From: Phreatobacter aquaticus
GTDB lineage: Bacteria > Pseudomonadota > Alphaproteobacteria > Rhizobiales > Phreatobacteraceae
Direction of reading: 5' to 3'
Assembly (NCBI RefSeq): GCF_005160265.1
Contig: NZ_CP039865.1
Coordinates: 2,938,828 to 3,002,827, forward strand
Length of the DNA stretch: 64,000 nt
Made by a program: the position numbers and the translations under genes. The notes below the pieces were generated by a model that saw nothing but the letters and a program-made list of their open reading frames with translations, searched no databases and had not been told where the DNA came from. Below, in pieces: positions 1 to 64,000 of the stretch; position 1 is the stretch's first letter; each line of letters starts with the position of its first letter.

Positions 1-86
1 CTGGCTGCGCCGCCAAGGGCTGCCGCGAGAGCCGCAATCGCGAGGCTCTGGCCTAGCCGGCGGGTTGAAGAAACTGTGCGCGCCAT
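1..86 (-). CDS. Secreted or lipid-free exported protein, N-terminal fragment
   Basis: Reading the minus strand from the ATG at 86-84 gives 28 codons that run off the window edge. The peptide begins with a basic stretch (MARTVSSTRR) followed by an alanine/leucine-rich hydrophobic core, which is a typical Sec signal peptide. Nothing of the mature protein is visible, so its function cannot be named. A hairpin at 116-137 separates it from the gene that ends at 224, so it probably has its own promoter in the short space between. Confidence 0.55.
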   Translation of the reverse strand, partial: MARTVSSTRRLGQSLAIAALAAALGGAA

Positions 87-115
87 GGTCGTTCCCCGGA
101 AAGGTGGCAAGGGCA

Positions 116-137
116 AACCCGCCAGTCGTGGCGGGTT
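116..137 (-). terminator. Hairpin terminator after the AhpD-like gene
   Basis: A perfect 9-bp stem (AACCCGCCA / TGGCGGGTT) with a 4-base loop. Read on the minus strand it ends in TTTG, a short U tract. It lies downstream of the minus-strand genes ending at 224 and upstream of the next one starting at 86. Confidence 0.55.
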
Positions 138-223
138 CTGGATCATGCCCCTAGTCAACCATGAATTGAGGCGAATTGGCGACCGTTGAAACGCTGCGTC
201 ACCGCGACATTCCGCGTCAGCGG

Positions 224-643
224 TCAATCCTCGGTGATGGACCGTGGCGGCTGACGCAGAAAGGCGGCGTCGACCGGCACCTGGAGGCCCGTTGCCAGCC
301 GATTGGTTTCGCTCGCCATGCCGACGACGGCCATCAGTTCCATGAACTGGGCGTCGGACATGCCCTTGGCGCGCGCGGCGGCCGCATGCGAGTTGATGCA
401 ATAGTTGCAGCCATTGGCAATCGACACCGCGACATAGATCAGTTCCTTGGTCAGCGGGTCGAGGGCGCCCGGCGCCATCACCTGCTTGATGCTCTCCCAG
501 GTCCGCTTCAGGCTGACGGGGTCATGGGCCAGCGCCCGCCAGAAATTGTTGACGAAGTCGCTCTTCCGGGTCTCCCGGATGTCGGCGAAGACCGCTGCCG
601 CCTCCGGCGAGAGCTGGTCGTCATCGAGAAGCGGCATGGTCAT
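224..643 (-). CDS. Carboxymuconolactone decarboxylase / AhpD-like protein
   Basis: A small all-helical protein of the CMD/AhpD family. The motif GCNYCINSH, about residues 78-86, carries the CxxC pair (C79, C82) and the following His86 that act as the thiol redox centre in AhpD-type peroxidase partners. The family covers alkylhydroperoxidase partners and gamma-carboxymuconolactone decarboxylase; the CxxC-x3-H pattern favours the redox type. I chose the ATG at 643, preceded by a GAGAG stretch; a TTG at 691 overlapping the upstream stop codon (TTGA) would add 16 residues. It follows the M20 peptidase gene on the same strand and is probably co-transcribed with it. Confidence 0.8.
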   Translation of the reverse strand: MTMPLLDDDQLSPEAAAVFADIRETRKSDFVNNFWRALAHDPVSLKRTWESIKQVMAPGALDPLTKELIYVAVSIANGCNYCINSHAAAARAKGMSDAQFMELMAVVGMASETNRLATGLQVPVDAAFLRQPPRSITED

Positions 644-687
644 CGGCGTTACTCTCGGCTCTGTTGGCCAGGATTCTGGCGGTTGGC

Positions 688-1818
688 TCAACCCGCCAGA
701 TCCTCGATCAGGCCGGCGAGGATTGTCCCGCGCGGGGTGATCGAGCGAATGTCGCAGAATTCTTCCTTGGTGTGGATGCCGCCACCCCAGACCCCGAGCC
801 CGTCAAGCGTCGGAACGCCAAGCGCGCCGGTGAAATTGCCGTCCGAGCCGCCGCCCGACTGCATGTGATCGAACGGCCAGCCATGGGCATCGGCAATCGC
901 CTTGGCCTTGGCATAGAGCGCCATGGTTGCGGCATTCGCGACATAGAGCGGCCGGACCGGTCCCGCCTCGATGGTGACCCGCGTGCCGGGGAAGGGCGCC
1001 CGCATCGTGCGCAGGCGCTGGTCGATATCGGCGACATCCTCGGGCGTCGCGGCGACACACAGCACTTCCGCCGAACACAGCACCGGCACCACATTGACCC
1101 AGGTGCCGGAATTGACCCGGCCGACCGCGAAGGTCTGCCCCTTATCGTAGTCCGACCAGTCTTCCATCGTCTCGATGAGCCGGGCCATGGCGCGAATCGA
1201 GCTTACCCCGCGCCGGATGGCGGCACCCGCATGGGACGGCTGGCCATGAACATGGATGTTGTAGCGCAGCACCGCATGGCGGCCGGTGACGCAGACATGG
1301 TCGCGGCCGGGTTCGGGCACGAGCACATGCGCGTGCTTCTTCGCTTCGGCCTCGATGGTCGCGCGCGACGACGGCGAGCCGACCTCCTCGTCGGGGATCA
1401 GGACCACCGTCACGGTCCGCTTCAGTTTGCCGCCGCGCGCCGCGATCAGCTTGGCGAGCACATGCAGCGTCAGCACCGTGCCGCCCTTCATGTCGGTGAC
1501 GCCAGGACCGTAGAGCTTGTCGCCTTCGATCCGGATGGGGAGCGGACCCGCCAGTGTGCCGACGGCATGGACCGTGTCGACATGGGCGAGGATCAGCAGG
1601 CCGGGCCTTGGCTCCGCGCCATCGAGCCGGCCCACCACCACATCGCCGAAGCCGAGCGTGCCCGCCTGCCGCTCGATGCGGAAACCCATGGCAGCCAGGT
1701 CCTTGGCGCCCTCGTCGAGCATGCGGTTGACCGCACCTGCGTCATAGGTCGGGCTCTCGATCGAGGCCCAGCGGATGATGTCGGCGACGACCTGGTCCAC
1801 ATTGGCGGTGACGGGCAT
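688..1818 (-). CDS. M20 family metallopeptidase (carboxypeptidase G2-like)
   Basis: A di-zinc hydrolase of the M20/M28 clan, 376 residues, without a clear signal peptide. The metal and catalytic residues are all visible: HVD at 79-81, DMKGG with D109, DEE with E144/E145, E169 in VPEPG, and a late His in GIHTKEE (about 349). A dimerisation-domain motif GQPSHAG lies between. In this family carboxypeptidase G2 and peptidase T-like enzymes cleave C-terminal glutamate or small N-acyl amino acids; the true substrate cannot be read from sequence. The AhpD-like gene follows immediately downstream. Confidence 0.85.
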   Translation of the reverse strand: MPVTANVDQVVADIIRWASIESPTYDAGAVNRMLDEGAKDLAAMGFRIERQAGTLGFGDVVVGRLDGAEPRPGLLILAHVDTVHAVGTLAGPLPIRIEGDKLYGPGVTDMKGGTVLTLHVLAKLIAARGGKLKRTVTVVLIPDEEVGSPSSRATIEAEAKKHAHVLVPEPGRDHVCVTGRHAVLRYNIHVHGQPSHAGAAIRRGVSSIRAMARLIETMEDWSDYDKGQTFAVGRVNSGTWVNVVPVLCSAEVLCVAATPEDVADIDQRLRTMRAPFPGTRVTIEAGPVRPLYVANAATMALYAKAKAIADAHGWPFDHMQSGGGSDGNFTGALGVPTLDGLGVWGGGIHTKEEFCDIRSITPRGTILAGLIEDLAG

Positions 1819-1872
1819 GCAAGGCTCCTCCTGATGATGGAGCGGAGCCTAGGGCGGGTTCTGCGCGGGCGT

Positions 1873-2961
1873 CTACGGCGATTGCCGCTCGCGAGCTATG
1901 ATCCCGAAATTCTGGCCGCCGAACTGCTGGTCGATCCGCTTGAGGCGGCTGTCGTGATCCGACCAGTTGAAGCGCCCGGTATTGCGGCCGGCTGAGGGCC
2001 CCTCGACAGGTGTCCCGGCAACCGCAGGGGCTGTGCGCGTGGGCAGGACGATGCCGCGGGCGAGCGGCGAGCCGATCGCGTTCAGGTACACCGCGGCCCT
2101 GCGGCAATATTCGAAGGAGAGCGCACTCATCTGCGCCTCGTCCCAGCCGGTGCGATATTTCATTAGGGCTTCGCAGACATTGCCGCCCGCGCGCTCCCAT
2201 GCGCCTGCGAGATAGGTCACGCCGAGCCGGATATTGGTCTCAGGTTCGAACAGGTCCTGGACCGAGCCCTCGAAGCCGATCTGCTTGGCGATGCTCGGAC
2301 GCAGCTGCATGACGCCGATCTCGTCGGCATTGCCGACGGCCTGCGGATTATACGCGCTCTCGATGGTGGCCACGGCATCGGCCAGGTCGATCGGAACCCG
2401 GCTCGCCTCGGCTTGCCTGCGCAGCGTGGCGAAATGCGCGGCCCGCCCGGTCGGGAACTGGTGTTCCGAAAAGACCCGGCCTTCCACACGGCGCGTCGGG
2501 GCTTCCGCAAACGGGGCCTCCGCCGGCGCAGGCTGGGTCGGCGGCTGGGTGACAACCGGAGCCGCCGGAAGCGGTGGTGCCTCTGCCGGCCGGGCCGCAC
2601 CGGCCGCCTGGAAGGCATCGTCGATCCGGCTGGGTGGCGCGAGCGGTGGCTCGGTCACTGCGGGCGCCGCAGGAGGGACACTGGCGAGCCGCGGCGGAGC
2701 TGGTTCTTCCTCGGTTGCCACGGCTGCCGGCCTGTCCTCCGGCGGAGGCAGGGGCAGGGGCGCCGTGCGTGGCGCACCGGTTTCCGCCTGAGTCGGGCGC
2801 GGCGCCGCCCGACGTGCCGGCGCTGGCCGCGCAGCAGGCTGGCTGGCGACACCGGGTGGCGTCAGGTCCATCTGTGCCTGTGCTTCGCGGGGCTGGGCAA
2901 GGGCGCCCAGCAGCACCAGCGCGACGCCGCCCAGGAGACAGGTCTTGATCCCGATCTGCAT
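1873..2961 (-). CDS. Secreted lytic transglycosylase with proline-rich linker
   Basis: Cleaves the glycan strand of peptidoglycan in the periplasm. The 362-residue protein has a signal peptide (cleavage near AQAQ, residue 30), then about 130 residues rich in Pro and Ala, then an SLT (Slt70-type, GH23-like) domain from about residue 175 to 310. The catalytic glutamate is E201 in the motif ATIESAYNP, followed by GVMQL and a TNIRLG motif, both typical of the fold. The long linker may let the enzyme reach through the murein. It starts at an ATG and is probably transcribed alone. Confidence 0.87.
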   Translation of the reverse strand: MQIGIKTCLLGGVALVLLGALAQPREAQAQMDLTPPGVASQPAARPAPARRAAPRPTQAETGAPRTAPLPLPPPEDRPAAVATEEEPAPPRLASVPPAAPAVTEPPLAPPSRIDDAFQAAGAARPAEAPPLPAAPVVTQPPTQPAPAEAPFAEAPTRRVEGRVFSEHQFPTGRAAHFATLRRQAEASRVPIDLADAVATIESAYNPQAVGNADEIGVMQLRPSIAKQIGFEGSVQDLFEPETNIRLGVTYLAGAWERAGGNVCEALMKYRTGWDEAQMSALSFEYCRRAAVYLNAIGSPLARGIVLPTRTAPAVAGTPVEGPSAGRNTGRFNWSDHDSRLKRIDQQFGGQNFGIIARERQSP

Positions 2962-3009
2962 GGTGAGAGTTTAGTCGCAGGTGGCCGTCATGGCTACCCG
3001 CAGCCGCGC

Positions 3010-3882
3010 CTATCGGCTCCTGATACGCGTTCCGACCAGCACGACCAGAGCAACAACACCGGCAAAGGCAAGTGTTTCGGCGCCGATCGGCTCACCAAGC
3101 AGCCAGGCGGCGATGGCCAGCGTCACAAAGGTTTGAAGCAGCTGCACCTGGCTGACGCGCGCGATCCCGCCGAGCGCGAGACCGGCATTCCAGAAGAAGA
3201 AGCCGATATACTGACTGACCAGCGCGAGATAGGCGAAGGCGAGCCAGGCCGTCATCGGGACCGCACCATAGGAGGCCGGTCCGGTCAGATAGGTCAGCGG
3301 CAGCGTTGCGGGCAGCGCCATCACCAGCATCCAGGACACGACCTCCCAGCCGGGCCGCGTGCCTGTCAGAACCGCGCTCAACGTGTAACCGAGGCCCGCG
3401 GCAGCGACGGCGGCCAGCAGGAACAGGTCGCCGATCGACAACGACAGCCCACCGGACTGGCGAAGTGTGAAGGCCACGACGATCGCCGCGCCGATCAGGC
3501 CCATCAGCCAGAAGGCCGGTGACGGCCGCTCACCGGTGACAAGAGCCGATGCAGCTGCGGTCGCCAGCGGCAGGATGCCCATGACGATGGCGCCGTGGCT
3601 TGCCTCGGTCGTCACCATGGCGAGCGCCATGAATCCGGGAAACCCGGTGATCAGGCAGAGCGCGACGATGCCATAGCGTCCCCATTCAACGCGGGGCGGC
3701 GGCTTGCAGCCGAGCGCCAGCAGCACGACCACCGAAACAAGGCCTGCCGCCGAGGCCCGGCCGAAGGTCACGAACCATGGATCGAGCGAGGCGACCGCCA
3801 GTCTGGTCATGGGCAGGGTCGCGCCGAACAGCACGACGCCGACGAAACCGAGGGCAAGGCCAAGAACCGGGCGGTGGGGCAT
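3010..3882 (-). CDS. EamA/DMT-family transporter
   Basis: An inner-membrane protein of about 290 residues with roughly ten hydrophobic segments arranged as two EamA repeats, the pattern of drug/metabolite exporters. I chose the ATG at 3882 (MPHRPVLGLAL), because the 45 residues encoded upstream are hydrophilic, low-complexity and unlike the family. The motif FGATLPMTRLAV near the start fits the first repeat. The transported compound is not known. It is divergent from the TRAP receptor gene at 4147 across a 264-bp intergenic region. Confidence 0.8.
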   Translation of the reverse strand: MPHRPVLGLALGFVGVVLFGATLPMTRLAVASLDPWFVTFGRASAAGLVSVVVLLALGCKPPPRVEWGRYGIVALCLITGFPGFMALAMVTTEASHGAIVMGILPLATAAASALVTGERPSPAFWLMGLIGAAIVVAFTLRQSGGLSLSIGDLFLLAAVAAAGLGYTLSAVLTGTRPGWEVVSWMLVMALPATLPLTYLTGPASYGAVPMTAWLAFAYLALVSQYIGFFFWNAGLALGGIARVSQVQLLQTFVTLAIAAWLLGEPIGAETLAFAGVVALVVLVGTRIRSR

Positions 3883-4146
3883 GGAGGGGGCGCCAATGAA
3901 CGGGCAGCGACCTTCGGTTCGGCGGTCTGGTTCGGCAAACGCATTTTGCTGATGCCATCCATCACCCAGGGGCGGCGCAGCGGGTGCCCCTCCCTGAGCG
4001 AATGGCCGGCCTGACATTTCTGGGGCGGCGAGCCGGTCCCGAACGCTCTATGGTCCCGCCGCCTGGCGTCGTCGCGGCATGTCCTGAACGAGGGCGTAGC
4101 TCACGCGACAATGCCGGCCCATTCAAAGAGACATTGAGGACGTTCC

Positions 4147-5244
4147 ATGGACCGCCGCCGATTCATCACAACAACCGGTCTCGCGACCGGTGCCGCAGCG
4201 GCCGTCGCTGCCCCAGCCGTTGCTCAGACGAACCCGAAGGTGACCTGGCGGCTGACATCGAGCTATCCGAAGAGCCTCGACACGCTCTATGGCCTGTCGC
4301 TCCAGGTGGCCAAGCGGGTGGCCGAACTGACCGACAACAATTTCCAGATCCAGACCTTCGCCGCCGGCGAAGTCGTGCCGGCGCTCGCCGCCCTCGACGC
4401 CGTGCAGAACGGCACGGTCGAATGCGCCCACACCCTGTCGAGCTTCTATATCGGCAAGGATCCGGCTTTCGCCTTTGATACCTCGCTGCCCTTCGGCCTC
4501 AACACCCGCCAGCACAATGCCTGGCTCTATCAGGGTGGCGGTCTCGAGCTGATCCGTGACTTCTACAAGGCCTACAACATCCACATCATCCCCTCGGGCA
4601 ATACCGGCGCGCAGATGGGCGGCTGGTTCCGCAAGGAGATCAGGACGGTTGCTGATCTCAAGGGCCTGAAGATGCGCATTGCCGGCCTTGGCGGCACCAT
4701 TCTCGCCCGCCTCGGCGTCGTGCCCCAGCAGATCGGCGGTGGTGACATCTATCCGGCGCTGGAGCGCGGCACGATCGATGCCGCCGAGTTCTCCGGTCCC
4801 CACGATGACGAGAAGCTCGGCTTCCAGAAGGTCGCCAAGTACTATTATTACCCGGGCTGGTGGGAAGGCTGCGCCAACGTCGCCTTCATCGTGAACCAGG
4901 ACAAGTGGGCAAGCCTGCCGCCGGCCTATCGCGCCGCCCTTGAGGCCGCCTGCGCCGAAGCGCTGACCCTGGGTGTCGCCAAGTACGACAACCAGAACCC
5001 CGATGCGCTGTTCCGCCTCGTGGCGGCCGGCGCCGAACTGCGCGCCTTCCCGCAGGAGATCATGCAGGCAGCCTTCAAGGAGGCGATGGCGCTCTATGGC
5101 GAACTCGCCGCCAGCAATCCGAACTTCAAGAAGTTCTACGATTCCTGGCTGCCCTACTGGCGCAAGGAGCAGGTCTGGTTCCGGGTGGCCGAACTGCCCT
5201 TCGACGCCTTCGTGTCGAGCCAGGCGCAGATGCAGGGCCGCTGA
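4147..5244 (+). CDS. TRAP transporter solute receptor (FcbT1/DctP type), orphan
   Basis: A periplasmic solute-binding protein, 365 residues. The N-terminus MDRRRFITTTGLATG looks like a twin-arginine signal, with cleavage after AVAQ. The body matches the mannitol/chloroaromatic class of TRAP receptors: [37 protein letters not shown], and YYYPGWWEG. It is clearly paralogous to the receptor at 19540. No TRAP permease is encoded beside it, so it must use a distant one, possibly the dctQM pair at 20.9-23.5 kb. The bound substrate is unknown. Confidence 0.88.
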   Translation: MDRRRFITTTGLATGAAAAVAAPAVAQTNPKVTWRLTSSYPKSLDTLYGLSLQVAKRVAELTDNNFQIQTFAAGEVVPALAALDAVQNGTVECAHTLSSFYIGKDPAFAFDTSLPFGLNTRQHNAWLYQGGGLELIRDFYKAYNIHIIPSGNTGAQMGGWFRKEIRTVADLKGLKMRIAGLGGTILARLGVVPQQIGGGDIYPALERGTIDAAEFSGPHDDEKLGFQKVAKYYYYPGWWEGCANVAFIVNQDKWASLPPAYRAALEAACAEALTLGVAKYDNQNPDALFRLVAAGAELRAFPQEIMQAAFKEAMALYGELAASNPNFKKFYDSWLPYWRKEQVWFRVAELPFDAFVSSQAQMQGR

Positions 5245-5309
5245 TAGCCCGCGAAACCGCTCCCCCGGTTCCTGCCGGGGGAGTACCCCTCCCGTCAGGA
5301 GTGATCCCC

Positions 5310-6005
5310 TTGGCCGATCCGATCTTCTACGTCGTCGAGGTGGATGTTCCCGATGCCGAGCTTCCAGGCTTCGCCGCCTGGTATGCCTCCGTCCACGCGC
5401 CCCATCTCTACCAGGCCGGGTTCACGGCCTGCGCGTCCTATCTTGCCTTCGAGGGCGGGTTGAAGACGGTCGATGTCTATCAGGGGCCGGACTGGAGCCT
5501 GTTCGAGACCGAGGCCTTCGCGCGCTATCGCGACATCGCCGTGCGTGATCGCTATCGTCCGGCCTTTCTGGCGAGCCTCGACGCCTGGCGCACTGTCTAT
5601 GTCGATGTGCCCTGTGCCACCCCAGCCATCGTGACCGGCGCGACGCCACTCGATGCCGACGGCCTGTCGATCTGGCGCTTCCGTGGCGGTGATGCCGAAG
5701 CGCGTCGTCTCACCGGCTGGCTGGAAGGCGAGGGCGCCGCGGCCCTCACCGCGCTCGGCGCGAAGGGCCTTCGCGTGCTCAGGCGTGGCCGCGACACGCC
5801 GACCGGCATCACGATGCGGCCCGACCTCGCCCTCGTCGTCGAATGGCCGGCCCGCCCACCGGCCAGCGTCCAAAGTCTTGTCATGCTGCCGGCGGACTTG
5901 GCGGCCCTCATGCCCGACCCGCCCTTCACCGGCGGCCGGCTCTATCCCTGGGCCGAGGACGAGGGCCTGTGCAGCGATCTCGTCGAAACCGTCTCAGGCG
6001 GCTGA
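5310..6005 (+). CDS. Conserved hypothetical protein, possible two-domain alpha/beta barrel
   Basis: About 231 residues, soluble, with no signal peptide. I do not recognise a named family. The N-terminal half (FYVVEVDVPDAELPGFAAWY, then a CASYLAFEG strand) resembles small dimeric ferredoxin-like barrels, and the second half may repeat that fold, but this is inference. The TTG at 5310 has AGGAG eight bases upstream; a GTG at 5301 would overlap the same Shine-Dalgarno bases. It follows the TRAP receptor by 65 bp and may be co-transcribed, which suggests a role in handling the imported compound. Confidence 0.6.
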   Translation: MADPIFYVVEVDVPDAELPGFAAWYASVHAPHLYQAGFTACASYLAFEGGLKTVDVYQGPDWSLFETEAFARYRDIAVRDRYRPAFLASLDAWRTVYVDVPCATPAIVTGATPLDADGLSIWRFRGGDAEARRLTGWLEGEGAAALTALGAKGLRVLRRGRDTPTGITMRPDLALVVEWPARPPASVQSLVMLPADLAALMPDPPFTGGRLYPWAEDEGLCSDLVETVSGG

Positions 6006-6082
6006 CCAAGCTGGCTTCACTGGCAAATATTCCTATGATCTGATAGGGTCCCGATCGGAGGCGTTCTCACAGAGAGAGTGCC

Positions 6083-6709
6083 ATGATCACGATCGAGATT
6101 GTCCGGCGGCTGTTCCCGAATGCACCGCCTGAGAATGCAACGGCCTTTGCCGAACAGGCGCAGTCCCTGTTCGCTGAATTCGGGATCTCCGCCCGCCCTG
6201 AAAGGCTGCATTTTTTTCTGGCCCAGACTGGCCATGAATCCGGCCTTGTCCTGCGCGAGGAGAACCTCAACTACTCGGCGTCCCGGCTCAGGGCCGTCTG
6301 GCCGCGCCGCTTCCCGACCGAGGGCGCGACGCTCGGCTTCGCTCACAATCCGCGCGCCCTGGCCAATCGGGTCTATGGCGGCCGGATGGGCAATGACGGT
6401 CCCGACGACGGCTGGATCTATCGCGGTCGCGGCTATCTGCAGATCACCGGGAAGCATGGGTATTCCATGGTGGGCCGGCACGCAGGCCTCGATCTCGTCG
6501 CTCACCCGGAGCTTGCGCTGCAACTGCCCCACGCCCTGCGGATTGCCTGCGGGTTCTGGGACTGGAAGGGGTTGAACGCCGTCTGCGACACCGGCGACTT
6601 CGCAGCCGTGACCCGCGTCATCAATGGCGGCTTGACGGGCCTCGCCGACCGGCGGGCCTGGCTGGAGAGAGTGCTCCGTCGTGTTCCAGGAAACCTCCGG
6701 CTTGCCTGA
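6083..6709 (+). CDS. GH19 chitinase/lysozyme-like glycoside hydrolase
   Basis: A 208-residue single-domain enzyme of glycoside hydrolase family 19. The motifs FLAQTGHESG (E52 as likely general acid), EENLNYSA, NRVYGGRMGN, GWIYRGRGYLQITGK and VTRVINGG are all family hallmarks. Bacterial proteins of this size are often phage-type endolysins cutting peptidoglycan rather than chitin. There is no signal peptide and no phage gene around it, so either it is a domesticated endolysin or release depends on another route. It starts at ATG with a weak upstream site (AGAGAG). Confidence 0.85.
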   Translation: MITIEIVRRLFPNAPPENATAFAEQAQSLFAEFGISARPERLHFFLAQTGHESGLVLREENLNYSASRLRAVWPRRFPTEGATLGFAHNPRALANRVYGGRMGNDGPDDGWIYRGRGYLQITGKHGYSMVGRHAGLDLVAHPELALQLPHALRIACGFWDWKGLNAVCDTGDFAAVTRVINGGLTGLADRRAWLERVLRRVPGNLRLA

Positions 6710-6727
6710 GGGAGACCCGGACATGGC

Positions 6728-6758
6728 GAGCCCCCGGACGGTTTCCCGCCGGGGGCTC
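6728..6758. terminator. Possible bidirectional hairpin between GH19 gene and rnpB
   Basis: A 10-bp perfect stem (GAGCCCCCGG / CCGGGGGCTC) around an 11-base loop. It sits just past the GH19 stop codon and just past the 3' end of rnpB. Neither strand has a clear run of T, so termination is inferred from position only. Confidence 0.4.
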
Positions 6759-6765
6759 TCAACAT

Positions 6766-7153
6766 GTCAGTCGGCCTATAAGCCGGGTTTTGTGGGGCGG
6801 GATTGCTCCCGCGTGACGACCATTCCTCTAGGACGCCCATTGCTGGACGCCTCTGGCAACCTACCCGGACAACGACGCGGATCCACGCCTGAAGGGTTGC
6901 CCCTCCTGTTGTCCCTATTCGGTTTTGCTCCCGGTGGGGTTTACCGTGCCGCTTCCGTTGCCGGTCGCGCGGTGGGCTCTTACCCCACCGTTTCACCCTT
7001 GCCGGAGCATGCCCCGGCGGTCTCTTCTCTGTGGCACTGTCCCTGGGGTCGCCCCCGCCGGATGTTATCCGGCACCGTGTTTCCGTGGAGCCCGGACTTT
7101 CCTCCCCCGCGCCCTTTCGGGTGATGCGGCGGCGGCCGTCCGGCCGGCTGACC
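6766..7153 (-). ncRNA. rnpB: RNase P RNA (class A)
   Basis: The catalytic RNA that matures tRNA 5' ends. Read on the minus strand it carries the diagnostic conserved pieces in order: GAGGAAAGTCCGGGCTC near the 5' end, GGACAGTGCCACAGA, GGGTGAAACGGTGGGGTAAG, and the 3' block ending ACAAAACCCGGCTTAT. The ends were set by helix P1: GGTCAGCCGGCC at the 5' end pairs with GGCCGACTGAC at the 3' end. About 388 nt, normal for an alphaproteobacterial type A RNA. A promoter-like TTGACA lies just upstream. Confidence 0.95.
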
Positions 7154-7158
7154 GGGCT

Positions 7159-7187
7159 TCATTGCGATGGGGTGAGGGGGGTGTCAA
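7159..7187 (-). promoter_or_regulatory. Likely rnpB promoter
   Basis: On the minus strand a perfect -35 hexamer TTGACA (7187-7182) is followed after 17 bases by CAATGA (7164-7159), a weak -10. This would start transcription about at the 5' end deduced for rnpB from helix P1. Confidence 0.5.
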
Positions 7188-7287
7188 GCGCAGGATACCG
7201 GCGCGCCTCGTCAATCAACGGTATTTGGTCTTGCCTAGGCTGCTCTGCTAAGCCTTGGGAACGTCCTCGATCCCGTCTGGAAGCCTC

Positions 7288-8634
7288 ATGCCATCGCCTC
7301 TCTGGTCTCCGCTCTTCGGTTCGCCTGCCATGGAGGATGTGTGGTCCGACCGCGCGGCGATCAGCGCCATGCTGCATTTCGAAGTGGCGCTCGCCGCAGC
7401 CGAGGCCGAGGCGGGCGTCATCCCGTCCGATGCTGTCTCGCCCATTGCTGTGGCCACCGGCGCCGACATCGATATCGAGACGCTCGCCGCCTCGGCTGGC
7501 ATCGCTGGCAACTCGGCCATTCCACTGGTCAAGATGCTGACCGCGATGGTTGCGGCATCCGATCCGGAGGCGGCGAAATGGGTCCATTACGGGGCCACCA
7601 GCCAGGATGTGATGGACACCGGCGTCGTGCTGCAGCTGCGCGAAGCCTTCCGCCTGCTGGATGATGACCTCACGCGTGCCGCCGCGGCCGCTGCAGTCCT
7701 TGCCAAGGCCCATCGCGACACGCCGATGGCAGGCCGCACCTGGCTGCAGCAGGCCTTGCCGATCACCTTCGGGTTGAAGATCGCGGGCACGCTGGACGCG
7801 CTGATGCGCCATCGGCAGCGTCTGGCGGAAGCGCTTCCGCGCGTCCTGGCGCTGCAGTTCGGCGGTGCGGCCGGCACGCTGGCCTCGCTTGGCGACAAGG
7901 GTCCGCAGGTTGCGCGATTGCTTGCCGACAAGCTCAATCTGGCGCCGCCGGACACGCCCTGGCATGGCCAGCGCGACCGCATGCTCGAAGCCGCTGCGCT
8001 GATGGCCGGCATCGTGGCGACCACAGCCAAACTCGCCCGCGACATCGCCCTGATGATGCAGACCGAGGTCGGCGAAGTTCTGGAGCCATCTGCTCCCGGC
8101 CGCGGCGGCTCGTCGACCATGCCCCACAAGCGCAATCCCATGCTGTCGGCGACGATCCTCGGCGCGGCCGGTCTCGCCCCGCAGCTGCTGGCGTCCGTCG
8201 CGGCCGGTGGCGTCGGCGAGCATGAGCGCTTCACCGGTGGCTGGCAGTCCGAATGGCTGGCCTTGCCGCAACTGGCGCGGCTGGCCGGAGGCGCACTCCA
8301 TCACGCGATCGAACTTCTGGAGGGGCTGGAGGTCAGGCCCGATCGCATGCTGGCCAATCTCGGCCTCACCGACGGTCTGCTGATGGCGGAAGCGGTTCAG
8401 ATGGCACTGAGCCCGGCGCTCGGCCGCCTGGTTGCACACGATCGGATCGAGGCCGCTTGCCGTGTGGCCGTCGCCGAGGGCAGGGCGCTTGTCGACGTGC
8501 TGGCCGAGGACACTGTCATCACGGCGATTGCCGGGCCAGCGGATATGGCGCGGCTGCTCGACCCCACAAGCTATCTCGGAGCAGCCGGCCAGTTCGTCGA
8601 CCGGGTTCTGGAGCGGCATGCGGCGAGCGGTTGA
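7288..8634 (+). CDS. pcaB: 3-carboxy-cis,cis-muconate cycloisomerase
   Basis: Cytoplasmic enzyme of the protocatechuate branch of the beta-ketoadipate pathway; it lactonises 3-carboxymuconate to 4-carboxymuconolactone. The 448-residue protein is of the fumarase/aspartase superfamily: GATSQDV at 102-108, TWLQQALP at about 151, and the superfamily signature GSSTMPHKRNP at 274-284. The opening sequence SPLF is typical of PcaB. I took the ATG at 7288 rather than an upstream TTG at 7255. No other pca gene lies beside it here, so it is either a stand-alone gene or a related lyase; PcaB remains the best call. Confidence 0.82.
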   Translation: MPSPLWSPLFGSPAMEDVWSDRAAISAMLHFEVALAAAEAEAGVIPSDAVSPIAVATGADIDIETLAASAGIAGNSAIPLVKMLTAMVAASDPEAAKWVHYGATSQDVMDTGVVLQLREAFRLLDDDLTRAAAAAAVLAKAHRDTPMAGRTWLQQALPITFGLKIAGTLDALMRHRQRLAEALPRVLALQFGGAAGTLASLGDKGPQVARLLADKLNLAPPDTPWHGQRDRMLEAAALMAGIVATTAKLARDIALMMQTEVGEVLEPSAPGRGGSSTMPHKRNPMLSATILGAAGLAPQLLASVAAGGVGEHERFTGGWQSEWLALPQLARLAGGALHHAIELLEGLEVRPDRMLANLGLTDGLLMAEAVQMALSPALGRLVAHDRIEAACRVAVAEGRALVDVLAEDTVITAIAGPADMARLLDPTSYLGAAGQFVDRVLERHAASG

Positions 8635-8655
8635 TATCCCGCCCGCCGGTGCCGA

Positions 8656-10173
8656 TCAGGCCTTGTAGAGATCCTTGTAGGCGTCGCGCAGCAGGTTCTT
8701 CTGCACCTTGCCCATCGTGTTGCGCGGCAGGTCGTCGACCACGATCACCCGCTTCGGCAGCTTGTACTTGGCAAGCCGCGTCTCCAGTGCGGTCAGGATC
8801 GCGCGCTCGTCGATCTTGGCACCCTTCTCGGCCACCACGACCGCGGTCACGCCTTCGCCGAAATCGGGATGGGCGACGCCGATGACAGCGCTCTCGACCA
8901 CGCCGGCCATGCCGTCGATCTCGGTCTCGACTTCCTTCGGGTAGACGTTGTAGCCGCCGGAAATCACGAGATCCTTGCCGCGGCCGACGATGTGGACATA
9001 GCCCCTGTCGTCGATCTTGCCGAGGTCACCCGTGATGAAGAATCCGTCGCCGCGGAACTCGGCGGCCGTCTTCTCGGGCATCCGCCAGTAGCCGCCGAAC
9101 ACGTTCGGCCCCTTCACCTCGATGACGCCAATCTCGCCCTGGGCGAGTTCGGCGCCGGTGTCCGGATCGGCCACCCGCAGCGAAACGCCGGGAAGCGGGA
9201 ACCCGACCGTGCCGGCCACGCGCTCGCCCTCATAGGGGTTCGACGTATTCATGTTGGTCTCGGTCATCCCGTAGCGTTCCAGGATGGCGACACCGGTCTT
9301 GTCGCGGAACAGCCGGTGGGTCTCGGCGAGCAGCGGCGCCGAGCCCGAAATGAACAGGCGCATATGGGCGGTCGACGACCGGGTGAGCCGGGCGTCCTGC
9401 ACCAGCCGGACATAGAAGGTTGGCACGCCCATCATGCAGGTCGCCCGCGGCATCAGGTCGAACACCGTGTCGGCGTCGAACTTCGGCAGGAAGATCATCG
9501 AGGCGCCAGCCATCAGGATGGTGTTGGTGGCGACGAACAGGCCATGGGTGTGGAAGATCGGCAGGGCGTGGAGCAGCACGTCATTCGACGTGAAGCGCCA
9601 GTAGTCCTTCAGCGTCAGCGCGTTCGAGGCGAGATTGTCGTGGCTGAGCATGGCGCCCTTCGAGCGGCCGGTTGTCCCCGAGGTGTAGAGGATTGCCGCC
9701 AGATCGCCTGCCGCACGGTCGACTGTCTCGAAGCCCGCGGATGCAGCGGAGGCCATCTCCATCAGGCTGCCGTCATTCGCCTTGCCGAGCGTCGCGACTG
9801 CTCCAACGCCGGTCTTGGCGGCGATCGCAGCGATGCCGTCGCGGCGCGACGGGTCGCACACGACCAGGGCGGGCTCGGAATCGCCGAGGAAGTATTCCAG
9901 TTCGGTCAGCGTGTAGGCCGTGTTGAGCGGCAGGAAGATGGCTCCGGCCCGCACGCAGGCGAGGTACAGGAAGATCGCCGAGGGCGATTTCTCCACCTGC
10001 ACGGCCACCCGGTCCCCCGGCTTAACGCCGAGGCTGACCAGCACATTGGCCAAGCGCCCCGTCGCATCGAACAGATCGCCGTAGCTGTAGACCGTGCCGG
10101 ACTCGGTCTCGATGAAGGTCTTGGCGAGGTCGGTCGCCTGGATGCGGACGAGGTCGAAGAGATGATTGGCCAT
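8656..10173 (-). CDS. matB: Malonyl-CoA synthetase
   Basis: Adenylates malonate (or methylmalonate) and transfers it to CoA. The 505-residue ANL-superfamily enzyme shows the P-loop YTSGTTGRSKG (163-173), the specific MatB motif ERYGMTETNMNTSNPY, the hinge motif TGDLG, ISGGYNVYP, and the C-terminal catalytic lysine in NTMGK (K489). I chose the ATG at 10173 (MANHLFDLV), because upstream codons give an unrelated Arg-rich extension. The usual partner, malonyl-CoA decarboxylase, is not in the window. It is convergent with pcaB, with stop codons about 20 bp apart. Confidence 0.88.
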   Translation of the reverse strand: MANHLFDLVRIQATDLAKTFIETESGTVYSYGDLFDATGRLANVLVSLGVKPGDRVAVQVEKSPSAIFLYLACVRAGAIFLPLNTAYTLTELEYFLGDSEPALVVCDPSRRDGIAAIAAKTGVGAVATLGKANDGSLMEMASAASAGFETVDRAAGDLAAILYTSGTTGRSKGAMLSHDNLASNALTLKDYWRFTSNDVLLHALPIFHTHGLFVATNTILMAGASMIFLPKFDADTVFDLMPRATCMMGVPTFYVRLVQDARLTRSSTAHMRLFISGSAPLLAETHRLFRDKTGVAILERYGMTETNMNTSNPYEGERVAGTVGFPLPGVSLRVADPDTGAELAQGEIGVIEVKGPNVFGGYWRMPEKTAAEFRGDGFFITGDLGKIDDRGYVHIVGRGKDLVISGGYNVYPKEVETEIDGMAGVVESAVIGVAHPDFGEGVTAVVVAEKGAKIDERAILTALETRLAKYKLPKRVIVVDDLPRNTMGKVQKNLLRDAYKDLYKA

Positions 10174-10258
10174 GGCTTGCGGAGCTTGAGCGGGGAAGGC
10201 GCGGACCATGCCGCATCCAGCCACCGAGGTCGAGAGCCGAAAATCCGCGGAGGACGTC

Positions 10259-12454
10259 TCAAGCTCTCCGGGCCGTACTCTCAAGTGCGTCGATCTTCAG
10301 CGTTGCGCGAATCTGTGTGCCCACTCCGGGCTTTGACCGTATCGTGAGTGTGCCCTCGTGGATGTCGACAAGCTTCTTGACGAGTGCCAGCCCGAGCCGC
10401 CCCGGCTCGTCGCCAATTGCGAGAGCCGACTCAGTCAGCGGGTCGAGAGCCTGGGCGATCTGTCCAGGGCTGATTCCGGCGCCAGAATCCACGACATCGA
10501 TGATCAGTTCGCTTGGGCCCCCGCGCTTCGCGAGCAGGCTGACCAGACCGCCCGTGCGGGTCGTCTCGATCGCATTCTCGACGAGTTCGCTCATGATCTT
10601 GCGCAGTGTCGCGGCACTGATGACCATGCCGGACACGTCCGGCGCCCAGACGACGCGCAGCTTCACGCCCTTTGCCTCGGCGCGTCCCCGATGGACCATG
10701 TTGACCTCGGAGATCAGCTTGTCGACGGGCGTCCGGTCCAGTGTCGGGGGTGTTGCGAAGGTCGAAGCCTCCGCATAGTCGATGACATCGGCCAACCGCC
10801 GGGCCAGCCTGGCGGTCTCGTCGCGGGCGGCCTCGATCAATTCGTCCATGTCGGCTGGCGTCCGGCTGGCATCGGCGCGCAGCGCCAGTGCATGCAGCCG
10901 CTCGATCGGTGGTCGGAATGTCCGCCCGATCAATCGCACGATGCCCGTGCGCAGGCCCTGCAGGCCTTGCATGGAAACGAGCGCGCGAGCGATCTGGTCC
11001 GTCAGCAGGGCGACTTCGCGCGTTGCCTCTTCCAGCCGCTCGTCGCGCTGCGTGAGTTCGCCGGCAAGCCTGACATTGTCGGCATGGGTCTCGTCGAGCT
11101 CGCCCTTGGTCGTCGCCAATTGATCCCTGACGCCAGTGATCTGGGCGCGGAAGATGTCGACCGCACGATTGTACTCGCGGGCGACCTGGCCGATCTCGCC
11201 GTCGGTATCCGCATCGAGATAGGCGAAACTGCCGGAATAGCGGTTGACCGCGTTCATCTGGCCGACCAGCAGCGCGACATCGGTCGTCATGCCATGTTCG
11301 GAGACGTTGAGACCGATGCGCTCGTCGTCCCGTGCCACGCGCATCTGCAGGACAAGCCGGGCAGCGGCGATGCCGGCGGCCATCAGGCCGGCGCTCCAAA
11401 GACAGATAGCGATCAATCCGGCCGCTTGGACGCCCACCATGCCGGCATCCGGCGGAAGCGCCGCAAAGGCGACGGCAACGATCCCGAAGCCGCCAGCGAA
11501 CAGATGAACCGAAGCGATGCCGAGGGCGTCGTCGATACCGGCATGTTCCACGAGCCGCGCCCCGCCGAATGCCACACCGGCTCCGAGCGCACCGATCAAG
11601 ACAGCCGCCAATGGGCTGAACAGATGGGCGCCTGCGGCAACCGCCACCACGCCGGCCAAAGCGCCATGAATGATCTGGATGACGGTGATCTGCCGGGGCG
11701 CGATCTGGCTGGCGATGAAGGCGGTCGTTGTGCCAGCGGCGCCGGCGAGTATCAGGACCAGGATCGCTGCCGCAGGGGGCGCGCCGATGCCGATCGCTTT
11801 GCCCGCAGCGATACCGAACCAGCCAAGCCAGAGCAGAAGCACCCCGAGAGCGGCGAAGGGGAAGCTCTGGCTCTGAATCACCGTCGTCCGCTTCGCATCG
11901 GTGAAGCGCCCGCTCCGCGGGCCGATCATGGCGGCAGCCGTCAAGGCCGCGACCCCGCCCGCGACATGGATGACCGCGCCGCCCGCGAGATCGATGAAGC
12001 CGAACTGATTGAGCCAGCCACCACCATCCGCGCCCTTGGCCCAGACCCAGTGCGCCACAATCGGTGCGATCGCGGTGCTGAAGATCAGGACGACCGCCGC
12101 GTAGCCGCGTAGCGTCGTGCGCTCGGCGAGCGGACCCGACAGGATTGTCGCCGCGGCTGCACTGACGGCGATCATGAACAGGAGGTCCGACGATGCAAAA
12201 GCGGTGTCAGGAAAGAAGGGCCCGCCGCCCATGAGCCCATTGCCACCAACGGACATCAGGCCGTAGCCGACAGCCCAGACCAGCAAGACCGACAAGCCCG
12301 CCTGCACCAGCGCCTTGGCGGCCGCATTCACGGAATGCTTGGCGCGCACAAGTCCGCTCTCCAGCGTCACATGGCCCGCCAGGACGAGAAAGACGCAGAA
12401 TGCGGCGGCAACCTGCCAGAGATCGGTCGAGACTGGAGAATCCATCCACATCAT
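10259..12454 (-). CDS. Ammonium-transporter/histidine-kinase fusion (pseudo-kinase)
   Basis: A 731-residue inner-membrane sensor. Residues about 10-385 form an Amt/MEP domain ending in the typical tail GLNVSEHG; the twin pore histidines are present (H163 in DLAGGAVIH, H317 in DDALGIASVH). After a HAMP-like stretch and a coiled coil (about 395-490) comes a DHp-like helix and an ATPase domain with N-box ELVENAIE, G1 DSGAGI and G2 GRLGLALV. The H-box reads GRTFRPPIERL, so Arg replaces the phosphoacceptor His. By eye, positions equal to AmtB Phe107, Phe215 and Ser219 are Val97, Ile215 and Lys219. Start chosen at the ATG at 12454; a TTG lies at 12487. Probably an ammonium-sensing regulator rather than a transporter. 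Confidence 0.85.
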   Translation of the reverse strand: MMWMDSPVSTDLWQVAAAFCVFLVLAGHVTLESGLVRAKHSVNAAAKALVQAGLSVLLVWAVGYGLMSVGGNGLMGGGPFFPDTAFASSDLLFMIAVSAAAATILSGPLAERTTLRGYAAVVLIFSTAIAPIVAHWVWAKGADGGGWLNQFGFIDLAGGAVIHVAGGVAALTAAAMIGPRSGRFTDAKRTTVIQSQSFPFAALGVLLLWLGWFGIAAGKAIGIGAPPAAAILVLILAGAAGTTTAFIASQIAPRQITVIQIIHGALAGVVAVAAGAHLFSPLAAVLIGALGAGVAFGGARLVEHAGIDDALGIASVHLFAGGFGIVAVAFAALPPDAGMVGVQAAGLIAICLWSAGLMAAGIAAARLVLQMRVARDDERIGLNVSEHGMTTDVALLVGQMNAVNRYSGSFAYLDADTDGEIGQVAREYNRAVDIFRAQITGVRDQLATTKGELDETHADNVRLAGELTQRDERLEEATREVALLTDQIARALVSMQGLQGLRTGIVRLIGRTFRPPIERLHALALRADASRTPADMDELIEAARDETARLARRLADVIDYAEASTFATPPTLDRTPVDKLISEVNMVHRGRAEAKGVKLRVVWAPDVSGMVISAATLRKIMSELVENAIETTRTGGLVSLLAKRGGPSELIIDVVDSGAGISPGQIAQALDPLTESALAIGDEPGRLGLALVKKLVDIHEGTLTIRSKPGVGTQIRATLKIDALESTARRA

Positions 12455-12503
12455 CCGGCCGACCTGAGCGGCCGCCAATGGGACCAATCCTGGCTTCGGA
12501 TGG

Positions 12504-12518
12504 TTAACCCGCAGTTAA
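12504..12518 (-). promoter_or_regulatory. CtrA-type box upstream of the Amt-kinase gene
   Basis: On the minus strand TTAA-N7-TTAA followed by CC, an exact match to the CtrA consensus of alphaproteobacteria (TTAA-N7-TTAAC). It lies 50 bp upstream of the ATG at 12454. Binding is inferred from the match. Confidence 0.5.
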
Positions 12519-12563
12519 GGACGAGGGAAAGTCGCGGTATTCGAGTAGCTTATCTGCCGTTTC

Positions 12564-13142
12564 TCACGCACCCGGCGCGAAACGGCCACGCTCCCGGTCC
12601 CGCCACTCGCGGGGACGGATGAATGTGCCTGCCCACAGGCCCTTGCGCTCCAGGCGGGCGCCAGCCTCGTCGATCAAGTAGGATCCGTAGGAAACAGCCT
12701 GTCCATTGGCCACCATGGCGCGACCAAGATCGACGCCATCAACGCGACAGACGGCGACGGTCCGGCCGAACCGGTCGATGTCGCGCCGCTCGCATGTGAC
12801 GACCTGTCCGGCGATCAGGGCGGTGAGATGGCGCGCTGCCTCTCGGCCACATTGAACTTCCCGGTTGTCGCGCGTGCAGCGCTGGAAAAGTTCCGGTGCA
12901 TCGACCCCGTGCAGCCGGACCTCTGTGCCGCCGACCATCAGGCTGTCGCCATCGATGATGCGGGCGTGGCCGGTGATGTGTGGGCGCACCGGCACGCGGT
13001 TCAGCACATAGGCCGCAATCGTTGCGCCGACGATCAGACACGTCAGCAGCACAAATGCAAAACCACGGTTCGGGCGCAAGCTATCGGAACGCCACGGGGC
13101 CGGCCGTGGGAAGCGGCGGAACGTCTGGGACACGATCTTCAC
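12564..13142 (-). CDS. Membrane-anchored thermonuclease (SNase-like) family protein
   Basis: 192 residues: a basic N-terminus, one hydrophobic segment (about 27-46) acting as anchor or signal, then a staphylococcal-nuclease fold from about 58. Visible motifs are IIDGDSLMVGG, VRLHGVDAPEL (Arg and Asp of the active site), CGREAA, DRFGR and LVANG-like VANGQAVSYG. Such proteins cut nucleic acid outside the cytoplasm, though the substrate in vivo is rarely known. The catalytic Arg and acidic residues appear intact. It stands divergent to the kinase gene at 13234. Confidence 0.82.
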   Translation of the reverse strand: MKIVSQTFRRFPRPAPWRSDSLRPNRGFAFVLLTCLIVGATIAAYVLNRVPVRPHITGHARIIDGDSLMVGGTEVRLHGVDAPELFQRCTRDNREVQCGREAARHLTALIAGQVVTCERRDIDRFGRTVAVCRVDGVDLGRAMVANGQAVSYGSYLIDEAGARLERKGLWAGTFIRPREWRDRERGRFAPGA

Positions 13143-13233
13143 CTTTCGTTCACCATGTACTTCGACCGGTCGTTAATCAACTTCTGCCACGTTTCACCAC
13201 AATTGGTATTGCGTGATGAAGGGGTGCGCTCGA

Positions 13234-14847
13234 ATGAGCGTGGAGGTTGTGGGCGAGCCCCTCGGCGATCGGCAGGCGGAACGTGCCGAGCGGCAGGCCC
13301 AGAGCCGCAAGCGCGTCGTGCGGCAGGTTCGCGATGCCCGCGAGCGTCTGACATCGACCACCGGCACGCGCCGCTCGTTCGAACTCGAACTGATGCGCGT
13401 CTATGCGCAGAACAAGGTCTCGGCAGCGCTTGCCGTGGTGCTGCTGGCGATAGCGGTTGGATGGGTCGCCTCCTGGATCACCAATCCGATCATGGGCGCG
13501 CTCGGCGCCGGTACCGTTCTTGTCATGCATGCCTTCGTGGTGTTGCTGGCGCGCGGATTCCTCAAGGTCGATGCGGAAAAGGTCGACCTGCGCTCCTGGC
13601 GCATCCGCTTCGTGCTCGCCGAGACGCTGATCGGGCTCGCCTGGGTGCTGGCATTGACCACGGTGATGAAGACCGATCAGCCGGAAGCCAATACGTTCCT
13701 GCTCGTCGGCATGCTGATCATCATTGCTGTCTCGGCCATGATCGGTTCCACGTTGCCGGCCGCCGTGCTCGCGTCGTCCTTTCCTGTCGGCACGCTGGTC
13801 ATCACCTATTTCATCCTCGTTCATGGGGTCAAAGGTGCTCTGTTGGCGACCATGGCTGGCGGCACCCTGCTGTTCTTTGCCATCATCGCCACGCGCCTCT
13901 ACCAGACCAACCTTGCGACCATCGAGGCGCGCGCCGAGAAGGATGCGCTGTTTGGCGAAGTCGAAACCGCCAAGGCCAATTCGGACGAGGCCCGGCGCAA
14001 TGCCGAAATGGCCAATATCGCCAAGTCGCGTTTCCTTGCCCAGATGAGCCATGAGCTGAGGACGCCGCTCAACGCCATCCTCGGCTTCTCCGAGGTGATG
14101 AAGGGCGAGATGTTCGGCCCCCACTCCTCGCCCCAATATGCCGAATATGCCAACGACATCCACTCGTCCGGCCAGCATCTGCTGTCGCTGATCAACGAAA
14201 TCCTCGATCTTTCGCGCATCGAGGCCGGCCGCCACGAGCTCAACGAGGAGGCCTTGACGCTGGCCTATGTCGTCGAGGACTGCCACCACCTCCTGAAGGT
14301 GCGCGCCAAGAACAAGGGGGTGACGATCGTTGAGCGGTTCGAGCCCGACATGCCGAAGCTGTGGGCCGACGAACGGTCGATCCGCCAGATCGTGCTGAAC
14401 CTCATGTCGAATGCCATCAAGTTCACACCGGCCGGCGGCGAGATCAGCCTGAAGGTTGGCTGGACGGCATCAGGGGGACAGTATGTGTCGGTGAAGGACA
14501 CTGGCCCCGGTATTCCGGAAGAGGAAATCCCGATCGTCCTGTCGAATTTTGGCCAGGGGTCCAACGCCATCAAGTCGGCGGAGCAGGGCACGGGCCTCGG
14601 TCTGCCAATCGTCCAGGGGCTGGTGGCCATGCATGGTGGCACCTTTGCCCTGAAGTCGACCGTGCGTGTCGGCACCGAGGTTGTCGTGACGTTTCCAGCC
14701 GAGCGGGTCATGGAGGCTCTGCCGGCCATTGCCAGCCCCTCGATGGAGCCAGTCGGTGACAGCACGCCGATCGCTTTGGAGGTCGAGCCGCAGCAGGCGC
14801 AGAAAGTGTCTGCGCTCCGCCGACGCCTGTTCGGCGCTGGGGTTTAA
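13234..14847 (+). CDS. Sensor histidine kinase, PleC/DivJ/PdhS-like
   Basis: 537 residues. A basic N-terminal 55 residues precede about six to seven membrane segments (62-220), a short coiled coil, then HisKA with SHELRTPLNAILGFSEVM (His273) and HATPase_c with N-box LNLMSNAIKFTP, DTGPGIP and GTGLGLPI. The stretch after the H-box (FGP, then DIHSSGQHLLSLINEILDLSRIEAG) is typical of the PleC/DivJ/PdhS family that acts on DivK and so on CtrA in this class. ATG at 13234 has AAGGGG upstream; GTG/ATG at 13213/13216 are alternatives. No response regulator is adjacent. It lies 0.8 kb from the Amt pseudo-kinase gene on the opposite strand. Confidence 0.87.
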   Translation: MSVEVVGEPLGDRQAERAERQAQSRKRVVRQVRDARERLTSTTGTRRSFELELMRVYAQNKVSAALAVVLLAIAVGWVASWITNPIMGALGAGTVLVMHAFVVLLARGFLKVDAEKVDLRSWRIRFVLAETLIGLAWVLALTTVMKTDQPEANTFLLVGMLIIIAVSAMIGSTLPAAVLASSFPVGTLVITYFILVHGVKGALLATMAGGTLLFFAIIATRLYQTNLATIEARAEKDALFGEVETAKANSDEARRNAEMANIAKSRFLAQMSHELRTPLNAILGFSEVMKGEMFGPHSSPQYAEYANDIHSSGQHLLSLINEILDLSRIEAGRHELNEEALTLAYVVEDCHHLLKVRAKNKGVTIVERFEPDMPKLWADERSIRQIVLNLMSNAIKFTPAGGEISLKVGWTASGGQYVSVKDTGPGIPEEEIPIVLSNFGQGSNAIKSAEQGTGLGLPIVQGLVAMHGGTFALKSTVRVGTEVVVTFPAERVMEALPAIASPSMEPVGDSTPIALEVEPQQAQKVSALRRRLFGAGV

Positions 14848-14959
14848 GAGCACCGAACCGGTCTCTCGGGTGGTTTGACAGGGTCTCCCCCGAACACGAT
14901 GGTTACGTCCGGCGAGGCCCTTCACAAGAACCTCCGGCACCATCTGGGAAGAGACACGA

Positions 14960-15571
14960 ATGAAGCTTTACGACACGCAAGTCGCGCCCAATCCTCGCCG
15001 CGTCCGGGTCTTCATGGCCGAGAAGGGGATCGAGATCGAACGGGTGCCGGTCGATCTCGGCAAGATGGAGCAGAAGAGCGCCGAATTCACAGCGCTCAAC
15101 CCCCGCCAGCGAACGCCGGTGCTGGAACTGGATGATGGCACCAGGCTCTGCGAGTCCGTCGCCATTTGCCGCTATCTCGAAGCCATCCACCCTGAACCGA
15201 ACCTTTTCGGCCGCACGCCGTTGGAGATCGGTGAGATCGAGATGTGGAACCGCCGGATGGAGCTTGATCTGCTCGCCACGATTGCCGGCGCTTTCCGCCA
15301 CTTGCACCCGGCCATGGCCGACATGGAGGTGCCGCAGGTGAAGGAGTGGGGCGAGCGCAACAAGGCGCGGATCGTTGGCGAACTGACCTTCCTGGATCAG
15401 CACCTGAAGGGCCGGGACTTCATCGCGGCCGGGCGCTTCACCAATGCCGACATCACCGGGATGATCGGGATCGATTTCCTGCGTCCGACCCGTGTGGCGA
15501 TCCCGGACGAATTGGTCGATCTTCGGCGGTGGCACGCGGCCGTGTCATCCAGGCCGAGCGCCAAGGCCTGA
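14960..15571 (+). CDS. Glutathione S-transferase family protein
   Basis: A 203-residue cytosolic GST. The N-terminal thioredoxin-like domain shows MKLYDTQVAPNPRRVR (Pro/Arg in place of the classical Cys/Ser), NPRQRTPVLELDDG with the cis-proline, and LCESVAICRYLE, which binds the gamma-glutamyl group of glutathione. The C-terminal helical domain ends at ADITGMIGIDF. Sequence is nearest to the unclassified proteobacterial GSTs; substrate unknown. GGAAGAG lies upstream of the ATG. The glycosylase gene follows after four bases, so the two are probably co-transcribed. Confidence 0.88.
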   Translation: MKLYDTQVAPNPRRVRVFMAEKGIEIERVPVDLGKMEQKSAEFTALNPRQRTPVLELDDGTRLCESVAICRYLEAIHPEPNLFGRTPLEIGEIEMWNRRMELDLLATIAGAFRHLHPAMADMEVPQVKEWGERNKARIVGELTFLDQHLKGRDFIAAGRFTNADITGMIGIDFLRPTRVAIPDELVDLRRWHAAVSSRPSAKA

Positions 15572-15575
15572 GGGC

Positions 15576-16202
15576 ATGGAGGATCTGGCCGCGCTCGAAC
15601 GGGCGATCGCGGCCTGCCGGATCTGCGTCGAGCAGCCGTTGCGCCAGCCGCTGCCCCACGAACCGCGCCCGGTTGCCTGGCCCTCGTCGACGGCGCGGAT
15701 CATGATTGCAGGCCAGGCGCCGGGCCTGCGGGTTCACGAATCCGGCTTGCCGTTCAACGACGCTTCGGGCGATCGGTTGCGGGCCTGGATGGGGATCGAT
15801 CGGGATACCTTCTATGATCGCAACCGCATTGCCATCGTGCCGATGGGTTTCTGCTTTCCCGGTTATGACGCCAAGGGCGGCGACCTGCCACCTCGGCTCG
15901 AATGCCGGATCGCCTGGCACGATCGCCTGATGGCGAGCATGCCGCGCGCTGACCTCATTCTGGCGATCGGGGCGACAGCTCAGGCCTATCATCTGGACCG
16001 TCTGGGCCTGGGGCACCTCCGGGAGAAGACCCTGACGGCGACCGTCGCGAACTGGCAGGCGATCTTCGGCGCACGGACAGAGCCTGCGGTCCTCGTCATG
16101 CCGCACCCGTCCTGGCGCAATACCGGCTGGCTCAAGCGGCATATGTGGTTCGAGAGCAATCTGCTGCCGGTCTTGCGACGGGAAATAGCGCTTCGGTTGT
16201 GA
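15576..16202 (+). CDS. Uracil-DNA glycosylase family protein, probable Fe-S type
   Basis: 208 residues of the UDG superfamily, which removes uracil from DNA. Motif A reads IAGQAPGLRVHESGLPFND (about 44-62) and the late motif is MPHPSWRNTGW (about 175-185), with His in the position that contacts DNA. Four cysteines, C14 and C17 (CRIC), C93 and C110, are spaced like the iron-sulfur ligands of family 4/5 enzymes. The chosen ATG at 15576 lies five bases after the GST stop; earlier starts would overlap GST. The variant motif suggests a less-studied subfamily. Confidence 0.8.
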   Translation: MEDLAALERAIAACRICVEQPLRQPLPHEPRPVAWPSSTARIMIAGQAPGLRVHESGLPFNDASGDRLRAWMGIDRDTFYDRNRIAIVPMGFCFPGYDAKGGDLPPRLECRIAWHDRLMASMPRADLILAIGATAQAYHLDRLGLGHLREKTLTATVANWQAIFGARTEPAVLVMPHPSWRNTGWLKRHMWFESNLLPVLRREIALRL

Positions 16203-16323
16203 TCTGTATCAACACCACCGCGCCAAACGCCGCTTGTATTCGCGACCTGTTCACGCGACAAAACGTTACATTCGGAATTGGGGGGCGAGCCCGTCCGTTT
16301 GGACATCGCGTGAGGAGACCTTC

Positions 16324-18339
16324 ATGGTCCGTCGGTTCATCGGGCTGCTTGCAGCCGCGGTGGTGACAGCTTTCACTGCCTTACCGGCCATGGCCGAGAC
16401 CCGCGTTGCGCTGGTTCTCGGGTCTGGCAATTACAGCACCAATCCCATGGCTGGTGCGCTCAATGATGCCGGCCTGATTGCCCAGACGCTGAGAGATCTG
16501 GGTTTTGCCACGGTCGAAGGGGCAGACCTGCCCCAGGCCGAACTGCGCCAGGCCATAGCCAGCTTCATGGCCAAGGTGCGCGAGGCAGGCCCCGATTCCA
16601 TCGCTTTCGTCTATGTCTCAGGCCTCGGTCTGCAGCATGACAGCGAAAGCTACCTCATCGCGGCCGATACTGCAGTCGAGCGCGAGTCTGATATTCCGAT
16701 CGGCGGCATTCGCATTCTCGACATCACCCGTGCGCTCGCGGCGATCCCGAGCAAGGCCAAGGTGGTTCTGCTGGATCTGTCGCGCGAACATCCCTTCGCC
16801 AATGTCGGCCAGCCGGTGCGCCCCGGCATCGGCGTCATCGACGGAGCGCCCGGCATGCTGATCACGTCTGCTGCCGCCCCCGGTGCGATGTCATCTCCAA
16901 CCGACACGGCCTATGGCCGCTTCGCTCTCGCCCTCTCCGAGCAGCTTCGGGAACCGGGCGTCGCGATCAACGAACTGATCGCCCGGGCGCGCCTGCGCGT
17001 CCATCAGCAGAGCAACGGTCGCGACACGCCATGGGAGGTCTCGAGCCTCCAGCCCCCCGTGCCGATCCTCACCGAGCGGCCGGACAACACGTCGACCGGG
17101 TCAACGCCGCAGCCGCTGGCCGAGCGTCCGCCCGAAAGCCTTTCGATCGAGGAGGCCTATGCGCTCGCCATCGAGCGGGACACGATCCAGGGCTACCAGG
17201 TCTTCCTGCGCGCTTATCCCGACGGGCCGCTGGCCCTGCGCATCAAGCGTCTGCTGGCAGCCAAGCGCGAGGCTGTCGTCTGGCGCCAGACGCTCCGCGT
17301 CAACTCGCCGGAAGGCTACTGGACCTATCTGCGGCGCTATCGCAACGGCCCGCACGTAGCCGAGGCCCGTTGGCGCCTCGAGCGGCTGTCGGCGCCCGTC
17401 GCGCCGCCGCCGACATTCGCCGAAGTCGTCTATGACGATATCCCGCCGCCCTTGCCGATGATCGAGGTCATCGACGATCCCGGCTATTGGGAGCCGGCAC
17501 CGGCTGCCTTCTATGACGAAGTGGTGCTCGCGCCTGTCTATCTCGGGCCGCCGCTTGCTCCCTTGTGGGCCTTGCCGCCGCCGCCTCCGCCGGTCTGGGG
17601 CTACCTGCCCGTGGTGGGCGTTGCGGCAGCCGTGGTCGCGGTTCCGTTCATCCTACCACGCTTCGTTCGCCGTCCCGTGGCACCCGTGGTGCTGACGCCC
17701 CAGGGTGGACCGCGCTTTGGTGCCCCCGGGGGCGTCCGGCCCTTCGCACCGAACAATCCCGGTGGCCGTGCTCTGCCTGGCTCCGCCGGCGGCAATGCAC
17801 TGCCTGGAACTGGACGGCCTCAATTGGGCGGTCCGCAATTCGGAAACCGTGGCCCGACCGGTATTGCTCCGAGCGGGATCGCGCCGAACCCGGGCAACCA
17901 GGGCGTTGGCGGCAAGCCGCTCTCCGGTCAGGGCAATCCCGGTTTCGGCAATGCCGGCCGTGGGATTGGTCCCGGCATAGGGAACCGTGGTCCCAACCTC
18001 GGCAACCGGGGCCCCAATTTCGGAAATCGCGGCCCGAACATCGGTAGCCGCGGAGCGGACTTCGGTAACCGCGGTCCGAACGTCGGAAATCGTGGTCCCA
18101 ACATCAACAACCGTGGTGGTTTCAACGGTCGGCCAGGGGGCTTCAATCCGGGTCTTGGACGCTCGGGAGGCGGGGCGCCTGTCGTCCGCTCGTTCCAGCC
18201 CCCGCGGCAGACCTTCCAGCCCAGGGTTCAGGCTCCGCCGCGCCAGACCTTCTCGGCCCCGCGCCAGTCGTTTCAGGCGCCACGCCCGAGCTTCACGGCG
18301 CCGCGCGCCGCTCCGAACAACCAGCGCCGGCGGTTCTGA
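16324..18339 (+). CDS. Secreted caspase-fold pseudoenzyme with Gly/Asn/Arg repeat tail
   Basis: 671 residues. A signal peptide (cleavage near residue 24, PAMA) is followed by a caspase-like p20 fold (26-245). The catalytic pair is lost: the usual GHG is GLG (L101) and the usual DACR is DLSR (S153). Residues 270-375 hold two helical repeats around QGYQVFLRAYPDGPLA and YWTYLRRYRNGPHVAEA. A proline-rich stretch, a hydrophobic segment (about 445-465) and a long Gly/Asn/Arg/Pro-rich tail follow, with GNRGPN heptads. Related rhizobial proteins also have altered catalytic residues, as far as I recall. Probably a structural or binding role in the envelope. Start chosen at ATG 16324, where the signal peptide begins. 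Confidence 0.8.
   Translation: MVRRFIGLLAAAVVTAFTALPAMAETRVALVLGSGNYSTNPMAGALNDAGLIAQTLRDLGFATVEGADLPQAELRQAIASFMAKVREAGPDSIAFVYVSGLGLQHDSESYLIAADTAVERESDIPIGGIRILDITRALAAIPSKAKVVLLDLSREHPFANVGQPVRPGIGVIDGAPGMLITSAAAPGAMSSPTDTAYGRFALALSEQLREPGVAINELIARARLRVHQQSNGRDTPWEVSSLQPPVPILTERPDNTSTGSTPQPLAERPPESLSIEEAYALAIERDTIQGYQVFLRAYPDGPLALRIKRLLAAKREAVVWRQTLRVNSPEGYWTYLRRYRNGPHVAEARWRLERLSAPVAPPPTFAEVVYDDIPPPLPMIEVIDDPGYWEPAPAAFYDEVVLAPVYLGPPLAPLWALPPPPPPVWGYLPVVGVAAAVVAVPFILPRFVRRPVAPVVLTPQGGPRFGAPGGVRPFAPNNPGGRALPGSAGGNALPGTGRPQLGGPQFGNRGPTGIAPSGIAPNPGNQGVGGKPLSGQGNPGFGNAGRGIGPGIGNRGPNLGNRGPNFGNRGPNIGSRGADFGNRGPNVGNRGPNINNRGGFNGRPGGFNPGLGRSGGGAPVVRSFQPPRQTFQPRVQAPPRQTFSAPRQSFQAPRPSFTAPRAAPNNQRRRF
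17980..18105 (+). repeat. 21-bp coding repeat, heptapeptide GNRGPN-x
   Basis: Six consecutive in-frame units of 21 bp encode GNRGPN followed by L, F, I, V or similar; the fourth unit is diverged (GSRGADF). Codons differ between units, so the repeat is kept at protein level. A partial seventh unit (NNRGG) follows. Confidence 0.85.
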
Positions 18340-18365
18340 CCGCCGCCGGCCCGCTGGCTTTCCAA

Positions 18366-18402
18366 CAGAAAGGCCGCGGAGTGATCCGCGGCCTTTCTGT
18401 TT
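18366..18402. terminator. Strong hairpin terminator between convergent genes
   Basis: A perfect 15-bp stem (CAGAAAGGCCGCGGA with its complement) and GTGA loop, followed on the plus strand by TTT. It separates the pseudo-caspase gene (ends 18339) from the convergent dehydrogenase gene (ends 18434) and could serve both. Confidence 0.85.
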
Positions 18403-18433
18403 GCCGATATGGCAGCGCGAGGCTGCTTGAGGC

Positions 18434-19306
18434 CTACTTGCGCTCCAGCCTGGCGAACAGGCTGGACGTGTCCCAACGGCCGCCCCCCATGGCCTGCACT
18501 TCGCCGTAGAACTGATCCACCAGGGCCGCGACCGGCAAGGTCGCGCCATTGCGGCGAGCCTCGGCGAGGCAGATGCCGAGATCCTTGCGCATCCAGTCAA
18601 CTGCAAAGCCATAGTCGAACTTGTCGATATTCATCGTCTTGTGGCGGTTTTCCATCTGCCACGAACCGGCGGCGCCCTTCGAGATCACGTCAACCAGCTG
18701 CTCGATGTCGAGACCCGACTTGCGCGCGAAGTGAAGGCCTTCCGCCAAACCCTGGACAACGCCTGCGATGCAGATCTGGTTGACCATCTTGGCAAGCTGT
18801 CCGGCACCTGCAGGGCCGAGACGCCGGCACGCGCGTGCGAAAGCTGCAATCACCGGCTCCGCGGCAGCAAAATCGGCCTCGTCGCCACCGCACATGACGG
18901 TGAGAACACCATTCTCGGCTCCCGCCTGTCCACCCGACACCGGCGCATCGACAAACCCGAGGCCGAGCGCCTTGGCCTTGCCATGCAACTCGCGCGCGAC
19001 GTCCGCGGATGCCGTGGTGTTGTCGACGAAGATCGCTCCCTTCTTCATGGCGGCGAGAGCGCCATCGGGACCGATGGTGACCTGGCGCAGATCCTCGTCA
19101 TTGCCAACGCAGCAGAACACGAAATCCTGGCCACTTGCCGCTTCCTTCGGTGTGCGGACCGCAGTTCCGCCGAATTGCTTCGCCCATGCCTCTGCCTTGG
19201 CGAAGGTCCGGTTGTAGACGGTGACCTCGTGGCCGCCCTTGACCTTGAGGTGGCCTGCCATGGGAAAGCCCATGACGCCGAGACCGAGAAACGCGACTTT
19301 TGCCAT
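18434..19306 (-). CDS. Beta-hydroxyacid dehydrogenase (3-hydroxyisobutyrate / tartronate semialdehyde reductase family)
   Basis: A 290-residue NAD(P)-dependent oxidoreductase. Seen: Rossmann motif FLGLGVMGFPMAGHL, the substrate-binding DAPVSGGQAGAENG, and the catalytic lysine in GQLAKMVNQ. NRT after the second strand (VYNRTFAKA) suggests preference for NADP. The family includes 3-hydroxyisobutyrate dehydrogenase (MmsB), tartronate semialdehyde reductase (GlxR/GarR) and glyoxylate reductases; I cannot separate these by eye. It is divergent from the TRAP receptor at 19540, across 233 bp, so the two may share regulation. Confidence 0.85.
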   Translation of the reverse strand: MAKVAFLGLGVMGFPMAGHLKVKGGHEVTVYNRTFAKAEAWAKQFGGTAVRTPKEAASGQDFVFCCVGNDEDLRQVTIGPDGALAAMKKGAIFVDNTTASADVARELHGKAKALGLGFVDAPVSGGQAGAENGVLTVMCGGDEADFAAAEPVIAAFARACRRLGPAGAGQLAKMVNQICIAGVVQGLAEGLHFARKSGLDIEQLVDVISKGAAGSWQMENRHKTMNIDKFDYGFAVDWMRKDLGICLAEARRNGATLPVAALVDQFYGEVQAMGGGRWDTSSLFARLERK

Positions 19307-19314
19307 GGCTTTGA

Positions 19315-20628
<1,314 letters not shown>

Positions 20629-20660
20629 TCTCCGTTCCCTGCGCTTTCCAAACACGTACG

Positions 20661-20694
20661 AGGCCCGGCAGATCCTCTGCCGGGCCTTTATCTT
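20661..20694 (+). terminator. Rho-independent terminator after TRAP receptor gene
   Basis: Stem AGGCCCGGCAG / CTGCCGGGCCT, perfect over 11 bp with a 5-base loop, followed by TTATCTTT. Confidence 0.88.
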
Positions 20695-20825
20695 TCCGGA
20701 CATCGGCTAGGCTAAAGGCGTGCTGCGCGGTTGCGAGCGAGCAGGACCGCCCGGCAATGCCATCGAAGTGGTGACAGCGGCCGCGGCGCGCGATTGCGGG
20801 CCGATCGCCAGCTCAACGACGAAAA

Positions 20826-20857
20826 AGGCCCCCGGCAGATGTGCCGGGGTCCTTTTG
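20826..20857 (-). terminator. Terminator after dctM
   Basis: A GC-rich hairpin with arms AGGCCCCCGGCA and TGCCGGGGTCCT and a GATG loop. Read on the minus strand it is followed by TTTTTC, as expected just past the stop of the permease gene at 20869. Confidence 0.85.
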
Positions 20858-20868
20858 CTTGCATGAGA

Positions 20869-22881
20869 TCAGTTGCGCGGTGCGGCCGGTGGCTCGAGGC
20901 CGGGCGGCGGGCCGCCGAGGCCCGGCGGCGGACCGCCGAGACCGGGCAATCCGCCTGGCGTGTCGAAGCCGGGCAGGCCGCCGATGCTCGGCAATTCGAT
21001 GCGGATCTCCACCTTGGATGGATCCACCTGCGGCCCTGTCGCCTTGTAGTGCATCACCATCTGCGGGAACGTGATGACCAAGCCGACCATGATGCACTGG
21101 ATCACCACGAACGGCACAGCGCCCCAATAGATCTGCATCGTCGTGACCGGTTCCATGGTCTTGCCGGTGACACGATCAGTGTAGGGCTCTGCTGGCGCGA
21201 CCGATCGCAGGAAGAACAGCGCGAACCCGAAGGGCGGATGCATGAAGCTCGTCTGCATGTTCACGCCCAGAATGACGCCGAACCAGATGAGATCAATGCC
21301 GAGCTTCTCCGCTGCCGGACCTAGCAGCGGAACCACGATGAAGGCCAGCTCGAAGAAGTCGAGGAAGAAGGCGAGCAGGAACACCATGACGTTGACGAAG
21401 ATCAGGAAGCCAACCTGGCCGCCCGGCAGCGAGACCAGCAGATGTTCGACCCAGATATGACCGTTGACGCCATAGAACGTCAGCGAGAACACGCGCGCGC
21501 CGACCAGGATGAACAGCACGAAGGCCGACAGCTTGGCGGTGGATTCACTGGCCTGCCGCACAAGGTCCCATGACAGGCGCTTCTTCATGATCGCCAGTAT
21601 CATGGCGCCCGCGGCGCCCATTGCGCCACCTTCCGTTGGGGTGGCGAGGCCGATGAAGATCGTGCCGAGCACTAGGAAGATCAGCCCGAGCGGCGGCACC
21701 ATGACGAAGGTGACCTGCTCCGCGATGGGCGAGACGAGCTTCAGGCCACCGAAGCGTTCGACAGCGCCCACGAACACCGCATAGAGCAGGCCCGCCGTGA
21801 TGGCCTCGACCACAAGCGACCAGGTGCTGAATCCGGATTGCTTGAGGAAAAAGTACACGGCCAGCGTCGCGGCCGTGACGAGGACGGTCAGGATGAAGCG
21901 CGTGGACCCGAAATAATAGTTGAAGACCACCGCGACGAACGCGACCAGCACCGCCACCGACATGGTGAGGATAACGAAGTCCGCGCCCGCACCCACGGCC
22001 GTCTGCTTCAGGATGAAGACGCCGACGGCACCGGCATAGAGGACGAGCACGCCGAGCTTCCAAGTGCCGCGCTTGCCGTCATCCTGCTTGTAGAGGATCG
22101 CATCGAGCGGCAGGCCAGGAGCGGCCTTTGGCGCGAGCATGGTCACAAGGAAGATGTAGACCGCATAGAGCAGCGACAGGACAAGGCCCGGCACGAAGGC
22201 GCCTTCGTACATGTCACCGACCGAGCGGCCGAGCTGGTCGGCCATGACGATCAGCACCAGCGAGGGCGGGATGATCTGCGCGAGAGTCCCCGAGGCGGCG
22301 ATCACGCCGGATGCGACGCGGCGGTCATAGCCGTAGCGCAGCATGATCGGCAGCGAGATCAGGCCCATCGAGATGACGGATGCCGCCACGACACCAGTGG
22401 TTGCCGCCAGCAGTGCGCCGACGAAGATCACCGCATAGGCAAGACCACCTTTGATGGTACCGAACAGCTGCCCGATCGTGTCGAGCAGGTCTTCCGCCAT
22501 GCCGGAGCGCTCGAGGATAAGGCCCATGAAGGTGAAGAACGGGATCGCCAGCAGCGTCTCGTTGTTCATCACGCCGAAGATGCGCTCGGGAAGAGCCTGC
22601 AGGAAGTTCGGCTGGAACAGCCCCAGTTCGATGCCGATGATGGCGAAGAACAGGCCGTTGGCGGCGAGTGCGAGGGCGACGGGATAGCCGAGCAGCAGGA
22701 AGAACACGAGGGCGACGAACATGACCGGGGCCATGTTCTCACGCAGGAAGCCGCCGACACCGCCGGCTGCGAGAGCCGGCTCGGCAGAGAGCGTGAGGAT
22801 CAGAAGCGCTGCGCAGAGTGTGGCAGCCGCGCCCGAGAGGATGCGAGATAGGGTCAAGGCAGGTCTCCCGGAACGCGTCAC
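20869..22881 (-). CDS. TRAP transporter large permease subunit (DctM-like, extended)
   Basis: Inner-membrane subunit that moves solute with sodium. At 670 residues it is longer than the roughly 430 of classical DctM; it belongs to the larger class that accompanies FcbT1-type receptors. Extra hydrophobic segments lie about at residues 270-400, between the two halves. Conserved pieces include PFFTFMGLILE, ASGTLAQIIPPSLVLI, ATPTEGGAMGA and MQTSFMHPPFGFALFF. The N-terminus looks like a signal peptide. The last 35 residues form a Gly/Pro tail repeating GGPPPGL. The GTG start overlaps the dctQ stop (GTGA), showing translational coupling. Confidence 0.9.
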   Translation of the reverse strand: MTRSGRPALTLSRILSGAAATLCAALLILTLSAEPALAAGGVGGFLRENMAPVMFVALVFFLLLGYPVALALAANGLFFAIIGIELGLFQPNFLQALPERIFGVMNNETLLAIPFFTFMGLILERSGMAEDLLDTIGQLFGTIKGGLAYAVIFVGALLAATTGVVAASVISMGLISLPIMLRYGYDRRVASGVIAASGTLAQIIPPSLVLIVMADQLGRSVGDMYEGAFVPGLVLSLLYAVYIFLVTMLAPKAAPGLPLDAILYKQDDGKRGTWKLGVLVLYAGAVGVFILKQTAVGAGADFVILTMSVAVLVAFVAVVFNYYFGSTRFILTVLVTAATLAVYFFLKQSGFSTWSLVVEAITAGLLYAVFVGAVERFGGLKLVSPIAEQVTFVMVPPLGLIFLVLGTIFIGLATPTEGGAMGAAGAMILAIMKKRLSWDLVRQASESTAKLSAFVLFILVGARVFSLTFYGVNGHIWVEHLLVSLPGGQVGFLIFVNVMVFLLAFFLDFFELAFIVVPLLGPAAEKLGIDLIWFGVILGVNMQTSFMHPPFGFALFFLRSVAPAEPYTDRVTGKTMEPVTTMQIYWGAVPFVVIQCIMVGLVITFPQMVMHYKATGPQVDPSKVEIRIELPSIGGLPGFDTPGGLPGLGGPPPGLGGPPPGLEPPAAPRN

Positions 22882-23486
22882 TTCTTGGCCGATTCGATCA
22901 GGCCGTCGGCCTTTGCTTGCTCCAGCAGGCGTTGGGCTTCAGCCTCGACCATCTCGTGATGGCCTCCGCCATGCACGTCCTCGAGCTTGCCCTGCATGAT
23001 GGCGATGCGCTTGATCAGTTCGCTGATGCCCTGGATCAGAAGCAGGGCAAATCCAACGACGACCAGCAGCTTGGCCGGCCAGACCACGAGGCCGCCGGCA
23101 TTCATCGATTGCTCGTTCTGCAGGAACGACTTCAGAAAGAACGGCCAGCTGTCGATCAGGATGAGGATGCACAGCGGCATCAGGAACAGGGTGTGCCCGA
23201 CAATGTCGATGATATTGCGGGTGCGCCGCGACAGGTGGCTGTTCACCACATCGATCCGGATGTGCTCGTTGGCGAGCAGCGTCCAGCCTGCGCACAGCAG
23301 GAACACCGCACCGAACAGGTACCATTGCAGCTCGAGCCAGGCATTGGACGAGGAATTGAACACCTTGCGGACCACGGCATTGCCGGCCGAGATGACGACG
23401 GCCGCGAGGATCAGCCAGCTGATCGTCTTGCCGATCCTGGTGTTGACCGCATCGATCGCGCGGCTGATGGAAAGAAGTCCGCCCAT
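22878..23486 (-). CDS. TRAP transporter small permease subunit (DctQ-like)
   Basis: 202-residue membrane protein with four hydrophobic segments, partner of the large subunit downstream. The motifs WLELQWYLFGAVFLLCAGWTL and HIRIDVV, in the second and third segments, are hallmarks of DctQ. I chose the ATG at 23486 (MGGLLSISRAID) over an upstream start at 23612, whose extra 42 residues are Arg-rich and not membrane-like. A hydrophilic C-terminal tail with GGGHHEMVEAEAQRL may be a coiled coil. Upstream lie 408 bp with no gene. Confidence 0.87.
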   Translation of the reverse strand: MGGLLSISRAIDAVNTRIGKTISWLILAAVVISAGNAVVRKVFNSSSNAWLELQWYLFGAVFLLCAGWTLLANEHIRIDVVNSHLSRRTRNIIDIVGHTLFLMPLCILILIDSWPFFLKSFLQNEQSMNAGGLVVWPAKLLVVVGFALLLIQGISELIKRIAIMQGKLEDVHGGGHHEMVEAEAQRLLEQAKADGLIESAKK

Positions 23487-23894
23487 TTGTGCCCGGCTCC
23501 CTGCAATGAGTTCAAATACGGGAAACCGTCGGCGAACGCGCGCGCGCATCCTCCCATGGCATACGCCCCGGGCCAGCCCCGGGACATGTGAGACATCGAG
23601 AGAGCGAAGCACCGCGGCCGTGCGTCAGCCGAGACCCCGTGCCCGTCGCGCGCCTTGCAGCTGCGGCAGGCGTTTCCCCCTCTGTCTTTCCCCTTTGCGG
23701 CGTCGCGGTTGTTGGTGCGATCGCCTCCGGCCCGAAAGCCGCGGCTTCTCTATGCCACGGCTGCGCGCGGCACAATAGCCGGGTACGGGGCGAATCCAAC
23801 AAAAAGGCCGCTCCAATGTTGCGACATCAGGGCTCGTGGGCACTTCGTGCGCAATTTTTGGCAAGCAGATCTTTGCGGCCGGAGTGGTCAGCGC
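23487..23894. other. Intergenic stretch without recognisable gene
   Basis: Between the dctQ start and the end of the next minus-strand gene. Short open frames exist but show no protein family, no ribosome site and no codon bias that I can defend. It presumably holds the dctQM promoter near 23490-23600. I see no terminator-like hairpin or repeat. Confidence 0.6.
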
Positions 23895-24827
23895 TCAAGG
23901 CGGGGCGTTGGCCGCTTCTTGTTCCGGCGTCCTGATGCGCTGGCGGACGCGTTCGCGATGCAACGTGTAGAGGCCGGCGCCAACGATCAGCCCAATTCCC
24001 ATCCAGCTCGCGCCGTCGGGCCAGACGCCGAACACCGTGATGCTCGACAGGATGCCCCAGACCATGACGCTGTAGCGGAACGGCGAGATCAGGGAGACCT
24101 CGACGCCGCGAAAGGACTGGATCATCGCGAAGTTCCCGATGACGAGCACGATCGATGCGGCAAAGAGATAGAGAACGTGGGTCAGCGTCGCAGGCGCCCA
24201 GCCCTGGAACGGGATCATCGCGGCGGCGAACAGGCCGACAGCGGAACAGGTCGAGAGCGTCACCACCATGGTCGGAATACGCGGCGGGATGAACCGTGTG
24301 ACGATGTCGCGCACTGTGCAGAACAACACGCTGATCAGCGCAAGCGCGGTTGCGCTCCCGGCGACAAAGCCCTCGCCACCCGGCTTGACCACCAGCAGCA
24401 TGCCGACAAATCCCGCGACCACTGCCGACCAGCGGCGCCAGCCGACATGTTCCTTGAAGATCGGGCCTGACACCGCGGTGATCAGGAGCGGCGTCAGCAG
24501 GAAGATCGCCGTGATGTCGGCGATCGGCATGCTCGGCAATGCCGTGATGAACAGGAATGCGACGATGGCTTCCAGCACAGCTCGCGACAGGACGAGCGGC
24601 GAAAGGATGCTGCGGGCCTGAGCGAGCAGTCCGGATGCTGCCATCCAGCCGATGACCAGCACGATCGCGAAGCCGTTGCGGATGGCGATGATCTCGCCGG
24701 AGGGCAGATCCTCGGCGACAATCTTGACCAGCGTATCATTGGTCATGAAGCAGGCCATCGCCGTCACCATGGCAATGATGCCGCGGCGGTTGTCGGCGGC
24801 CGTTGCAGCTGGCAGCGAGAAGGACAT
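23895..24827 (-). CDS. EamA/DMT-family transporter
   Basis: A 310-residue inner-membrane protein with about ten hydrophobic segments in two EamA repeats. The start MSFSLPAATAADNRRGIIAMV leads into the first segment, and FMTNDTLVK in that segment is typical of the S-adenosylmethionine/riboflavin-like DMT group, though the substrate is not certain. The second repeat begins about residue 155. It ends with a charged tail. It is followed on the same strand, upstream, by the SolA-like oxidase with about 30 bp between, so these two may form an operon. Confidence 0.85.
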   Translation of the reverse strand: MSFSLPAATAADNRRGIIAMVTAMACFMTNDTLVKIVAEDLPSGEIIAIRNGFAIVLVIGWMAASGLLAQARSILSPLVLSRAVLEAIVAFLFITALPSMPIADITAIFLLTPLLITAVSGPIFKEHVGWRRWSAVVAGFVGMLLVVKPGGEGFVAGSATALALISVLFCTVRDIVTRFIPPRIPTMVVTLSTCSAVGLFAAAMIPFQGWAPATLTHVLYLFAASIVLVIGNFAMIQSFRGVEVSLISPFRYSVMVWGILSSITVFGVWPDGASWMGIGLIVGAGLYTLHRERVRQRIRTPEQEAANAPP

Positions 24828-24858
24828 TCGGGGAGCCCGGTTGGCGGGAGAGGCCGCG

Positions 24859-26022
24859 TCAGCCGTTCAGGCGCGACAGGCTGAACAATCCGATGTCATG
24901 GCGAGTGGTCCCGTCGATGGCGAGATCGGCAAGCACCTCTCCCATCACGCTGGCGAACTTGAACCCGTGGCCCGAGCAAGGCGAGGCAACCACCACCTGG
25001 GGGACACCTGGCAGGCAGTCGACAACGAAATGCTCGTCGGGAGTGTTGGTGAACAGGCACGCCTTGAGGGCCATGGTGGCGCCATCAGCGCCGGGAAACA
25101 CCTCGCGCACGACCTGGCGCAGCGCGGCCTCGTCATCCGCCGTCGGCTCGCGCGAGAGGGTGTCGGCATGGCCGAGCTGACGGAAGTGGTGATAGAGCCC
25201 GATCTTGAAGCCGGGAACGCCGAAGACCGGAAACTGATAGCAGCGCGCGCTGGGGGCATCGACGATCGAGACGGGGAGGGCGCCCAACGCGAAGTGCTGA
25301 GGTTCCTTAGGCTGGAACCAGCCGAGCACCTGGCGTTCCGGAACGGCCTTGCCGGCAAGGGCCGGGACATGGTCGGCAATCCAGGCGCCGGTGGACAAGA
25401 TCAATCGTCCGGCCTCGTAGGTGCCCTTCGTCGTGCGCACGCGCACGCCACCGCCGGCGGTTGGCTCCCAGTCGACAATTGCCTCGCGTGCGCGGATGTC
25501 GGCGCCTGCAGCCATTGCCATGGTGGTCTGGGCGACGATCGCCCGCTCGCTCATCACGAAGCCCGCATCGGCCTGGTAGTTGCCGACATAGTGGTCTGGA
25601 AGGCGGAAGGCGGGGAAGCGCCGCATGATCTCGCGAGCATCGAGCAGTTCGTGAGGCAGGTCATGGGCCCGGCACGCGGCGAGCGAGCCGGTGACGACCG
25701 AACTCTCGGCCGGTCCGGCATCCACGCCGCCGGTCACATAGAGCAATTGTTCGCCAAAGCGCTGTTCGGTCTCACGCCAGAGCTGATAGGCGCGGCGCAG
25801 CAGCGGCACATAGGAGGGATGTTCGAAATAGGCCAGCCGGATGATCCGGTTGATGCCGTGTGACGATCCCATCGCATGGGGAATATCGAAGCGCTCAAGC
25901 CCGAGCACTTTTTGGCCACGGCGGGCGAGCTGCAGGCAGGCCGCCGAACCCATGCCGCCGACACCGGCGACGATGACATCGAAGTTGGGCACGCGGTGCT
26001 CCGGTCGTTTCATCCCGTGCAT
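24859..26022 (-). CDS. Sarcosine oxidase / N-methyltryptophan oxidase-like flavoenzyme
   Basis: A 387-residue FAD amine oxidase of the monomeric sarcosine oxidase family, producing hydrogen peroxide. Seen: dinucleotide motif VAGVGGMGSAAC, the GSSHGINRIIR motif near residue 55 that contacts flavin, the cysteine in KACLFTNTPDEHF, which corresponds to the covalent FAD site, and the C-terminal SPCSGHGFKF. SolA acts on N-methyl-L-tryptophan and related N-methyl amino acids; monomeric sarcosine oxidase is the alternative. It starts at ATG 26022 with other Met codons close by. The adjacent exporter may move the product or substrate. Confidence 0.85.
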   Translation of the reverse strand: MHGMKRPEHRVPNFDVIVAGVGGMGSAACLQLARRGQKVLGLERFDIPHAMGSSHGINRIIRLAYFEHPSYVPLLRRAYQLWRETEQRFGEQLLYVTGGVDAGPAESSVVTGSLAACRAHDLPHELLDAREIMRRFPAFRLPDHYVGNYQADAGFVMSERAIVAQTTMAMAAGADIRAREAIVDWEPTAGGGVRVRTTKGTYEAGRLILSTGAWIADHVPALAGKAVPERQVLGWFQPKEPQHFALGALPVSIVDAPSARCYQFPVFGVPGFKIGLYHHFRQLGHADTLSREPTADDEAALRQVVREVFPGADGATMALKACLFTNTPDEHFVVDCLPGVPQVVVASPCSGHGFKFASVMGEVLADLAIDGTTRHDIGLFSLSRLNG

Positions 26023-26096
26023 GAGCTACCGCTGCTGCGGCCGCCCGTCGAGCCATAGTTCGGCAAAGCTGCTGCTCGCGGCCAGCCGAAGTCAGC

Positions 26097-26681
26097 TCAA
26101 TAGCCGCCGCGTTGATTGTAGCTGCGCTGGATGTCCTGGTTGATCAGGTCATAGACCGCGGTCTCCGGCGTCCGCTGCGAGGCCATCAACGACAGCGTCA
26201 TGGCGAGGTCGGCGCCAAGGGCGACAGTGAGCGCCAACAGCCACATGCGGGTGGATGTCAGCACCTTGACGGACTGCGCGAGGCGTCCTGGCTCGGCAGT
26301 CGCCGGAGCGACCGGAGCGCTCTCGACAAGGACAGCTTCCTCGAAGGTCGGCCGGTAGCAGCCAGGAACCAGCCGGATGCGCAACACATTCGCAGCGCCC
26401 GGGCCATCGTAATAGAGATCGAGCGCGTTGCGCAGGCGCATCGCCGCCACACGCACTGTCGAATCGCGATCCGGATTGAAGTTCGGGTTGCGGCCGAGGG
26501 CCTCGACCGCGATCGTATAGGCCTTGATCGACCGGCCATCGCCAGCGAGCGTCCGCTCGACCACATAGGTCAAAATCCTGGCGAGCAGGCTGCCTTCGGG
26601 GACGAAGGGCGAAAGAAGGATGCTGCGCAGCTCGGCCCGGATAGCAACGGGATCGAGCTGCGACATGGATGAACGGGTCAT
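26097..26681 (-). CDS. Winged-helix-like domain protein with one membrane segment
   Basis: 194 residues. The N-terminal 105 residues (RSILLSPFVPEGSLLARILTYV, then IKAYTIAVEALGR, FNPDRDSTVRVAAMRLRNALDLYY) match the module that normally sits in front of adenylate-cyclase or TPR domains in rhizobia; here it stands alone. A hydrophobic segment follows (about 145-168), leaving a short tail outside. By analogy with CadC/ToxR it may be a membrane-tethered DNA-binding regulator, but no target is visible. ATG at 26681 chosen; upstream codons are rich in Ser/Arg and unlike the family. An AT-richer 267-bp intergenic region precedes it. Confidence 0.65.
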   Translation of the reverse strand: MTRSSMSQLDPVAIRAELRSILLSPFVPEGSLLARILTYVVERTLAGDGRSIKAYTIAVEALGRNPNFNPDRDSTVRVAAMRLRNALDLYYDGPGAANVLRIRLVPGCYRPTFEEAVLVESAPVAPATAEPGRLAQSVKVLTSTRMWLLALTVALGADLAMTLSLMASQRTPETAVYDLINQDIQRSYNQRGGY

Positions 26682-26948
26682 CGAGGTCGCCTCAAAAACA
26701 TAAAACCGGAGCGCCGCTGCTCCGGTGTTTGGCCTATGGGAATGCGGGTGCTGGCCTGAACTGCGGGAAACGTTCGACGCAACGGCGTTCAGGCCTCTGC
26801 GTTGGAGGGCATACGCCTTCGGAATGTGGCGAAAAAAAGAACGCGAAGAGGTCAGCGTGCAAATCTGATCCGCATAGAGAACTATGCTTGCGCAATATTG
26901 CGTCCTTACGGATCTTCCCTTGCGCAACTTCCGGAAAGATTGCGTGTA

Positions 26949-27971
26949 TTACCCCCCGGTCGTGCTCATGTGACGGGTGACAGAGGGCCGGTTGGTGCGG
27001 CGGTCGATAACGAAATCGTGCCCTTTGGGCTTGCGCGAAATTGCCTGGTCGATCGCGGAATAGAGCAGGTCGTCGGCTTCGGAAGCCCTGAGCGGGGCTC
27101 TCAGGTCGGCGGCATCATCCTGGCCGAGGCACATGTAGAGCGTTCCGGTGCACGTGATTCGCACCCGATTGCAGCTTTCGCAGAAATTGTGAGTCATCGG
27201 CGTGATGAAGCCGACGCGGCCACCGGTCTCGCTCACGGTGACGTAACGGGCGGGCCCGCCGGTCCGGTAGCTGCTTTCCTGAAGCGTCCAGCGGTCCATC
27301 AAGCGCGCGCGCACCACGGACAGCGGCAAATATTGATCGAGGCGCAGCGGCTCAATATCGCCGAGCGGCATGACCTCGATGAACGAGATGTCCATGCCCT
27401 TGCCATGGGCCCAGATGATCAGGTCCTCGATCTCGGCTTCATTGACGCCTTTCAGCGCAACCGCATTGATCTTCACGTGGATGCCGGCGGCGAGCGCTGC
27501 ATCGATGCCGTCGAGGACATCCTGGAGATTGCCCCAGCGCGTGATCGTCCTGAATTTATCGGCGTCCAGCGTGTCCAGCGACACATTGATGCGCCGCACC
27601 CCGCAGGCGGCGAGGTCGGCCGCGTGGCGCTTCAGCTGGGAACCATTGGTGGTGAGCGTCAATTCGTCCAGCGCGCCGCTGTCGAGATGCCGCGATAGCG
27701 AGCGGAACAGCGTCATCACCTCCTTGCGCACCAGAGGTTCGCCGCCGGTCAGCCTGAGCTTGCGGGTGCCCTTGGCGATGAAGGCCGAACACAGCCGGTC
27801 GAGCTCCTCCAGCGACAGGAGATCCTTCTTCGGCAGGAAGGTCATGTTCTCCGCCATGCAATAGACGCAGCGGAAGTCGCAGCGGTCGGTCACCGACACA
27901 CGCAGGTAGTCGATTGTCCGACCGAACGGATCGATCATCGGGGCCGGCTTGACGGTGACGCGGTTGAGCAT
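26949..27971 (-). CDS. moaA: GTP 3',8-cyclase, molybdenum cofactor biosynthesis
   Basis: Radical-SAM enzyme that converts GTP to the 3',8-cyclo intermediate, the first step of molybdopterin synthesis. 340 residues. The N-terminal cluster motif is CDFRCVYCM (C31, C35, C38); the second cluster is C264, C267 and C281 in FCESCNRVR and MCLG. The protein ends in the conserved double glycine (STTGG) needed for catalysis. The GGEPL motif for SAM binding is present. It is divergent from a DUF971 gene, a common arrangement in alphaproteobacteria. Confidence 0.96.
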
Positions 27972-28124
27972 GGACGCCTGCTATCCCATGGGCCGCCGGA
28001 AAACGCGCCGGCCTCGCCTCTATATTTAGGCTACCAAATCGACTTCGTCAGCCCTCCCGCCGTTGAAGATCGTCCGGGAACCGTCTACCTGTCGATCCAC
28101 GCGAAATTCCGCCGGAATCAGGGG

Positions 28125-28535
28125 ATGGCCATGGCCGAAGTCAGCGCGGTCGAAAGCGCGACCGGCAGGCACCATGCCTGGCCGACAGAGCTGCGGCTTG
28201 CGGCCGACAGGAGCCGCCTGACCGTGAGTTTCGACGATGGGCACATTTTCGCCCTTGATGCCGAATATCTCCGGGTGGAAAGCCCCTCGGCCGAGGTGCA
28301 GGGACATTCGCCATCGGAACGCAAGTTCATTGGCGGCAAGCGGGACGTTCAAGTGATCGGCATCGACCGCGTCGGGCATTATGCTGTCCGGCTCAGCTTT
28401 GACGATCTGCATTCATCGGGCATCTATTCCTGGGATTATCTGTATGAGCTCGGACGCGATCACGCCGTCATCTGGAACCGCTATCTTGAAGGGCTCGCCG
28501 CTGCCGGCGGCAGCCGAGACCGACAGCGGCGCTGA
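28125..28535 (+). CDS. DUF971 domain protein (gamma-butyrobetaine hydroxylase N-terminal-like)
   Basis: 136 residues. The pattern of TELRLAADRSRLTVSFDDG, LDAEYLRVESPSAEVQGH and DLHSSGIYSWDYLYELG is DUF971, a small domain that in eukaryotes forms the zinc-containing N-terminus of gamma-butyrobetaine hydroxylase; bacterial stand-alone forms have been tied to Fe-S or molybdenum cofactor genes by neighbourhood. Position beside moaA agrees with that. The cysteines of the zinc-binding version are not seen. Two Met codons (28125 and 28131) are possible starts. It overlaps or abuts the next gene. Confidence 0.88.
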   Translation: MAMAEVSAVESATGRHHAWPTELRLAADRSRLTVSFDDGHIFALDAEYLRVESPSAEVQGHSPSERKFIGGKRDVQVIGIDRVGHYAVRLSFDDLHSSGIYSWDYLYELGRDHAVIWNRYLEGLAAAGGSRDRQRR

Positions 28536-29583
28536 GGGCGATATCCTGAAGGCTCTCGCGGATCTGGCCGCCCAGCCGCACGCGCCCATCGACCGCTCGA
28601 TCGATCCGCCATTGACCATGCCTGTTATCGCAGCCTCGGCGCCTGTTTCGCCGCCCGATGTGCCAGCATTCCTGGCTGGCCCGACCGTCGCCGCTCCGCC
28701 TGCCGAGCCGTCGGCCCCCACGCTTGGCCAAGTGTCGAGCGAAGCCGAGCCGGCCACTGAACCCTCGATTCCGCCGCTCGCCGCTGCCGGATCGGTAGAA
28801 ACCCCGCTGCCGCCGAGCCCTGCCGTCGCCTATGACGAGCCGGCCCCGCCAGTCGTCACCGCACCATCCGTCCCACCCGTTTCCATCCCTGCGAAGAACA
28901 CCGAGATCACCACGATGGTCCCCTGGATCACCACCAAGCAATTTACCGTCGACCTGTTTCCCTCCTGGACCAAGACGGAGGGCGACAAGGAGTGGAGCCT
29001 TGGCGCGGTGACGGTCAATGTCCCCGAGATCACCGCCAAGCTCGACCAGCTGATCGCCGACCTCAACGAGGATCAGTGGGAAATCAAGATGGTCGTGCCG
29101 CTCGACAAGAGCCTGACCTATCACGAGCACCAGAAGGTGGTGCGCCAGGGCAACCGCCGCGAGCCCGAGGCCGTTCTCGGCGCCTTTGGTCTCGGTTGGG
29201 CCGGCGGCACCACGTCGTCGCTGCTGGTTGTCTGCCAGCGCACGGAATGGCTCGAGCCGTCCGAATACAAGGCCCGGATCGATGCGCGGCGTTACAAGCT
29301 GGACGCCGAGGAGCGCCGCCGCGAGCGCGCGCTGATCCAGGAGCAGAACATGGGCGTCAACGCCAAGATCACGGCGGCCCAGAAGCTCCTGTCGGACCTC
29401 AAGACCAATGGCGTCGAGATCCGGAAGTCGGGCTTCCTGCGTGGCGAGAAATTCGTGGTCGGTGGTGTCGAATTCAGCAACCGCACAGAGGCCGAATCGG
29501 CGCTGGCCGCCAGGCTCGGTGAGGTCGAGGCCGATCTCGCCGCCCTGCCGAAGCAGCTGAAGCCGATGCCGCCCGAGCTCTGA
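28444..29583 (+). CDS. Hypothetical protein with Pro/Ala-rich N-terminus and coiled coil
   Basis: Up to 379 residues, no recognised family. Residues about 35-150 are Pro/Ala/Ser-rich and probably disordered. From about 155 there is a compact domain beginning WITTKQFTVDLFPSW, with KTEGDKEWSLGAVTV, IADLNEDQWEIKMVVPL and a GWAGGTTSSLLVVCQ strand; then an acidic/basic helix, IDARRYKLDAEERRRERA, likely a coiled coil. The start is uncertain: ATG at 28444 lies inside the DUF971 frame, ATG at 28618 lies after its stop, and neither has a strong ribosome site. No signal peptide or membrane segment is seen. Confidence 0.6.
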   Translation: MSSDAITPSSGTAILKGSPLPAAAETDSGAEGDILKALADLAAQPHAPIDRSIDPPLTMPVIAASAPVSPPDVPAFLAGPTVAAPPAEPSAPTLGQVSSEAEPATEPSIPPLAAAGSVETPLPPSPAVAYDEPAPPVVTAPSVPPVSIPAKNTEITTMVPWITTKQFTVDLFPSWTKTEGDKEWSLGAVTVNVPEITAKLDQLIADLNEDQWEIKMVVPLDKSLTYHEHQKVVRQGNRREPEAVLGAFGLGWAGGTTSSLLVVCQRTEWLEPSEYKARIDARRYKLDAEERRRERALIQEQNMGVNAKITAAQKLLSDLKTNGVEIRKSGFLRGEKFVVGGVEFSNRTEAESALAARLGEVEADLAALPKQLKPMPPEL

Positions 29584-29713
29584 CCGATCAACGGTCGGAA
29601 ACTGGCTGGTGGCCGGGTGTGTTCCCGCGCCGCGACCATTGAAGTCGGCGTAACGCGTGCTAGGCTCCCGGAATGAAGACAGCGACAAGCTGCATCCATT
29701 CCTCGGAGGAAAC

Positions 29714-30706
29714 ATGAAGACCGTTCTGTCCCGCCGCTCGGCCCTGGCGCTTGCCGGCGGCGCGCTGGCTACCCCCTTCGTCGGCAGCGAAGGCTTTGCC
29801 CAGGCCTACCCCGCCCGCCCCGTGACCGTGATCGTTCCGTTCGGTGCCGGCGGCTCAACCGACGTCATCGGCCGCATCGTGAGTGAGCGGCTGTCCGTCA
29901 AGCTCGGCCAGAGCTTCGTCATCGAAAACCGCGCCGGTGCCGGCGGCAATGTCGGCGTTGCCGCCTTGGCCCGTTCCACCAACGACGGCTACACGATCGG
30001 CATGACGACGATCGCCAATCACGGCATCAACCCGAACCTCTACGGCGAGCGCCTGCCGTTCAAGCCGCTGGACGATTTCGAGTTCCTGTCGCTGTCGTCG
30101 TCGCAGCCGAACTTCATGTGCATCCATCCGTCGATCCCGGCGCAGAACCTGCAGGAGTTCATCGCCTATCTGAAGGCCAATCCCGGCAAGGAGAATTTCG
30201 GCTCGTCGGGCATCGGCACGTCGATCCACCTGTCGGCGGAGCTGTTCATGCAGTTGACGGGAACCCGCCTGACTCATGTTCCGATGCGTTCTTCGGCTGC
30301 CCTCGTTCAGGCGCTGATCGGTGGCGAAGTGAAGCTCTCCTTCGACAATTTCACTTCGCCCTATCCGCACTACAAGGCCGGGACAATTCGTGGCCTGGCG
30401 GTTACCTCGCTGAAGCCGGCGAAGATCGCCCCCGAAGTGCCGGCACTGGCGAATACACTGCCGGGGTTCGACATCACATCCTGGAACGGCTTCGCCGCGC
30501 CAAAGGGCACGCCGAAGGAGATCTGCGACCGCCTGACCACGGCGATGCGCGAATTGCTGGCCGAGCCGGCGGTCGTGGCCCGTTTCGAGGAAATGGGCGC
30601 TGAATCGACTCCTTCGTCACCGGACGAGATGCGGCAGAAGTCGGTGTCGGAAATGGCCAAGTTCAAGGACATCATCCAGAAGGCCGATATCAAGCTGCAG
30701 AACTGA
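29714..30706 (+). CDS. TTT-family (Bug) periplasmic solute receptor, orphan
   Basis: 330 residues. A Tat-like signal (MKTVLSRRSALALAGG) is followed by the Bug/TctC fold: YPARPVTVIVPFGAGGSTD, IENRAGAGGNVG, NFGSSGIGTSIHLSAELF, HVPMRSSAALVQALIGGEV and FAAPKGTPKEI. These receptors bind small carboxylates or aromatic acids for a tripartite tricarboxylate permease. No tctA/tctB pair is encoded nearby, as is often the case for expanded Bug sets. Ribosome site GGAGGAAAC precedes the ATG. A strong hairpin at 30754-30800 lies downstream. Confidence 0.88.
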   Translation: MKTVLSRRSALALAGGALATPFVGSEGFAQAYPARPVTVIVPFGAGGSTDVIGRIVSERLSVKLGQSFVIENRAGAGGNVGVAALARSTNDGYTIGMTTIANHGINPNLYGERLPFKPLDDFEFLSLSSSQPNFMCIHPSIPAQNLQEFIAYLKANPGKENFGSSGIGTSIHLSAELFMQLTGTRLTHVPMRSSAALVQALIGGEVKLSFDNFTSPYPHYKAGTIRGLAVTSLKPAKIAPEVPALANTLPGFDITSWNGFAAPKGTPKEICDRLTTAMRELLAEPAVVARFEEMGAESTPSSPDEMRQKSVSEMAKFKDIIQKADIKLQN

Positions 30707-30753
30707 GACCGGCCGGCGGTCAGCTGATCTGCAGCGCCGGCTTCTTGCATTCA

Positions 30754-30802
30754 GGGCCCGCAAGCGTGATGGGATACATGTCCATCACGCTTGCGGGCCT
30801 TT
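30754..30802 (+). terminator. Long hairpin: terminator of TTT gene or leader of lysE-type gene
   Basis: A perfect stem of at least 18 bp (30755-30772 with 30782-30799) with a 9-base loop, followed by TTT. The loop contains an in-frame ATG of the next gene (30778), with GGGA just before it partly in the stem. It can act as the terminator of the receptor gene and also hide or expose that start codon. Confidence 0.7.
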
Positions 30803-30804
30803 CC

Positions 30805-31437
30805 ATGACCGTTGGTCTCTTCTTCGCCACCCTTGCCGCGGCCATGATCTATGTGCTGACACCTGGTCCGGGCTTCCTCGCTCTCTTTGCACTGACGGCG
30901 CGTGAGGGCCGGCGAACCGCCACCCTGTTCGTCACCGGCCATCTCGTCGGTGATGTGCTCTGGGGCACGCTGGCGCTGGCCGGCCTCATCGGCGTAAGCC
31001 AATTGGGGCCGCTGCTGTTCGAGGCGCTTGGCATCTTCTGCGGGCTCTACCTCGTCTGGCTCGGGGGAAGGGCGATCCTCGCCCGCGAGGCCTCAGGGGC
31101 TTCCGTCATCGGCGGCGGCAGGCCGCTGGTCGCAGGTGCCCTGTTCGGCGTCACCAACCCCAAGGCCTATCCCGTCGCGGTCGCCATGTTCACCGTGCTG
31201 GTCGGCCATTATGCCGGCCTGCTGTCCTGGACCATGGCGCCCTGGATCATGGGCACGGCGATTATCGGCTATGTCCTCGCCGATATCATCCTGATCGCCA
31301 TTGCCGGCTTGCCCGCGGTCCGGCGCTTCTTCCTCACCCATGGCCTCATCGTCACCCGCATCGTCGGCGTCACATTCGTGCTGTTTGGTGCGAAGTCGAT
31401 CAGCGATGCGGTCCAGAGCTATCGCGCCCGGGCCTGA
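30805..31437 (+). CDS. LysE/RhtB-family amino-acid exporter
   Basis: 210-residue inner-membrane protein with about six hydrophobic segments. Typical LysE/RhtB motifs are TPGPGFLALFALTAREGRR in the first loop, GHLVGDVLWG, and FGVTNPKAYPVAVAMF. Such proteins export amino acids or related metabolites. The start is unclear: ATG at 30805 (MTVGLFFATL) fits the family but has no ribosome site, as it is three bases after the hairpin's T tract; ATG at 30778 lies in the hairpin loop with GGGA upstream and adds nine residues. Confidence 0.85.
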   Translation: MTVGLFFATLAAAMIYVLTPGPGFLALFALTAREGRRTATLFVTGHLVGDVLWGTLALAGLIGVSQLGPLLFEALGIFCGLYLVWLGGRAILAREASGASVIGGGRPLVAGALFGVTNPKAYPVAVAMFTVLVGHYAGLLSWTMAPWIMGTAIIGYVLADIILIAIAGLPAVRRFFLTHGLIVTRIVGVTFVLFGAKSISDAVQSYRARA

Positions 31438-31457
31438 CCTCTGCTAACGCCACGGGC

Positions 31458-32975
31458 ATGACGCCCTTCGATCGCCTGTCGCCTGATCCCGCCCGCGCGG
31501 CGCTCATCCTCATCGCCGGCTTCACGGCGCTGCGCATCGCCTTCGCCGCGCTGCTCGGCTTCGGTGTCGACGAGAGCTACACGCTGGGACAGGCGCGCTT
31601 TCTGGCGCTGTCCTATTTTGACCATCCGCCGCTGCACATCTGGCTCGCCCATGCGTCGATGTGGCTCTTCGGCACGACCTGGGCCGTCCGCCTGCCGTTC
31701 ATCCTGCTCTTTGCCGGCACGTCCTGGATGATGTTCCGCCTTACGTCCCGGCTGTTCGGCCCGCAGGCCGGCCTCTGGGCGACATTCTCTCTCAATGTCT
31801 CCGTCTTCTTCCTCGCCGCTCCCGGCACATGGATCGTGCCCGATGGCACGCTGCTGTTCTCCCTTGCCGCCGGCATGCTGGCGCTCGCTCGCCTGTTCTT
31901 CCCAACCGCAGGGGAGACGCCGTCGCCCTGGACCGCCTGGAGCGTCGCCGGCCTGTGCTTCGGCTTGGCCGGCCTCTCGAAGTACTCGGCCGTCTTCGTC
32001 ATCGCGGGGCTGGCGATCTTCCTCCTCGCGACACCGCATCGCCGGTGGCTCATCCATCCCGCGCCCTATCTCGGCGCGCTTCTCGCCGCCCTCGTCGTGT
32101 CACCGGTCATCTTCTGGAACATCGGCAATGGCTGGGCTTCCCTGAAGTTCCAGGCGGCGCGCGGCGGCGGCGTCGGTTTCACGCCCTCGTCGTTCCTGCA
32201 GATGGTGGCGGGCCAGTTCGTTTGGCTCGCGCCCTGGGTCGCGGTCCCGCTCACCTATGCCGGCGTCGCGGCCATGGGCCGATGGTCCGAGCCGCGCCGG
32301 CTGTTCTGCCTGGCGCTCGCCTTGCCCTCGATCCTCTACTTCACGCTCCAATCGCTCTGGTCGGGTTGGGCCCTGCCGCACTGGCCCATGCCGGGCTGGT
32401 TCTTCGTCTTTCCGCTGCTTGGCCTGTGGCTCGCCGAGAACCCGGACGCCAAGCCCTCGCCGGCCGCTTGGGCGCGCTGGAGCGGCGCGCTGGCCGTGGC
32501 GCTGGCACTGGGGCTCGGCATCATCGGTGCGACCGGCCTTGCCACCCGCCTCGGTCTGCCCGTCCGCGCTGATCCGACCATCGATGCGCTGAACTGGACG
32601 GAGCTTCGCCCGCGCCTTCAGGCTCTGGGAGTTGGCCGCCCGGGAGGTCCGATCGTCGCCGCCCTGACATGGAACGAAGGCGGCAAGGTCGATCTCGTCG
32701 TCGGCGATATCGCGCCGGTCATCGTGCTGGGGCCGGATCCTCGGGGCTTTGCCTTCCGGCAGGACCAGCGCGCCTATTCCGGCCGAGACGCCATCGTCGT
32801 GGCGCTCGCCTCGACATTCCAGCGCCTTGGCGGTGGGCTCGACGGGCAGTTCGAGGTGCTGGGCGAGGCCGAGAATGCAACGGTCGACCGCATGGGCCGA
32901 CCGGAACTAAGCCTTGTCCTTGTGCGGGCGAGGGGGCTGAAGTCGCTGACCCCAACCTCGCTCGCCCTGCGCTAG
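31458..32975 (+). CDS. GT39-type membrane glycosyltransferase (ArnT-like)
   Basis: 505 residues with about ten to twelve hydrophobic segments. The first periplasmic loop holds FGVDESYTLGQARFLALSYFDHPPLHIWL, where DE and the HPPL motif are the hallmarks of GT39/PMT_2 enzymes that transfer sugar from a polyprenyl-phosphate carrier. LSKYSA in the cytoplasmic loop also fits. The C-terminal 110 residues are a soluble periplasmic domain. Acceptor is unknown; lipid A or another envelope lipid is possible. It begins 20 bp after the exporter gene, so co-transcription is likely. Confidence 0.85.
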   Translation: MTPFDRLSPDPARAALILIAGFTALRIAFAALLGFGVDESYTLGQARFLALSYFDHPPLHIWLAHASMWLFGTTWAVRLPFILLFAGTSWMMFRLTSRLFGPQAGLWATFSLNVSVFFLAAPGTWIVPDGTLLFSLAAGMLALARLFFPTAGETPSPWTAWSVAGLCFGLAGLSKYSAVFVIAGLAIFLLATPHRRWLIHPAPYLGALLAALVVSPVIFWNIGNGWASLKFQAARGGGVGFTPSSFLQMVAGQFVWLAPWVAVPLTYAGVAAMGRWSEPRRLFCLALALPSILYFTLQSLWSGWALPHWPMPGWFFVFPLLGLWLAENPDAKPSPAAWARWSGALAVALALGLGIIGATGLATRLGLPVRADPTIDALNWTELRPRLQALGVGRPGGPIVAALTWNEGGKVDLVVGDIAPVIVLGPDPRGFAFRQDQRAYSGRDAIVVALASTFQRLGGGLDGQFEVLGEAENATVDRMGRPELSLVLVRARGLKSLTPTSLALR

Positions 32976-32979
32976 CGGC

Positions 32980-34455
32980 TTACTTGTCGATGCCGCCGAG
33001 CATCATCAGCTTCAGCTCGAGGAATTCCTCGACGCCGTGATGCGAGCCCTCGCGGCCAAGCCCCGATTCCTTGACGCCGCCGAAAGGCGCGACATCCACG
33101 CCGACCATGCCGGTATTGATGCCGACCATGCCGAATTCCAGCGCCTCGGCAACGCGGAAGATGCGGCCGATATCGCGGCCATAGAAGTAGCTGGCAAGGC
33201 CGAAGGGCTGGTCATTGGCGAGATGGATCACCTCGTCCTCGGTCTTGAACTTGTAGACCGGCGCGACCGGGCCGAACGTCTCTTCCTGGGTGACGATCAT
33301 GTCCTTGGTCACGCCGGACAGCACGGTCGGCTCGTAGAAGGTCTGGCCGAGGGCCGAGCGCTTGCCGCCGGTCTCCACCTTGGCGCCCTTGGCGAGCGCA
33401 TCCTCGACATGGCGCACCACCTTGTCGACGGCGGCCGCCTTGATCAGCGGGCCCTGGGTGACGCCGACATCGAAGCCATTGCCCACCTTCAGCTCGCGCA
33501 CCTTGGCGGTGAACTTGGCGACGAATTCGTCATGGACGGTCTCGTGGACATAGAGCCGGTTCGCGCAGACGCAGGTCTGGCCCATGTTGCGATACTTCGA
33601 CGCCATGGCGCCCTCGACCGCGGCATCGATATCGGCGTCATCGAACACGATGAAGGGCGCATTGCCGCCAAGCTCGAGGCCGACGCGCTTCACGGTGGAA
33701 GCGGCCTGCGCCATCAGAAGCTTGCCGACCGGGGTCGAGCCGGTGAAGCCGATGAAACGCACGGTCGGGTGCTCGCACCAGGTCTTGCCGATCGGGGCGG
33801 CATCGCCCGTGATGATGTTGAGGACGCCCGCCGGCAATCCGGCGCGATGGGCGAGTTCGGCAAGCGCCAGGGCGGTCAGCGGCGTCTCCGGTGCCGGCTT
33901 CACCACAGTGGTACAGCCGACAGCGATGGCCGGCGAGCACTTGCGGGTGATCATGGCGGCCGGGAAGTTCCACGGCGTGATGGCGGCGCAGACGCCGATC
34001 GGCTGCTTCTGCACGATGATGCGATGGTCCGGCCGGTGCGTCGGGATGACCTCGCCGTTCACCCGGCGGGCTTCCTCGGAGAAGAACTCGACGAAGGAGG
34101 CTGCATAGGCGATCTCACCCTTGGCTTCCGCCAGCGGCTTGCCCTGCTCGGCGGTCATGATGGTCGCGAGATCGTCGGTATTGGCGATCATCAGGTCGAA
34201 CCACTTGCGCAGGATGTTCGAGCGCTCCTTGGCCGTCTTCTTCGACCAGAGCTTGAACGCGCGGTCGGCATGCTCGACAGCTTCTGCCGCTTCCTTGGCG
34301 CCGAAACGCGGCACCAGGGCGATGGTCTGTCCTGTTGCCGGGTTGATGATCGGGTCCACGCCCTTGCCGATCCACTCGCCGTTCACATAGCACTGCGACT
34401 TGAGCAGCGAGGGATCCTTCAGGGCGAGCGGAGCGGACGTCAGCGGAGCGTTCAT
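32980..34455 (-). CDS. gabD: NAD(P)-dependent succinate-semialdehyde dehydrogenase
   Basis: Oxidises succinate semialdehyde to succinate in GABA degradation. 491 residues of the aldehyde dehydrogenase superfamily. Active-site residues visible: N163 in PWNFP, E261 in LELGGNAPF and the nucleophile C295 in GQTCVCANR, with the second cysteine C297 typical of GabD. The SR-type coenzyme region KPAPETPLTA suggests NADP use is possible. The ATG at 34455 follows GGAGG. The gene is convergent with the glycosyltransferase and about 160 bp from a divergent phosphatase gene. Confidence 0.9.
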   Translation of the reverse strand: MNAPLTSAPLALKDPSLLKSQCYVNGEWIGKGVDPIINPATGQTIALVPRFGAKEAAEAVEHADRAFKLWSKKTAKERSNILRKWFDLMIANTDDLATIMTAEQGKPLAEAKGEIAYAASFVEFFSEEARRVNGEVIPTHRPDHRIIVQKQPIGVCAAITPWNFPAAMITRKCSPAIAVGCTTVVKPAPETPLTALALAELAHRAGLPAGVLNIITGDAAPIGKTWCEHPTVRFIGFTGSTPVGKLLMAQAASTVKRVGLELGGNAPFIVFDDADIDAAVEGAMASKYRNMGQTCVCANRLYVHETVHDEFVAKFTAKVRELKVGNGFDVGVTQGPLIKAAAVDKVVRHVEDALAKGAKVETGGKRSALGQTFYEPTVLSGVTKDMIVTQEETFGPVAPVYKFKTEDEVIHLANDQPFGLASYFYGRDIGRIFRVAEALEFGMVGINTGMVGVDVAPFGGVKESGLGREGSHHGVEEFLELKLMMLGGIDK

Positions 34456-34615
34456 GGATGGCCTCCATCGGGACAATCTGAGGGGCGTCTTCTAGCACTC
34501 CGCTTCCAGCCGAGCACTCCGTTTCACGCACGTCTGGCGCAACATCAGGTGACAATCAGCCGCCGCTTCGGCATGACGTGCTGACCTCTCCCGAAGAACC
34601 GGCAGCCCATCACCC

Positions 34616-35299
34616 ATGACCGCACCCACCATCGTCTTCGATCTCGACGGCACGCTCGTCGACACCCACCCCGACCTGATCGGCACGCTGTCCTGGCTGC
34701 TCGAAGCGGAAGGGCTGGATCCCGTCGACCTCGAACAGGCCAAGAGCCTGATCGGGCACGGCATGAAGCCGATGATCGAGAAGGCCTTGAAGCTGCAGGG
34801 GCGGGGACTGGTGCAGGACGAGATCGAGGAGGTCTATGGCCGCTATGTCGTGGCCTACCGCCAGCGGATCGCCCGCGACAGCCGGCCCTTCCCGGGCATC
34901 GTCGAAGCCCTCGACATCTTCGCCGCCGAAGGCATGACGCTCGCGGTCTGCACCAACAAGCTGCATGCGCTGGCAGTACAGTTGCTGGAAGAGCTTGGCC
35001 TCGCCAGCCGCTTTGCCGCCATCACCGGCCAGGACACGTTTGCCGTGCGCAAGCCCCACCCAGACCACCTCCTCCTGACCATCAAGCAGGCCGGCGGCGA
35101 CCCCGAGCGCGCCATCATGGTCGGCGATTCCGAGCCGGATATCCGGGCTGCGCAGGCAGCGAAGGTACCCGTGATTGCCTTTTCAGGAGGCTATACGGCA
35201 ATACCGCTCATCGACATGGCGCCGACCCTCATCCTCGACCATTACGACGGCCTGCCTCAGGCCGTCCGCAACCTGCTGGCACAGGGCGGGACACGCTGA
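34616..35299 (+). CDS. gph: Phosphoglycolate phosphatase-like HAD hydrolase
   Basis: 227 residues. HAD motif I is VFDLDGTLVDT (D9 nucleophile, D11), motif II lies in VCTNK, motif III lysine is in RKPHPDH, and motif IV is MVGDSEPDI. The helical cap between residues 16 and 85 is of type C1, as in Gph, which removes phosphate from 2-phosphoglycolate made during DNA repair or photorespiration. Other HAD-IA phosphatases cannot be excluded. The upstream intergenic region is short and shared with the divergent gabD gene. Confidence 0.87.
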   Translation: MTAPTIVFDLDGTLVDTHPDLIGTLSWLLEAEGLDPVDLEQAKSLIGHGMKPMIEKALKLQGRGLVQDEIEEVYGRYVVAYRQRIARDSRPFPGIVEALDIFAAEGMTLAVCTNKLHALAVQLLEELGLASRFAAITGQDTFAVRKPHPDHLLLTIKQAGGDPERAIMVGDSEPDIRAAQAAKVPVIAFSGGYTAIPLIDMAPTLILDHYDGLPQAVRNLLAQGGTR

Positions 35300-35340
35300 C
35301 GGGTGCAATGGCTCGTGGTCTGCACCACATGGTCGTGCCG

Positions 35341-35355
35341 TTAAGGCAAGGTTTA
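35341..35355 (+). promoter_or_regulatory. CtrA-like box upstream of the chemoreceptor gene
   Basis: TTAA-N7-TTTA followed by CC, one mismatch from the CtrA consensus, 68 bp upstream of the ATG at 35423. Chemotaxis genes are often in the CtrA regulon in this class. Low certainty because of the mismatch. Confidence 0.35.
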
Positions 35356-35422
35356 CCATGACGGACTAACCTCCCCGCGCAATGGAACGGTGAATCCGAC
35401 CGACCCGTGGAGGGGATAACCC

Positions 35423-37183
35423 ATGGCATTCGGTCTGAAGTGGACCAGGAAGCGACCCATTCCGACCGGCGAGCCAGTTCAGGCCGCATCGCATGGTGAC
35501 GCGGTCGAGATCGCCCGGTTGAAGGCGGAAATCGCCCAGGTCCGCGACACGATCGATCTGGTCGAGTCCGACCTGATGAAGGTCATCGGCGACGTATCCG
35601 CCTCCACCCATGACGTCCACGAGGGCACGGTCGCGGCATCGCGCGCGCTCTCCGCGATCCGCGAGCGCTCCCGCTCGCTTGACCGGCTTGCCTCCAGCGC
35701 CTCCGAGAACGGTCGGCAATTGGCCGCCGCGACCGAGGAATTCGCCCAGAGCGCGCGCGAGATCGGCGGTCAGGTGCGCCACGCGACCCGGCTCACCGAG
35801 ACGGCGATCGTTGCGGCGGATGCGGCCTCGACCAGCGTCGATGGTCTGCGCAGTTCTTCGGCCGAGATCGACGAAGTGGTCGGCCTGATTGCCAAGATTG
35901 CCCGCCAGACCAACCTGCTGGCGCTCAATGCAACCATCGAGGCGGCACGCGCCGGCGAACTCGGCAAGGGCTTCGCGGTCGTGGCCACCGAGGTGAAGAT
36001 GCTCTCCCAGGAGACCCAGCGCGCCACCGACGAGATCGCCCGGCGCATCGGCAAGCTTCAGGCGGACAGCCAGGCCTCGATCGTCGCTGTCCAGGACATT
36101 GCCGGCGCTGTCGAGGCCATCCGTCCGGTCTTCGAGCAGGTTGCTGGCGCGGTCGACCAGCAGATCGAGACCATTGGCGACCTGTCGCAATCGGCCACGG
36201 AGACGTCGCGGTTCATCGAGACGGTCTCGACCGGCGCCAGCGCCATCGATGCGGCGGCGCACGAGGCCGAGGAGACGTCCCACGCGGCCGATCTCGCGGG
36301 CCAGCGCGCCGGCGAGCTGTCAGAGAAGCTCAGGTCGCGCTTCACCATCTTCCTGCGCCAGTCCGAGATCGGCGATCGCCGCCGGTTCGACCGCTTGCCT
36401 GCCGATATCGCGGTCCGCGTGCGGCTGGCCTCGGGCGACGTCGATGGCAAGACGGTCGACATCTCCGAGGACGGCATGCTGCTGGCGGTTGCTGGCGCGG
36501 AGCGGTTCCAGGTTGGCCAGACCTATCCCTGCACGCTGACAGCCATCGGCGCCCTGCGCGCGACCATCGTAAGCCGCTCCGGCCTTGGGCTGCATTGCCA
36601 GTTCGCCAATCTCGATGGCGAGACGCGCTCACGGCTAGCCGAGAAGCTCGCAGCACTCCGCGAGGTCGATGCCGAACGGGTCCGCCGGGTGCTCGATGCC
36701 AGTGCCGAGATATCGCAGGCGATCGAGCAGGCCGCCCAGGCGCGCAAGCTCAGCCGCGACGACATGTTCGACAACGACTACAAGCCGATCCCCGGCACCA
36801 ACCCGGTGCAGTTCACCACCCGCTATCTGGCGGCTCTCGAGGCTGTGCTTCCGGCGATCCAGGAACGCTGGCTCGGCCTCGACAAGCAGATGGTGTTCTG
36901 CGCGACGCTGGATCGGAACGCCTATCTCCCGGTCCACAATGCCGCGTTCTCCAAGCCGCAGAAGCCCGACGATCCCGTCTGGAACGCAGCGAACTGCCGC
37001 AACAAGCGCATCTTCGACGACCGCGCCGGTCTCTCCGCCGCCCGCAGCGTGCGGCCCTATCTGATCCAGTCCTATGCCCGCGACATGGGCAATGGGGTGG
37101 TCGTCATGATGAAGGAGATCGACGCCCCCGTCCGTGTGTTCGGCAAGCACTGGGGCGGCTTGAGGATGGCCTATCGCCTCTGA
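35423..37183 (+). CDS. Soluble methyl-accepting chemotaxis protein with PilZ domain
   Basis: 586 residues with no membrane segment, so a cytoplasmic chemoreceptor. Residues about 30-310 form the helical signalling domain; the hairpin tip is [30 protein letters not shown] (159-188). A PilZ domain follows (about 318-410), with the c-di-GMP motifs RRRFDR (319-324) and DISEDG (346-351). The last 140 residues (from [16 protein letters not shown], with [16 protein letters not shown] and [10 protein letters not shown]) form a conserved C-terminal sensory module found in other proteobacterial MCPs, ending [11 protein letters not shown]. It likely ties chemotaxis to c-di-GMP level. Its stop codon directly abuts that of opgC. 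Confidence 0.92.
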
Positions 37184-38362
37184 TCAGCGCTCCAGAGCCT
37201 GAGGCTGACCAGGCGCCGGCATGACGATGGGCGCGCGTGCCGGTTTCGGCTTGGTCCAGGGCTCGCTCTTGAACAGCTTGGCGATCCAGGCCGCCGCGAC
37301 CACTCCGCCAAGCCCCGCGAGATTGACGAGTGCCACAGGGCCAGCCTCGTGGCCAACCATGTCGAGCGCGATGCCACCCATCCAGGCGAGCGCGGTGCAG
37401 GCCAGGAACGCCGGCAGCGATTGGGTTCCGACCAGCGTCAGCACCTTTGCCACGCGGGTTTCCAGCAGGAACCGTGCGTGTTCGAGCAGCGACAGGGTCA
37501 GATAGGCCAGCGCCAGGAAGTGGATCAGCCTGACGGGGTGCAGGTTGGTCCAGGTGTTGAGCGGGAAGGCCCAGACCTGAAGGTCGACCAGCACGGGCCA
37601 GGCGTCGGTGATGGCCCAGAAGTTGAACGGCACCGAGACGACGACGATCGCGGCCGACAGCCAGACCAGCCGGCGCTCGCCAAGCCGTGGCGGCGTCCAC
37701 CAGCCAAGGCCGATGGCAAAGCCTGCGAAGAACAGGGCCTGCCAGGCGAAGGGATTGAAGAACCAGGGCTGGCCGGTGTCGCCGCGGCCGGGCATGGCGA
37801 GGCCGAACATCCAGGTGGCGAGATAGAGCGCCGCCGAAAGCGCGAACGGCAGCACCGGATGGACCTGCCGCGCCGCCACCATCACCGGCACCAGCGCCAG
37901 AACCACGATGTAGAGCGGCAGGATGTCGAGCAGCATCGGCACGAAGGTGAGCGTCACCAGGCCCGCCAGCGCATCAGCAGGTGCCTTGATCAGGTAGTCG
38001 ATTGCCATCCAGGCCTGGCTTGATGGCGGCGCGACCAGCACGGTGATGCCCGCCAAGGCCACGAACAGCCCGAGATGGGCCCAGTAGAGCTGCCAGATCC
38101 GCTTGGCGATCTTGAGCGTGCCGGGCCAGAAGCCCGCAGTTGAGAAGGTCCGGCCGAAGGCGACCGCACTCGCGAAGCCCGAGCCGAACACGAACAGCTC
38201 GGTGGCCGAGGAGAAGCCGAACCGCGCGGGAATCCAGGCAAGCCACGGGTTCTCGGGCAGGTGGGCAATGAAGATGATCAGCATGCACAGGCCGCGGAAC
38301 ACGTCGAGGCGCAGGTCGCGCGGACGCTTCGGTGGTATCGCGGCGGGGTTGGCTGGCTGCAT
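37184..38362 (-). CDS. opgC: OpgC-family membrane protein
   Basis: 392 residues with about ten hydrophobic segments. The opening RDLRLDVFRGLCMLIIFIAHLPENPW and the following FGFSSATELFVFGSGF are the signature of OpgC, which adds succinyl groups to periplasmic glucans; the family is an acyltransferase-3 relative. The histidine in IAHL is the likely catalytic residue. The C-terminal tail (KPKPARAPIVMPAPG) is hydrophilic. No opgG/opgH is present in the window. The gene is convergent with the chemoreceptor gene with zero bases between stop codons (TGATCA). Confidence 0.88.
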   Translation of the reverse strand: MQPANPAAIPPKRPRDLRLDVFRGLCMLIIFIAHLPENPWLAWIPARFGFSSATELFVFGSGFASAVAFGRTFSTAGFWPGTLKIAKRIWQLYWAHLGLFVALAGITVLVAPPSSQAWMAIDYLIKAPADALAGLVTLTFVPMLLDILPLYIVVLALVPVMVAARQVHPVLPFALSAALYLATWMFGLAMPGRGDTGQPWFFNPFAWQALFFAGFAIGLGWWTPPRLGERRLVWLSAAIVVVSVPFNFWAITDAWPVLVDLQVWAFPLNTWTNLHPVRLIHFLALAYLTLSLLEHARFLLETRVAKVLTLVGTQSLPAFLACTALAWMGGIALDMVGHEAGPVALVNLAGLGGVVAAAWIAKLFKSEPWTKPKPARAPIVMPAPGQPQALER

Positions 38363-38559
38363 GGCGGGAGCTTCGCTTGGCGTGACTGTCCTTTCGCTTA
38401 CGGTTCAGCCGCCTTGGCTGTTACCGCACGGGATAACCGGGCCTGTGCCATTGCGTTCACGACGTGGTGATCGGTGCGTTCGGTAACAACAGGTCCATCC
38501 TGGCGAATGGGCTCTCAACGGGGCGTCTGGTTCGCTCCGACCAGACCGGGAGACCACCC

Positions 38560-39063
38560 ATGATTGCCGCTCAAGCCACAGCCCCCATGCGCATCGCCGG
38601 CATTGCCGTTCCCAACGTCAAGGAACTGATCGCCCTGGCCATTGGCGGTCTCGCCGGTCTGGGCCTCTGGGAGATCTGGGCTTCGGTGCCGACCCCGCTG
38701 ATCGCGGGTGGACCGCTGGAGCCGCCGGCCCTCGTCAAGGCCCTGTTCGCCCACCAGCTGGGCATCGAGCTGTCCGATGTCACCGCCAAGGCGCTGCACT
38801 ACTTCACCGGCGTCTTCGGCTATCCGATCGCCTACTTCGTGCTGACCCGCAACGGCATCAGCCTCGGCAAGCCGCTCGACGGCTGGCTGTGGGGCGCATT
38901 CACCACCTTCATCGCGCTCGGCATCTTCGCGCCGCTCGCCGGCCTGCCGTTCCTGCTGCTCACCTGGGGCGGCCAGCTCACCTTGATGAGCACGATCGGC
39001 CACACGATCTATGGCGCGCTCGCCGCCTACCTGACCGAACGGCTGCTCGCCGAGAAGGTCTGA
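38560..39063 (+). CDS. Hypothetical membrane protein, about four segments
   Basis: 167 residues with hydrophobic segments near 20-40, 75-100, 108-130 and 135-155. No named family recognised; segment motifs include YFTGVFGYPIAYFVLTR and LLTWGGQLTLMSTIGHTIYG, the latter with two polar residues within a segment. GGGAGACC precedes the ATG at 38560, which I prefer to the earlier start at 38464 because that would add a non-hydrophobic, Ser/Arg-rich leader. Likely transcribed alone. Confidence 0.7.
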   Translation: MIAAQATAPMRIAGIAVPNVKELIALAIGGLAGLGLWEIWASVPTPLIAGGPLEPPALVKALFAHQLGIELSDVTAKALHYFTGVFGYPIAYFVLTRNGISLGKPLDGWLWGAFTTFIALGIFAPLAGLPFLLLTWGGQLTLMSTIGHTIYGALAAYLTERLLAEKV

Positions 39064-39188
39064 GCCGGAGACGTCCTGGAACAGGCCGGAGACCGGTCTC
39101 CGGCTGCCAGCCCGCAAAACGGGCCTGTCAGCCGGAGTGGTCGCGGAGCCGGAGCGAGCTCTCGCTCCTGCTCCGGGTCGCTCCGGTT

Positions 39189-39761
39189 CTAGCGAAAGAC
39201 GCCCGCAACCATGCTCCTCGCCGAAGTCCAGCCGCGGGTTACAACCTCCGGCATGCCGATCTTGGGCACCGGAATGCCGAGAATTTTTTGCTCAGAGCTG
39301 GCGGCTGCGGCCGCCGGCTCCACCTTGGTCATCGCCACGAGATCGAGCGGCTGGGACGGAACCTGCGGAGCAATCTGCGCCACCGCCGGACGCTGGGCGG
39401 GCAGGGGAGCCGCCGCCCGGCGCACGGGGCGGGCGGGTGCCGCCTGCGGGGCGGCGGGTATCTCGGTCTGGGCGCGGGCCACCAGGGCCTCGGCAAGCCC
39501 GGCCGCGGCGCGCTGTACCGGCTGCACCGAGCGCGCGTCCGAGGGCCCGGGAATGACGAAGGCGGCATCGACGTCCTGATGCACCACCATCAGCGGCGCC
39601 GGCACCTGATGGACCGGCTGCGGGCCACGATATGTGGCGATGATCGAGGGCACTGCCAGCGCCGCCACGATCGAAGCCACCGCCGAGATCACGATCTGGC
39701 GGGCCAGGTGCCGGCCGCCACGGATCGTCTGGCGCATCGCTCCGAGAATGAGGTCAGCCAT
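39189..39761 (-). CDS. Hypothetical single-pass membrane protein, Pro/Ala-rich
   Basis: 190 residues: a hydrophobic segment at about 24-44 (IVISAVASIVAALAVPSIIA), then a low-complexity periplasmic part rich in Ala, Pro and Gln, and a short conserved-looking end (KILGIPVPKIGMPEVVTRGW). No domain recognised. A GC-rich inverted repeat lies downstream at about 39145-39170 and may terminate it. Confidence 0.6.
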   Translation of the reverse strand: MADLILGAMRQTIRGGRHLARQIVISAVASIVAALAVPSIIATYRGPQPVHQVPAPLMVVHQDVDAAFVIPGPSDARSVQPVQRAAAGLAEALVARAQTEIPAAPQAAPARPVRRAAAPLPAQRPAVAQIAPQVPSQPLDLVAMTKVEPAAAAASSEQKILGIPVPKIGMPEVVTRGWTSARSMVAGVFR

Positions 39762-39973
39762 GGAATGCTCCTGTCATGCTTCGGGGCAGACAATGGCCGG
39801 TGCAATGGGGCGGGAATGCGAACGGATGTGTGTCCGGCGCGGCACTTTGGGTATCAGTTTGTAACTGTGTCGCCGCATCCTCAGACGGGTTTCGGGGGCG
39901 GTGTCGATTGCCGCCAGGCCTCCCGCCGGAACTGCTGGCCCGCTGCGGAGTTGGCCTCCCGGAGGAGACCACG

Positions 39974-40222
39974 ATGAGCAAGCCGATCAGTGAAACATAC
40001 ACCGTCGTCGAGCATGACGGCGGCTTCGCCTACAAGGTCGGCGATGTCTTCTCCGAGACCTTCCCGAGCCGCGAGGCGGCGCACGAGGCAGCCGACACCG
40101 CGGCCCATCGCCAGCGCGCGCCCGGTTCCGACGAGACGATTGCCTATCAGGACGCGACGGGCGTCTGGCGCGAGGAACGTGCCAGCGGTCGCGACCGCCC
40201 GGTCACCGACGTGAAGGATTGA
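39974..40222 (+). CDS. DUF2188 small protein
   Basis: 82 residues. The pattern TYTVVEHDGGFAYKVGDVFSETFPSREAAHEAADTAA matches DUF2188, small proteins of unknown function with a beta-hairpin followed by an amphipathic helix; the C-terminal half is charged. GGAGGAGACCACG upstream of the ATG is a very strong ribosome site and rules out the earlier in-frame start at 39776. It may be a stress-related protein, but that is only by family hearsay. Confidence 0.75.
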   Translation: MSKPISETYTVVEHDGGFAYKVGDVFSETFPSREAAHEAADTAAHRQRAPGSDETIAYQDATGVWREERASGRDRPVTDVKD

Positions 40223-40274
40223 CGCGAAGGGTCGGGCGCCTTGCTTGCGGCATCGCGGTCGGGCGCCAGGGGGC

Positions 40275-41438
40275 CTATTCGGCCAGTTCGCGCATCACCT
40301 TGATCAGGTCGGACTTGCCCTCGAAGCCGATGCCCGGCAGGTCGGGCATGGTGATGTGCCCATCCTCCACCTTCACGCCGTCGGGGAACCCGCCATAGGG
40401 CTGGAACAGGTCGGGATAGCTCTCGTTTCCGCCGAGCCCCAGGCCCGCCGCGATGTTCAGCGACATCTGGTGCCCGCCATGGGGGATGCAGCGCGAGGGT
40501 GACCAGCCGTGCTGGTCCAGCACATCGAGGGTGCGGAGATATTCGACCAGGCCGTAGGACAGGGCGCAGTCGAACTGCAGCCAGTCGCGGTCCGGCCGCA
40601 TGCCGCCATAGCGGATGAGATTGCGCGCATCCTGGTGCGAGAACAGGTTCTCGCCGGTGGCCATCGGGCCGGGATAGAATTCCGCCAGCGCAGCCTGGAT
40701 CGAATAGTCCAGGGGATCGCCCGCTTCCTCGTACCAGAACAGCGGATAGTCGCGGAGCATCTTGGCATAGGCGATGGCCGTTTCGAGATCGAAGCGCCCG
40801 TTGGCATCGACCGCGAGCCTGGCCTCCGACCCGATCTCCTGCAGAACGGCCTCGATCCGCCGGCGATCGTCGTCGATGGGCGCGCCGCCGATCTTCATCT
40901 TCACGACATTGTAGCCGCGCCGGACATAGCTGCGCATCTCGGCCTTCAGGGCCGCGTCGTCCTTGCCGGGATAGTAGTAGCCGCCGGCCGCATAGACGAA
41001 GACCCGCGGATTGGCCTCGCGCTTCCGGTCCTCTGCCAGCCAGCGGAACAGCGGCTTGCCGGCGATCTTCGCCATCGCATCCCACACCGCCATGTCGAGC
41101 GTGCCGACGGCGACCGAACGCTCGCCATGTCCCCCCGGCTTCTCGTTGACCATCATGGCCGCCCAGATGCGATGGGGGTCGATATTGTCGCGCTCGTCAT
41201 TCAGCAGCGACGCCGGATCGGCTTCGAGGATGCGGTCGCGGAAGCGCTCGCGGATCAACCCGCCCTGGCCGTAGCGCCCGTTTGAATTGAAGCCATAGCC
41301 AACCACCCGGCGGCCGTCGCGCACCACGTCGGTGACGACGGCGACGAGGCTCGCGGTCATCTTGGAAAAGTCGATATAGGCATTACGAATGGGCGAGGCG
41401 ATGGGTTTGGTGATCTCCCGGACATCGACGATACGCAT
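40275..41438 (-). CDS. tarD: D-tartrate dehydratase (enolase superfamily)
   Basis: Dehydrates D-tartrate to oxaloacetate in the cytoplasm. 387 residues. The sequence follows the characterised bradyrhizobial enzyme closely from memory: RIVDVREITKPI, YGFNSNGRYGQGG, VFVYAAGGYYYPGK. Catalytic base K182 lies in VVKMKIGG, the metal ligands are D211, E237 and E263, and the general acid is H320 in PHGGHQ. The near-identity over long stretches makes this assignment firm for an enolase-superfamily member. A divergent LysR gene 112 bp away is the likely regulator. Confidence 0.92.
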   Translation of the reverse strand: MRIVDVREITKPIASPIRNAYIDFSKMTASLVAVVTDVVRDGRRVVGYGFNSNGRYGQGGLIRERFRDRILEADPASLLNDERDNIDPHRIWAAMMVNEKPGGHGERSVAVGTLDMAVWDAMAKIAGKPLFRWLAEDRKREANPRVFVYAAGGYYYPGKDDAALKAEMRSYVRRGYNVVKMKIGGAPIDDDRRRIEAVLQEIGSEARLAVDANGRFDLETAIAYAKMLRDYPLFWYEEAGDPLDYSIQAALAEFYPGPMATGENLFSHQDARNLIRYGGMRPDRDWLQFDCALSYGLVEYLRTLDVLDQHGWSPSRCIPHGGHQMSLNIAAGLGLGGNESYPDLFQPYGGFPDGVKVEDGHITMPDLPGIGFEGKSDLIKVMRELAE

Positions 41439-41502
41439 GGCCTTGCTCCAATCGGTTCAAACTTCGGCTTTCGGACCCGGATATAGGCTGGCGAGAGGGG
41501 CA

Positions 41503-41532
41503 ATGGCCAATGCTGTTGTCAGCTTTGGCTAT
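41503..41532. promoter_or_regulatory. Candidate LysR operator between tarD and lysR
   Basis: An interrupted inverted repeat, ATGGCCAA and TTGGCTAT (7 of 8 matching), separated by 14 bases, 19 bp before the lysR ATG and 65 bp before tarD. Position and spacing fit a LysR-type activation or autorepression site. Confidence 0.45.
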
Positions 41533-41550
41533 GTGCTACCGGCATAAGCA

Positions 41551-42453
41551 ATGGATCTGATCTGGCTGGATGACTATCGCGCCCTGGCCGACACCTTGAG
41601 CTTCTCGAGGGCGGCGGCACTGCGCCATGTGACGCAACCGGCCTTCAGCCGCCGCATCAGGGCGCTGGAGGCCTGGGTCGGGACGCCCCTGTTCGCGCGC
41701 ACCACCCATTCGGTGATGCTCACAGCAGCCGGCGAGCATTTCGGCGATCAGGCCGAGATCCTGAGGCGCGCCCTCTACCAGCTGCGGCGGGATACGCTGG
41801 ACGTGGCCGGCCGTGCGCGGAGCCAGCTGCAGATCGCGGCGACCCATGCGCTCTCCTTCACCTTCTTCCCGGCCTGGGTCCGCAGGAACGAAAGCCTGCT
41901 GGAACTCGGCAATCTCAATCTTCTGTCCGACAGCATGAGCGCCTGCGAGCAGATGCTGCTCAGGGGCGATGTGCAGTTCCTGCTCTGTCACCACGGTCCG
42001 GGCTCGGCTGGCGCGCAGCTGGGCGCGACGTATCTCGGCCTCGTGGTTGGTCGCGACGTGCTGGTGCCCCTGTCGGCACCGGGCCCCGATGGAGGACCGC
42101 TCTGGCGGCTGAACGGCACGCCGCCGGCGCGATACCTCGCCTATAGCGATCGCTCGGGGCTCGCGCGGATCGTCGACGCGCGATGGCACGAGGTCGACCG
42201 GGAATTCGGGCTGAAGACCGTGTTCAGGTCCCATCTGGCGGCAACGCTTCAGTCGATGGTGCGCGCCGGCGAAGGCCTAGCCTGGCTGCCACGAACCCTG
42301 GCCGAGGACGATATCGCGGCTGGCCGTGTGGTGGAGCTTGGTGGTCCGGACGTCCAGATTCCCGTGGAGATCCGCCTCTTCCGGGCCGCGGGCCGGCTGA
42401 CCGCCACAGCCGAAGCCGTGTGGGACGGCCTGAACGCCCAGGCGGAGATCTGA
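41551..42453 (+). CDS. LysR-family transcriptional regulator
   Basis: 300 residues. The N-terminal winged helix is standard: LADTLSFSRAAALRHVTQPAFSRRIRALEAWVGTPLFARTT, about residues 10-55. The C-terminal inducer-binding domain (about 90-295) is of the periplasmic-binding type. Divergence from tarD over a 112-bp region with an inverted repeat suggests it controls tartrate dehydration in response to tartrate or a related acid; this is inference from context. It starts at an ATG preceded by GGCATAAGCA. Confidence 0.9.
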   Translation: MDLIWLDDYRALADTLSFSRAAALRHVTQPAFSRRIRALEAWVGTPLFARTTHSVMLTAAGEHFGDQAEILRRALYQLRRDTLDVAGRARSQLQIAATHALSFTFFPAWVRRNESLLELGNLNLLSDSMSACEQMLLRGDVQFLLCHHGPGSAGAQLGATYLGLVVGRDVLVPLSAPGPDGGPLWRLNGTPPARYLAYSDRSGLARIVDARWHEVDREFGLKTVFRSHLAATLQSMVRAGEGLAWLPRTLAEDDIAAGRVVELGGPDVQIPVEIRLFRAAGRLTATAEAVWDGLNAQAEI

Positions 42454-42481
42454 CCGGCCGCAGGCCGACATCCGCGCCTGC

Positions 42482-42970
42482 CTATCCCCGTCGTGCCGCC
42501 TCGATCGCCGCGACGTCGATCTTGCCCATGGTCATCATCGCGGCAAAGGCGCGCTTGGCCTCATCGCCGCCGGCGGCAATCGCCTCCGTCAGCGCGCGGG
42601 GCGTGATCTGCCAGGAGAGGCCCCACCTGTCCTTGCACCAGCCGCAGGCGCTCTCCTGCCCGCCATTGCTGACAATGGCGTTCCAGTAGCGATCGGTCTC
42701 GGCCTGATCGTCGGTGGCGATCTGGAACGAGAAGGCCTCGCTCTGCTTGAAAGCCGGGCCACCGTTCAGCCCGAGGCATGGAATGCCGGCGACGGTGAAT
42801 TCAACCGTCAGCACATCGCCTGCCTTGCCCGAGGGATAATCGCCCGGTGCGTGGTGGACAGCGGTCACGGCGCTGTCGGGAAAGGTCGCGGCATAGAAGC
42901 GGGCGGCTTCTTCCGCGTCCTTGTCGAACCAGAGGCAGATGATGTTCTTGGGGCTTCTTGCTTTGGCCAT
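42482..42970 (-). CDS. PhnB-like VOC-fold protein
   Basis: 162 residues of the glyoxalase/VOC fold, group often annotated 3-demethylubiquinone-9 3-methyltransferase or PhnB. Motifs: ICLWFDKDAEEAARFYAATF at the N-terminus, GDVLTVEFTVAGIPCLGLNGG, SFQIATDDQAETDRYW, GWCKDRWGLSWQITP. The trailing WGLSWQITP and AFAAMMTMGKIDVAAIEAA are characteristic of this group. True activity is unknown; the methyltransferase name is probably wrong. The ATG at 42970 is chosen, with nine residues less than the longest frame. Confidence 0.85.
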   Translation of the reverse strand: MAKARSPKNIICLWFDKDAEEAARFYAATFPDSAVTAVHHAPGDYPSGKAGDVLTVEFTVAGIPCLGLNGGPAFKQSEAFSFQIATDDQAETDRYWNAIVSNGGQESACGWCKDRWGLSWQITPRALTEAIAAGGDEAKRAFAAMMTMGKIDVAAIEAARRG

Positions 42971-43044
42971 GACGTTGTCCCGGTTCCCGTGATCCAAGCG
43001 TGAGGCGGGTCGCCCTGTGAGGCAAGGCCCGGCGGCAGCTTTCC

Positions 43045-43263
43045 CTAGTCCTGCGCGGCGTCGCCCATGGTCTCGCGCATCGCCAGAAGGGCGGTGAGTT
43101 GGGTCTCGCTGTTCTCGATCAGGCCGGCGATCGAATCCTCGGACGCCTGGCCGGACACCGATGCCGCGCGGTTGGTCAGGTCCAGGATGTCATTGCGCAG
43201 CTTGGCGATGCGGTCGTCGATCTCCAGGAGCCGGGCAATCTTGTCGTTGAGCTGGTCGTTCAT
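43045..43263 (-). CDS. Small hypothetical coiled-coil protein
   Basis: 72 residues, helical and charged: LNDKIARLLEIDDRIAKLRNDIL then NRAASVSGQASEDSIAGLIENSETQL. Heptad spacing in both halves suggests a helical hairpin. No Cys, no membrane segment. No family recognised. It starts at an ATG and stands between two unrelated genes. Confidence 0.55.
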   Translation of the reverse strand: MNDQLNDKIARLLEIDDRIAKLRNDILDLTNRAASVSGQASEDSIAGLIENSETQLTALLAMRETMGDAAQD

Positions 43264-43455
43264 GGTGCTGCCTCACGTGGTGTCGCCTCGCATGGTCCTG
43301 CCTCGCGACGGGCCCGCATCCGCAGGCCTGCTCACAACGGATGAGCCGCCCGAGGGTTCCGCCCTCCGGACGATCTCTCGGGAACCTTCGGCCGCTTGGG
43401 CCGTTCCCTGTGTCTGCCGGGCGCATCCCGTCCGCTGCTGCCGGGGGGCTGTGCC

Positions 43456-43989
43456 ATGAGAACGATGCTGCGAGGGGTCCTGAGCCTTGTCGTGACGCTA
43501 TGGGCCGCAAGCGCCTGGCCTGGCCCGGCGAATGCCCAGCCGGCGCCATCCCGGCCCGCACCGCCGGTCCTGGCGGCGCCAGCCGAGCCGGCGAAGCCCT
43601 GGGTCGGTACCGACCTGTTCGTCTCGCCGATCGATGGGCGGCGGACCTTTGCCTTTGTCGCCGAGCGCGGCGACCTCATCATCCGCTTCGGCTGCCGGCT
43701 CGACCGCACGCTGGTGCAGGTGACCTTCGCAAAGCTGCTTCTGCCCAACCGCGACAAGGTCACCGGCGCCTATCGCATCGACCAGCGCCCCGTCGTGGTG
43801 GTGGCCTGGATGAGCGAGGATGCGCTGAGCTGGTCGCTCGACGTGCCGGAGGCCCGGGCCGCGCTGGAGACATTGTTCACCGGCCGCGTCATCCACATCC
43901 GCATCGGCGAACTGGAGCGTTCGATCCCGCTCGATGGCATTGCCGCCCTTCAGCCCCGCTACCGCGAGGCGTGCCGCCCGGCGGCCTGA
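43456..43989 (+). CDS. Hypothetical secreted protein
   Basis: 178 residues with a Sec signal peptide (about residues 1-28, cleavage near ANAQ). The mature part has a Pro/Ala-rich spacer, then a beta-rich core (LFVSPIDGRRTFAFVAERGDLIIRFGCRL, YRIDQRPVVVVAWMSEDALSW, RVIHIRIGELERSI). The core resembles rhizobial invasion-associated-like beta sandwich proteins, but I cannot place it with confidence. ATG at 43456 chosen for the signal peptide. Confidence 0.62.
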   Translation: MRTMLRGVLSLVVTLWAASAWPGPANAQPAPSRPAPPVLAAPAEPAKPWVGTDLFVSPIDGRRTFAFVAERGDLIIRFGCRLDRTLVQVTFAKLLLPNRDKVTGAYRIDQRPVVVVAWMSEDALSWSLDVPEARAALETLFTGRVIHIRIGELERSIPLDGIAALQPRYREACRPAA

Positions 43990-44078
43990 CGCCTCCGGTG
44001 ACGAGACCTGCACCGACGCATGTTGCAACGCGGCGGCGGGCAGGCTTCCTTGGGGCCGCAAGGCAGGGGAGTGCGGTC

Positions 44079-45053
44079 ATGCGGGTGGCGATTGTTGGGG
44101 CGGGCTCGATCGGGGGCGTCGTCGCCTGGTATCTGGCGAAGGCGGGCCTGAAACCCACCATCGTGGCGCGGCCGGCCAGCGCCAGCCTGCTCGCCGCGGA
44201 GGGTTTGACCCTCCAGTCCGCCAAGGGATCCGAAACCGTGGCGGTTCAGGCGACCGCCGATGCTGGAGCGGCAGGCCCGCAGGACATCGTGTTCGTCGGC
44301 TTCAAGGCCCATGACTGGCCGGCTGGCCTTGCCCTGATCCGTCCGCTGATCGGGCCTCAGACCATCGTCGTGCCCATGCTGAATGGCATTCCCTGGTGGT
44401 ATCTCGACGGGCTCGACGCCCGCTTCGGCGACCGCCGGCTCACTTCGGTCGATGCCGATGGCGCGATTGCCGCGGCGATCCCGTCAGGCCAGATCCTTGG
44501 CTGCGTCGTCTATGTCGGGGCCAACCGTCCGGCCGCCAATGTCATCGACTGGAACGGCCGCAAGCGGCTGATCCTCGGCGAGACCTCCGCCCCGGCGGGC
44601 AGCCGGCTCGATGAGGTGGTCCAGCTGCTGAAATCTGCCGATATCGATGCCGAGGCGACGCCCGACATCCGCGCCGCCGTCTGGCAGAAGCTCTACGGCA
44701 ATGCCTGTTTCAACCCGATCTCGGCTGTGACCGGCGCCACCATCGACCGCATTGTCGGCGATCCCGCCGTGAAGGGCGTGGCGCGCGCCATCATCGCGGA
44801 ATGCATGGCGGTCGCGGAGGCTGTCGGCATCACCGAAAAGATCGACATCGACCAGCGGCTCGTGCTGCCGCCGACCATGATCGGGGTAAAGACCTCGATG
44901 CTGCAGGACATGGAGGCGGGCCGGCCGCTCGAATTGGGCGCCATTGTCGGCGCGGTCGCCGAGCTTGGGCGCCGCACAGGCGTTGCGACGCCGATCATCG
45001 AGAGCGTCGGGGCGCTCGCCGGCAATGCCTGGCAGCAGCGCTGGGGCAGCTGA
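44079..45053 (+). CDS. panE: 2-dehydropantoate 2-reductase family (ketopantoate reductase)
   Basis: 324 residues. The N-terminal Rossmann motif is MRVAIVGAGSIGGVVAWYLAKAG; the catalytic lysine is in AVWQKLYGNACFNPISA, followed by the family motif SMLQDMEAGRPLELGAIVGAV. PanE/ApbA reduces ketopantoate to pantoate for coenzyme A synthesis; paralogues of unknown substrate are common, so the gene symbol is tentative. The ATG at 44079 is preceded by AGGGGAG. A much longer upstream reading frame (from 43341) is not real, since it covers the secreted protein gene. Confidence 0.85.
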   Translation: MRVAIVGAGSIGGVVAWYLAKAGLKPTIVARPASASLLAAEGLTLQSAKGSETVAVQATADAGAAGPQDIVFVGFKAHDWPAGLALIRPLIGPQTIVVPMLNGIPWWYLDGLDARFGDRRLTSVDADGAIAAAIPSGQILGCVVYVGANRPAANVIDWNGRKRLILGETSAPAGSRLDEVVQLLKSADIDAEATPDIRAAVWQKLYGNACFNPISAVTGATIDRIVGDPAVKGVARAIIAECMAVAEAVGITEKIDIDQRLVLPPTMIGVKTSMLQDMEAGRPLELGAIVGAVAELGRRTGVATPIIESVGALAGNAWQQRWGS

Positions 45054-45128
45054 AGCCGCGCGCATCCGCGCGGCCTGAAAGTGAGCGGCCCGGCGTTTCG
45101 ATATTGCCGGGCCTTGGCCAAGCCTGCC

Positions 45129-45287
45129 CTAGAACCTGAGGCCGCCGAGCAGATAGATGATCAGGATGATCACCAGCACGGTGCCGAGACCGCCGCCGAG
45201 GCCGGCCGTGCCATAGGCCCGATGGCCGAAATAACCGCCGCCGCCAAGCAGCAGGATCAGAAGCAGGATAAGGATCAGCGGGCTCAC
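45129..45287 (-). CDS. DUF3309 micropeptide
   Basis: A 52-residue membrane peptide, too short for most gene finders. Starts at GTG (45287) with GGAG eight bases upstream. It reads as two hydrophobic stretches (LILILLLILLLGGGGYFGH and GTVLVIILIIYLLGGLRF) around a Gly-rich middle, which is the known DUF3309 pattern common in alphaproteobacteria. Function unknown; an envelope-stress link is only a guess. Confidence 0.8.
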   Translation of the reverse strand: MSPLILILLLILLLGGGGYFGHRAYGTAGLGGGLGTVLVIILIIYLLGGLRF

Positions 45288-45382
45288 GGGCGGTCTCCAG
45301 ACAAAGGCAGGGCCGGCGGCTTGCCGGCTGCGTGTGGGTCAACGCCGGATTGCCCCATTGGTTCCGGCGCGACAGCCGCCGG

Positions 45383-46234
45383 TCAGGCGGCAGCCACCCG
45401 GCTGACCGCTTCGGCGGGCACTTCGTCGGTGATGACGTCGAAGCGCGTCAGGGCGTGCAGGCCGAAGGAATTGAGGATCGCGACGTCGGTGGCGTCGCGC
45501 CCGCGCGCCATCACGATGCGGCCGATGCGCCTGGTATTGTGGCGGGCGTCGTAGGTCCACCAGCGGTCGCCGAGGAACACCTCGAACCAGGCGCTGAAAT
45601 CCATCGGATTGGGATCGCGCGGCACGCCGATATCGCCGAGATAGCCGGTGCAATAGCGCGCCGGGATGTTCATGGCCCGGCACAGCGTGATGGCGAGATG
45701 GGCAAAGTCGCGGCACACCGCCAGCTGCTCGTCATAGGCCTCGGACGCGGTCCGGGTGGGGCGGGCGAGCTTGTAGTTGAAGGTGAGATGGCCGTGCACG
45801 AAGTCGCAGATCGCCTGCACCCGCGCCCGTCCGCCCTGGATATGGCCGAAGCGGCTCCAGGCGACCTGGTTCAGCCGGTCGGTCTCGCAATAGCGGCTGC
45901 CGAGCAGGTAGACGAGGACATCGTCGGGCAGATGCTCCGGCGCCAGCTGGTCGCCGTCGGGGGCGACCGCATCCGGCTCGCCGCTGTCGCGGACCAGGCC
46001 CTCGGCCGCAAGCGTCACACCGCCGGCGGGCGCGATCAGCCGGCGGCAGATATTGCCGAAACCGTCCTGATAGTCGCTGACGTCGACCTTCTGACCCGTC
46101 GTCCGCCCGATGGCGGAGAGGGTGTCGGCCCGCTCGATGTCGGCCCAGCGCGTCGGGTGGATGTCGAGCATGGCGATGACCGGGGTCGGTATGTCGCATG
46201 CGATTTCGATCGAATAGCCATAGCGGATGAGCAT
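45383..46234 (-). CDS. Transglutaminase-like protein
   Basis: 283 residues. The C-terminal half has a transglutaminase-like core: the cysteine in AVCRDFAHLAITLCRAMNIPARY, His and Asp in AWFEVFLGDRWWTYDAR. The N-terminal half forms the beta domain usual in this bacterial group (LIRYGYSIEIACDIPTP). These proteins are often proteases or transamidases; substrate unknown. ATG at 46234 chosen; the frame extends 21 further residues upstream with no clear ribosome site. It is divergent from the duplicated small gene. Confidence 0.87.
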   Translation of the reverse strand: MLIRYGYSIEIACDIPTPVIAMLDIHPTRWADIERADTLSAIGRTTGQKVDVSDYQDGFGNICRRLIAPAGGVTLAAEGLVRDSGEPDAVAPDGDQLAPEHLPDDVLVYLLGSRYCETDRLNQVAWSRFGHIQGGRARVQAICDFVHGHLTFNYKLARPTRTASEAYDEQLAVCRDFAHLAITLCRAMNIPARYCTGYLGDIGVPRDPNPMDFSAWFEVFLGDRWWTYDARHNTRRIGRIVMARGRDATDVAILNSFGLHALTRFDVITDEVPAEAVSRVAAA

Positions 46235-46459
46235 CGGGGGGGCGTCCTGGCAGGAGGGATTGGCCCGCTTCACGCCAGCACCTGGCTGTCGCGGCAAGCG
46301 GCGCCGTCTGCAGGGCTAACGTCGAAACCGGGCCTGGGTTCCGGCCTCGCCATGTCGGCGCATTTTTTCGACGTGGTGCTCGAACCTTTTTCAGGCCCGC
46401 CGCGACCCATGGAGGACCGGGGCGATCAAGCCCCACCCGAACCTCCAAGGAGACCTGCC

Positions 46460-46723
46460 ATGACCCGCTTCAAGACCCTCGCTCTCGCCGCCGTCGCCGC
46501 CGCCTCCCTGATGGCCGCAACCGCTCCTTCCGCCGAAGCCGGCTTCCGTCACGGCCGCGGCATCGGCTTCGGTGGCCTGGCCGCCGGCCTGATCGTCGGT
46601 GGTGCCGCTGCCGCCATCGCCGCCAACGCCTATGCCGCTCCGGCCCGCGAATGCTTCCTCACCCGCCAGTGGGTCGACACCCCATACGGCATGGAGCGCC
46701 GCACGGTCCGCGTCTGCAACTGA
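46460..46723 (+). CDS. Small secreted glycine-zipper-like protein, copy A
   Basis: 87 residues. Signal peptide MTRFKTLALAAVAAASLMAATAPSAEA, then GLAAGLIVGGAAAAIAANAY, a Gly/Ala-rich hydrophobic stretch of the glycine-zipper type, then a soluble end with two cysteines (ECFLTRQW and VRVCN) that could form a disulfide. AGGAGACCTGCC precedes the ATG. Differs from copy B only by one extra Gly after His31 at protein level. Function unknown; probably periplasmic or outer-membrane associated. Confidence 0.85.
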   Translation: MTRFKTLALAAVAAASLMAATAPSAEAGFRHGRGIGFGGLAAGLIVGGAAAAIAANAYAAPARECFLTRQWVDTPYGMERRTVRVCN

Positions 46724-46754
46724 TCGCTGAAAGCCCACTTCCCCAGCTTCCCGA

Positions 46755-46784
46755 AACCCCGGCTCCCCAGAGCCGGGGTTTTGC
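46755..46784 (+). terminator. Terminator of copy A
   Basis: Stem AACCCCGGCT / AGCCGGGGTT, perfect 10 bp with a 6-base loop, followed by TTTG. Confidence 0.85.
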
Positions 46785-46917
46785 GTTCCGGGCGCCTGCG
46801 CCAGCCCAACATATTTCGAACATTTTTCGGTCCGGCCTCGAACCTTTTTCAGGCCCGCCGCGACCCATGGAGGACCGGGGCGATCAGGCCCCACCCGAAC
46901 CTCCAAGCAGACCTGCC

Positions 46918-47178
46918 ATGACCCGCTTCAAGACCCTCGCCCTCGCCGCCGTCGCCGCCGCCTCCCTGATGGCCGCAACCGCCCCCTCCGCCGAAGCCGG
47001 CTTCCGTCATCGTGGCATCGGCTTTGGTGGCCTGGCTGCCGGCCTGATCGTCGGTGGCGCCGCTGCCGCCATCGCCGCCAACGCCTATGCCGCGCCGGCC
47101 CGCGAATGCTTCCTCACCCGCCAGTGGGTCGACACCCCCTACGGCATGGAGCGCCGCACGGTCCGCGTCTGCAACTGA
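46918..47178 (+). CDS. Small secreted glycine-zipper-like protein, copy B
   Basis: 86 residues, identical to copy A except for one missing Gly (HRGIG instead of HGRGIG). Same signal peptide, hydrophobic Gly/Ala stretch and cysteines. The AGCAGACC ribosome region is slightly altered compared with copy A (AAGGAG), which could lower its translation. Confidence 0.85.
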   Translation: MTRFKTLALAAVAAASLMAATAPSAEAGFRHRGIGFGGLAAGLIVGGAAAAIAANAYAAPARECFLTRQWVDTPYGMERRTVRVCN

Positions 47179-47209
47179 TCGCTGAAAGCCCACTTCCCCA
47201 GCCTTCCGA

Positions 47210-47239
47210 AACCCCGGCTCCCCAGAGCCGGGGTTTTGT
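47210..47239 (+). terminator. Terminator of copy B
   Basis: Same 10-bp stem and loop as in copy A, followed by TTTTG. Confidence 0.85.
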
Positions 47240-47369
47240 CTGTGCGCGGGTCTCTTTTGGCTCCTGCGCCATCAGCGCGGTTGCCTATCGGCATTCAATC
47301 GTTTTAGCCTTTGCATCAAGGCCAGACAGCCGCTCGATCGGCTCCCCCAACAATGGCCCGGAGGAAACC

Positions 47370-48344
47370 ATGAAGAAGCTGATGCTTGCGCTTGCCTGCG
47401 CGGGCGCTGTCCTGTGTGGACGCGCCGAGGCCCAGACCGCCGCCCCCGCCTGGCCACAGCGCCAGGTCACCGTCATCGTGCCGTTCACTGCCGGCGGCAC
47501 GACTGATCTCTTCGCCCGCATCTTCACGCAGGCGATGCAGCAGAAATATGGAACGGCCTTCGTGGTCGAGAACCGCGCCGGTGCCGGCGGAACGGTGGGG
47601 GCGGGCGCTGCCGCCCGCGCGCCGAAGGACGGCTACACGCTGTTTGTCGGCACGGCCAGCACCCATGCCATCGCGCCCTATGTCTATAAGCAGCTGACCT
47701 ACGACGCCGACAAGGACTTCCAGACCATCAGCCTGTTCGCCACCCTGCCGAACATGCTGGTCGTGTCGAACACGATCCCAGCCCGCACGATGGCCGAGTT
47801 CGTCGCCTATGCGAAGGCCAATCCCGGCAAGCTCAACTATGGCTCCTCGGGCATCGGCGCTTCCAACCACATCCCGGCCGAGATCATCTCCAACCTCATC
47901 GGCTCGCCGATGACCCATATCCCGTTCCGCTCGTCGAACGAGATCATGAACGCGCTGGTCGGCGGCCATATTCATCTGGCCTTCGACAACATCACCTTCG
48001 CCTGGCCGCAATCGCAGGGCGGAACCGTGCGCGCCATCGCGGTGACCAGTGCCCAGCGCAGTCCGACGGCTCCCGACGTGCCGGCCATCGCCGAGACCTA
48101 TCCGGGCTTCGACATCGGCACCTGGCATGGCCTGTTCGCGCCCGCCGGCGCGCCGCGCGCCGTGGTCGACCAGATCGCCGCCGACGTGAAGGAGATCTTC
48201 TCGCGGCCCGATATCATCGCCAAGCTGAAGGAGATCGGCGCGGTCGCTGCCCCCAACACCCCGGACGCGTTCGAGACCTTCGCCCGCGCCGAGCGCGCGC
48301 GCTATCGCGACATCGTCCGGCAGGCCCGCATCGAACCGCAGTGA
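47370..48344 (+). CDS. TTT-family (Bug) periplasmic solute receptor, orphan
   Basis: 324 residues with a Sec signal (MKKLMLALACAGAVLCGRAEAQ). Family motifs: WPQRQVTVIVPFTAGGTTD, VENRAGAGGTVGA, LNYGSSGIGASNHIPAEI, HIPFRSSNEIMNALVGG and LFAPAGAPRAVVD. Same family as the receptor at 29714 but not a recent copy. No permease genes are nearby. GGAGGAAACC precedes the ATG. Two hairpins follow, at 48393 and 48439. Confidence 0.88.
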   Translation: MKKLMLALACAGAVLCGRAEAQTAAPAWPQRQVTVIVPFTAGGTTDLFARIFTQAMQQKYGTAFVVENRAGAGGTVGAGAAARAPKDGYTLFVGTASTHAIAPYVYKQLTYDADKDFQTISLFATLPNMLVVSNTIPARTMAEFVAYAKANPGKLNYGSSGIGASNHIPAEIISNLIGSPMTHIPFRSSNEIMNALVGGHIHLAFDNITFAWPQSQGGTVRAIAVTSAQRSPTAPDVPAIAETYPGFDIGTWHGLFAPAGAPRAVVDQIAADVKEIFSRPDIIAKLKEIGAVAAPNTPDAFETFARAERARYRDIVRQARIEPQ

Positions 48345-48392
48345 CCGGCACCAACCGGCCGCGCCTGTCGCGGCCGGATCTTCGCAATGATG

Positions 48393-48419
48393 ACCGGGCC
48401 ACGGTCGCGGCCCGGTTTC
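48393..48419 (+). terminator. Terminator of TTT receptor gene
   Basis: Stem ACCGGGCC / GGCCCGGT with an 8-base loop, followed by TTC. Confidence 0.65.
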
Positions 48420-48438
48420 ATCGGCAGCCGACCAAACG

Positions 48439-48468
48439 AAACAGGCCGCCCCGAGGGGCGGCCTGTTT
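48439..48468. terminator. Bidirectional terminator between convergent genes
   Basis: Long perfect stem (AAACAGGCCGCCC with its complement) and tiny loop; A and T runs on the outside serve either strand, for the receptor gene and for the outer-membrane barrel gene ending at 48494. Confidence 0.85.
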
Positions 48469-48493
48469 GCATTCCAGATGAGGCGTCGGCCGC

Positions 48494-49219
48494 TCAGTAG
48501 CGGGCAACGACGGCCGAGCCGCCGGTCGAGAAATGATAGCTGAGGCCGAGGCGCACCGCATGGATCTGCGGGTTGATGCGCTCGGCATAATCGCCGGTGG
48601 TGAACCGGGCCGTGGTCTTGCCGTAGTCGGTGTAGCGATATTCGACACGGGCCGAGACATTCGGCGTGAAGGCATATTCGAGGCCGACGCCAGCCGTCCA
48701 GCCGGTAAAGTTCGTGCTGAGGCTCTGGATGAAGAAGGCATCGCTGGCGGAGGCGTTGAGATAGGCGAGACCGCCCGTTGCGTAGATCAGTACGCGGTCA
48801 ACCGCAACGCCGCCGCGCAGGCGCAGCGACGCATTCCAGCGATGCTTGAGGCCATTGACCACGCCACCCGAACCACCGTCATTACCGGTCACGCCGGAGG
48901 CCTCGATATCGGCCTCGGCGCCGAGCACGACCGAGCCAAACTGGTGCAGGTAGCCCGCATGCAGGCCGCCAAGCACGCCCGACTGGTTCATCGCCGCCTG
49001 GGTCAGCGGGAAGGTGTTTGAAGCCGCGCCGAAGTTCCACGGCTGCTGAGCCTTGCCCCAGCCATAGCCAACCTGGCCACCGACATAGAAGCCGGTCCAG
49101 CTGAACGACGGCATGACGATTGCCGTCGCGACCGGCATGCGCGGCGCGCCGAGATCGGCTGCCATGGCACCGGTCGACAGGGCGGCGAGGGCGGCAGAGG
49201 CGAGGAGCAGCTTCTTCAA
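48494..49219 (-). CDS. Outer-membrane beta-barrel protein (Omp25/RopB-like)
   Basis: 241 residues. The signal peptide begins at a TTG (49219; LKKLLLASAALAALSTGAMAA), with AAGGA nine bases upstream; this is better than the upstream ATG at 49282, which adds a hydrophilic leader. The mature part is a small eight-stranded barrel typical of rhizobial porin-like proteins: SWTGFYVGGQVGYGWG, VLGGLHAGYLHQFGSVVLGAEADIE, GWTAGVGLEYAF, ARVEYRYTDYG, and a C-terminal strand ending VRLGLSYHF. Related proteins (Omp25, RopB) stabilise the outer membrane. A CtrA-like box lies upstream. Confidence 0.87.
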   Translation of the reverse strand: MKKLLLASAALAALSTGAMAADLGAPRMPVATAIVMPSFSWTGFYVGGQVGYGWGKAQQPWNFGAASNTFPLTQAAMNQSGVLGGLHAGYLHQFGSVVLGAEADIEASGVTGNDGGSGGVVNGLKHRWNASLRLRGGVAVDRVLIYATGGLAYLNASASDAFFIQSLSTNFTGWTAGVGLEYAFTPNVSARVEYRYTDYGKTTARFTTGDYAERINPQIHAVRLGLSYHFSTGGSAVVARY

Positions 49220-49271
49220 GGCGGTAATCCTTTTGGCGGAACGATTGCCCCGAGCAAGACACCCATCGTCC

Positions 49272-49286
49272 TTAACAGGCAATAAA
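49272..49286 (-). promoter_or_regulatory. CtrA-like box upstream of the barrel gene
   Basis: On the minus strand TTTA-N7-TTAA, one mismatch to TTAA-N7-TTAA, 53 bp before the TTG start at 49219. Omp25-type genes are CtrA-controlled in Brucella, which gives some prior support. Confidence 0.35.
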
Positions 49287-49474
49287 AAGACGCCTTGGCA
49301 GTGGTCCGACGGGGCAGTTTGCCTGTGTCTGTTGCCCTAAAGTGACAAAGCCGGCGGCGGCTTTGACGCGCTACCGGTTGTGGATACAGAAAGACCGGCG
49401 CGATCTGTGGATCACGCCGGTCTGAAACGCTGGTGGTCGGTCAGGAATCTGGATCGGTCAGGAGACGCTGCCGG

Positions 49475-49639
49475 TCAGGACTTGCGTTCGTTCTCGTGCT
49501 TGCTGCCGGGCTTCGGCGACGCGCCGGGATCCTTCGATCCCTGCTGGCCGGACTGCTGGCCACCCTGGTCCTGCTGCGGGCTCTTCGAACCCATATTGTC
49601 CTTGTTGGACTTCTGATTGTCCTGGCTCTGCTTGTTCAT
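49475..49639 (-). CDS. Small hydrophilic Gln/Ser/Lys-rich protein
   Basis: 54 residues, almost entirely Gln, Ser, Lys, Asn, Gly and Pro (for example QDNQKSNKDNMG and QQDQGGQQSGQQG), so intrinsically disordered. GAGGAAACG precedes the ATG. Such stress-type short proteins are common in rhizobia, but I recognise no family. Confidence 0.6.
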   Translation of the reverse strand: MNKQSQDNQKSNKDNMGSKSPQQDQGGQQSGQQGSKDPGASPKPGSKHENERKS

Positions 49640-49714
49640 TGCCGTTTCCTCGCTCTGTGGCCCCAGCCATGGGAGTGAAACGGTCAATCCGGGTCGTGGT
49701 TCCGTCCGCCCGGC

Positions 49715-49999
49715 TTAAGACGGAACAAGCTCTCGGCTGCGGGCGGTCACGCGCGGTTGGCGTCCGCGGCTGGGAGCGCTCACCGGCACCCGGGCCCCCT
49801 CGACGTCGATCTCGTCGAGCACGAAGCTGTCGTCGTCGCAGATCCTGACCAGCCAGCCCTCGACATCGGCCCAGCGTTCGGGGGCCGCTTCCGCCATGGC
49901 AAGTGCATGGTCGCGCGCCGCCTCCAAAGAGGCAAAGGCCCGGCGTTCGCTGAACTCCAGGGCCGGGCCGTCCATCACGTCGAAAATGAAGGTCTGCAT
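49715..49999 (-). CDS. DUF6894 family small protein
   Basis: 94 residues. The pattern of FIFDVMDGPALEFSERRAFASLEAARDHALAMA followed by W-rich and acidic parts (GWLVRICDDDSFVLDEIDV) matches DUF6894, common in rhizobia, function unknown. ATG at 49999, with GAGGACC upstream. C-terminal tail is Arg/Ser-rich. Confidence 0.7.
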   Translation of the reverse strand: MQTFIFDVMDGPALEFSERRAFASLEAARDHALAMAEAAPERWADVEGWLVRICDDDSFVLDEIDVEGARVPVSAPSRGRQPRVTARSRELVPS

Positions 50000-50225
50000 C
50001 AAGGTCCTCCGCATCGGAACGTGGGGAACACCGCACCCGAAGGTTTGGATCCAGACGCACCGCATGCGCGAACGGACGCTACTTCAACTCAGGCGATCGG
50101 TGACAGCGGATTCGCGACCTTGGGTGGGTCGATCTCTGCGGCTGGCTAACGAGGAGTTGAGGGGAAGGGCAAAAGGCGCGGGATCCGGTTCAACCGCAGG
50201 CAACGAGACCGCAATCGGGGGTAGA

Positions 50226-50300
50226 TGGTGGGCGCGACAGGGATTGAACCTGTGACCCCTCCCGTGTGAAGGGAGTGCTCTCCCGCTGAGCTACGCGCCC
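50226..50300 (-). tRNA. tRNA-Val (anticodon CAC)
   Basis: Read on the minus strand: acceptor GGGCGCG, D-arm TAGCTCAGCGGGAGAGC, anticodon stem CTCCC-TTCACAC-GGGAG with anticodon CAC, T-arm with GGTTCAATCC and acceptor CGCGCCC followed by A and encoded CCA. 75 nt including CCA. All arms pair as expected. Confidence 0.95.
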
Positions 50301-50397
50301 GTCGCTGACGCGATCGGAGGCCGCGTTCCTAGCGGCTTGCGCCTGCCAGTGTCAAGAATGGGCTTCGGCGCGCGAGCGCTTTTTGCCATGGGCGGCA

Positions 50398-50919
50398 TCA
50401 CAGGCGCCCGGCCGCCCGCGCGCGGCGGACCAGCAGCCGCAGGCCCCACCGGTGAAACGGGATGATGGCGGCGAGATAGAGGCGGCCGAACCGGTTGTGC
50501 GTCCGGCAAAGAGTTGAGACGACGAGGTCCTGTTCCGTCGCGCGGTCGATTGTCATCAGTGACAGCCGGAAATCCATGTGCCGGTTGTCGCGGCCGGCGA
50601 CGAGTTCTTGATCATCCAGCCAAAAGAGCGGCCAGCCGCCGATCGAGCCGCCCTGACCGGGATTGGCCCCCGCCGTCACGCTCAGGATGTCGGATGGCCG
50701 TGAGCTGGCAAGCCCGAAAGCTGAGCCGATGGCGTGCCGGGCGATCAGCACCATCTTCATCCACCAGGGCCGATGGCCGAAGATGGCGACGAAGAGCGCG
50801 GCCGGAGGCCGGCCCGGTTGCGACAGCCGGACGGAGAAGGTGTCGCGAAAGTCGGCATGCGCCAGCATGGCCTGATCGAGGGCGGTCCCGGCGGGCAGGT
50901 CGCAGGCCATGATCGGCAT
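50398..50919 (-). CDS. DUF2867 family protein
   Basis: 173 residues, cytosolic. The layout of ADFRDTFSVRL, VAIFGHRPWWMKMVLIARH, WPLFWLDDQELVAGRDNRHMDFRLSL, and CRTHNRFGRLYLAAIIPFHR at the end fits DUF2867, a domain with no known activity that sometimes is found fused to SDR enzymes. GAGG lies just upstream of the ATG at 50919. No partner is evident nearby. Confidence 0.8.
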   Translation of the reverse strand: MPIMACDLPAGTALDQAMLAHADFRDTFSVRLSQPGRPPAALFVAIFGHRPWWMKMVLIARHAIGSAFGLASSRPSDILSVTAGANPGQGGSIGGWPLFWLDDQELVAGRDNRHMDFRLSLMTIDRATEQDLVVSTLCRTHNRFGRLYLAAIIPFHRWGLRLLVRRARAAGRL

Positions 50920-51067
50920 CGGATCCTCGGGGCGCGAAGGATCCGATTATGCCGGAGCAACGGCGCCGAGCCACGCGCTACAGCGTCGCTGCGCGATCGT
51001 CCATACGCCCGACATGAATGCGCCGGCGCGTGTGAGGCGCCGGCGCGGATCAGGTCAGCCGGTCGGG

Positions 51068-51442
51068 TCAGCGCAGCAGGCGCGTCTCGCGGCCGGTATA
51101 GGGATCGACATAGATGTCGCGCGACTGCGACGGGCGATAAACGCGCCTCGGTTCGACATAGCGCTCCTCGCGATAGACCGGCTCGCTCGGATAGACGTAG
51201 ACCGGGGCGGGCCGGTAATAGCGCGGGCCGTCGTCGTAATAATAGGCCGGCTCGTCATAGCGGCGCTGGGCCGCGACGGCGGCGCCGAGCCCCAGAATGC
51301 CGATGCCCACGCCTGCTGCGATCGCCGCGCCATTGTTGTGGCGATGGCGGCGATATTGCGCCTCGGCGGGGGGCGCGAGGACGGCGATGGATGCCGCGGC
51401 GACGAGCGCCGCGACGACGGATGTCACGGTACGGTTTGTCAT
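51068..51442 (-). CDS. Secreted glycine-zipper protein with Tyr/Arg/Pro-rich tail
   Basis: 124 residues. A signal peptide (MTNRTVTSVVAALVAAASIAVLAPPAEA) is followed by GAAIAAGVGIGILGLGAAVAA, a Gly/Ala hydrophobic segment of glycine-zipper type, and a tail crowded with Tyr, Arg and Pro (YYRPAPVYVYPSEP). This makes an envelope or outer-membrane location likely. No family name can be defended. ATG at 51442 was chosen for the signal peptide. Confidence 0.65.
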   Translation of the reverse strand: MTNRTVTSVVAALVAAASIAVLAPPAEAQYRRHRHNNGAAIAAGVGIGILGLGAAVAAQRRYDEPAYYYDDGPRYYRPAPVYVYPSEPVYREERYVEPRRVYRPSQSRDIYVDPYTGRETRLLR

Positions 51443-51592
51443 GGTGGTTCCTCGGTGGTGCGCACGCTGCCGGCGAGATCGCCTGGAGCCGTTTCCGGCC
51501 GCATGGAACAGCGTGCCCATGTGGAATGAACGGGCGAGCGGCCCATTGGTTCCATCAGGAGCCGAGGTCTGTGGCGCGCGGTGGCGGCCGCC

Positions 51593-53134
51593 TCACGCGA
51601 TCCGGCTGGTGTGGCCGGCCCAGTAGCGGTCGCGCAGCAGGCGCTTGTAGAGCTTTCCGGTCGGATGGCGCGGCAGTTCGGCCTCGAAGTCGATCGAGCG
51701 CGGGCATTTGATCGGTGAGAGCTGCTGGCGGCAGAAGGCCATCAGCCGGGCAGCCAGTTCCGGGCCGGCGGCTGCGAGATTGCGCGGCTGCACCACAGCC
51801 TTCACCTCCTCGCCGAATTCCTCGCTCGGCACGCCGAACACCGCGACATCCAGCACGTCGGGGTGCTCGATCAGCACGTTCTCGGCCTCCTGCGGATAGA
51901 TGTTCACCCCGCCGGAAATGATCATGAAGGCGCGGCGGTCGGTGAGATAGAGGAAGCCGTCGGCATCGACATAGCCGATGTCGCCGAGGGTCGCCCAGCC
52001 ATTGGGCATCACCGAGGAAGCGGTCTTGGCCTTGTCATTGTGATATTCGAACGGCCGCCCCTCGGCGAAATAGATCGCGCCCACATCGCCGGTCGGCACC
52101 AGTTCGCCCTCGTCGTCGACGATGCGCAGCTTGCCGGCAAGTGCCTTGCCGACCGTGCCGCGATGCTCAAGCCATTCCTGGCTGTTGCAGAATGTCAGGC
52201 CGCAACCCTCGGTGCCGGCGTAATATTCCGAGATGATCGGCCCCCACCATTCGATCATCCGCTCCTTGACGGGGATGGGGCAGGGGGCGGCGGCATGGAA
52301 CGCGACCTCAAGCGAGCTCATGTCGTAGCGCTGACGCGCGTCCTCCGGCAGTTTCAGGATGCGCACGAACATCGTCGGCACCACCTGGGTGTGGGTGATC
52401 CGGTGCTTCGGGATGAGCCTGAGGAACTGCTCTGCGTCGAAATCCTCCATCACCACGCAGGTGCCGCCAAAGCGCTGCACCATCATGCAGAAGCGTAAGG
52501 GCGCGGCATGATAGAGCGGCGCGGGCGACAGGTAGGTCATGTCGGCCGAGAACGACAGCGCGCCGCACACCACCATCATGAACGGGTTCGGGGTCTCGAT
52601 CGGCACCGGCTCCAGCGGGTTCTTGATGCCCTTGGGGCGGCCGGTCGTGCCGGAGGAATAGAGCATGTCGAGGCCCGAGGCCTCGTCGGCAATGCGGCTG
52701 GCGGGCATGGCGAGCGCCGCCTCCTCCAGGCTCCGGTAGCCGGGAATCGTGCCGCCGGTCATGAACCAGTCGCGGACATCCGGGCAGAGCGCCGGCAACT
52801 GAGCGGCGGTCTCGGCCAGCGCGCGCGAGCCGATCACCAGCTTTGCCCCGCAATCGCCGATGATGAAGGCGGCTTCGCCCGGCGTCAGCCGCGTGCTCAT
52901 GGCGGTGTAATAGAGGCCGGAGCGCTGCGCAGCCCAGCAGATCTCGAAGAAACGCGGGTTGTTGTCGAGCATCAGGGCGATGTGGTCGCCGGTCCTCAGG
53001 CCCTGCGCCCGGAAGAACTGCGCGATGCGGTTCGATCGGTCCTCCAGCTGGCCATAGGTGACGATCTCGCCCGAGCCGGCCATCACATAGGCCGGCTTGT
53101 TGGGATCGGCGGCGGCATGGATGAAGGGATGCAT
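51593..53134 (-). CDS. Acyl-CoA synthetase, AMP-forming
   Basis: 513 residues of the ANL superfamily. P-loop YSSGTTGRPKG (about 163-173) then KNPLEPVPI; hinge motif ATLGDIGYVDADGFLYLTDR; ISGGVNIYPQEAENVL; C-terminal catalytic lysine in HPTGKLYKR. The region YYAGTEG corresponds to motif A5. Substrate cannot be told; the group includes medium- and long-chain or aromatic acid ligases. It differs from the MatB at 8.7-10.2 kb. It begins at ATG 53134 and probably has its own promoter, with the palindromic element upstream of it. Confidence 0.88.
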   Translation of the reverse strand: MHPFIHAAADPNKPAYVMAGSGEIVTYGQLEDRSNRIAQFFRAQGLRTGDHIALMLDNNPRFFEICWAAQRSGLYYTAMSTRLTPGEAAFIIGDCGAKLVIGSRALAETAAQLPALCPDVRDWFMTGGTIPGYRSLEEAALAMPASRIADEASGLDMLYSSGTTGRPKGIKNPLEPVPIETPNPFMMVVCGALSFSADMTYLSPAPLYHAAPLRFCMMVQRFGGTCVVMEDFDAEQFLRLIPKHRITHTQVVPTMFVRILKLPEDARQRYDMSSLEVAFHAAAPCPIPVKERMIEWWGPIISEYYAGTEGCGLTFCNSQEWLEHRGTVGKALAGKLRIVDDEGELVPTGDVGAIYFAEGRPFEYHNDKAKTASSVMPNGWATLGDIGYVDADGFLYLTDRRAFMIISGGVNIYPQEAENVLIEHPDVLDVAVFGVPSEEFGEEVKAVVQPRNLAAAGPELAARLMAFCRQQLSPIKCPRSIDFEAELPRHPTGKLYKRLLRDRYWAGHTSRIA

Positions 53135-53294
53135 GGGCTGACGTCCTCCCCTGTGGCCAGGCTCTCTTGCTGGAGCTCAGGCCATTTCAGAGCGTGAACC
53201 GCTCTTTCATTGCGGGGAAGAAAAGCACAGGGGGCGGCGGCCCTCAAGCGGGGCGGTCAGGGCCGAAGGGGGGAGGGGCGGTGGCGGGGCAGGG

Positions 53295-53456
53295 GCCCCT
53301 CACCCTAACCCTCTCCCCGCAGGCGGGGAGAGGGAACGCCTCGGCTCAAGGGCCGGGGGTGGCTCTTGTCTTCGGTGGCCGTGGGTCCGTATGGCGCCGC
53401 CAGGCGCGCTCGTATCCCCTCTCCCCGCCTGCGGGGAGAGGGCAAGGGTGAGGGGC
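53295..53456. repeat. Palindromic intergenic element with inverted terminal arms
   Basis: About 162 bp. The left arm starts GCCCCTCACCCTAACCCTCT and the right arm ends AGAGGGCAAGGGTGAGGGGC, which are near-perfect inverse copies. Each arm also contains its own CTCCCCGC / GCGGGGAG hairpin. There is no open frame of note. The look is that of the short interspersed repeats (BIME/REP-like) found between genes in many proteobacteria, possibly a remnant of a small transposable element. It lies between the acyl-CoA synthetase start and the end of an AapJ-like gene. Confidence 0.8.
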
Positions 53457-53490
53457 TTCCTTCGCTGGTCAGAAGCCCATCAGTTCCCGA

Positions 53491-54519
53491 TCAGCGGATC
53501 GGATAGGGATATTGCAGGCCGCCGCGCGTTCCCAGCTGGTTCAGTCCGCGCGGCAGGCCGAGCCGCGATCCCGCACCGACATTGCGGTCGAAGCTTTCGC
53601 CGTAATTGCCGACATGGCGGATGATCCGGTAGGCCCAGTCATTCGACAGACCCATGGTTTCGCCGAACTTCGAATCCACGCCCAGCAACCGGCGGATTTC
53701 CGGATTGGTGGATGCCAGCATCTCCTTCGCGTTGGCCTGGGTCACGCCCATGTCCTCGGCATTCAGCATGGCATTGTGGGTCCAGCGGACGATGGCGACG
53801 AAATTCTCGTCACCACGGCGCACCGCCGGTCCGAGCGGCTCGCGCGAGATCAGTTCCGGCAGGATGATGTAGTCGTTGGGATTGGCGAATTTCAGCCGTT
53901 CCGCCGCCAGGCCCGACGAATCCGTGGTGAAACTGTCGCAGCGGCCGCTCTCGAAGGCCTTCACGCCCTCATCGTTGGTTTTGAAGCTGACCACCTCGTA
54001 GCGCATGTTGTTGGCGCGGAAATAGTCGGCGAGGTTGAGCTCGGTCGTCGTGCCCTGGGTCACGCAGATGGACGCGCCCGACAGGCCCTTGACGCTGGTG
54101 ACGTTCAGCGACTTGCGGACCATGAAGCCCTGGCCGTCGAAATAGTTGATGGTCGGCCAGGCCATGCCCATGCCGGTGTCGCGGCTCATCGTATAGGTGG
54201 CGTTGCGGGCGAGCATGTCGACATCGCCGGTCTGCACCACGATGAAGCGCGTCTGCGCCGTGGTCTGGACGAAGCGGATCTTGGTCGGATCGTCGAAGAT
54301 CGCGGCGGCGACGGCGCGGCAGAGGTCGATATCGAGCCCCTTCCACTCGCCGCCATCGGCCTGGAAGCCGAAGCCCGGCAGGCCCGTATGGATGCCGCAG
54401 GTCAGGAACCCGCGCTGCTTGATGCGCTCCAGCACATTGGGCATCGGGGCCTGGGCCTGGGCGGCACCTGAGGCGAGCGCCGATAGCCCGAGGGCCGCGG
54501 CGAGAACAAGACGTTTCAT
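53491..54519 (-). CDS. Amino-acid ABC transporter substrate-binding protein (AapJ-like)
   Basis: 342 residues. Sec signal (MKRLVLAAALGLSALASGAAQAQ), then the type II binding fold: LTCGIHTGLPGFGFQADGGEWKGLDIDLCRAVAAAIF, FDGQGFMVRKSL, ASICVTQGTTTELNLADYF, DSFTTDSSGLAAERL and the end RSRLGLPRGLNQLGTRGGLQYPYPIR. It resembles the general L-amino-acid receptor AapJ, but the aapQMP genes are absent here. It lies 24 bp downstream of the aminotransferase gene, so an operon with it is likely; the imported amino compound is probably what the enzyme uses. Confidence 0.88.
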   Translation of the reverse strand: MKRLVLAAALGLSALASGAAQAQAPMPNVLERIKQRGFLTCGIHTGLPGFGFQADGGEWKGLDIDLCRAVAAAIFDDPTKIRFVQTTAQTRFIVVQTGDVDMLARNATYTMSRDTGMGMAWPTINYFDGQGFMVRKSLNVTSVKGLSGASICVTQGTTTELNLADYFRANNMRYEVVSFKTNDEGVKAFESGRCDSFTTDSSGLAAERLKFANPNDYIILPELISREPLGPAVRRGDENFVAIVRWTHNAMLNAEDMGVTQANAKEMLASTNPEIRRLLGVDSKFGETMGLSNDWAYRIIRHVGNYGESFDRNVGAGSRLGLPRGLNQLGTRGGLQYPYPIR

Positions 54520-54542
54520 GAGATGGATCTCCTCTGGAAAGA

Positions 54543-55874
54543 TCAGGACAGGCCGGAAATGGCCGCGTCGACGGCTTCTGCGAGCCGTTCGACAATCAGG
54601 TCGATGGTCTGTTCATCGACGATGAAGGGGGGCGCCAGCAGCACATGGTCGCCGGACGTGCCGTCCACCGTGCCGCCGGATGGATAGACCATCAGGCCGC
54701 GCGCCATGGCCTCGGCCTTGATGCGGGCATGCAGCTTGAACTTCGGATCGAACGGCGTCTTGGCGCCGCGATCGGCGACGATCTCGATCGACTGGAACAG
54801 GCCGCGTCCCCGGATATCGCCGACATGGTGGTGATTGCCGAAGCGCTCGTTGAGCCGGCGGGTCAGATAGGCGCCCTGGGCCTTCACGTTGGCCAGCAGA
54901 TTGTCGCGCTTGATCACCTTCTGCACGGCAAGCGCCGCCGCCATGGCCAGCGGATGGCCGAGATAGGTATGGCCATGCATGAAATTGCCCGAGCCCTTGG
55001 CGAAGGCGTCATAGACGTGGTTGGCGAGCAGCACCGCGCCGATCGGCGCGAAGCCGCCGCCGAGTCCCTTGGCCACCGTCATGATATCGGGCGAGATGCC
55101 CTCCTGCTCGCAGGCATGGAGCGTGCCGGTGCGCCCCATGCCGCACATGACCTCGTCGAGGATCAGGAGAATGCCGTGGCGGGTGCAGATCTCGCGCACC
55201 TTGGTGAAATAGCCGGGCACCGGCGTGATCGTGCCGGCGGTGGCGCCGCCCACCGTCTCGGCGACGAAGGCGATGATCGTGTCCGGCCCAAGTGTCTGGA
55301 TCTCGGCTTCCAGTTCATCGGCGAGCCTGGCGCCATAGGCCTCCGGCGTCTCGTCGGCGCGCTTGCCGCGATACTCGAAGCTCGGCGAAACGTGATGGAC
55401 GTCGATCAGCAGTGGTCCGAAGGCCTTGCGCCTGGCCATGCTGCCGCCCAGCGCCAGCGCTCCCAGCGTGTTGCCATGATAGCTCTGCAGCCGCGCGATG
55501 AACTTCGTCCGCTGCGGCTGGCCGCGCTCGACATGATATTGCCGCGCCATCTTCATGGCGGCCTCGATCGCCTCCGAGCCGCCGGAGACGAAATAGACAT
55601 GGCCGATGCCGGGAGGCGCATCGGCGATCAGGGTCTCGGCCAGTTCCTCGGCCACCTTGGTGGTGAAGAAGCTCGTATGGGCATAGGCGAGCTTGTCGAG
55701 CTGGGCATGCATGGCGGCCAGCACATCGGGGTGGGAATGGCCGAGGCAGGAGACCGCCGCGCCGCCGGAGGCATCGATATACTCCTTGCCATTGGCGTCA
55801 CGGATCACCATGCCCTGGCCGCTCTCCGCCACGGGATAGTCGTGGGCGATGGTACGATGCAGAACCTTGGTCAT
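54543..55874 (-). CDS. Class III aminotransferase (PLP)
   Basis: 443 residues. The PLP lysine is K269 in TVAKGLGGGFAPIGA, the aspartate is D240 in LILDEVMCGMGRTG, and the phosphate-binding motif GGSEAIEAA lies at 98-106. This group includes omega-amino acid:pyruvate and beta-alanine transaminases and is often found with amino-acid transporters. Substrate is not fixed. The ATG overlaps the stop of the regulator gene (ATGA at 55871-55874), showing coupling. With the downstream receptor and upstream RpiR regulator it makes an amine or amino-acid use operon. Confidence 0.9.
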   Translation of the reverse strand: MTKVLHRTIAHDYPVAESGQGMVIRDANGKEYIDASGGAAVSCLGHSHPDVLAAMHAQLDKLAYAHTSFFTTKVAEELAETLIADAPPGIGHVYFVSGGSEAIEAAMKMARQYHVERGQPQRTKFIARLQSYHGNTLGALALGGSMARRKAFGPLLIDVHHVSPSFEYRGKRADETPEAYGARLADELEAEIQTLGPDTIIAFVAETVGGATAGTITPVPGYFTKVREICTRHGILLILDEVMCGMGRTGTLHACEQEGISPDIMTVAKGLGGGFAPIGAVLLANHVYDAFAKGSGNFMHGHTYLGHPLAMAAALAVQKVIKRDNLLANVKAQGAYLTRRLNERFGNHHHVGDIRGRGLFQSIEIVADRGAKTPFDPKFKLHARIKAEAMARGLMVYPSGGTVDGTSGDHVLLAPPFIVDEQTIDLIVERLAEAVDAAISGLS

Positions 55875-56764
55875 GCGGATCTCCGTCGGGCGGCATTGGG
55901 CTTGAGAAACGTGTCGAAGGCGGCAAGCTGCGCTTCGCCGTCGGCAATTGCCGCCAGCGCCTTGTCACCGCGCGCCGCGGTGATCAGGGCGGCCAGGCAC
56001 TCGATGGCCGCGAAGGCCGGGGTCATCGTGTGGAAGAAGGATGGCGTCTCGGTGCGCACCAGCACGAGATGCCCGGCCAGCGCCGCGATCGGTGCATGCA
56101 GGCTGTCGGTGATGGCAAGGATCGTCGCGCCGCGGGCGCGGGCAAATTCGGCGGCCTGCAATGTCTGGCGCGTGTAGGGATCGACGGTGACCACCACCAG
56201 CACGTCGCCCGGACCCGCCTCGCGCAGCGCGTCGATGCCACGCCCGCCGGCCATGTCGACCAGCGTCGAAGGCTCGCCGATCAGCGCGTGGATATAGTCG
56301 AGCATGTAGGCGGCCGGGAAACTGGAGCGCAGCCCCAGGCAGAACACCCGCCGCGCCCCAACCAGCAGGGTTGCCGCCTGTGTCAGCCGCGCGACCGAAT
56401 CCGGTTCCGACAACGCCCTCAGATGGTCGCCAAGCGCCGCGAACAGGTCCTGCGCCAGCGCCGCCTCGCCCTGGTCGTCGCGGCGGACGATCAATTCGGC
56501 GGCGCGCCCCCGGAAACTCTCGGGCCGCTCGCGCAAGGACGCCGCAAACACCTGCCTGATCGCCTCGTAGCCCTCGAAGCCGAGGCGCTGGGCAAGCCTT
56601 GTCAGCGTGGCAGGCGCAAGGCCCGCGCGCTTGGCCTGCTCGCGGGTGGTCAGAAGCGCGACATCGGCGGGATGATCGAGCATCCAGCGCGCTGCCTCCT
56701 GCAATTGCGGAGAGAGCGCGTCGAAGGTCTCGTTCAGCCGGGAGAGAACCGTCGCCTGTTCCAT
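55871..56764 (-). CDS. RpiR-family transcriptional regulator
   Basis: 297 residues. N-terminal helix-turn-helix about 1-80 (LTTREQAKRAGLAPATLTRLAQRLGFEGYEAIRQVF) followed by a SIS domain (about 125-260) that binds a phosphosugar or related effector. In other cases RpiR/MurR proteins control sugar or amino-sugar genes; the neighbouring aminotransferase and receptor suggest an amino compound here. It starts at ATG 56764, and the gene order is rpiR, aminotransferase, receptor. Two inverted repeats lie just upstream. Confidence 0.92.
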   Translation of the reverse strand: MEQATVLSRLNETFDALSPQLQEAARWMLDHPADVALLTTREQAKRAGLAPATLTRLAQRLGFEGYEAIRQVFAASLRERPESFRGRAAELIVRRDDQGEAALAQDLFAALGDHLRALSEPDSVARLTQAATLLVGARRVFCLGLRSSFPAAYMLDYIHALIGEPSTLVDMAGGRGIDALREAGPGDVLVVVTVDPYTRQTLQAAEFARARGATILAITDSLHAPIAALAGHLVLVRTETPSFFHTMTPAFAAIECLAALITAARGDKALAAIADGEAQLAAFDTFLKPNAARRRSA

Positions 56765-56794
56765 GGGCGCGAGCCTAGCAGGAAACGGGCCGGA

Positions 56795-56810
56795 TGAAAC
56801 AGGTGTTTCA
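56795..56810. promoter_or_regulatory. Likely RpiR operator
   Basis: Perfect inverted repeat TGAAAC-AGGT-GTTTCA, 30 bp before the rpiR start. Two-fold symmetric sites of this size near the promoter are typical for RpiR regulators. Confidence 0.55.
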
Positions 56811-56821
56811 TGTCATCCGAA

Positions 56822-56839
56822 ATGATCCGTATGGATCAT
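56822..56839. promoter_or_regulatory. Second palindrome upstream of rpiR
   Basis: ATGATCC-GTAT-GGATCAT, a perfect inverted repeat with 7-base arms, 57 bp before rpiR and 12 bp past the first repeat. It could be a site for another factor or a transcription terminator element; role is not shown. The rest of the 305-bp gap up to 57069 has no gene that I can support. Confidence 0.45.
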
Positions 56840-57069
56840 CGTGAGAGTCTGGCGATCTGGCGATCAGCCGCTTTGCAGCAATGGCGGCGACGGCGTCGGC
56901 CGGCCGAGAACCGCAGCGAAGACGACTTCGTGATCGACCATAGGCCCTTCCGGCAAATCCGATCGATGCGGGGTTGCAAGGCGGCGAAGCGCTTCATCTG
57001 GTCGCATATGATGCTCAAGCCCATGAAAATGTCGCATTTTTTACCGCCTGTTCACCATGACAGGGCTTG

Positions 57070-58515
57070 ATGTTCGCGCTAGGTGAATCCGCCCGTCGTC
57101 ATGGGCGGCGCGTGGCATTCCGGGGAAGCATGGTGGCGGCTGAGGCAAGGATATCGAGGCCGGCTGGCGGTCTGATCGCGGCAATCGCCGCGGTCGTGGC
57201 CCTCGCATGGCCAGGCCTCGCCGTCGCGCAATCAGCGGTCTGCCAACAGATCATGGCGCAGATTGCCCGCCTCGATGCCTCGGGCGCGAGCCGTGGGCCC
57301 GCCAATCCCCGCTTCGCGGCGCTCGCCAATCGCCAGCGCGCCGAAATCGCCAGCGCCAGCCAGCAATATCAGGCGAGCGGCTGCGGTGGCTTCTTCCAGC
57401 CCGGCCAATGTTCGGGCCTTCAGGCGCGGATCGGCCAGATGCGGGCCAATCTTGCCCAACTCGAGGCGCAGGCGCGCGGTTCGGGCGGCCAGTCGGTCGA
57501 ACGCAACCGCCTGCTGCAGACGCTAGCCGTCAACAATTGCCGCCGTGGCCCGCCGCCGCCCGATACCCGACAGGCGGCCCCGCCGCAGCCGCAGCGCCCG
57601 ACCGGCCTGTTCGGCAACCTGTTCGGGGGCGACGCCACGCCCGAGCGCGAGATCTACCGTCAGGCCCGCACCCCGGATTCCGGTCCGCAGACCGCCTATC
57701 GGGTCGACCCGCAACAGGGCCGCCAGCCCAATTTCATCGAGCAATTGTTCGGCGGCGGTCAGCGCAACGATCCCCGTGACCAGCCGGGCGATCCGAACCA
57801 GCAGGCAGGGCTGCCAGCCCTCGGCGAGGAAGGCGAACGTCCCCGCGGCGTCGGCTATCGCGCGGTCTGCGTCAGACTGTGCGACGGCGCCTTCTTCCCG
57901 ATGACCTCGGCGGCCCGGCCGGGCGCCGGCCTCGGCGACCAGGACATGTGCCAGATGCAGTGCCCGGGCACCGAAGTGGCGCTGTTCCGCATGCGCGACG
58001 ACCGGATCGAGAATGCCGTCTCGTCCACCGGCCGCACCTATTCGTCGCTGCCCAATGCGCTGCGCTTCCGCCAGCGCTTCGATGCCACCTGCACCTGCCG
58101 CCCGCGCGACGGGTCCTGGGCCGCCGCCTTCTCCAACCGCCAGGACCCGACCCTGCGCTCCGGCGACCAGGTGGTCTCCGCAGACCAGGCCCGGCTTCTG
58201 TCGCTGCCGAGTTCGCAGCGCGAGCAGGTGCGAGAGCAGATCGCCATCGAGGAGCGCGCCCGCCGCGATGCCGAGCGTCAGGCGCGGGCCGACCGGCTGC
58301 GTGGCCGCGACGGTGGTTCGGGACAGGTGATCGGGCTCGACGGCCAGCCACGTCAGGCCCCGCCGCCCGAGCCCGTCGAGATGCGTCCGGCAACCGAGCC
58401 CCAGCCGGAGCCGGCAAGCTCTGCTCAGGCCGGTACGGCGGAACCACGCACCATCCGTCATGTCGGCCCGGTTCTCGCGCCCCGCATCGACCAGCCGGTG
58501 ACGCCCGGCGACTGA
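57070..58515 (+). CDS. DUF2865 secreted protein
   Basis: About 481 residues. A hydrophobic segment near 38-54 (IAAIAAVVALAWPGLAVAQ) serves as signal; ATG at 57130 would give a more normal signal peptide than 57070, which leaves a long leader. Mature part: helical N-half with cysteines (QSAVCQQIM, GCGGFF), a Pro-rich linker, and a C-half with the DUF2865 core: GYRAVCVRLCDGAFFPMTSAARPG, MCQMQCPGTEVALFRM, SSTGRTYSSLPNALRFRQRFDATCTC. Six or more cysteines suggest disulfides. Typical of Hyphomicrobiales, function unknown. Confidence 0.85.
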   Translation: MFALGESARRHGRRVAFRGSMVAAEARISRPAGGLIAAIAAVVALAWPGLAVAQSAVCQQIMAQIARLDASGASRGPANPRFAALANRQRAEIASASQQYQASGCGGFFQPGQCSGLQARIGQMRANLAQLEAQARGSGGQSVERNRLLQTLAVNNCRRGPPPPDTRQAAPPQPQRPTGLFGNLFGGDATPEREIYRQARTPDSGPQTAYRVDPQQGRQPNFIEQLFGGGQRNDPRDQPGDPNQQAGLPALGEEGERPRGVGYRAVCVRLCDGAFFPMTSAARPGAGLGDQDMCQMQCPGTEVALFRMRDDRIENAVSSTGRTYSSLPNALRFRQRFDATCTCRPRDGSWAAAFSNRQDPTLRSGDQVVSADQARLLSLPSSQREQVREQIAIEERARRDAERQARADRLRGRDGGSGQVIGLDGQPRQAPPPEPVEMRPATEPQPEPASSAQAGTAEPRTIRHVGPVLAPRIDQPVTPGD

Positions 58516-58607
58516 CCCGCCATCTCCGTCGCTCGGCCAGTGGACCAATCACCGGTCGCCGTGCATCACTTGCCCCATTCGTTGCGCTTGCAACCATCGG
58601 GGAGCCC

Positions 58608-60230
58608 ATGAACCTGCCCAGCCTGGACCAGCCGAACCCGGACATGCGGAACGCGCCGCGGTTCCAGTTCGCTTATCGGCGTTCGCCCGACCAGGATGCA
58701 CCGGCGCGCCATCCCGTGGTCATCGTCGGGGCAGGGCCGGTGGGCCTGAGTGCCGCCATCGATCTCGCGCAGGCCGGCATCAAGGTGGTGCTCCTCGACG
58801 ATGCCGACCGCATCGGTGAGGGCAGCCGCGCCATCTGCTTTTCCAAGCGCACGCTGGAAATCTTCGATCGGCTGGGCGTCGGCGAGGCGCTGGTGGAAAA
58901 GGGCGTCACCTGGCAGCGCGGCCGCGTGTTCCGGGGCGAGAGCGAGGTCTATGACTTCGACCTTCTTCCCGAGGGCGGCCACAAGATGCCGGCCTTCATC
59001 AACATCCAGCAATTCTATGTCGAGGCGGCGCTGGTCGAACGTGCGCGGCAGATGCCGGACCTCATCGACATCCGCTGGAAGAACCGGGTGACTGGTCTCC
59101 GCAACGAGGTCGATGGCGCCACACTCACGATCGACACGCCCGATGGTCCCTACGATCTCGCCGCCGACTGGCTGATCGCCTGCGATGGCGCGCGCTCACC
59201 CCTTCGCGCGATGCTGGGGCTCGATTTCGCCGGCGAGGTGTTCGATGACCGCTTTCTGATCGCCGACGTCAAGATGACGGCGGCCTTCCCGACCGAGCGC
59301 TGGTTCTGGTTCCAGCCCCCCTTCCACTCAGGCCAGTCGGCGCTGCTGCACAAGCAGCCGGATGATGTCTGGCGCATCGACTTGCAGCTTGGCCGCGACG
59401 CCGATGCCGAGCGCGAGCGCCAGCCGAGCCAGGTGATCCCGCGCATCGAGCGCATGCTCGGCCATAGCAATTTCACGCTGGAATGGGTCTCGGTCTATCG
59501 CTTCCAGTGCCTGCGGCTGGCGCGCTTCGTCCACGGCCGGGTGATCTTCGCGGGCGATGCCGCCCACCAGGTCTCGCCCTTCGGCGCCCGGGGCGCCAAT
59601 TCCGGCGTGCAGGATGCCGAGAATCTCGCCTGGAAACTGGCGCTGATCGTGACAGGCGAGGCGGAGCCCGAGCTCCTCGACAGCTACGATGCCGAACGTG
59701 GTGCGGCGGCGGACGAGAACATCATGAACTCCACCCGCTCGACCGATTTCATCGCCCCGCCAAGCCCCGGCGAGCGGCATCTGCGCGATGCGGTGCTGGC
59801 GCTCGCCGCCGAGACCGCCTTCGCCAAGCGCTTCGTCAATTCGGGCCGCCTGTCGCTGCCGTCCACCTATGACACGGTGCTCTCGACGCCGGACGATGGC
59901 GAATGGGCGGGCACGGCACGGCTCGGCGCGCCCTTGCCAGACGTGCCTCTGGCGCTGTCCGATGGTCGCAAGGGCTATCTTTCGGAAGTCGTGGGCGGCG
60001 GCTTCATCGTGCTGACCGTCGGCAGACCGGGCACGGCAACTCTCCCGGACGCGCGCCTGCTGGTGATCGGCGAGGACCTGATCGACGCCGACGGCCTGTT
60101 CGCGGCCCGCTTCGACATCAGGCCTGGATCGACCTATCTGATCCGGCCGGACGGCCATCTCGCCGCGCGCTGGCGCGGTTTCGACGCAGCGGCGATTTCT
60201 GCTGCCATCCGTCGCGCCAAGGGGACCTGA
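58608..60230 (+). CDS. FAD-dependent aromatic-type monooxygenase
   Basis: 540 residues, group A flavoprotein monooxygenase. Three nucleotide-binding motifs are visible: VVIVGAGPVGLSAAIDLA near residue 37, the DG motif in LIACDGARSPLR, and GRVIFAGDAAHQVSPFGARG. The C-terminal 110 residues form the thioredoxin-like domain of phenol/MhpA-type hydroxylases. The aromatic substrate is unknown. Its ATG has GGGGAG upstream. A DUF2783 gene follows one base later and a VOC protein next, an arrangement that is recurrent for this enzyme group. Reading frames that start upstream are not used. Confidence 0.9.
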   Translation: MNLPSLDQPNPDMRNAPRFQFAYRRSPDQDAPARHPVVIVGAGPVGLSAAIDLAQAGIKVVLLDDADRIGEGSRAICFSKRTLEIFDRLGVGEALVEKGVTWQRGRVFRGESEVYDFDLLPEGGHKMPAFINIQQFYVEAALVERARQMPDLIDIRWKNRVTGLRNEVDGATLTIDTPDGPYDLAADWLIACDGARSPLRAMLGLDFAGEVFDDRFLIADVKMTAAFPTERWFWFQPPFHSGQSALLHKQPDDVWRIDLQLGRDADAERERQPSQVIPRIERMLGHSNFTLEWVSVYRFQCLRLARFVHGRVIFAGDAAHQVSPFGARGANSGVQDAENLAWKLALIVTGEAEPELLDSYDAERGAAADENIMNSTRSTDFIAPPSPGERHLRDAVLALAAETAFAKRFVNSGRLSLPSTYDTVLSTPDDGEWAGTARLGAPLPDVPLALSDGRKGYLSEVVGGGFIVLTVGRPGTATLPDARLLVIGEDLIDADGLFAARFDIRPGSTYLIRPDGHLAARWRGFDAAAISAAIRRAKGT

Positions 60231-60231
60231 C

Positions 60232-60426
60232 ATGGCCGCGCTCGACACCTCCGCCCGCTTCGCCGACCCCGATGGCGCCTATCGCATTGTGGTCGAGGCG
60301 GTCCGTCCACTGGACGAGGCCGCGAGCGCCGCCTTCATGGCGAGGCTTGTCCTCATCCTTGCCAACCAGATCGGCGATGCCAGCGTGCTGGCCGAGGCCG
60401 TCGATCTCGCGCGGCGCACCGGCTAG
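60232..60426 (+). CDS. DUF2783 small protein
   Basis: 64 residues. DUF2783 pattern DPDGAYRIVVEAVRPLDEAASAAFMARLVLILANQIGD. It begins one base after the monooxygenase stop codon and is a known companion of that enzyme family, though its job has not been worked out; a subunit or chaperone role is possible. Confidence 0.85.
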   Translation: MAALDTSARFADPDGAYRIVVEAVRPLDEAASAAFMARLVLILANQIGDASVLAEAVDLARRTG

Positions 60427-60454
60427 GCTTGTCGCCTTCCAGCAGGGATTCGCC

Positions 60455-60853
60455 ATGTACAGCCACGTTACCGCCGGCACCAATGATCTCGATCGCGCCC
60501 GCATCTTCTACGATGCGGTGCTCGGCGCCATCGGGCTGAAGCGGCACTGGAACTATCCGCAATCCTCCGGCTATGCGCCGGCCAGCGAGCAACGCCCGCA
60601 ATTCTGGATCATGCGGCCGTTCGACGAGAGCCCGGCGCGCGCCGGCAATGGCATCATGCCGGGCTTCCTGGCCCCGGACCGCGGCGCCGTCGACCGCTTC
60701 TTCCAGGAGGCGCTGCGCCATGGCGGGCGGGACGAGGGGCCGCCGGGCCTGCGCCCGCACTATCACCCGCATTATTACGGCGCCTATGTCCGTGATCCCG
60801 ACGGCAACAAGCTCTGCGCCTGCTGCCACACGCCCTATCCGGGCGACCTGTAG
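60455..60853 (+). CDS. VOC-superfamily (glyoxalase/dioxygenase-like) protein
   Basis: 132 residues. N-terminal YSHVTAGTNDLDRARIFYDAVLGAIGLKRHW, the metal-ligand-like residues His4 and a late Glu/His region (HYHPHYYGAYVRDPDGNKLCACCH), and DPDGNKL near the end fit the VOC fold. The downstream cysteines are unusual. It lies 28 bp past DUF2783 and is likely part of that operon, perhaps acting on the ring-hydroxylated product. Metal and activity are not established. Confidence 0.82.
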   Translation: MYSHVTAGTNDLDRARIFYDAVLGAIGLKRHWNYPQSSGYAPASEQRPQFWIMRPFDESPARAGNGIMPGFLAPDRGAVDRFFQEALRHGGRDEGPPGLRPHYHPHYYGAYVRDPDGNKLCACCHTPYPGDL

Positions 60854-60858
60854 GGCCT

Positions 60859-61596
60859 CTAGTGCGGTCCCGCCAGCCAGGCGTGCACGCCCTTCCAGGG
60901 ACGGTCGATCACCGATCCATGGGCTGGCCGCTCGTCGCGGGGCCGCGTCAGCGTGTGGACATCGAGCAGTGGCAGGGGCGGACCCGAATAGTTCTCGCTG
61001 ATCAAGAGGCCGGAGCGGGGTCCGCGCACCAGAACCGCATCGGAGGGCGCGAGTGAGATCGCACTCTCGCCGGGCGAGCGCTCGCGTCCCAGCAGGTGGC
61101 GCTCCTCGAAGGCAACGACGCCGCCATTGTCGGCATGGACCATGTAGAGAAGCGGCATCTTCTCCGCCTCCTGGAAGCCGATGGCCTCCACAAAGCGCCA
61201 GCTCTCCTCGACCACTTCACGGGCCTCGATATCGTCGTCGAGCGCGCGACGGAGCATCGACACCCGCGTGCGTCGTGCCGCAACCCGGATCGCGCCGAGC
61301 CCGCCCCAGGCGGTGAGCCAGAGGCCGGCGGCGGTGAACCAGACGCGCTCGCTGCCGAACGACATGCCGGTTGCGAATTGCAGGAGCCAGGCGATCAGGA
61401 GCGCCAGCGGGCCGACCACCAGCAGGGTGGCGAAGCCATAGCTGAGCCCTGAGGCCACTTCCGCCAGATCGCCATTGGTGTCGTGATGCAGTTCGCCGCG
61501 TGCGTCCTCCAGCACGCGCGTCTCCTGCCGGTCCGCGGGCCGGCGGTAGGACAGGGACAGGGGCCGGTCGCGCGTTTCGACCATCGGGACGCTCAC
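60859..61596 (-). CDS. Hypothetical membrane protein linked to ABC exporter
   Basis: 245 residues with two hydrophobic segments (about 50-75, 84-106) and a soluble C-terminal region with VESWRFVEAIGFQEAEKMPLLYMVHADNGGVVAFEERHLLGRE. No family recognised. Its GTG start overlaps the stop of the ABC transporter gene (GTGA at 61593-61596), so the two are translated together; a role in that exporter complex is inferred only from this coupling. Confidence 0.65.
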   Translation of the reverse strand: MSVPMVETRDRPLSLSYRRPADRQETRVLEDARGELHHDTNGDLAEVASGLSYGFATLLVVGPLALLIAWLLQFATGMSFGSERVWFTAAGLWLTAWGGLGAIRVAARRTRVSMLRRALDDDIEAREVVEESWRFVEAIGFQEAEKMPLLYMVHADNGGVVAFEERHLLGRERSPGESAISLAPSDAVLVRGPRSGLLISENYSGPPLPLLDVHTLTRPRDERPAHGSVIDRPWKGVHAWLAGPH

Positions 61597-63572
61597 TCCG
61601 CCGCCGCTTTCGGCGTCACGCCAGATGCCGAGGGTGCACCCGGGACCGCGACGCTGTCGACCCCTTCCTGCGCCCGGGCGGGGACACCGCGCGCAAGACC
61701 GGCGATCTTTTCTTCCGCCTCCGCCGCTTCGCGCTGACGGTTCCAGAGGCCGGCATAGAGACCACCCATGGCAAGGAGGTGGTCATGCGTACCGCGTTCG
61801 GCAACCTTGCCGTCCTCCAGAACGATGATTTCATCGGCATCGACGATGGTGGAGAGCCGGTGCGCGATGACGATGGCCGTGCGGTCGCGCCGGATGCGGT
61901 CGAGCGCGCCCTGGATCTCACGCTCGGTATGGCTGTCGAGCGCCGAGGTCGCCTCGTCGAGCACCAGGATCGGCGGTGATTTCAGGATCGCGCGGGCGAT
62001 CGCCACGCGCTGCTTCTCGCCGCCCGAGAGCTTCAGGCCGCGTTCACCGACCTCCGTCTCGTAGCCCTCGGGGCTGCGGGCGATGAAATCGTGGATCTGG
62101 GCAAGGCCCGCCGCATGTTCCACTTCCGTGTTGCTGGCATCCCAGCGCCCGTAGCGGATGTTGTAGCGGATCGTGTCGTTGAACAGCACGGTGTCCTGCG
62201 GGACCATGCCGATGGCGTGGCGCAGCGAGGCCTGCGTCACCTCGCGGATGTCCTGGCCATCGACCAGGATGCGGCCGCCGGACACTTCGTAGAAGCGGAA
62301 CAGCAGGCGCGAGATGGTCGACTTGCCGGCGCCTGACGGGCCGACGATCGCCACCGTCTTGCCGGCCGGCACGTCGAACGACACGCCTTTCAGGATCGGC
62401 CGGGCTGGATCATAGGCGAAGGTCACGTCCTCGAAGCGGATCGACCCGCCGGAGACCTTCAGCGCCGGTGCGCCGGGCCTGTCCTCGATCTCGGGATTGC
62501 GGCCGAGAATGCCGAACATCGCCTCGATGTCTGTGACTGCCTGTTTGATCTCGCGATAGACCATGCCCATGAAATTCAGCGGCTGGTAGAGCTGGATCAT
62601 CATGGTGTTGATCATGACGAAATCGCCGACCGTGTTGCGGCCGGCGGAAATGTCGATGGCGCACATCACCATGCAGGCGGTCATGCCGAGCGTGAAGATC
62701 GCGGCCTGGCCGGCATTGAGCACGGCCAGCGACGTGTAGGCCTTGGTCGAGGCCTGCTCGTATTTCGCCATGGAGACGTCGTAGCGGGCGCGCTCGCGCT
62801 CTTCGGCCGAGAAATACTTCACCGTCTCGTAGTTGAGCAGCGAGTCGATGGCCTTGACGTTGGCGTTGTTGTCGCTGTCGTTCATGTCGCGGCGGATGCC
62901 GATGCGCCACTCGGTCGCCGCATAGGTGAACCAGAGATAGCCGGCGACGGTCGCCAGGATCGCCACCACATAGCGCCAGTCGAACATCCACAAGAGCACG
63001 CCGATGATCATCAGGAGCTCGAGGATGGTCGGGGCCAACTGCAGCACCAGCATGCGCACGATGGTCTCGATGCCACTGCGCCCGCGCTCCAGCACCCGCG
63101 TCAGGCCGCCGGTCTTGCGCTCCAGGTGGAAGCGCAGCGACAGGCGGTGCATGTGCTCGAAGGTGATGAGGGCGAGCTTGCGCACCGCATGCATCGACAC
63201 CTTGGCGAACAGGCCGTCGCGCAACTGAGTGACGAAGGCCATCAGGATGCGCGCGATGCCATAGCTCACCGTCAGCGCCACCGGCGCGGCGATCAGCCAG
63301 GCCCACCAGGACGCCGCTTCCACCCTGGGCAAGGCAAGCGCATCGGTCGCCCATTTGAAGGTGAACGGCACCACCATGGTGATCGCCTTGGCGATGACCA
63401 GCATGACGGTGGCCCAGACCACCCGCATCTTCAGGTCGGCCCGGTCTCCCGGCCAGATATAGGGCCAAAGATGAACGATGGTGCGCGTCAGCGCGCCGCC
63501 CTCGGCCGAGACGGCGGGCAGGGCAGCGGCTTTCGGAGCGCTCTGGGGCGCGGCGGCAGGAGCGGAAGACAA
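61593..63572 (-). CDS. ATM1/HMT1-type ABC exporter (fused permease-ATPase)
   Basis: 659 residues. An N-terminal Ala/Pro leader is followed by a six-segment membrane domain (about 48-350) that has the ATM1 signature parts: HLERKTGGLTRVLERG and NDSDNNANVKAIDSLLNYETVKYF. The ATPase has Walker A GPSGAGKST (411-419), signature LSGGEKQR, Walker B ILVLDEATSALD, and His in IAHRLSTI. ATM1 homologues export glutathione-linked metal or sulfur compounds. A membrane protein gene is coupled downstream. Start at ATG 63572 gives about 20 residues of leader before the fold. Confidence 0.92.
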   Translation of the reverse strand: MSSAPAAAPQSAPKAAALPAVSAEGGALTRTIVHLWPYIWPGDRADLKMRVVWATVMLVIAKAITMVVPFTFKWATDALALPRVEAASWWAWLIAAPVALTVSYGIARILMAFVTQLRDGLFAKVSMHAVRKLALITFEHMHRLSLRFHLERKTGGLTRVLERGRSGIETIVRMLVLQLAPTILELLMIIGVLLWMFDWRYVVAILATVAGYLWFTYAATEWRIGIRRDMNDSDNNANVKAIDSLLNYETVKYFSAEERERARYDVSMAKYEQASTKAYTSLAVLNAGQAAIFTLGMTACMVMCAIDISAGRNTVGDFVMINTMMIQLYQPLNFMGMVYREIKQAVTDIEAMFGILGRNPEIEDRPGAPALKVSGGSIRFEDVTFAYDPARPILKGVSFDVPAGKTVAIVGPSGAGKSTISRLLFRFYEVSGGRILVDGQDIREVTQASLRHAIGMVPQDTVLFNDTIRYNIRYGRWDASNTEVEHAAGLAQIHDFIARSPEGYETEVGERGLKLSGGEKQRVAIARAILKSPPILVLDEATSALDSHTEREIQGALDRIRRDRTAIVIAHRLSTIVDADEIIVLEDGKVAERGTHDHLLAMGGLYAGLWNRQREAAEAEEKIAGLARGVPARAQEGVDSVAVPGAPSASGVTPKAAAE

Positions 63573-63858
63573 GGCGATGCGGTCCTTGGGATTGGGGCGA
63601 GCCCCCGTGGCGTCCGGAGGTCATGGTTGTCGTGAGGTGGCAGCGCGCAAGCACAACGACTCTGCCGCGCACCGCCAGGTTGGAATGGATATAAGCATGC
63701 GGGCGCCGGATTGCAGAGGGCAGCCCGCATGGCAGCCGTCTTTGTCCCCGCGCAATGGCAGGCGTGCTGACCGCGCCGCGCTTCACCGCTATGGTGGGCG
63801 GACTGATTCAACATCGTTTGCGGTGGGCCGCGGTGCCCGCCGGCATCTGGAGGGCAGA

Positions 63859-64000
63859 ATGGCCACCATCCGCTCCATCTGTGTCTATTGCGGATCCGGC
63901 GCCGGGCACGCGCCCATTCATGTCGCAGCGGCCAAGGAACTGGGCACGGCCATGGCGAAGGCCGGGCTGCGGCTGATCTATGGCGGCGGCGGCACCGGCC
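63859..64000 (+). CDS. LOG-family protein (TIGR00730), N-terminal fragment
   Basis: 47 codons run to the window end. RSICVYCGSGAGHAPIHVAAAKELGTAMAKAG and LIYGGGGTG are the Rossmann-fold opening of the LOG family, whose members cleave nucleoside 5'-monophosphates (cytokinin activation in plants; in bacteria often AMP or related). GGAGGGCAGA precedes the ATG. Truncated only by the window edge. Confidence 0.87.
   Translation, partial: MATIRSICVYCGSGAGHAPIHVAAAKELGTAMAKAGLRLIYGGGGTG

Follow-up and report, generated by a model that had tools for sequence, protein, structure and literature searches.

The described proteins closest to the one analyzed here are Ks-Amt5, an ammonium sensor histidine kinase of Ca. 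Kuenenia stuttgartiensis (PDB 6EU6), the Sd-Amt1 receptor of Shewanella denitrificans (PDB 8QJ3, 8QJ4 and 8QPF), solved in ON and OFF states according to the titles of its PDB entries, and DivL of Caulobacter (PDB 4Q20), in which a Tyr occupies the phosphoacceptor position. According to PMC5764959, Ks-Amt5 has a phospho-His and binds two ammonium ions via Q24, E31, N47, D50, T51, T109 and T112, with the Q24/E31/N47/D50 site occupied. DivL, according to PMC4211667, lacks kinase and phosphatase activity, has weak affinity for an ATP analogue and serves as a docking site for DivK~P. A truncated form of ChrS obtained by laboratory evolution acts through another kinase (PMC9491836). Amt-kinases and pseudo-histidine-kinases are both known, while searches of open-licence literature turned up no protein combining the two.

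A putative combination of this kind was encoded in the window, i.e. the whole 64,000-nucleotide stretch of Phreatobacter aquaticus DNA that was analyzed. The gene and its parts were located as follows:

10259..12454, minus strand: Amt-pseudo-histidine-kinase gene, 731 aa, stop included in the coordinates, start probably at 12445
11285..12418, minus strand: Amt domain, residues 13-390, with the twin His (H163/H317) and D155 kept; altered at the Phe gate, at S219 and at the Ks-Amt5 ammonium site
11135..11341, minus strand: cytoplasmic linker, residues 372-440, conserved among 12 orthologues (mean pairwise identity 0.80)
10961..11134, minus strand: long helix, residues 441-498, with REVA(L/F)LTDQ (alignment and models)
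10760..10948, minus strand: DHp-like helical hairpin, residues 503-530 and 533-565 (models and superpositions)
10922..10924, minus strand: codon of R511, the phosphoacceptor position (alignment and superpositions)
10892..10894, minus strand: codon of H521, an invariant His at +10, outside the phosphoacceptor position (alignment)
10295..10735, minus strand: CA/HATPase-like domain, residues 574-720, with a short lid and without a visible F box
10574..10576, minus strand: codon of N627, the N-box Asn, present in the window protein and substituted by His or Thr in 6/12 orthologues

Translation probably starts at M4, at position 12445, as Met was found in that alignment column in 12/12 orthologues; the other 11 were trimmed to begin at this column, and L013-L017 carry an extra in-frame Met further upstream. 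Pfam matches on the 731-aa protein comprised Ammonium_transp (residues 13-390, E 6.6e-73) and HATPase_c (residues 616-721, E 3.9e-17), together with a weak match to HATPase_c_2 that fell below threshold (19.6 bits vs. a cut-off of 27.4). There was neither a HisKA call nor a PAS match on this protein, the Amt domain standing in place of the latter. Both AlphaFold models (whole protein, mean pLDDT 68; residues 440-731, mean pLDDT 75) showed a CA domain preceded by a helical hairpin. Based on Pfam, the models and superpositions, an Amt domain is therefore fused N-terminally to a DHp-CA fold, in the same order as in Ks-Amt5-type sensor kinases and with a similar length (731 aa vs. 679 aa in Ks-Amt5). 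The modeled Amt part matched the 38 Amt/Rh structures listed with Z scores of 37.7-48.2, including 48.1 to 6EU6; Sd-Amt1 was its best sequence match (over window-protein residues 10-438 only) and, tied with 6EU6, its best structure match.

The search of 11 further genomes of the genus gave a full-length orthologue, with 57-66% identity, in each. Among the resulting 12 sequences, mean pairwise identity was 0.82 for the DHp-like part, 0.80 for the linker, 0.72 for CA, 0.67 for Amt and 0.63 for the coil, the first two of these stretches being more conserved than the other three. The dN/dS values from seven close pairs were 0-0.068 for the DHp-like part, and ranged from 0.025 to 0.244 for CA, from 0.076 to 0.246 for Amt and from 0.036 to 0.367 for the coil, showing that the gene is under purifying selection.

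In order to place the phosphoacceptor position, models were superposed on known kinases. The H-box of the window protein reads GRTFRPPIERLH, and R511 superposed on His260 of HK853 and Tyr550 of DivL, assuming no gap before R511. In the whole-protein model, residue 503 paired with HK853 252, while in the model of residues 440-731, position 63 (residue 502) corresponded to HK853 251, position 57 to DivL 535 and position 60 to EnvZ 231; ungapped extension from these pairs puts R511 at HK853 260, DivL 550 and EnvZ 243. HK853 260 is the His mutated in 6RH7, according to the title of that entry, and EnvZ 243 is, we assume, the phosphoacceptor His. The superpositions on CpxA, ZraS and RetS fell about 2 residues away from what we take to be the numbers of their His, those on HK853 had an rmsd above 6 A, and the block pLDDT around R511 was middling (64 and 71 in the two models). 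Given this offset and the HK853 rmsd, the register of R511 rests on several superpositions jointly, plus the Pro at +5.

Both R511 and the Thr that follows it were unchanged in 12/12 orthologues, and the whole GRTFR-x-PIERLH motif showed no variation among them. The residue following the phosphoacceptor His is normally Glu or Asp, and T or N is found at +4; in the orthologues, the acid was lost in all cases, and the +4 position was occupied by Q (9), A (2) or P (1), T and N being absent. Taking the roles of these motifs from general knowledge, the replacement of His by Arg and of the acid by Thr, together with the change at +4, means that the usual activity of a HisKA-type kinase or phosphatase would not be expected. 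H521, a His retained in 12/12 orthologues, lies ten residues, or roughly three turns of the helix, away from the phosphoacceptor position. The search of this genome matched 15 further histidine kinases; inspected by pattern and by eye, 14 of them carried the His, and the remaining one, the organism's own DivL, carried a Tyr.

The ATP site was less uniform among orthologues than the H-box region. In the window protein, residue 627 is still the N-box Asn, and both the G1 motif and a G2-like motif are present, so that this protein may bind ATP. Residue 627, however, was N in six orthologues, H in four and T in two; no F box was seen in the 12 aligned orthologues and the lid was short in many of them, with the G1 motif retained. 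One sequence (L017) had an 11-residue gap in CA, perhaps due to an assembly error.

These results bear on the preliminary description, in which an Arg had been read at the His position of the H-box and a signalling pseudo-kinase had been proposed. The observation was confirmed, with the superpositions placing the Arg at HK853 His260 and DivL Tyr550, and its conservation in close homologues, raised there as a question, extends to all 12 genomes of the genus examined. A sequencing error, with His in the homologues, had been named as the finding that would count against it; this can be set aside because the 12 genomes carry the gene in the same order with GRTFR-x-PIERLH invariant, and low dN/dS and retention of the gene likewise make an error or a dying gene unlikely. 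The N, G1 and G2 boxes, described as intact, are so in the window protein, but for the family this does not extend to the N box, whose Asn was lost in 6/12. Taken together, the Arg (12/12), the adjacent Thr, P, A or Q at +4 and the frequent loss of the N-box Asn support, at the level of sequence, a putative pseudo-kinase.

The same description had likened the protein to DivL. DivL shares a non-His residue at the phosphoacceptor position and was the top or tied-top match of the kinase fold (Z 20.1 and 20.7); it was also the top kinase match in the PDB, and the DivL of the host, which carries the Tyr, had the lowest E-value among the host kinases. Relatives of DivL were found in 40/41 genomes. 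It differs in having Tyr rather than Arg at that position and PAS sensors rather than Amt, and it occupied a separate branch of the kinase tree. The best scores of the window kinase part were close (56.2 bits for DivL vs. 51.9 for a PdhS-like kinase), in a comparison that, like the first kinase tree, left out 11/30 DivL loci, L124 (a split gene) and L098. Membership in the DivL family was rejected, as kinase-domain trees with 19 and 7 DivL rows, both with long-branch warnings, kept the lineages apart; the parallel stands as a comparison of how the protein might work and fails as a statement of kinship. In the superposition register, the DivL docking residues R553, T557 and Y562 correspond to R514, E518 and L523, so that only the Arg is matched; docking of DivK by the DHp-like part was not assumed, because two of the three compared residues differ.

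Alignment of the Amt part with AmtB of E. coli K-12 showed F107 replaced by V, F215 by I and S219 by K, with both pore His and D160 retained, just as had been reported from alignment by eye. In the 12 orthologues, the equivalent of F107 was always aliphatic (V, L or I; Phe in 0/12), that of F215 was I in eight, V in two and F in two, and that of S219 was Q in 11, K in the window protein only and Ser in none; D160, H168 and H318 were retained in 12/12 and W148 in 10/12. Hence, the twin His and D160 typical of Amt/Mep/Rh transporters were present throughout, while the Phe gate and S1 site (F107, F215, W148 and S219) were not preserved. Concerning the Ks-Amt5 ammonium site, the equivalents of Q24, N47 and D50 were replaced in 12/12 orthologues, that of E31 was kept in 12/12 and that of T109 in 10/12. 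The five residues Q24, E31, N47, D50 and T109 were retained in 25/25 His-bearing alphaproteobacterial Amt-kinases, in 2/2 gammaproteobacterial ones and in 15/15 other long Amt proteins (six read as fusions, the rest chosen by length). Among 18 stand-alone Amts, Q24 and D50 were both present in one only (L066); E31 and N47 equivalents were found in 17/18 of them, so neither marks a sensor.

In order to compare the protein with other Amt fusions, profile searches were carried out in 397 genomes from the order and in 385 from the class, with two candidates scored per genome; the counts, taken from among the matches listed, are not census figures, and absence from them is no proof of absence. Outside the order, the 25 Amt-kinases read (L176-L191 and L193-L201), from other alphaproteobacterial orders, resembled the window protein in having Amt, linker and kinase in that order, and differed from it in carrying SHELRTPL, Q24/E31/N47/D50 and the listed pore residues in 25/25. 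Inside the order and outside the genus, the eight full-length Amt-kinase-fold proteins read (L062, L063, L065 and L228-L232), which come from four other families, all lacked the His. Frames of about 820-840 aa in the order search were mostly outside the set read, one of them (L225) being an MCP, and a relative of L062 (G297, gene in two frames) was outside the H-box counts. The Arg itself is not general, as these eight proteins had other residues at the position of R511 (by eye), and L065 and L228-L232 were without the N-box Asn. L062 had lost the His, with its ammonium site complete and its pore residues in place, and L063 and L065 kept the twin His. In L228-L232, all from another family of the order, the twin pore His was lost, with H168 replaced by F in the five proteins and H318 by F, S, T, A and A.

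In the full-length tree, built without L192 (GGDEF/EAL), L202 (MCP), and L203 and L204 (both lacking a kinase), a single branch parted 27 His-bearing from 20 His-less fusions (support 100/100, with a long-branch warning). The same split was obtained, again with long-branch warnings, in the Amt tree, which contained 13 of these His-less fusions (99/94), and in the kinase tree, which contained seven (100/98). When L063, L065 and L228-L232 were removed from the Amt tree (45 rows), Phreatobacter and L062 were not resolved from the His-bearing fusions. A single origin of the His-less fusions is thus likely but not proven. The canonical H-box failed to align with the His-less hairpin in MAFFT, and the kinase part might either have decayed from a His-bearing Amt-kinase or derive from another kinase.

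Regarding the His-bearing fusions themselves, most of the 25 had H-boxes like HELRTPLNAIIGFSE, a form we take to be of the DivJ/PleC type, and they intermingled with PdhS-like kinases in the kinase tree; it is possible that ammonium is linked to DivK-type regulators via these Amt-kinases. One of them (L200, 2-730 vs. 823-2961) is placed tail to tail with a response regulator resembling CtrA by eye, a layout that suggests an ammonium input near the cell-cycle circuit of that organism. A crude receiver pattern gave four matches near the 25 canonical fusions, and no common partner was found among 10 neighboring frames of L062, L063 and L065.

The genes next to the Amt-pseudo-kinase gene were also compared among the 12 genomes of the genus. 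Its nearest neighbors were:

8656..10197, minus strand: matB-like malonyl-CoA synthase, downstream and co-oriented with the Amt gene in 12/12 genomes
12564..13142, minus strand: SNase-domain protein, upstream, on the same strand as the Amt gene in 12/12 genomes
13213..14847, plus strand: histidine kinase resembling DivJ/PdhS, with a normal H-box (SHELRTPLN), divergent neighbor in 12/12 genomes

The order pcaB, matB, Amt gene, SNase, kinase, GST and UDG was identical in the window and in 11/11 stretches of the genus, pcaB being cut by a contig end in L080. An operon with matB was considered and rejected: the strand is shared in 12/12, yet a gap of about 2.1-2.2 kb separates the genes in L084 and L090. 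The adjacent kinase scored under the curated cut-offs of the DivJ/PdhS models, and in one genome (G004; L083, 7314-8923) it was in two frames, perhaps through an assembly error. It had matches at 1e-60 in 46/49 genomes of other families (58/61 minus the 12 of the genus), with the kinase end alone matching in four of those genomes, and the matches listed for the Amt gene included no full-length one in the same 49. As the SNase gene adjoined this kinase in 7/18 loci of other families (1.5 kb flanks), the Amt gene would occupy an older neighborhood. The case for the adjacent kinase as partner, based on gene order, was considered weak, since the SNase-kinase pairing is also found in other families, and gene order therefore points to no firm partner. 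Elsewhere in the host genome, a normal amtB with glnK adjoining was present, so ammonium uptake probably does not need the Amt-pseudo-kinase.

Two further observations concern the surroundings of the gene. It is flanked on either side by genes for DctP-family TRAP solute-binding proteins (4147-5244 and 19321-20628) that are 57% identical and lie about 14 kb apart; in L082 and L087, the site on the right holds two copies. At 16234-18339, the window encodes a protein that has a caspase domain (Peptidase_C14) and a long tail rich in glycine and arginine; it was matched at the same site in 6/11 stretches of the genus (two of them partially) and in none of the other five.

As computed, the protein has the Amt and DHp-CA make-up of a sensor kinase, and has lost the phosphoacceptor, neighboring catalytic residues and three Ks-Amt5 residues. 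The reading that we moderately favor is that of a non-catalytic receptor-scaffold in which the Amt trimer would sense, the linker would relay, and the DHp-like part and CA would dock or modulate a partner without phosphoryl chemistry, for which DivL and the truncated ChrS are precedents. As to ligand, partner and movement, we infer that an Amt-fold trimer, as in Ks-Amt5, would shift its shape upon a ligand or membrane cue sensed otherwise than in Ks-Amt5, and that the conserved linker would pass this change on to the DHp-like hairpin and the degenerate CA domain. The latter two would neither phosphorylate nor dephosphorylate, and would instead dock or modulate another protein in a DivL-like manner. 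Signalling would probably be by shape alone, and the stimulus is perhaps other than ammonium.

On this last point the preliminary description had held that the pseudo-kinase is driven by ammonium binding; ammonium would then bind either at the twin His or at a shifted site and switch a non-catalytic kinase fold. Ammonium binding or conduction by the Amt part is possible, given the twin His, D160 and E31 equivalents in 12/12 and W148 in 10/12; His-less L062 retains the entire ammonium site and the pore residues, and AmtB S219A remains transport-competent according to a review (PMC10433425). Nevertheless, the loss of the Q24, N47 and D50 equivalents, which may be regarded as the main evidence against simple ammonium sensing, and the changes at S219 (Q or K) and F107, all of them in 12/12, leave the proposed drive without support in the sequence and make this explanation unlikely. 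The earlier proposal as a whole thus comes out divided, strengthened with respect to the pseudo-kinase and weakened with respect to ammonium. The same twin His and D160, together with the high similarity to Amt/Rh folds, would also suit a protein that still mainly transports or channels ammonium, or some small molecule like it, with a C-terminal part that only regulates it; this is very improbable in view of the changed F107 and S219, the normal amtB-glnK elsewhere in the genome and a C-terminal part that, coil aside, is conserved at least as much as the Amt part.

Catalysis of another kind, in which a GHKL domain would use ATP on H521, Arg, Ser or a partner protein, would account for the intact N627, G1 and G2-like motifs of the window protein, the invariance of H521 and the weak, sub-threshold HATPase_c_2 match. 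Such an enzyme would hardly be expected, however, to lose its N-box Asn in 6/12 while R511 and H521 persist, to show no F box and a short lid, or to use a His located ten residues off the phosphoacceptor position, and we give this explanation little credence, placing it slightly behind that of a transporter. A decaying relic without function, which the loss of signature residues in both halves and the greater degeneration of certain more distant relatives could suggest, is hardly credible, since dN/dS was at most 0.25 everywhere except in the coil (0.04-0.37) across the seven pairs, and the gene was retained in the same order in 12/12 genomes.

Beyond the genus, a more tentative reading, to which we give somewhat less than even weight, is that a lineage of Hyphomicrobiales holds an ammonium-sensor kinase that was emptied of its sensing site and of its catalysis and that is strongly selected, with a non-ammonium ligand and a purely conformational action. 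If true, the grades of change would be represented by L062 (His lost), Phreatobacter (gate and ammonium site also lost) and L228-L232 (twin His lost as well). Conserved pseudo-histidine-kinases have seldom been described, DivL being the main natural example in the literature covered, and the Amt-pseudo-kinase would be a second one, differing from DivL in the residue that replaces the His and in having a sensor derived from a transporter. The presence of both Q24 and D50 in 42/42 other long Amts, compared to 1/18 stand-alone Amts, points to a way of testing Amt fusions for ammonium sensing from their sequence and makes testable the conversion of Amt folds into receptors for other ligands. In such a lineage, the outcome would be a pseudo-transporter joined to a pseudo-kinase, acting on some partner.
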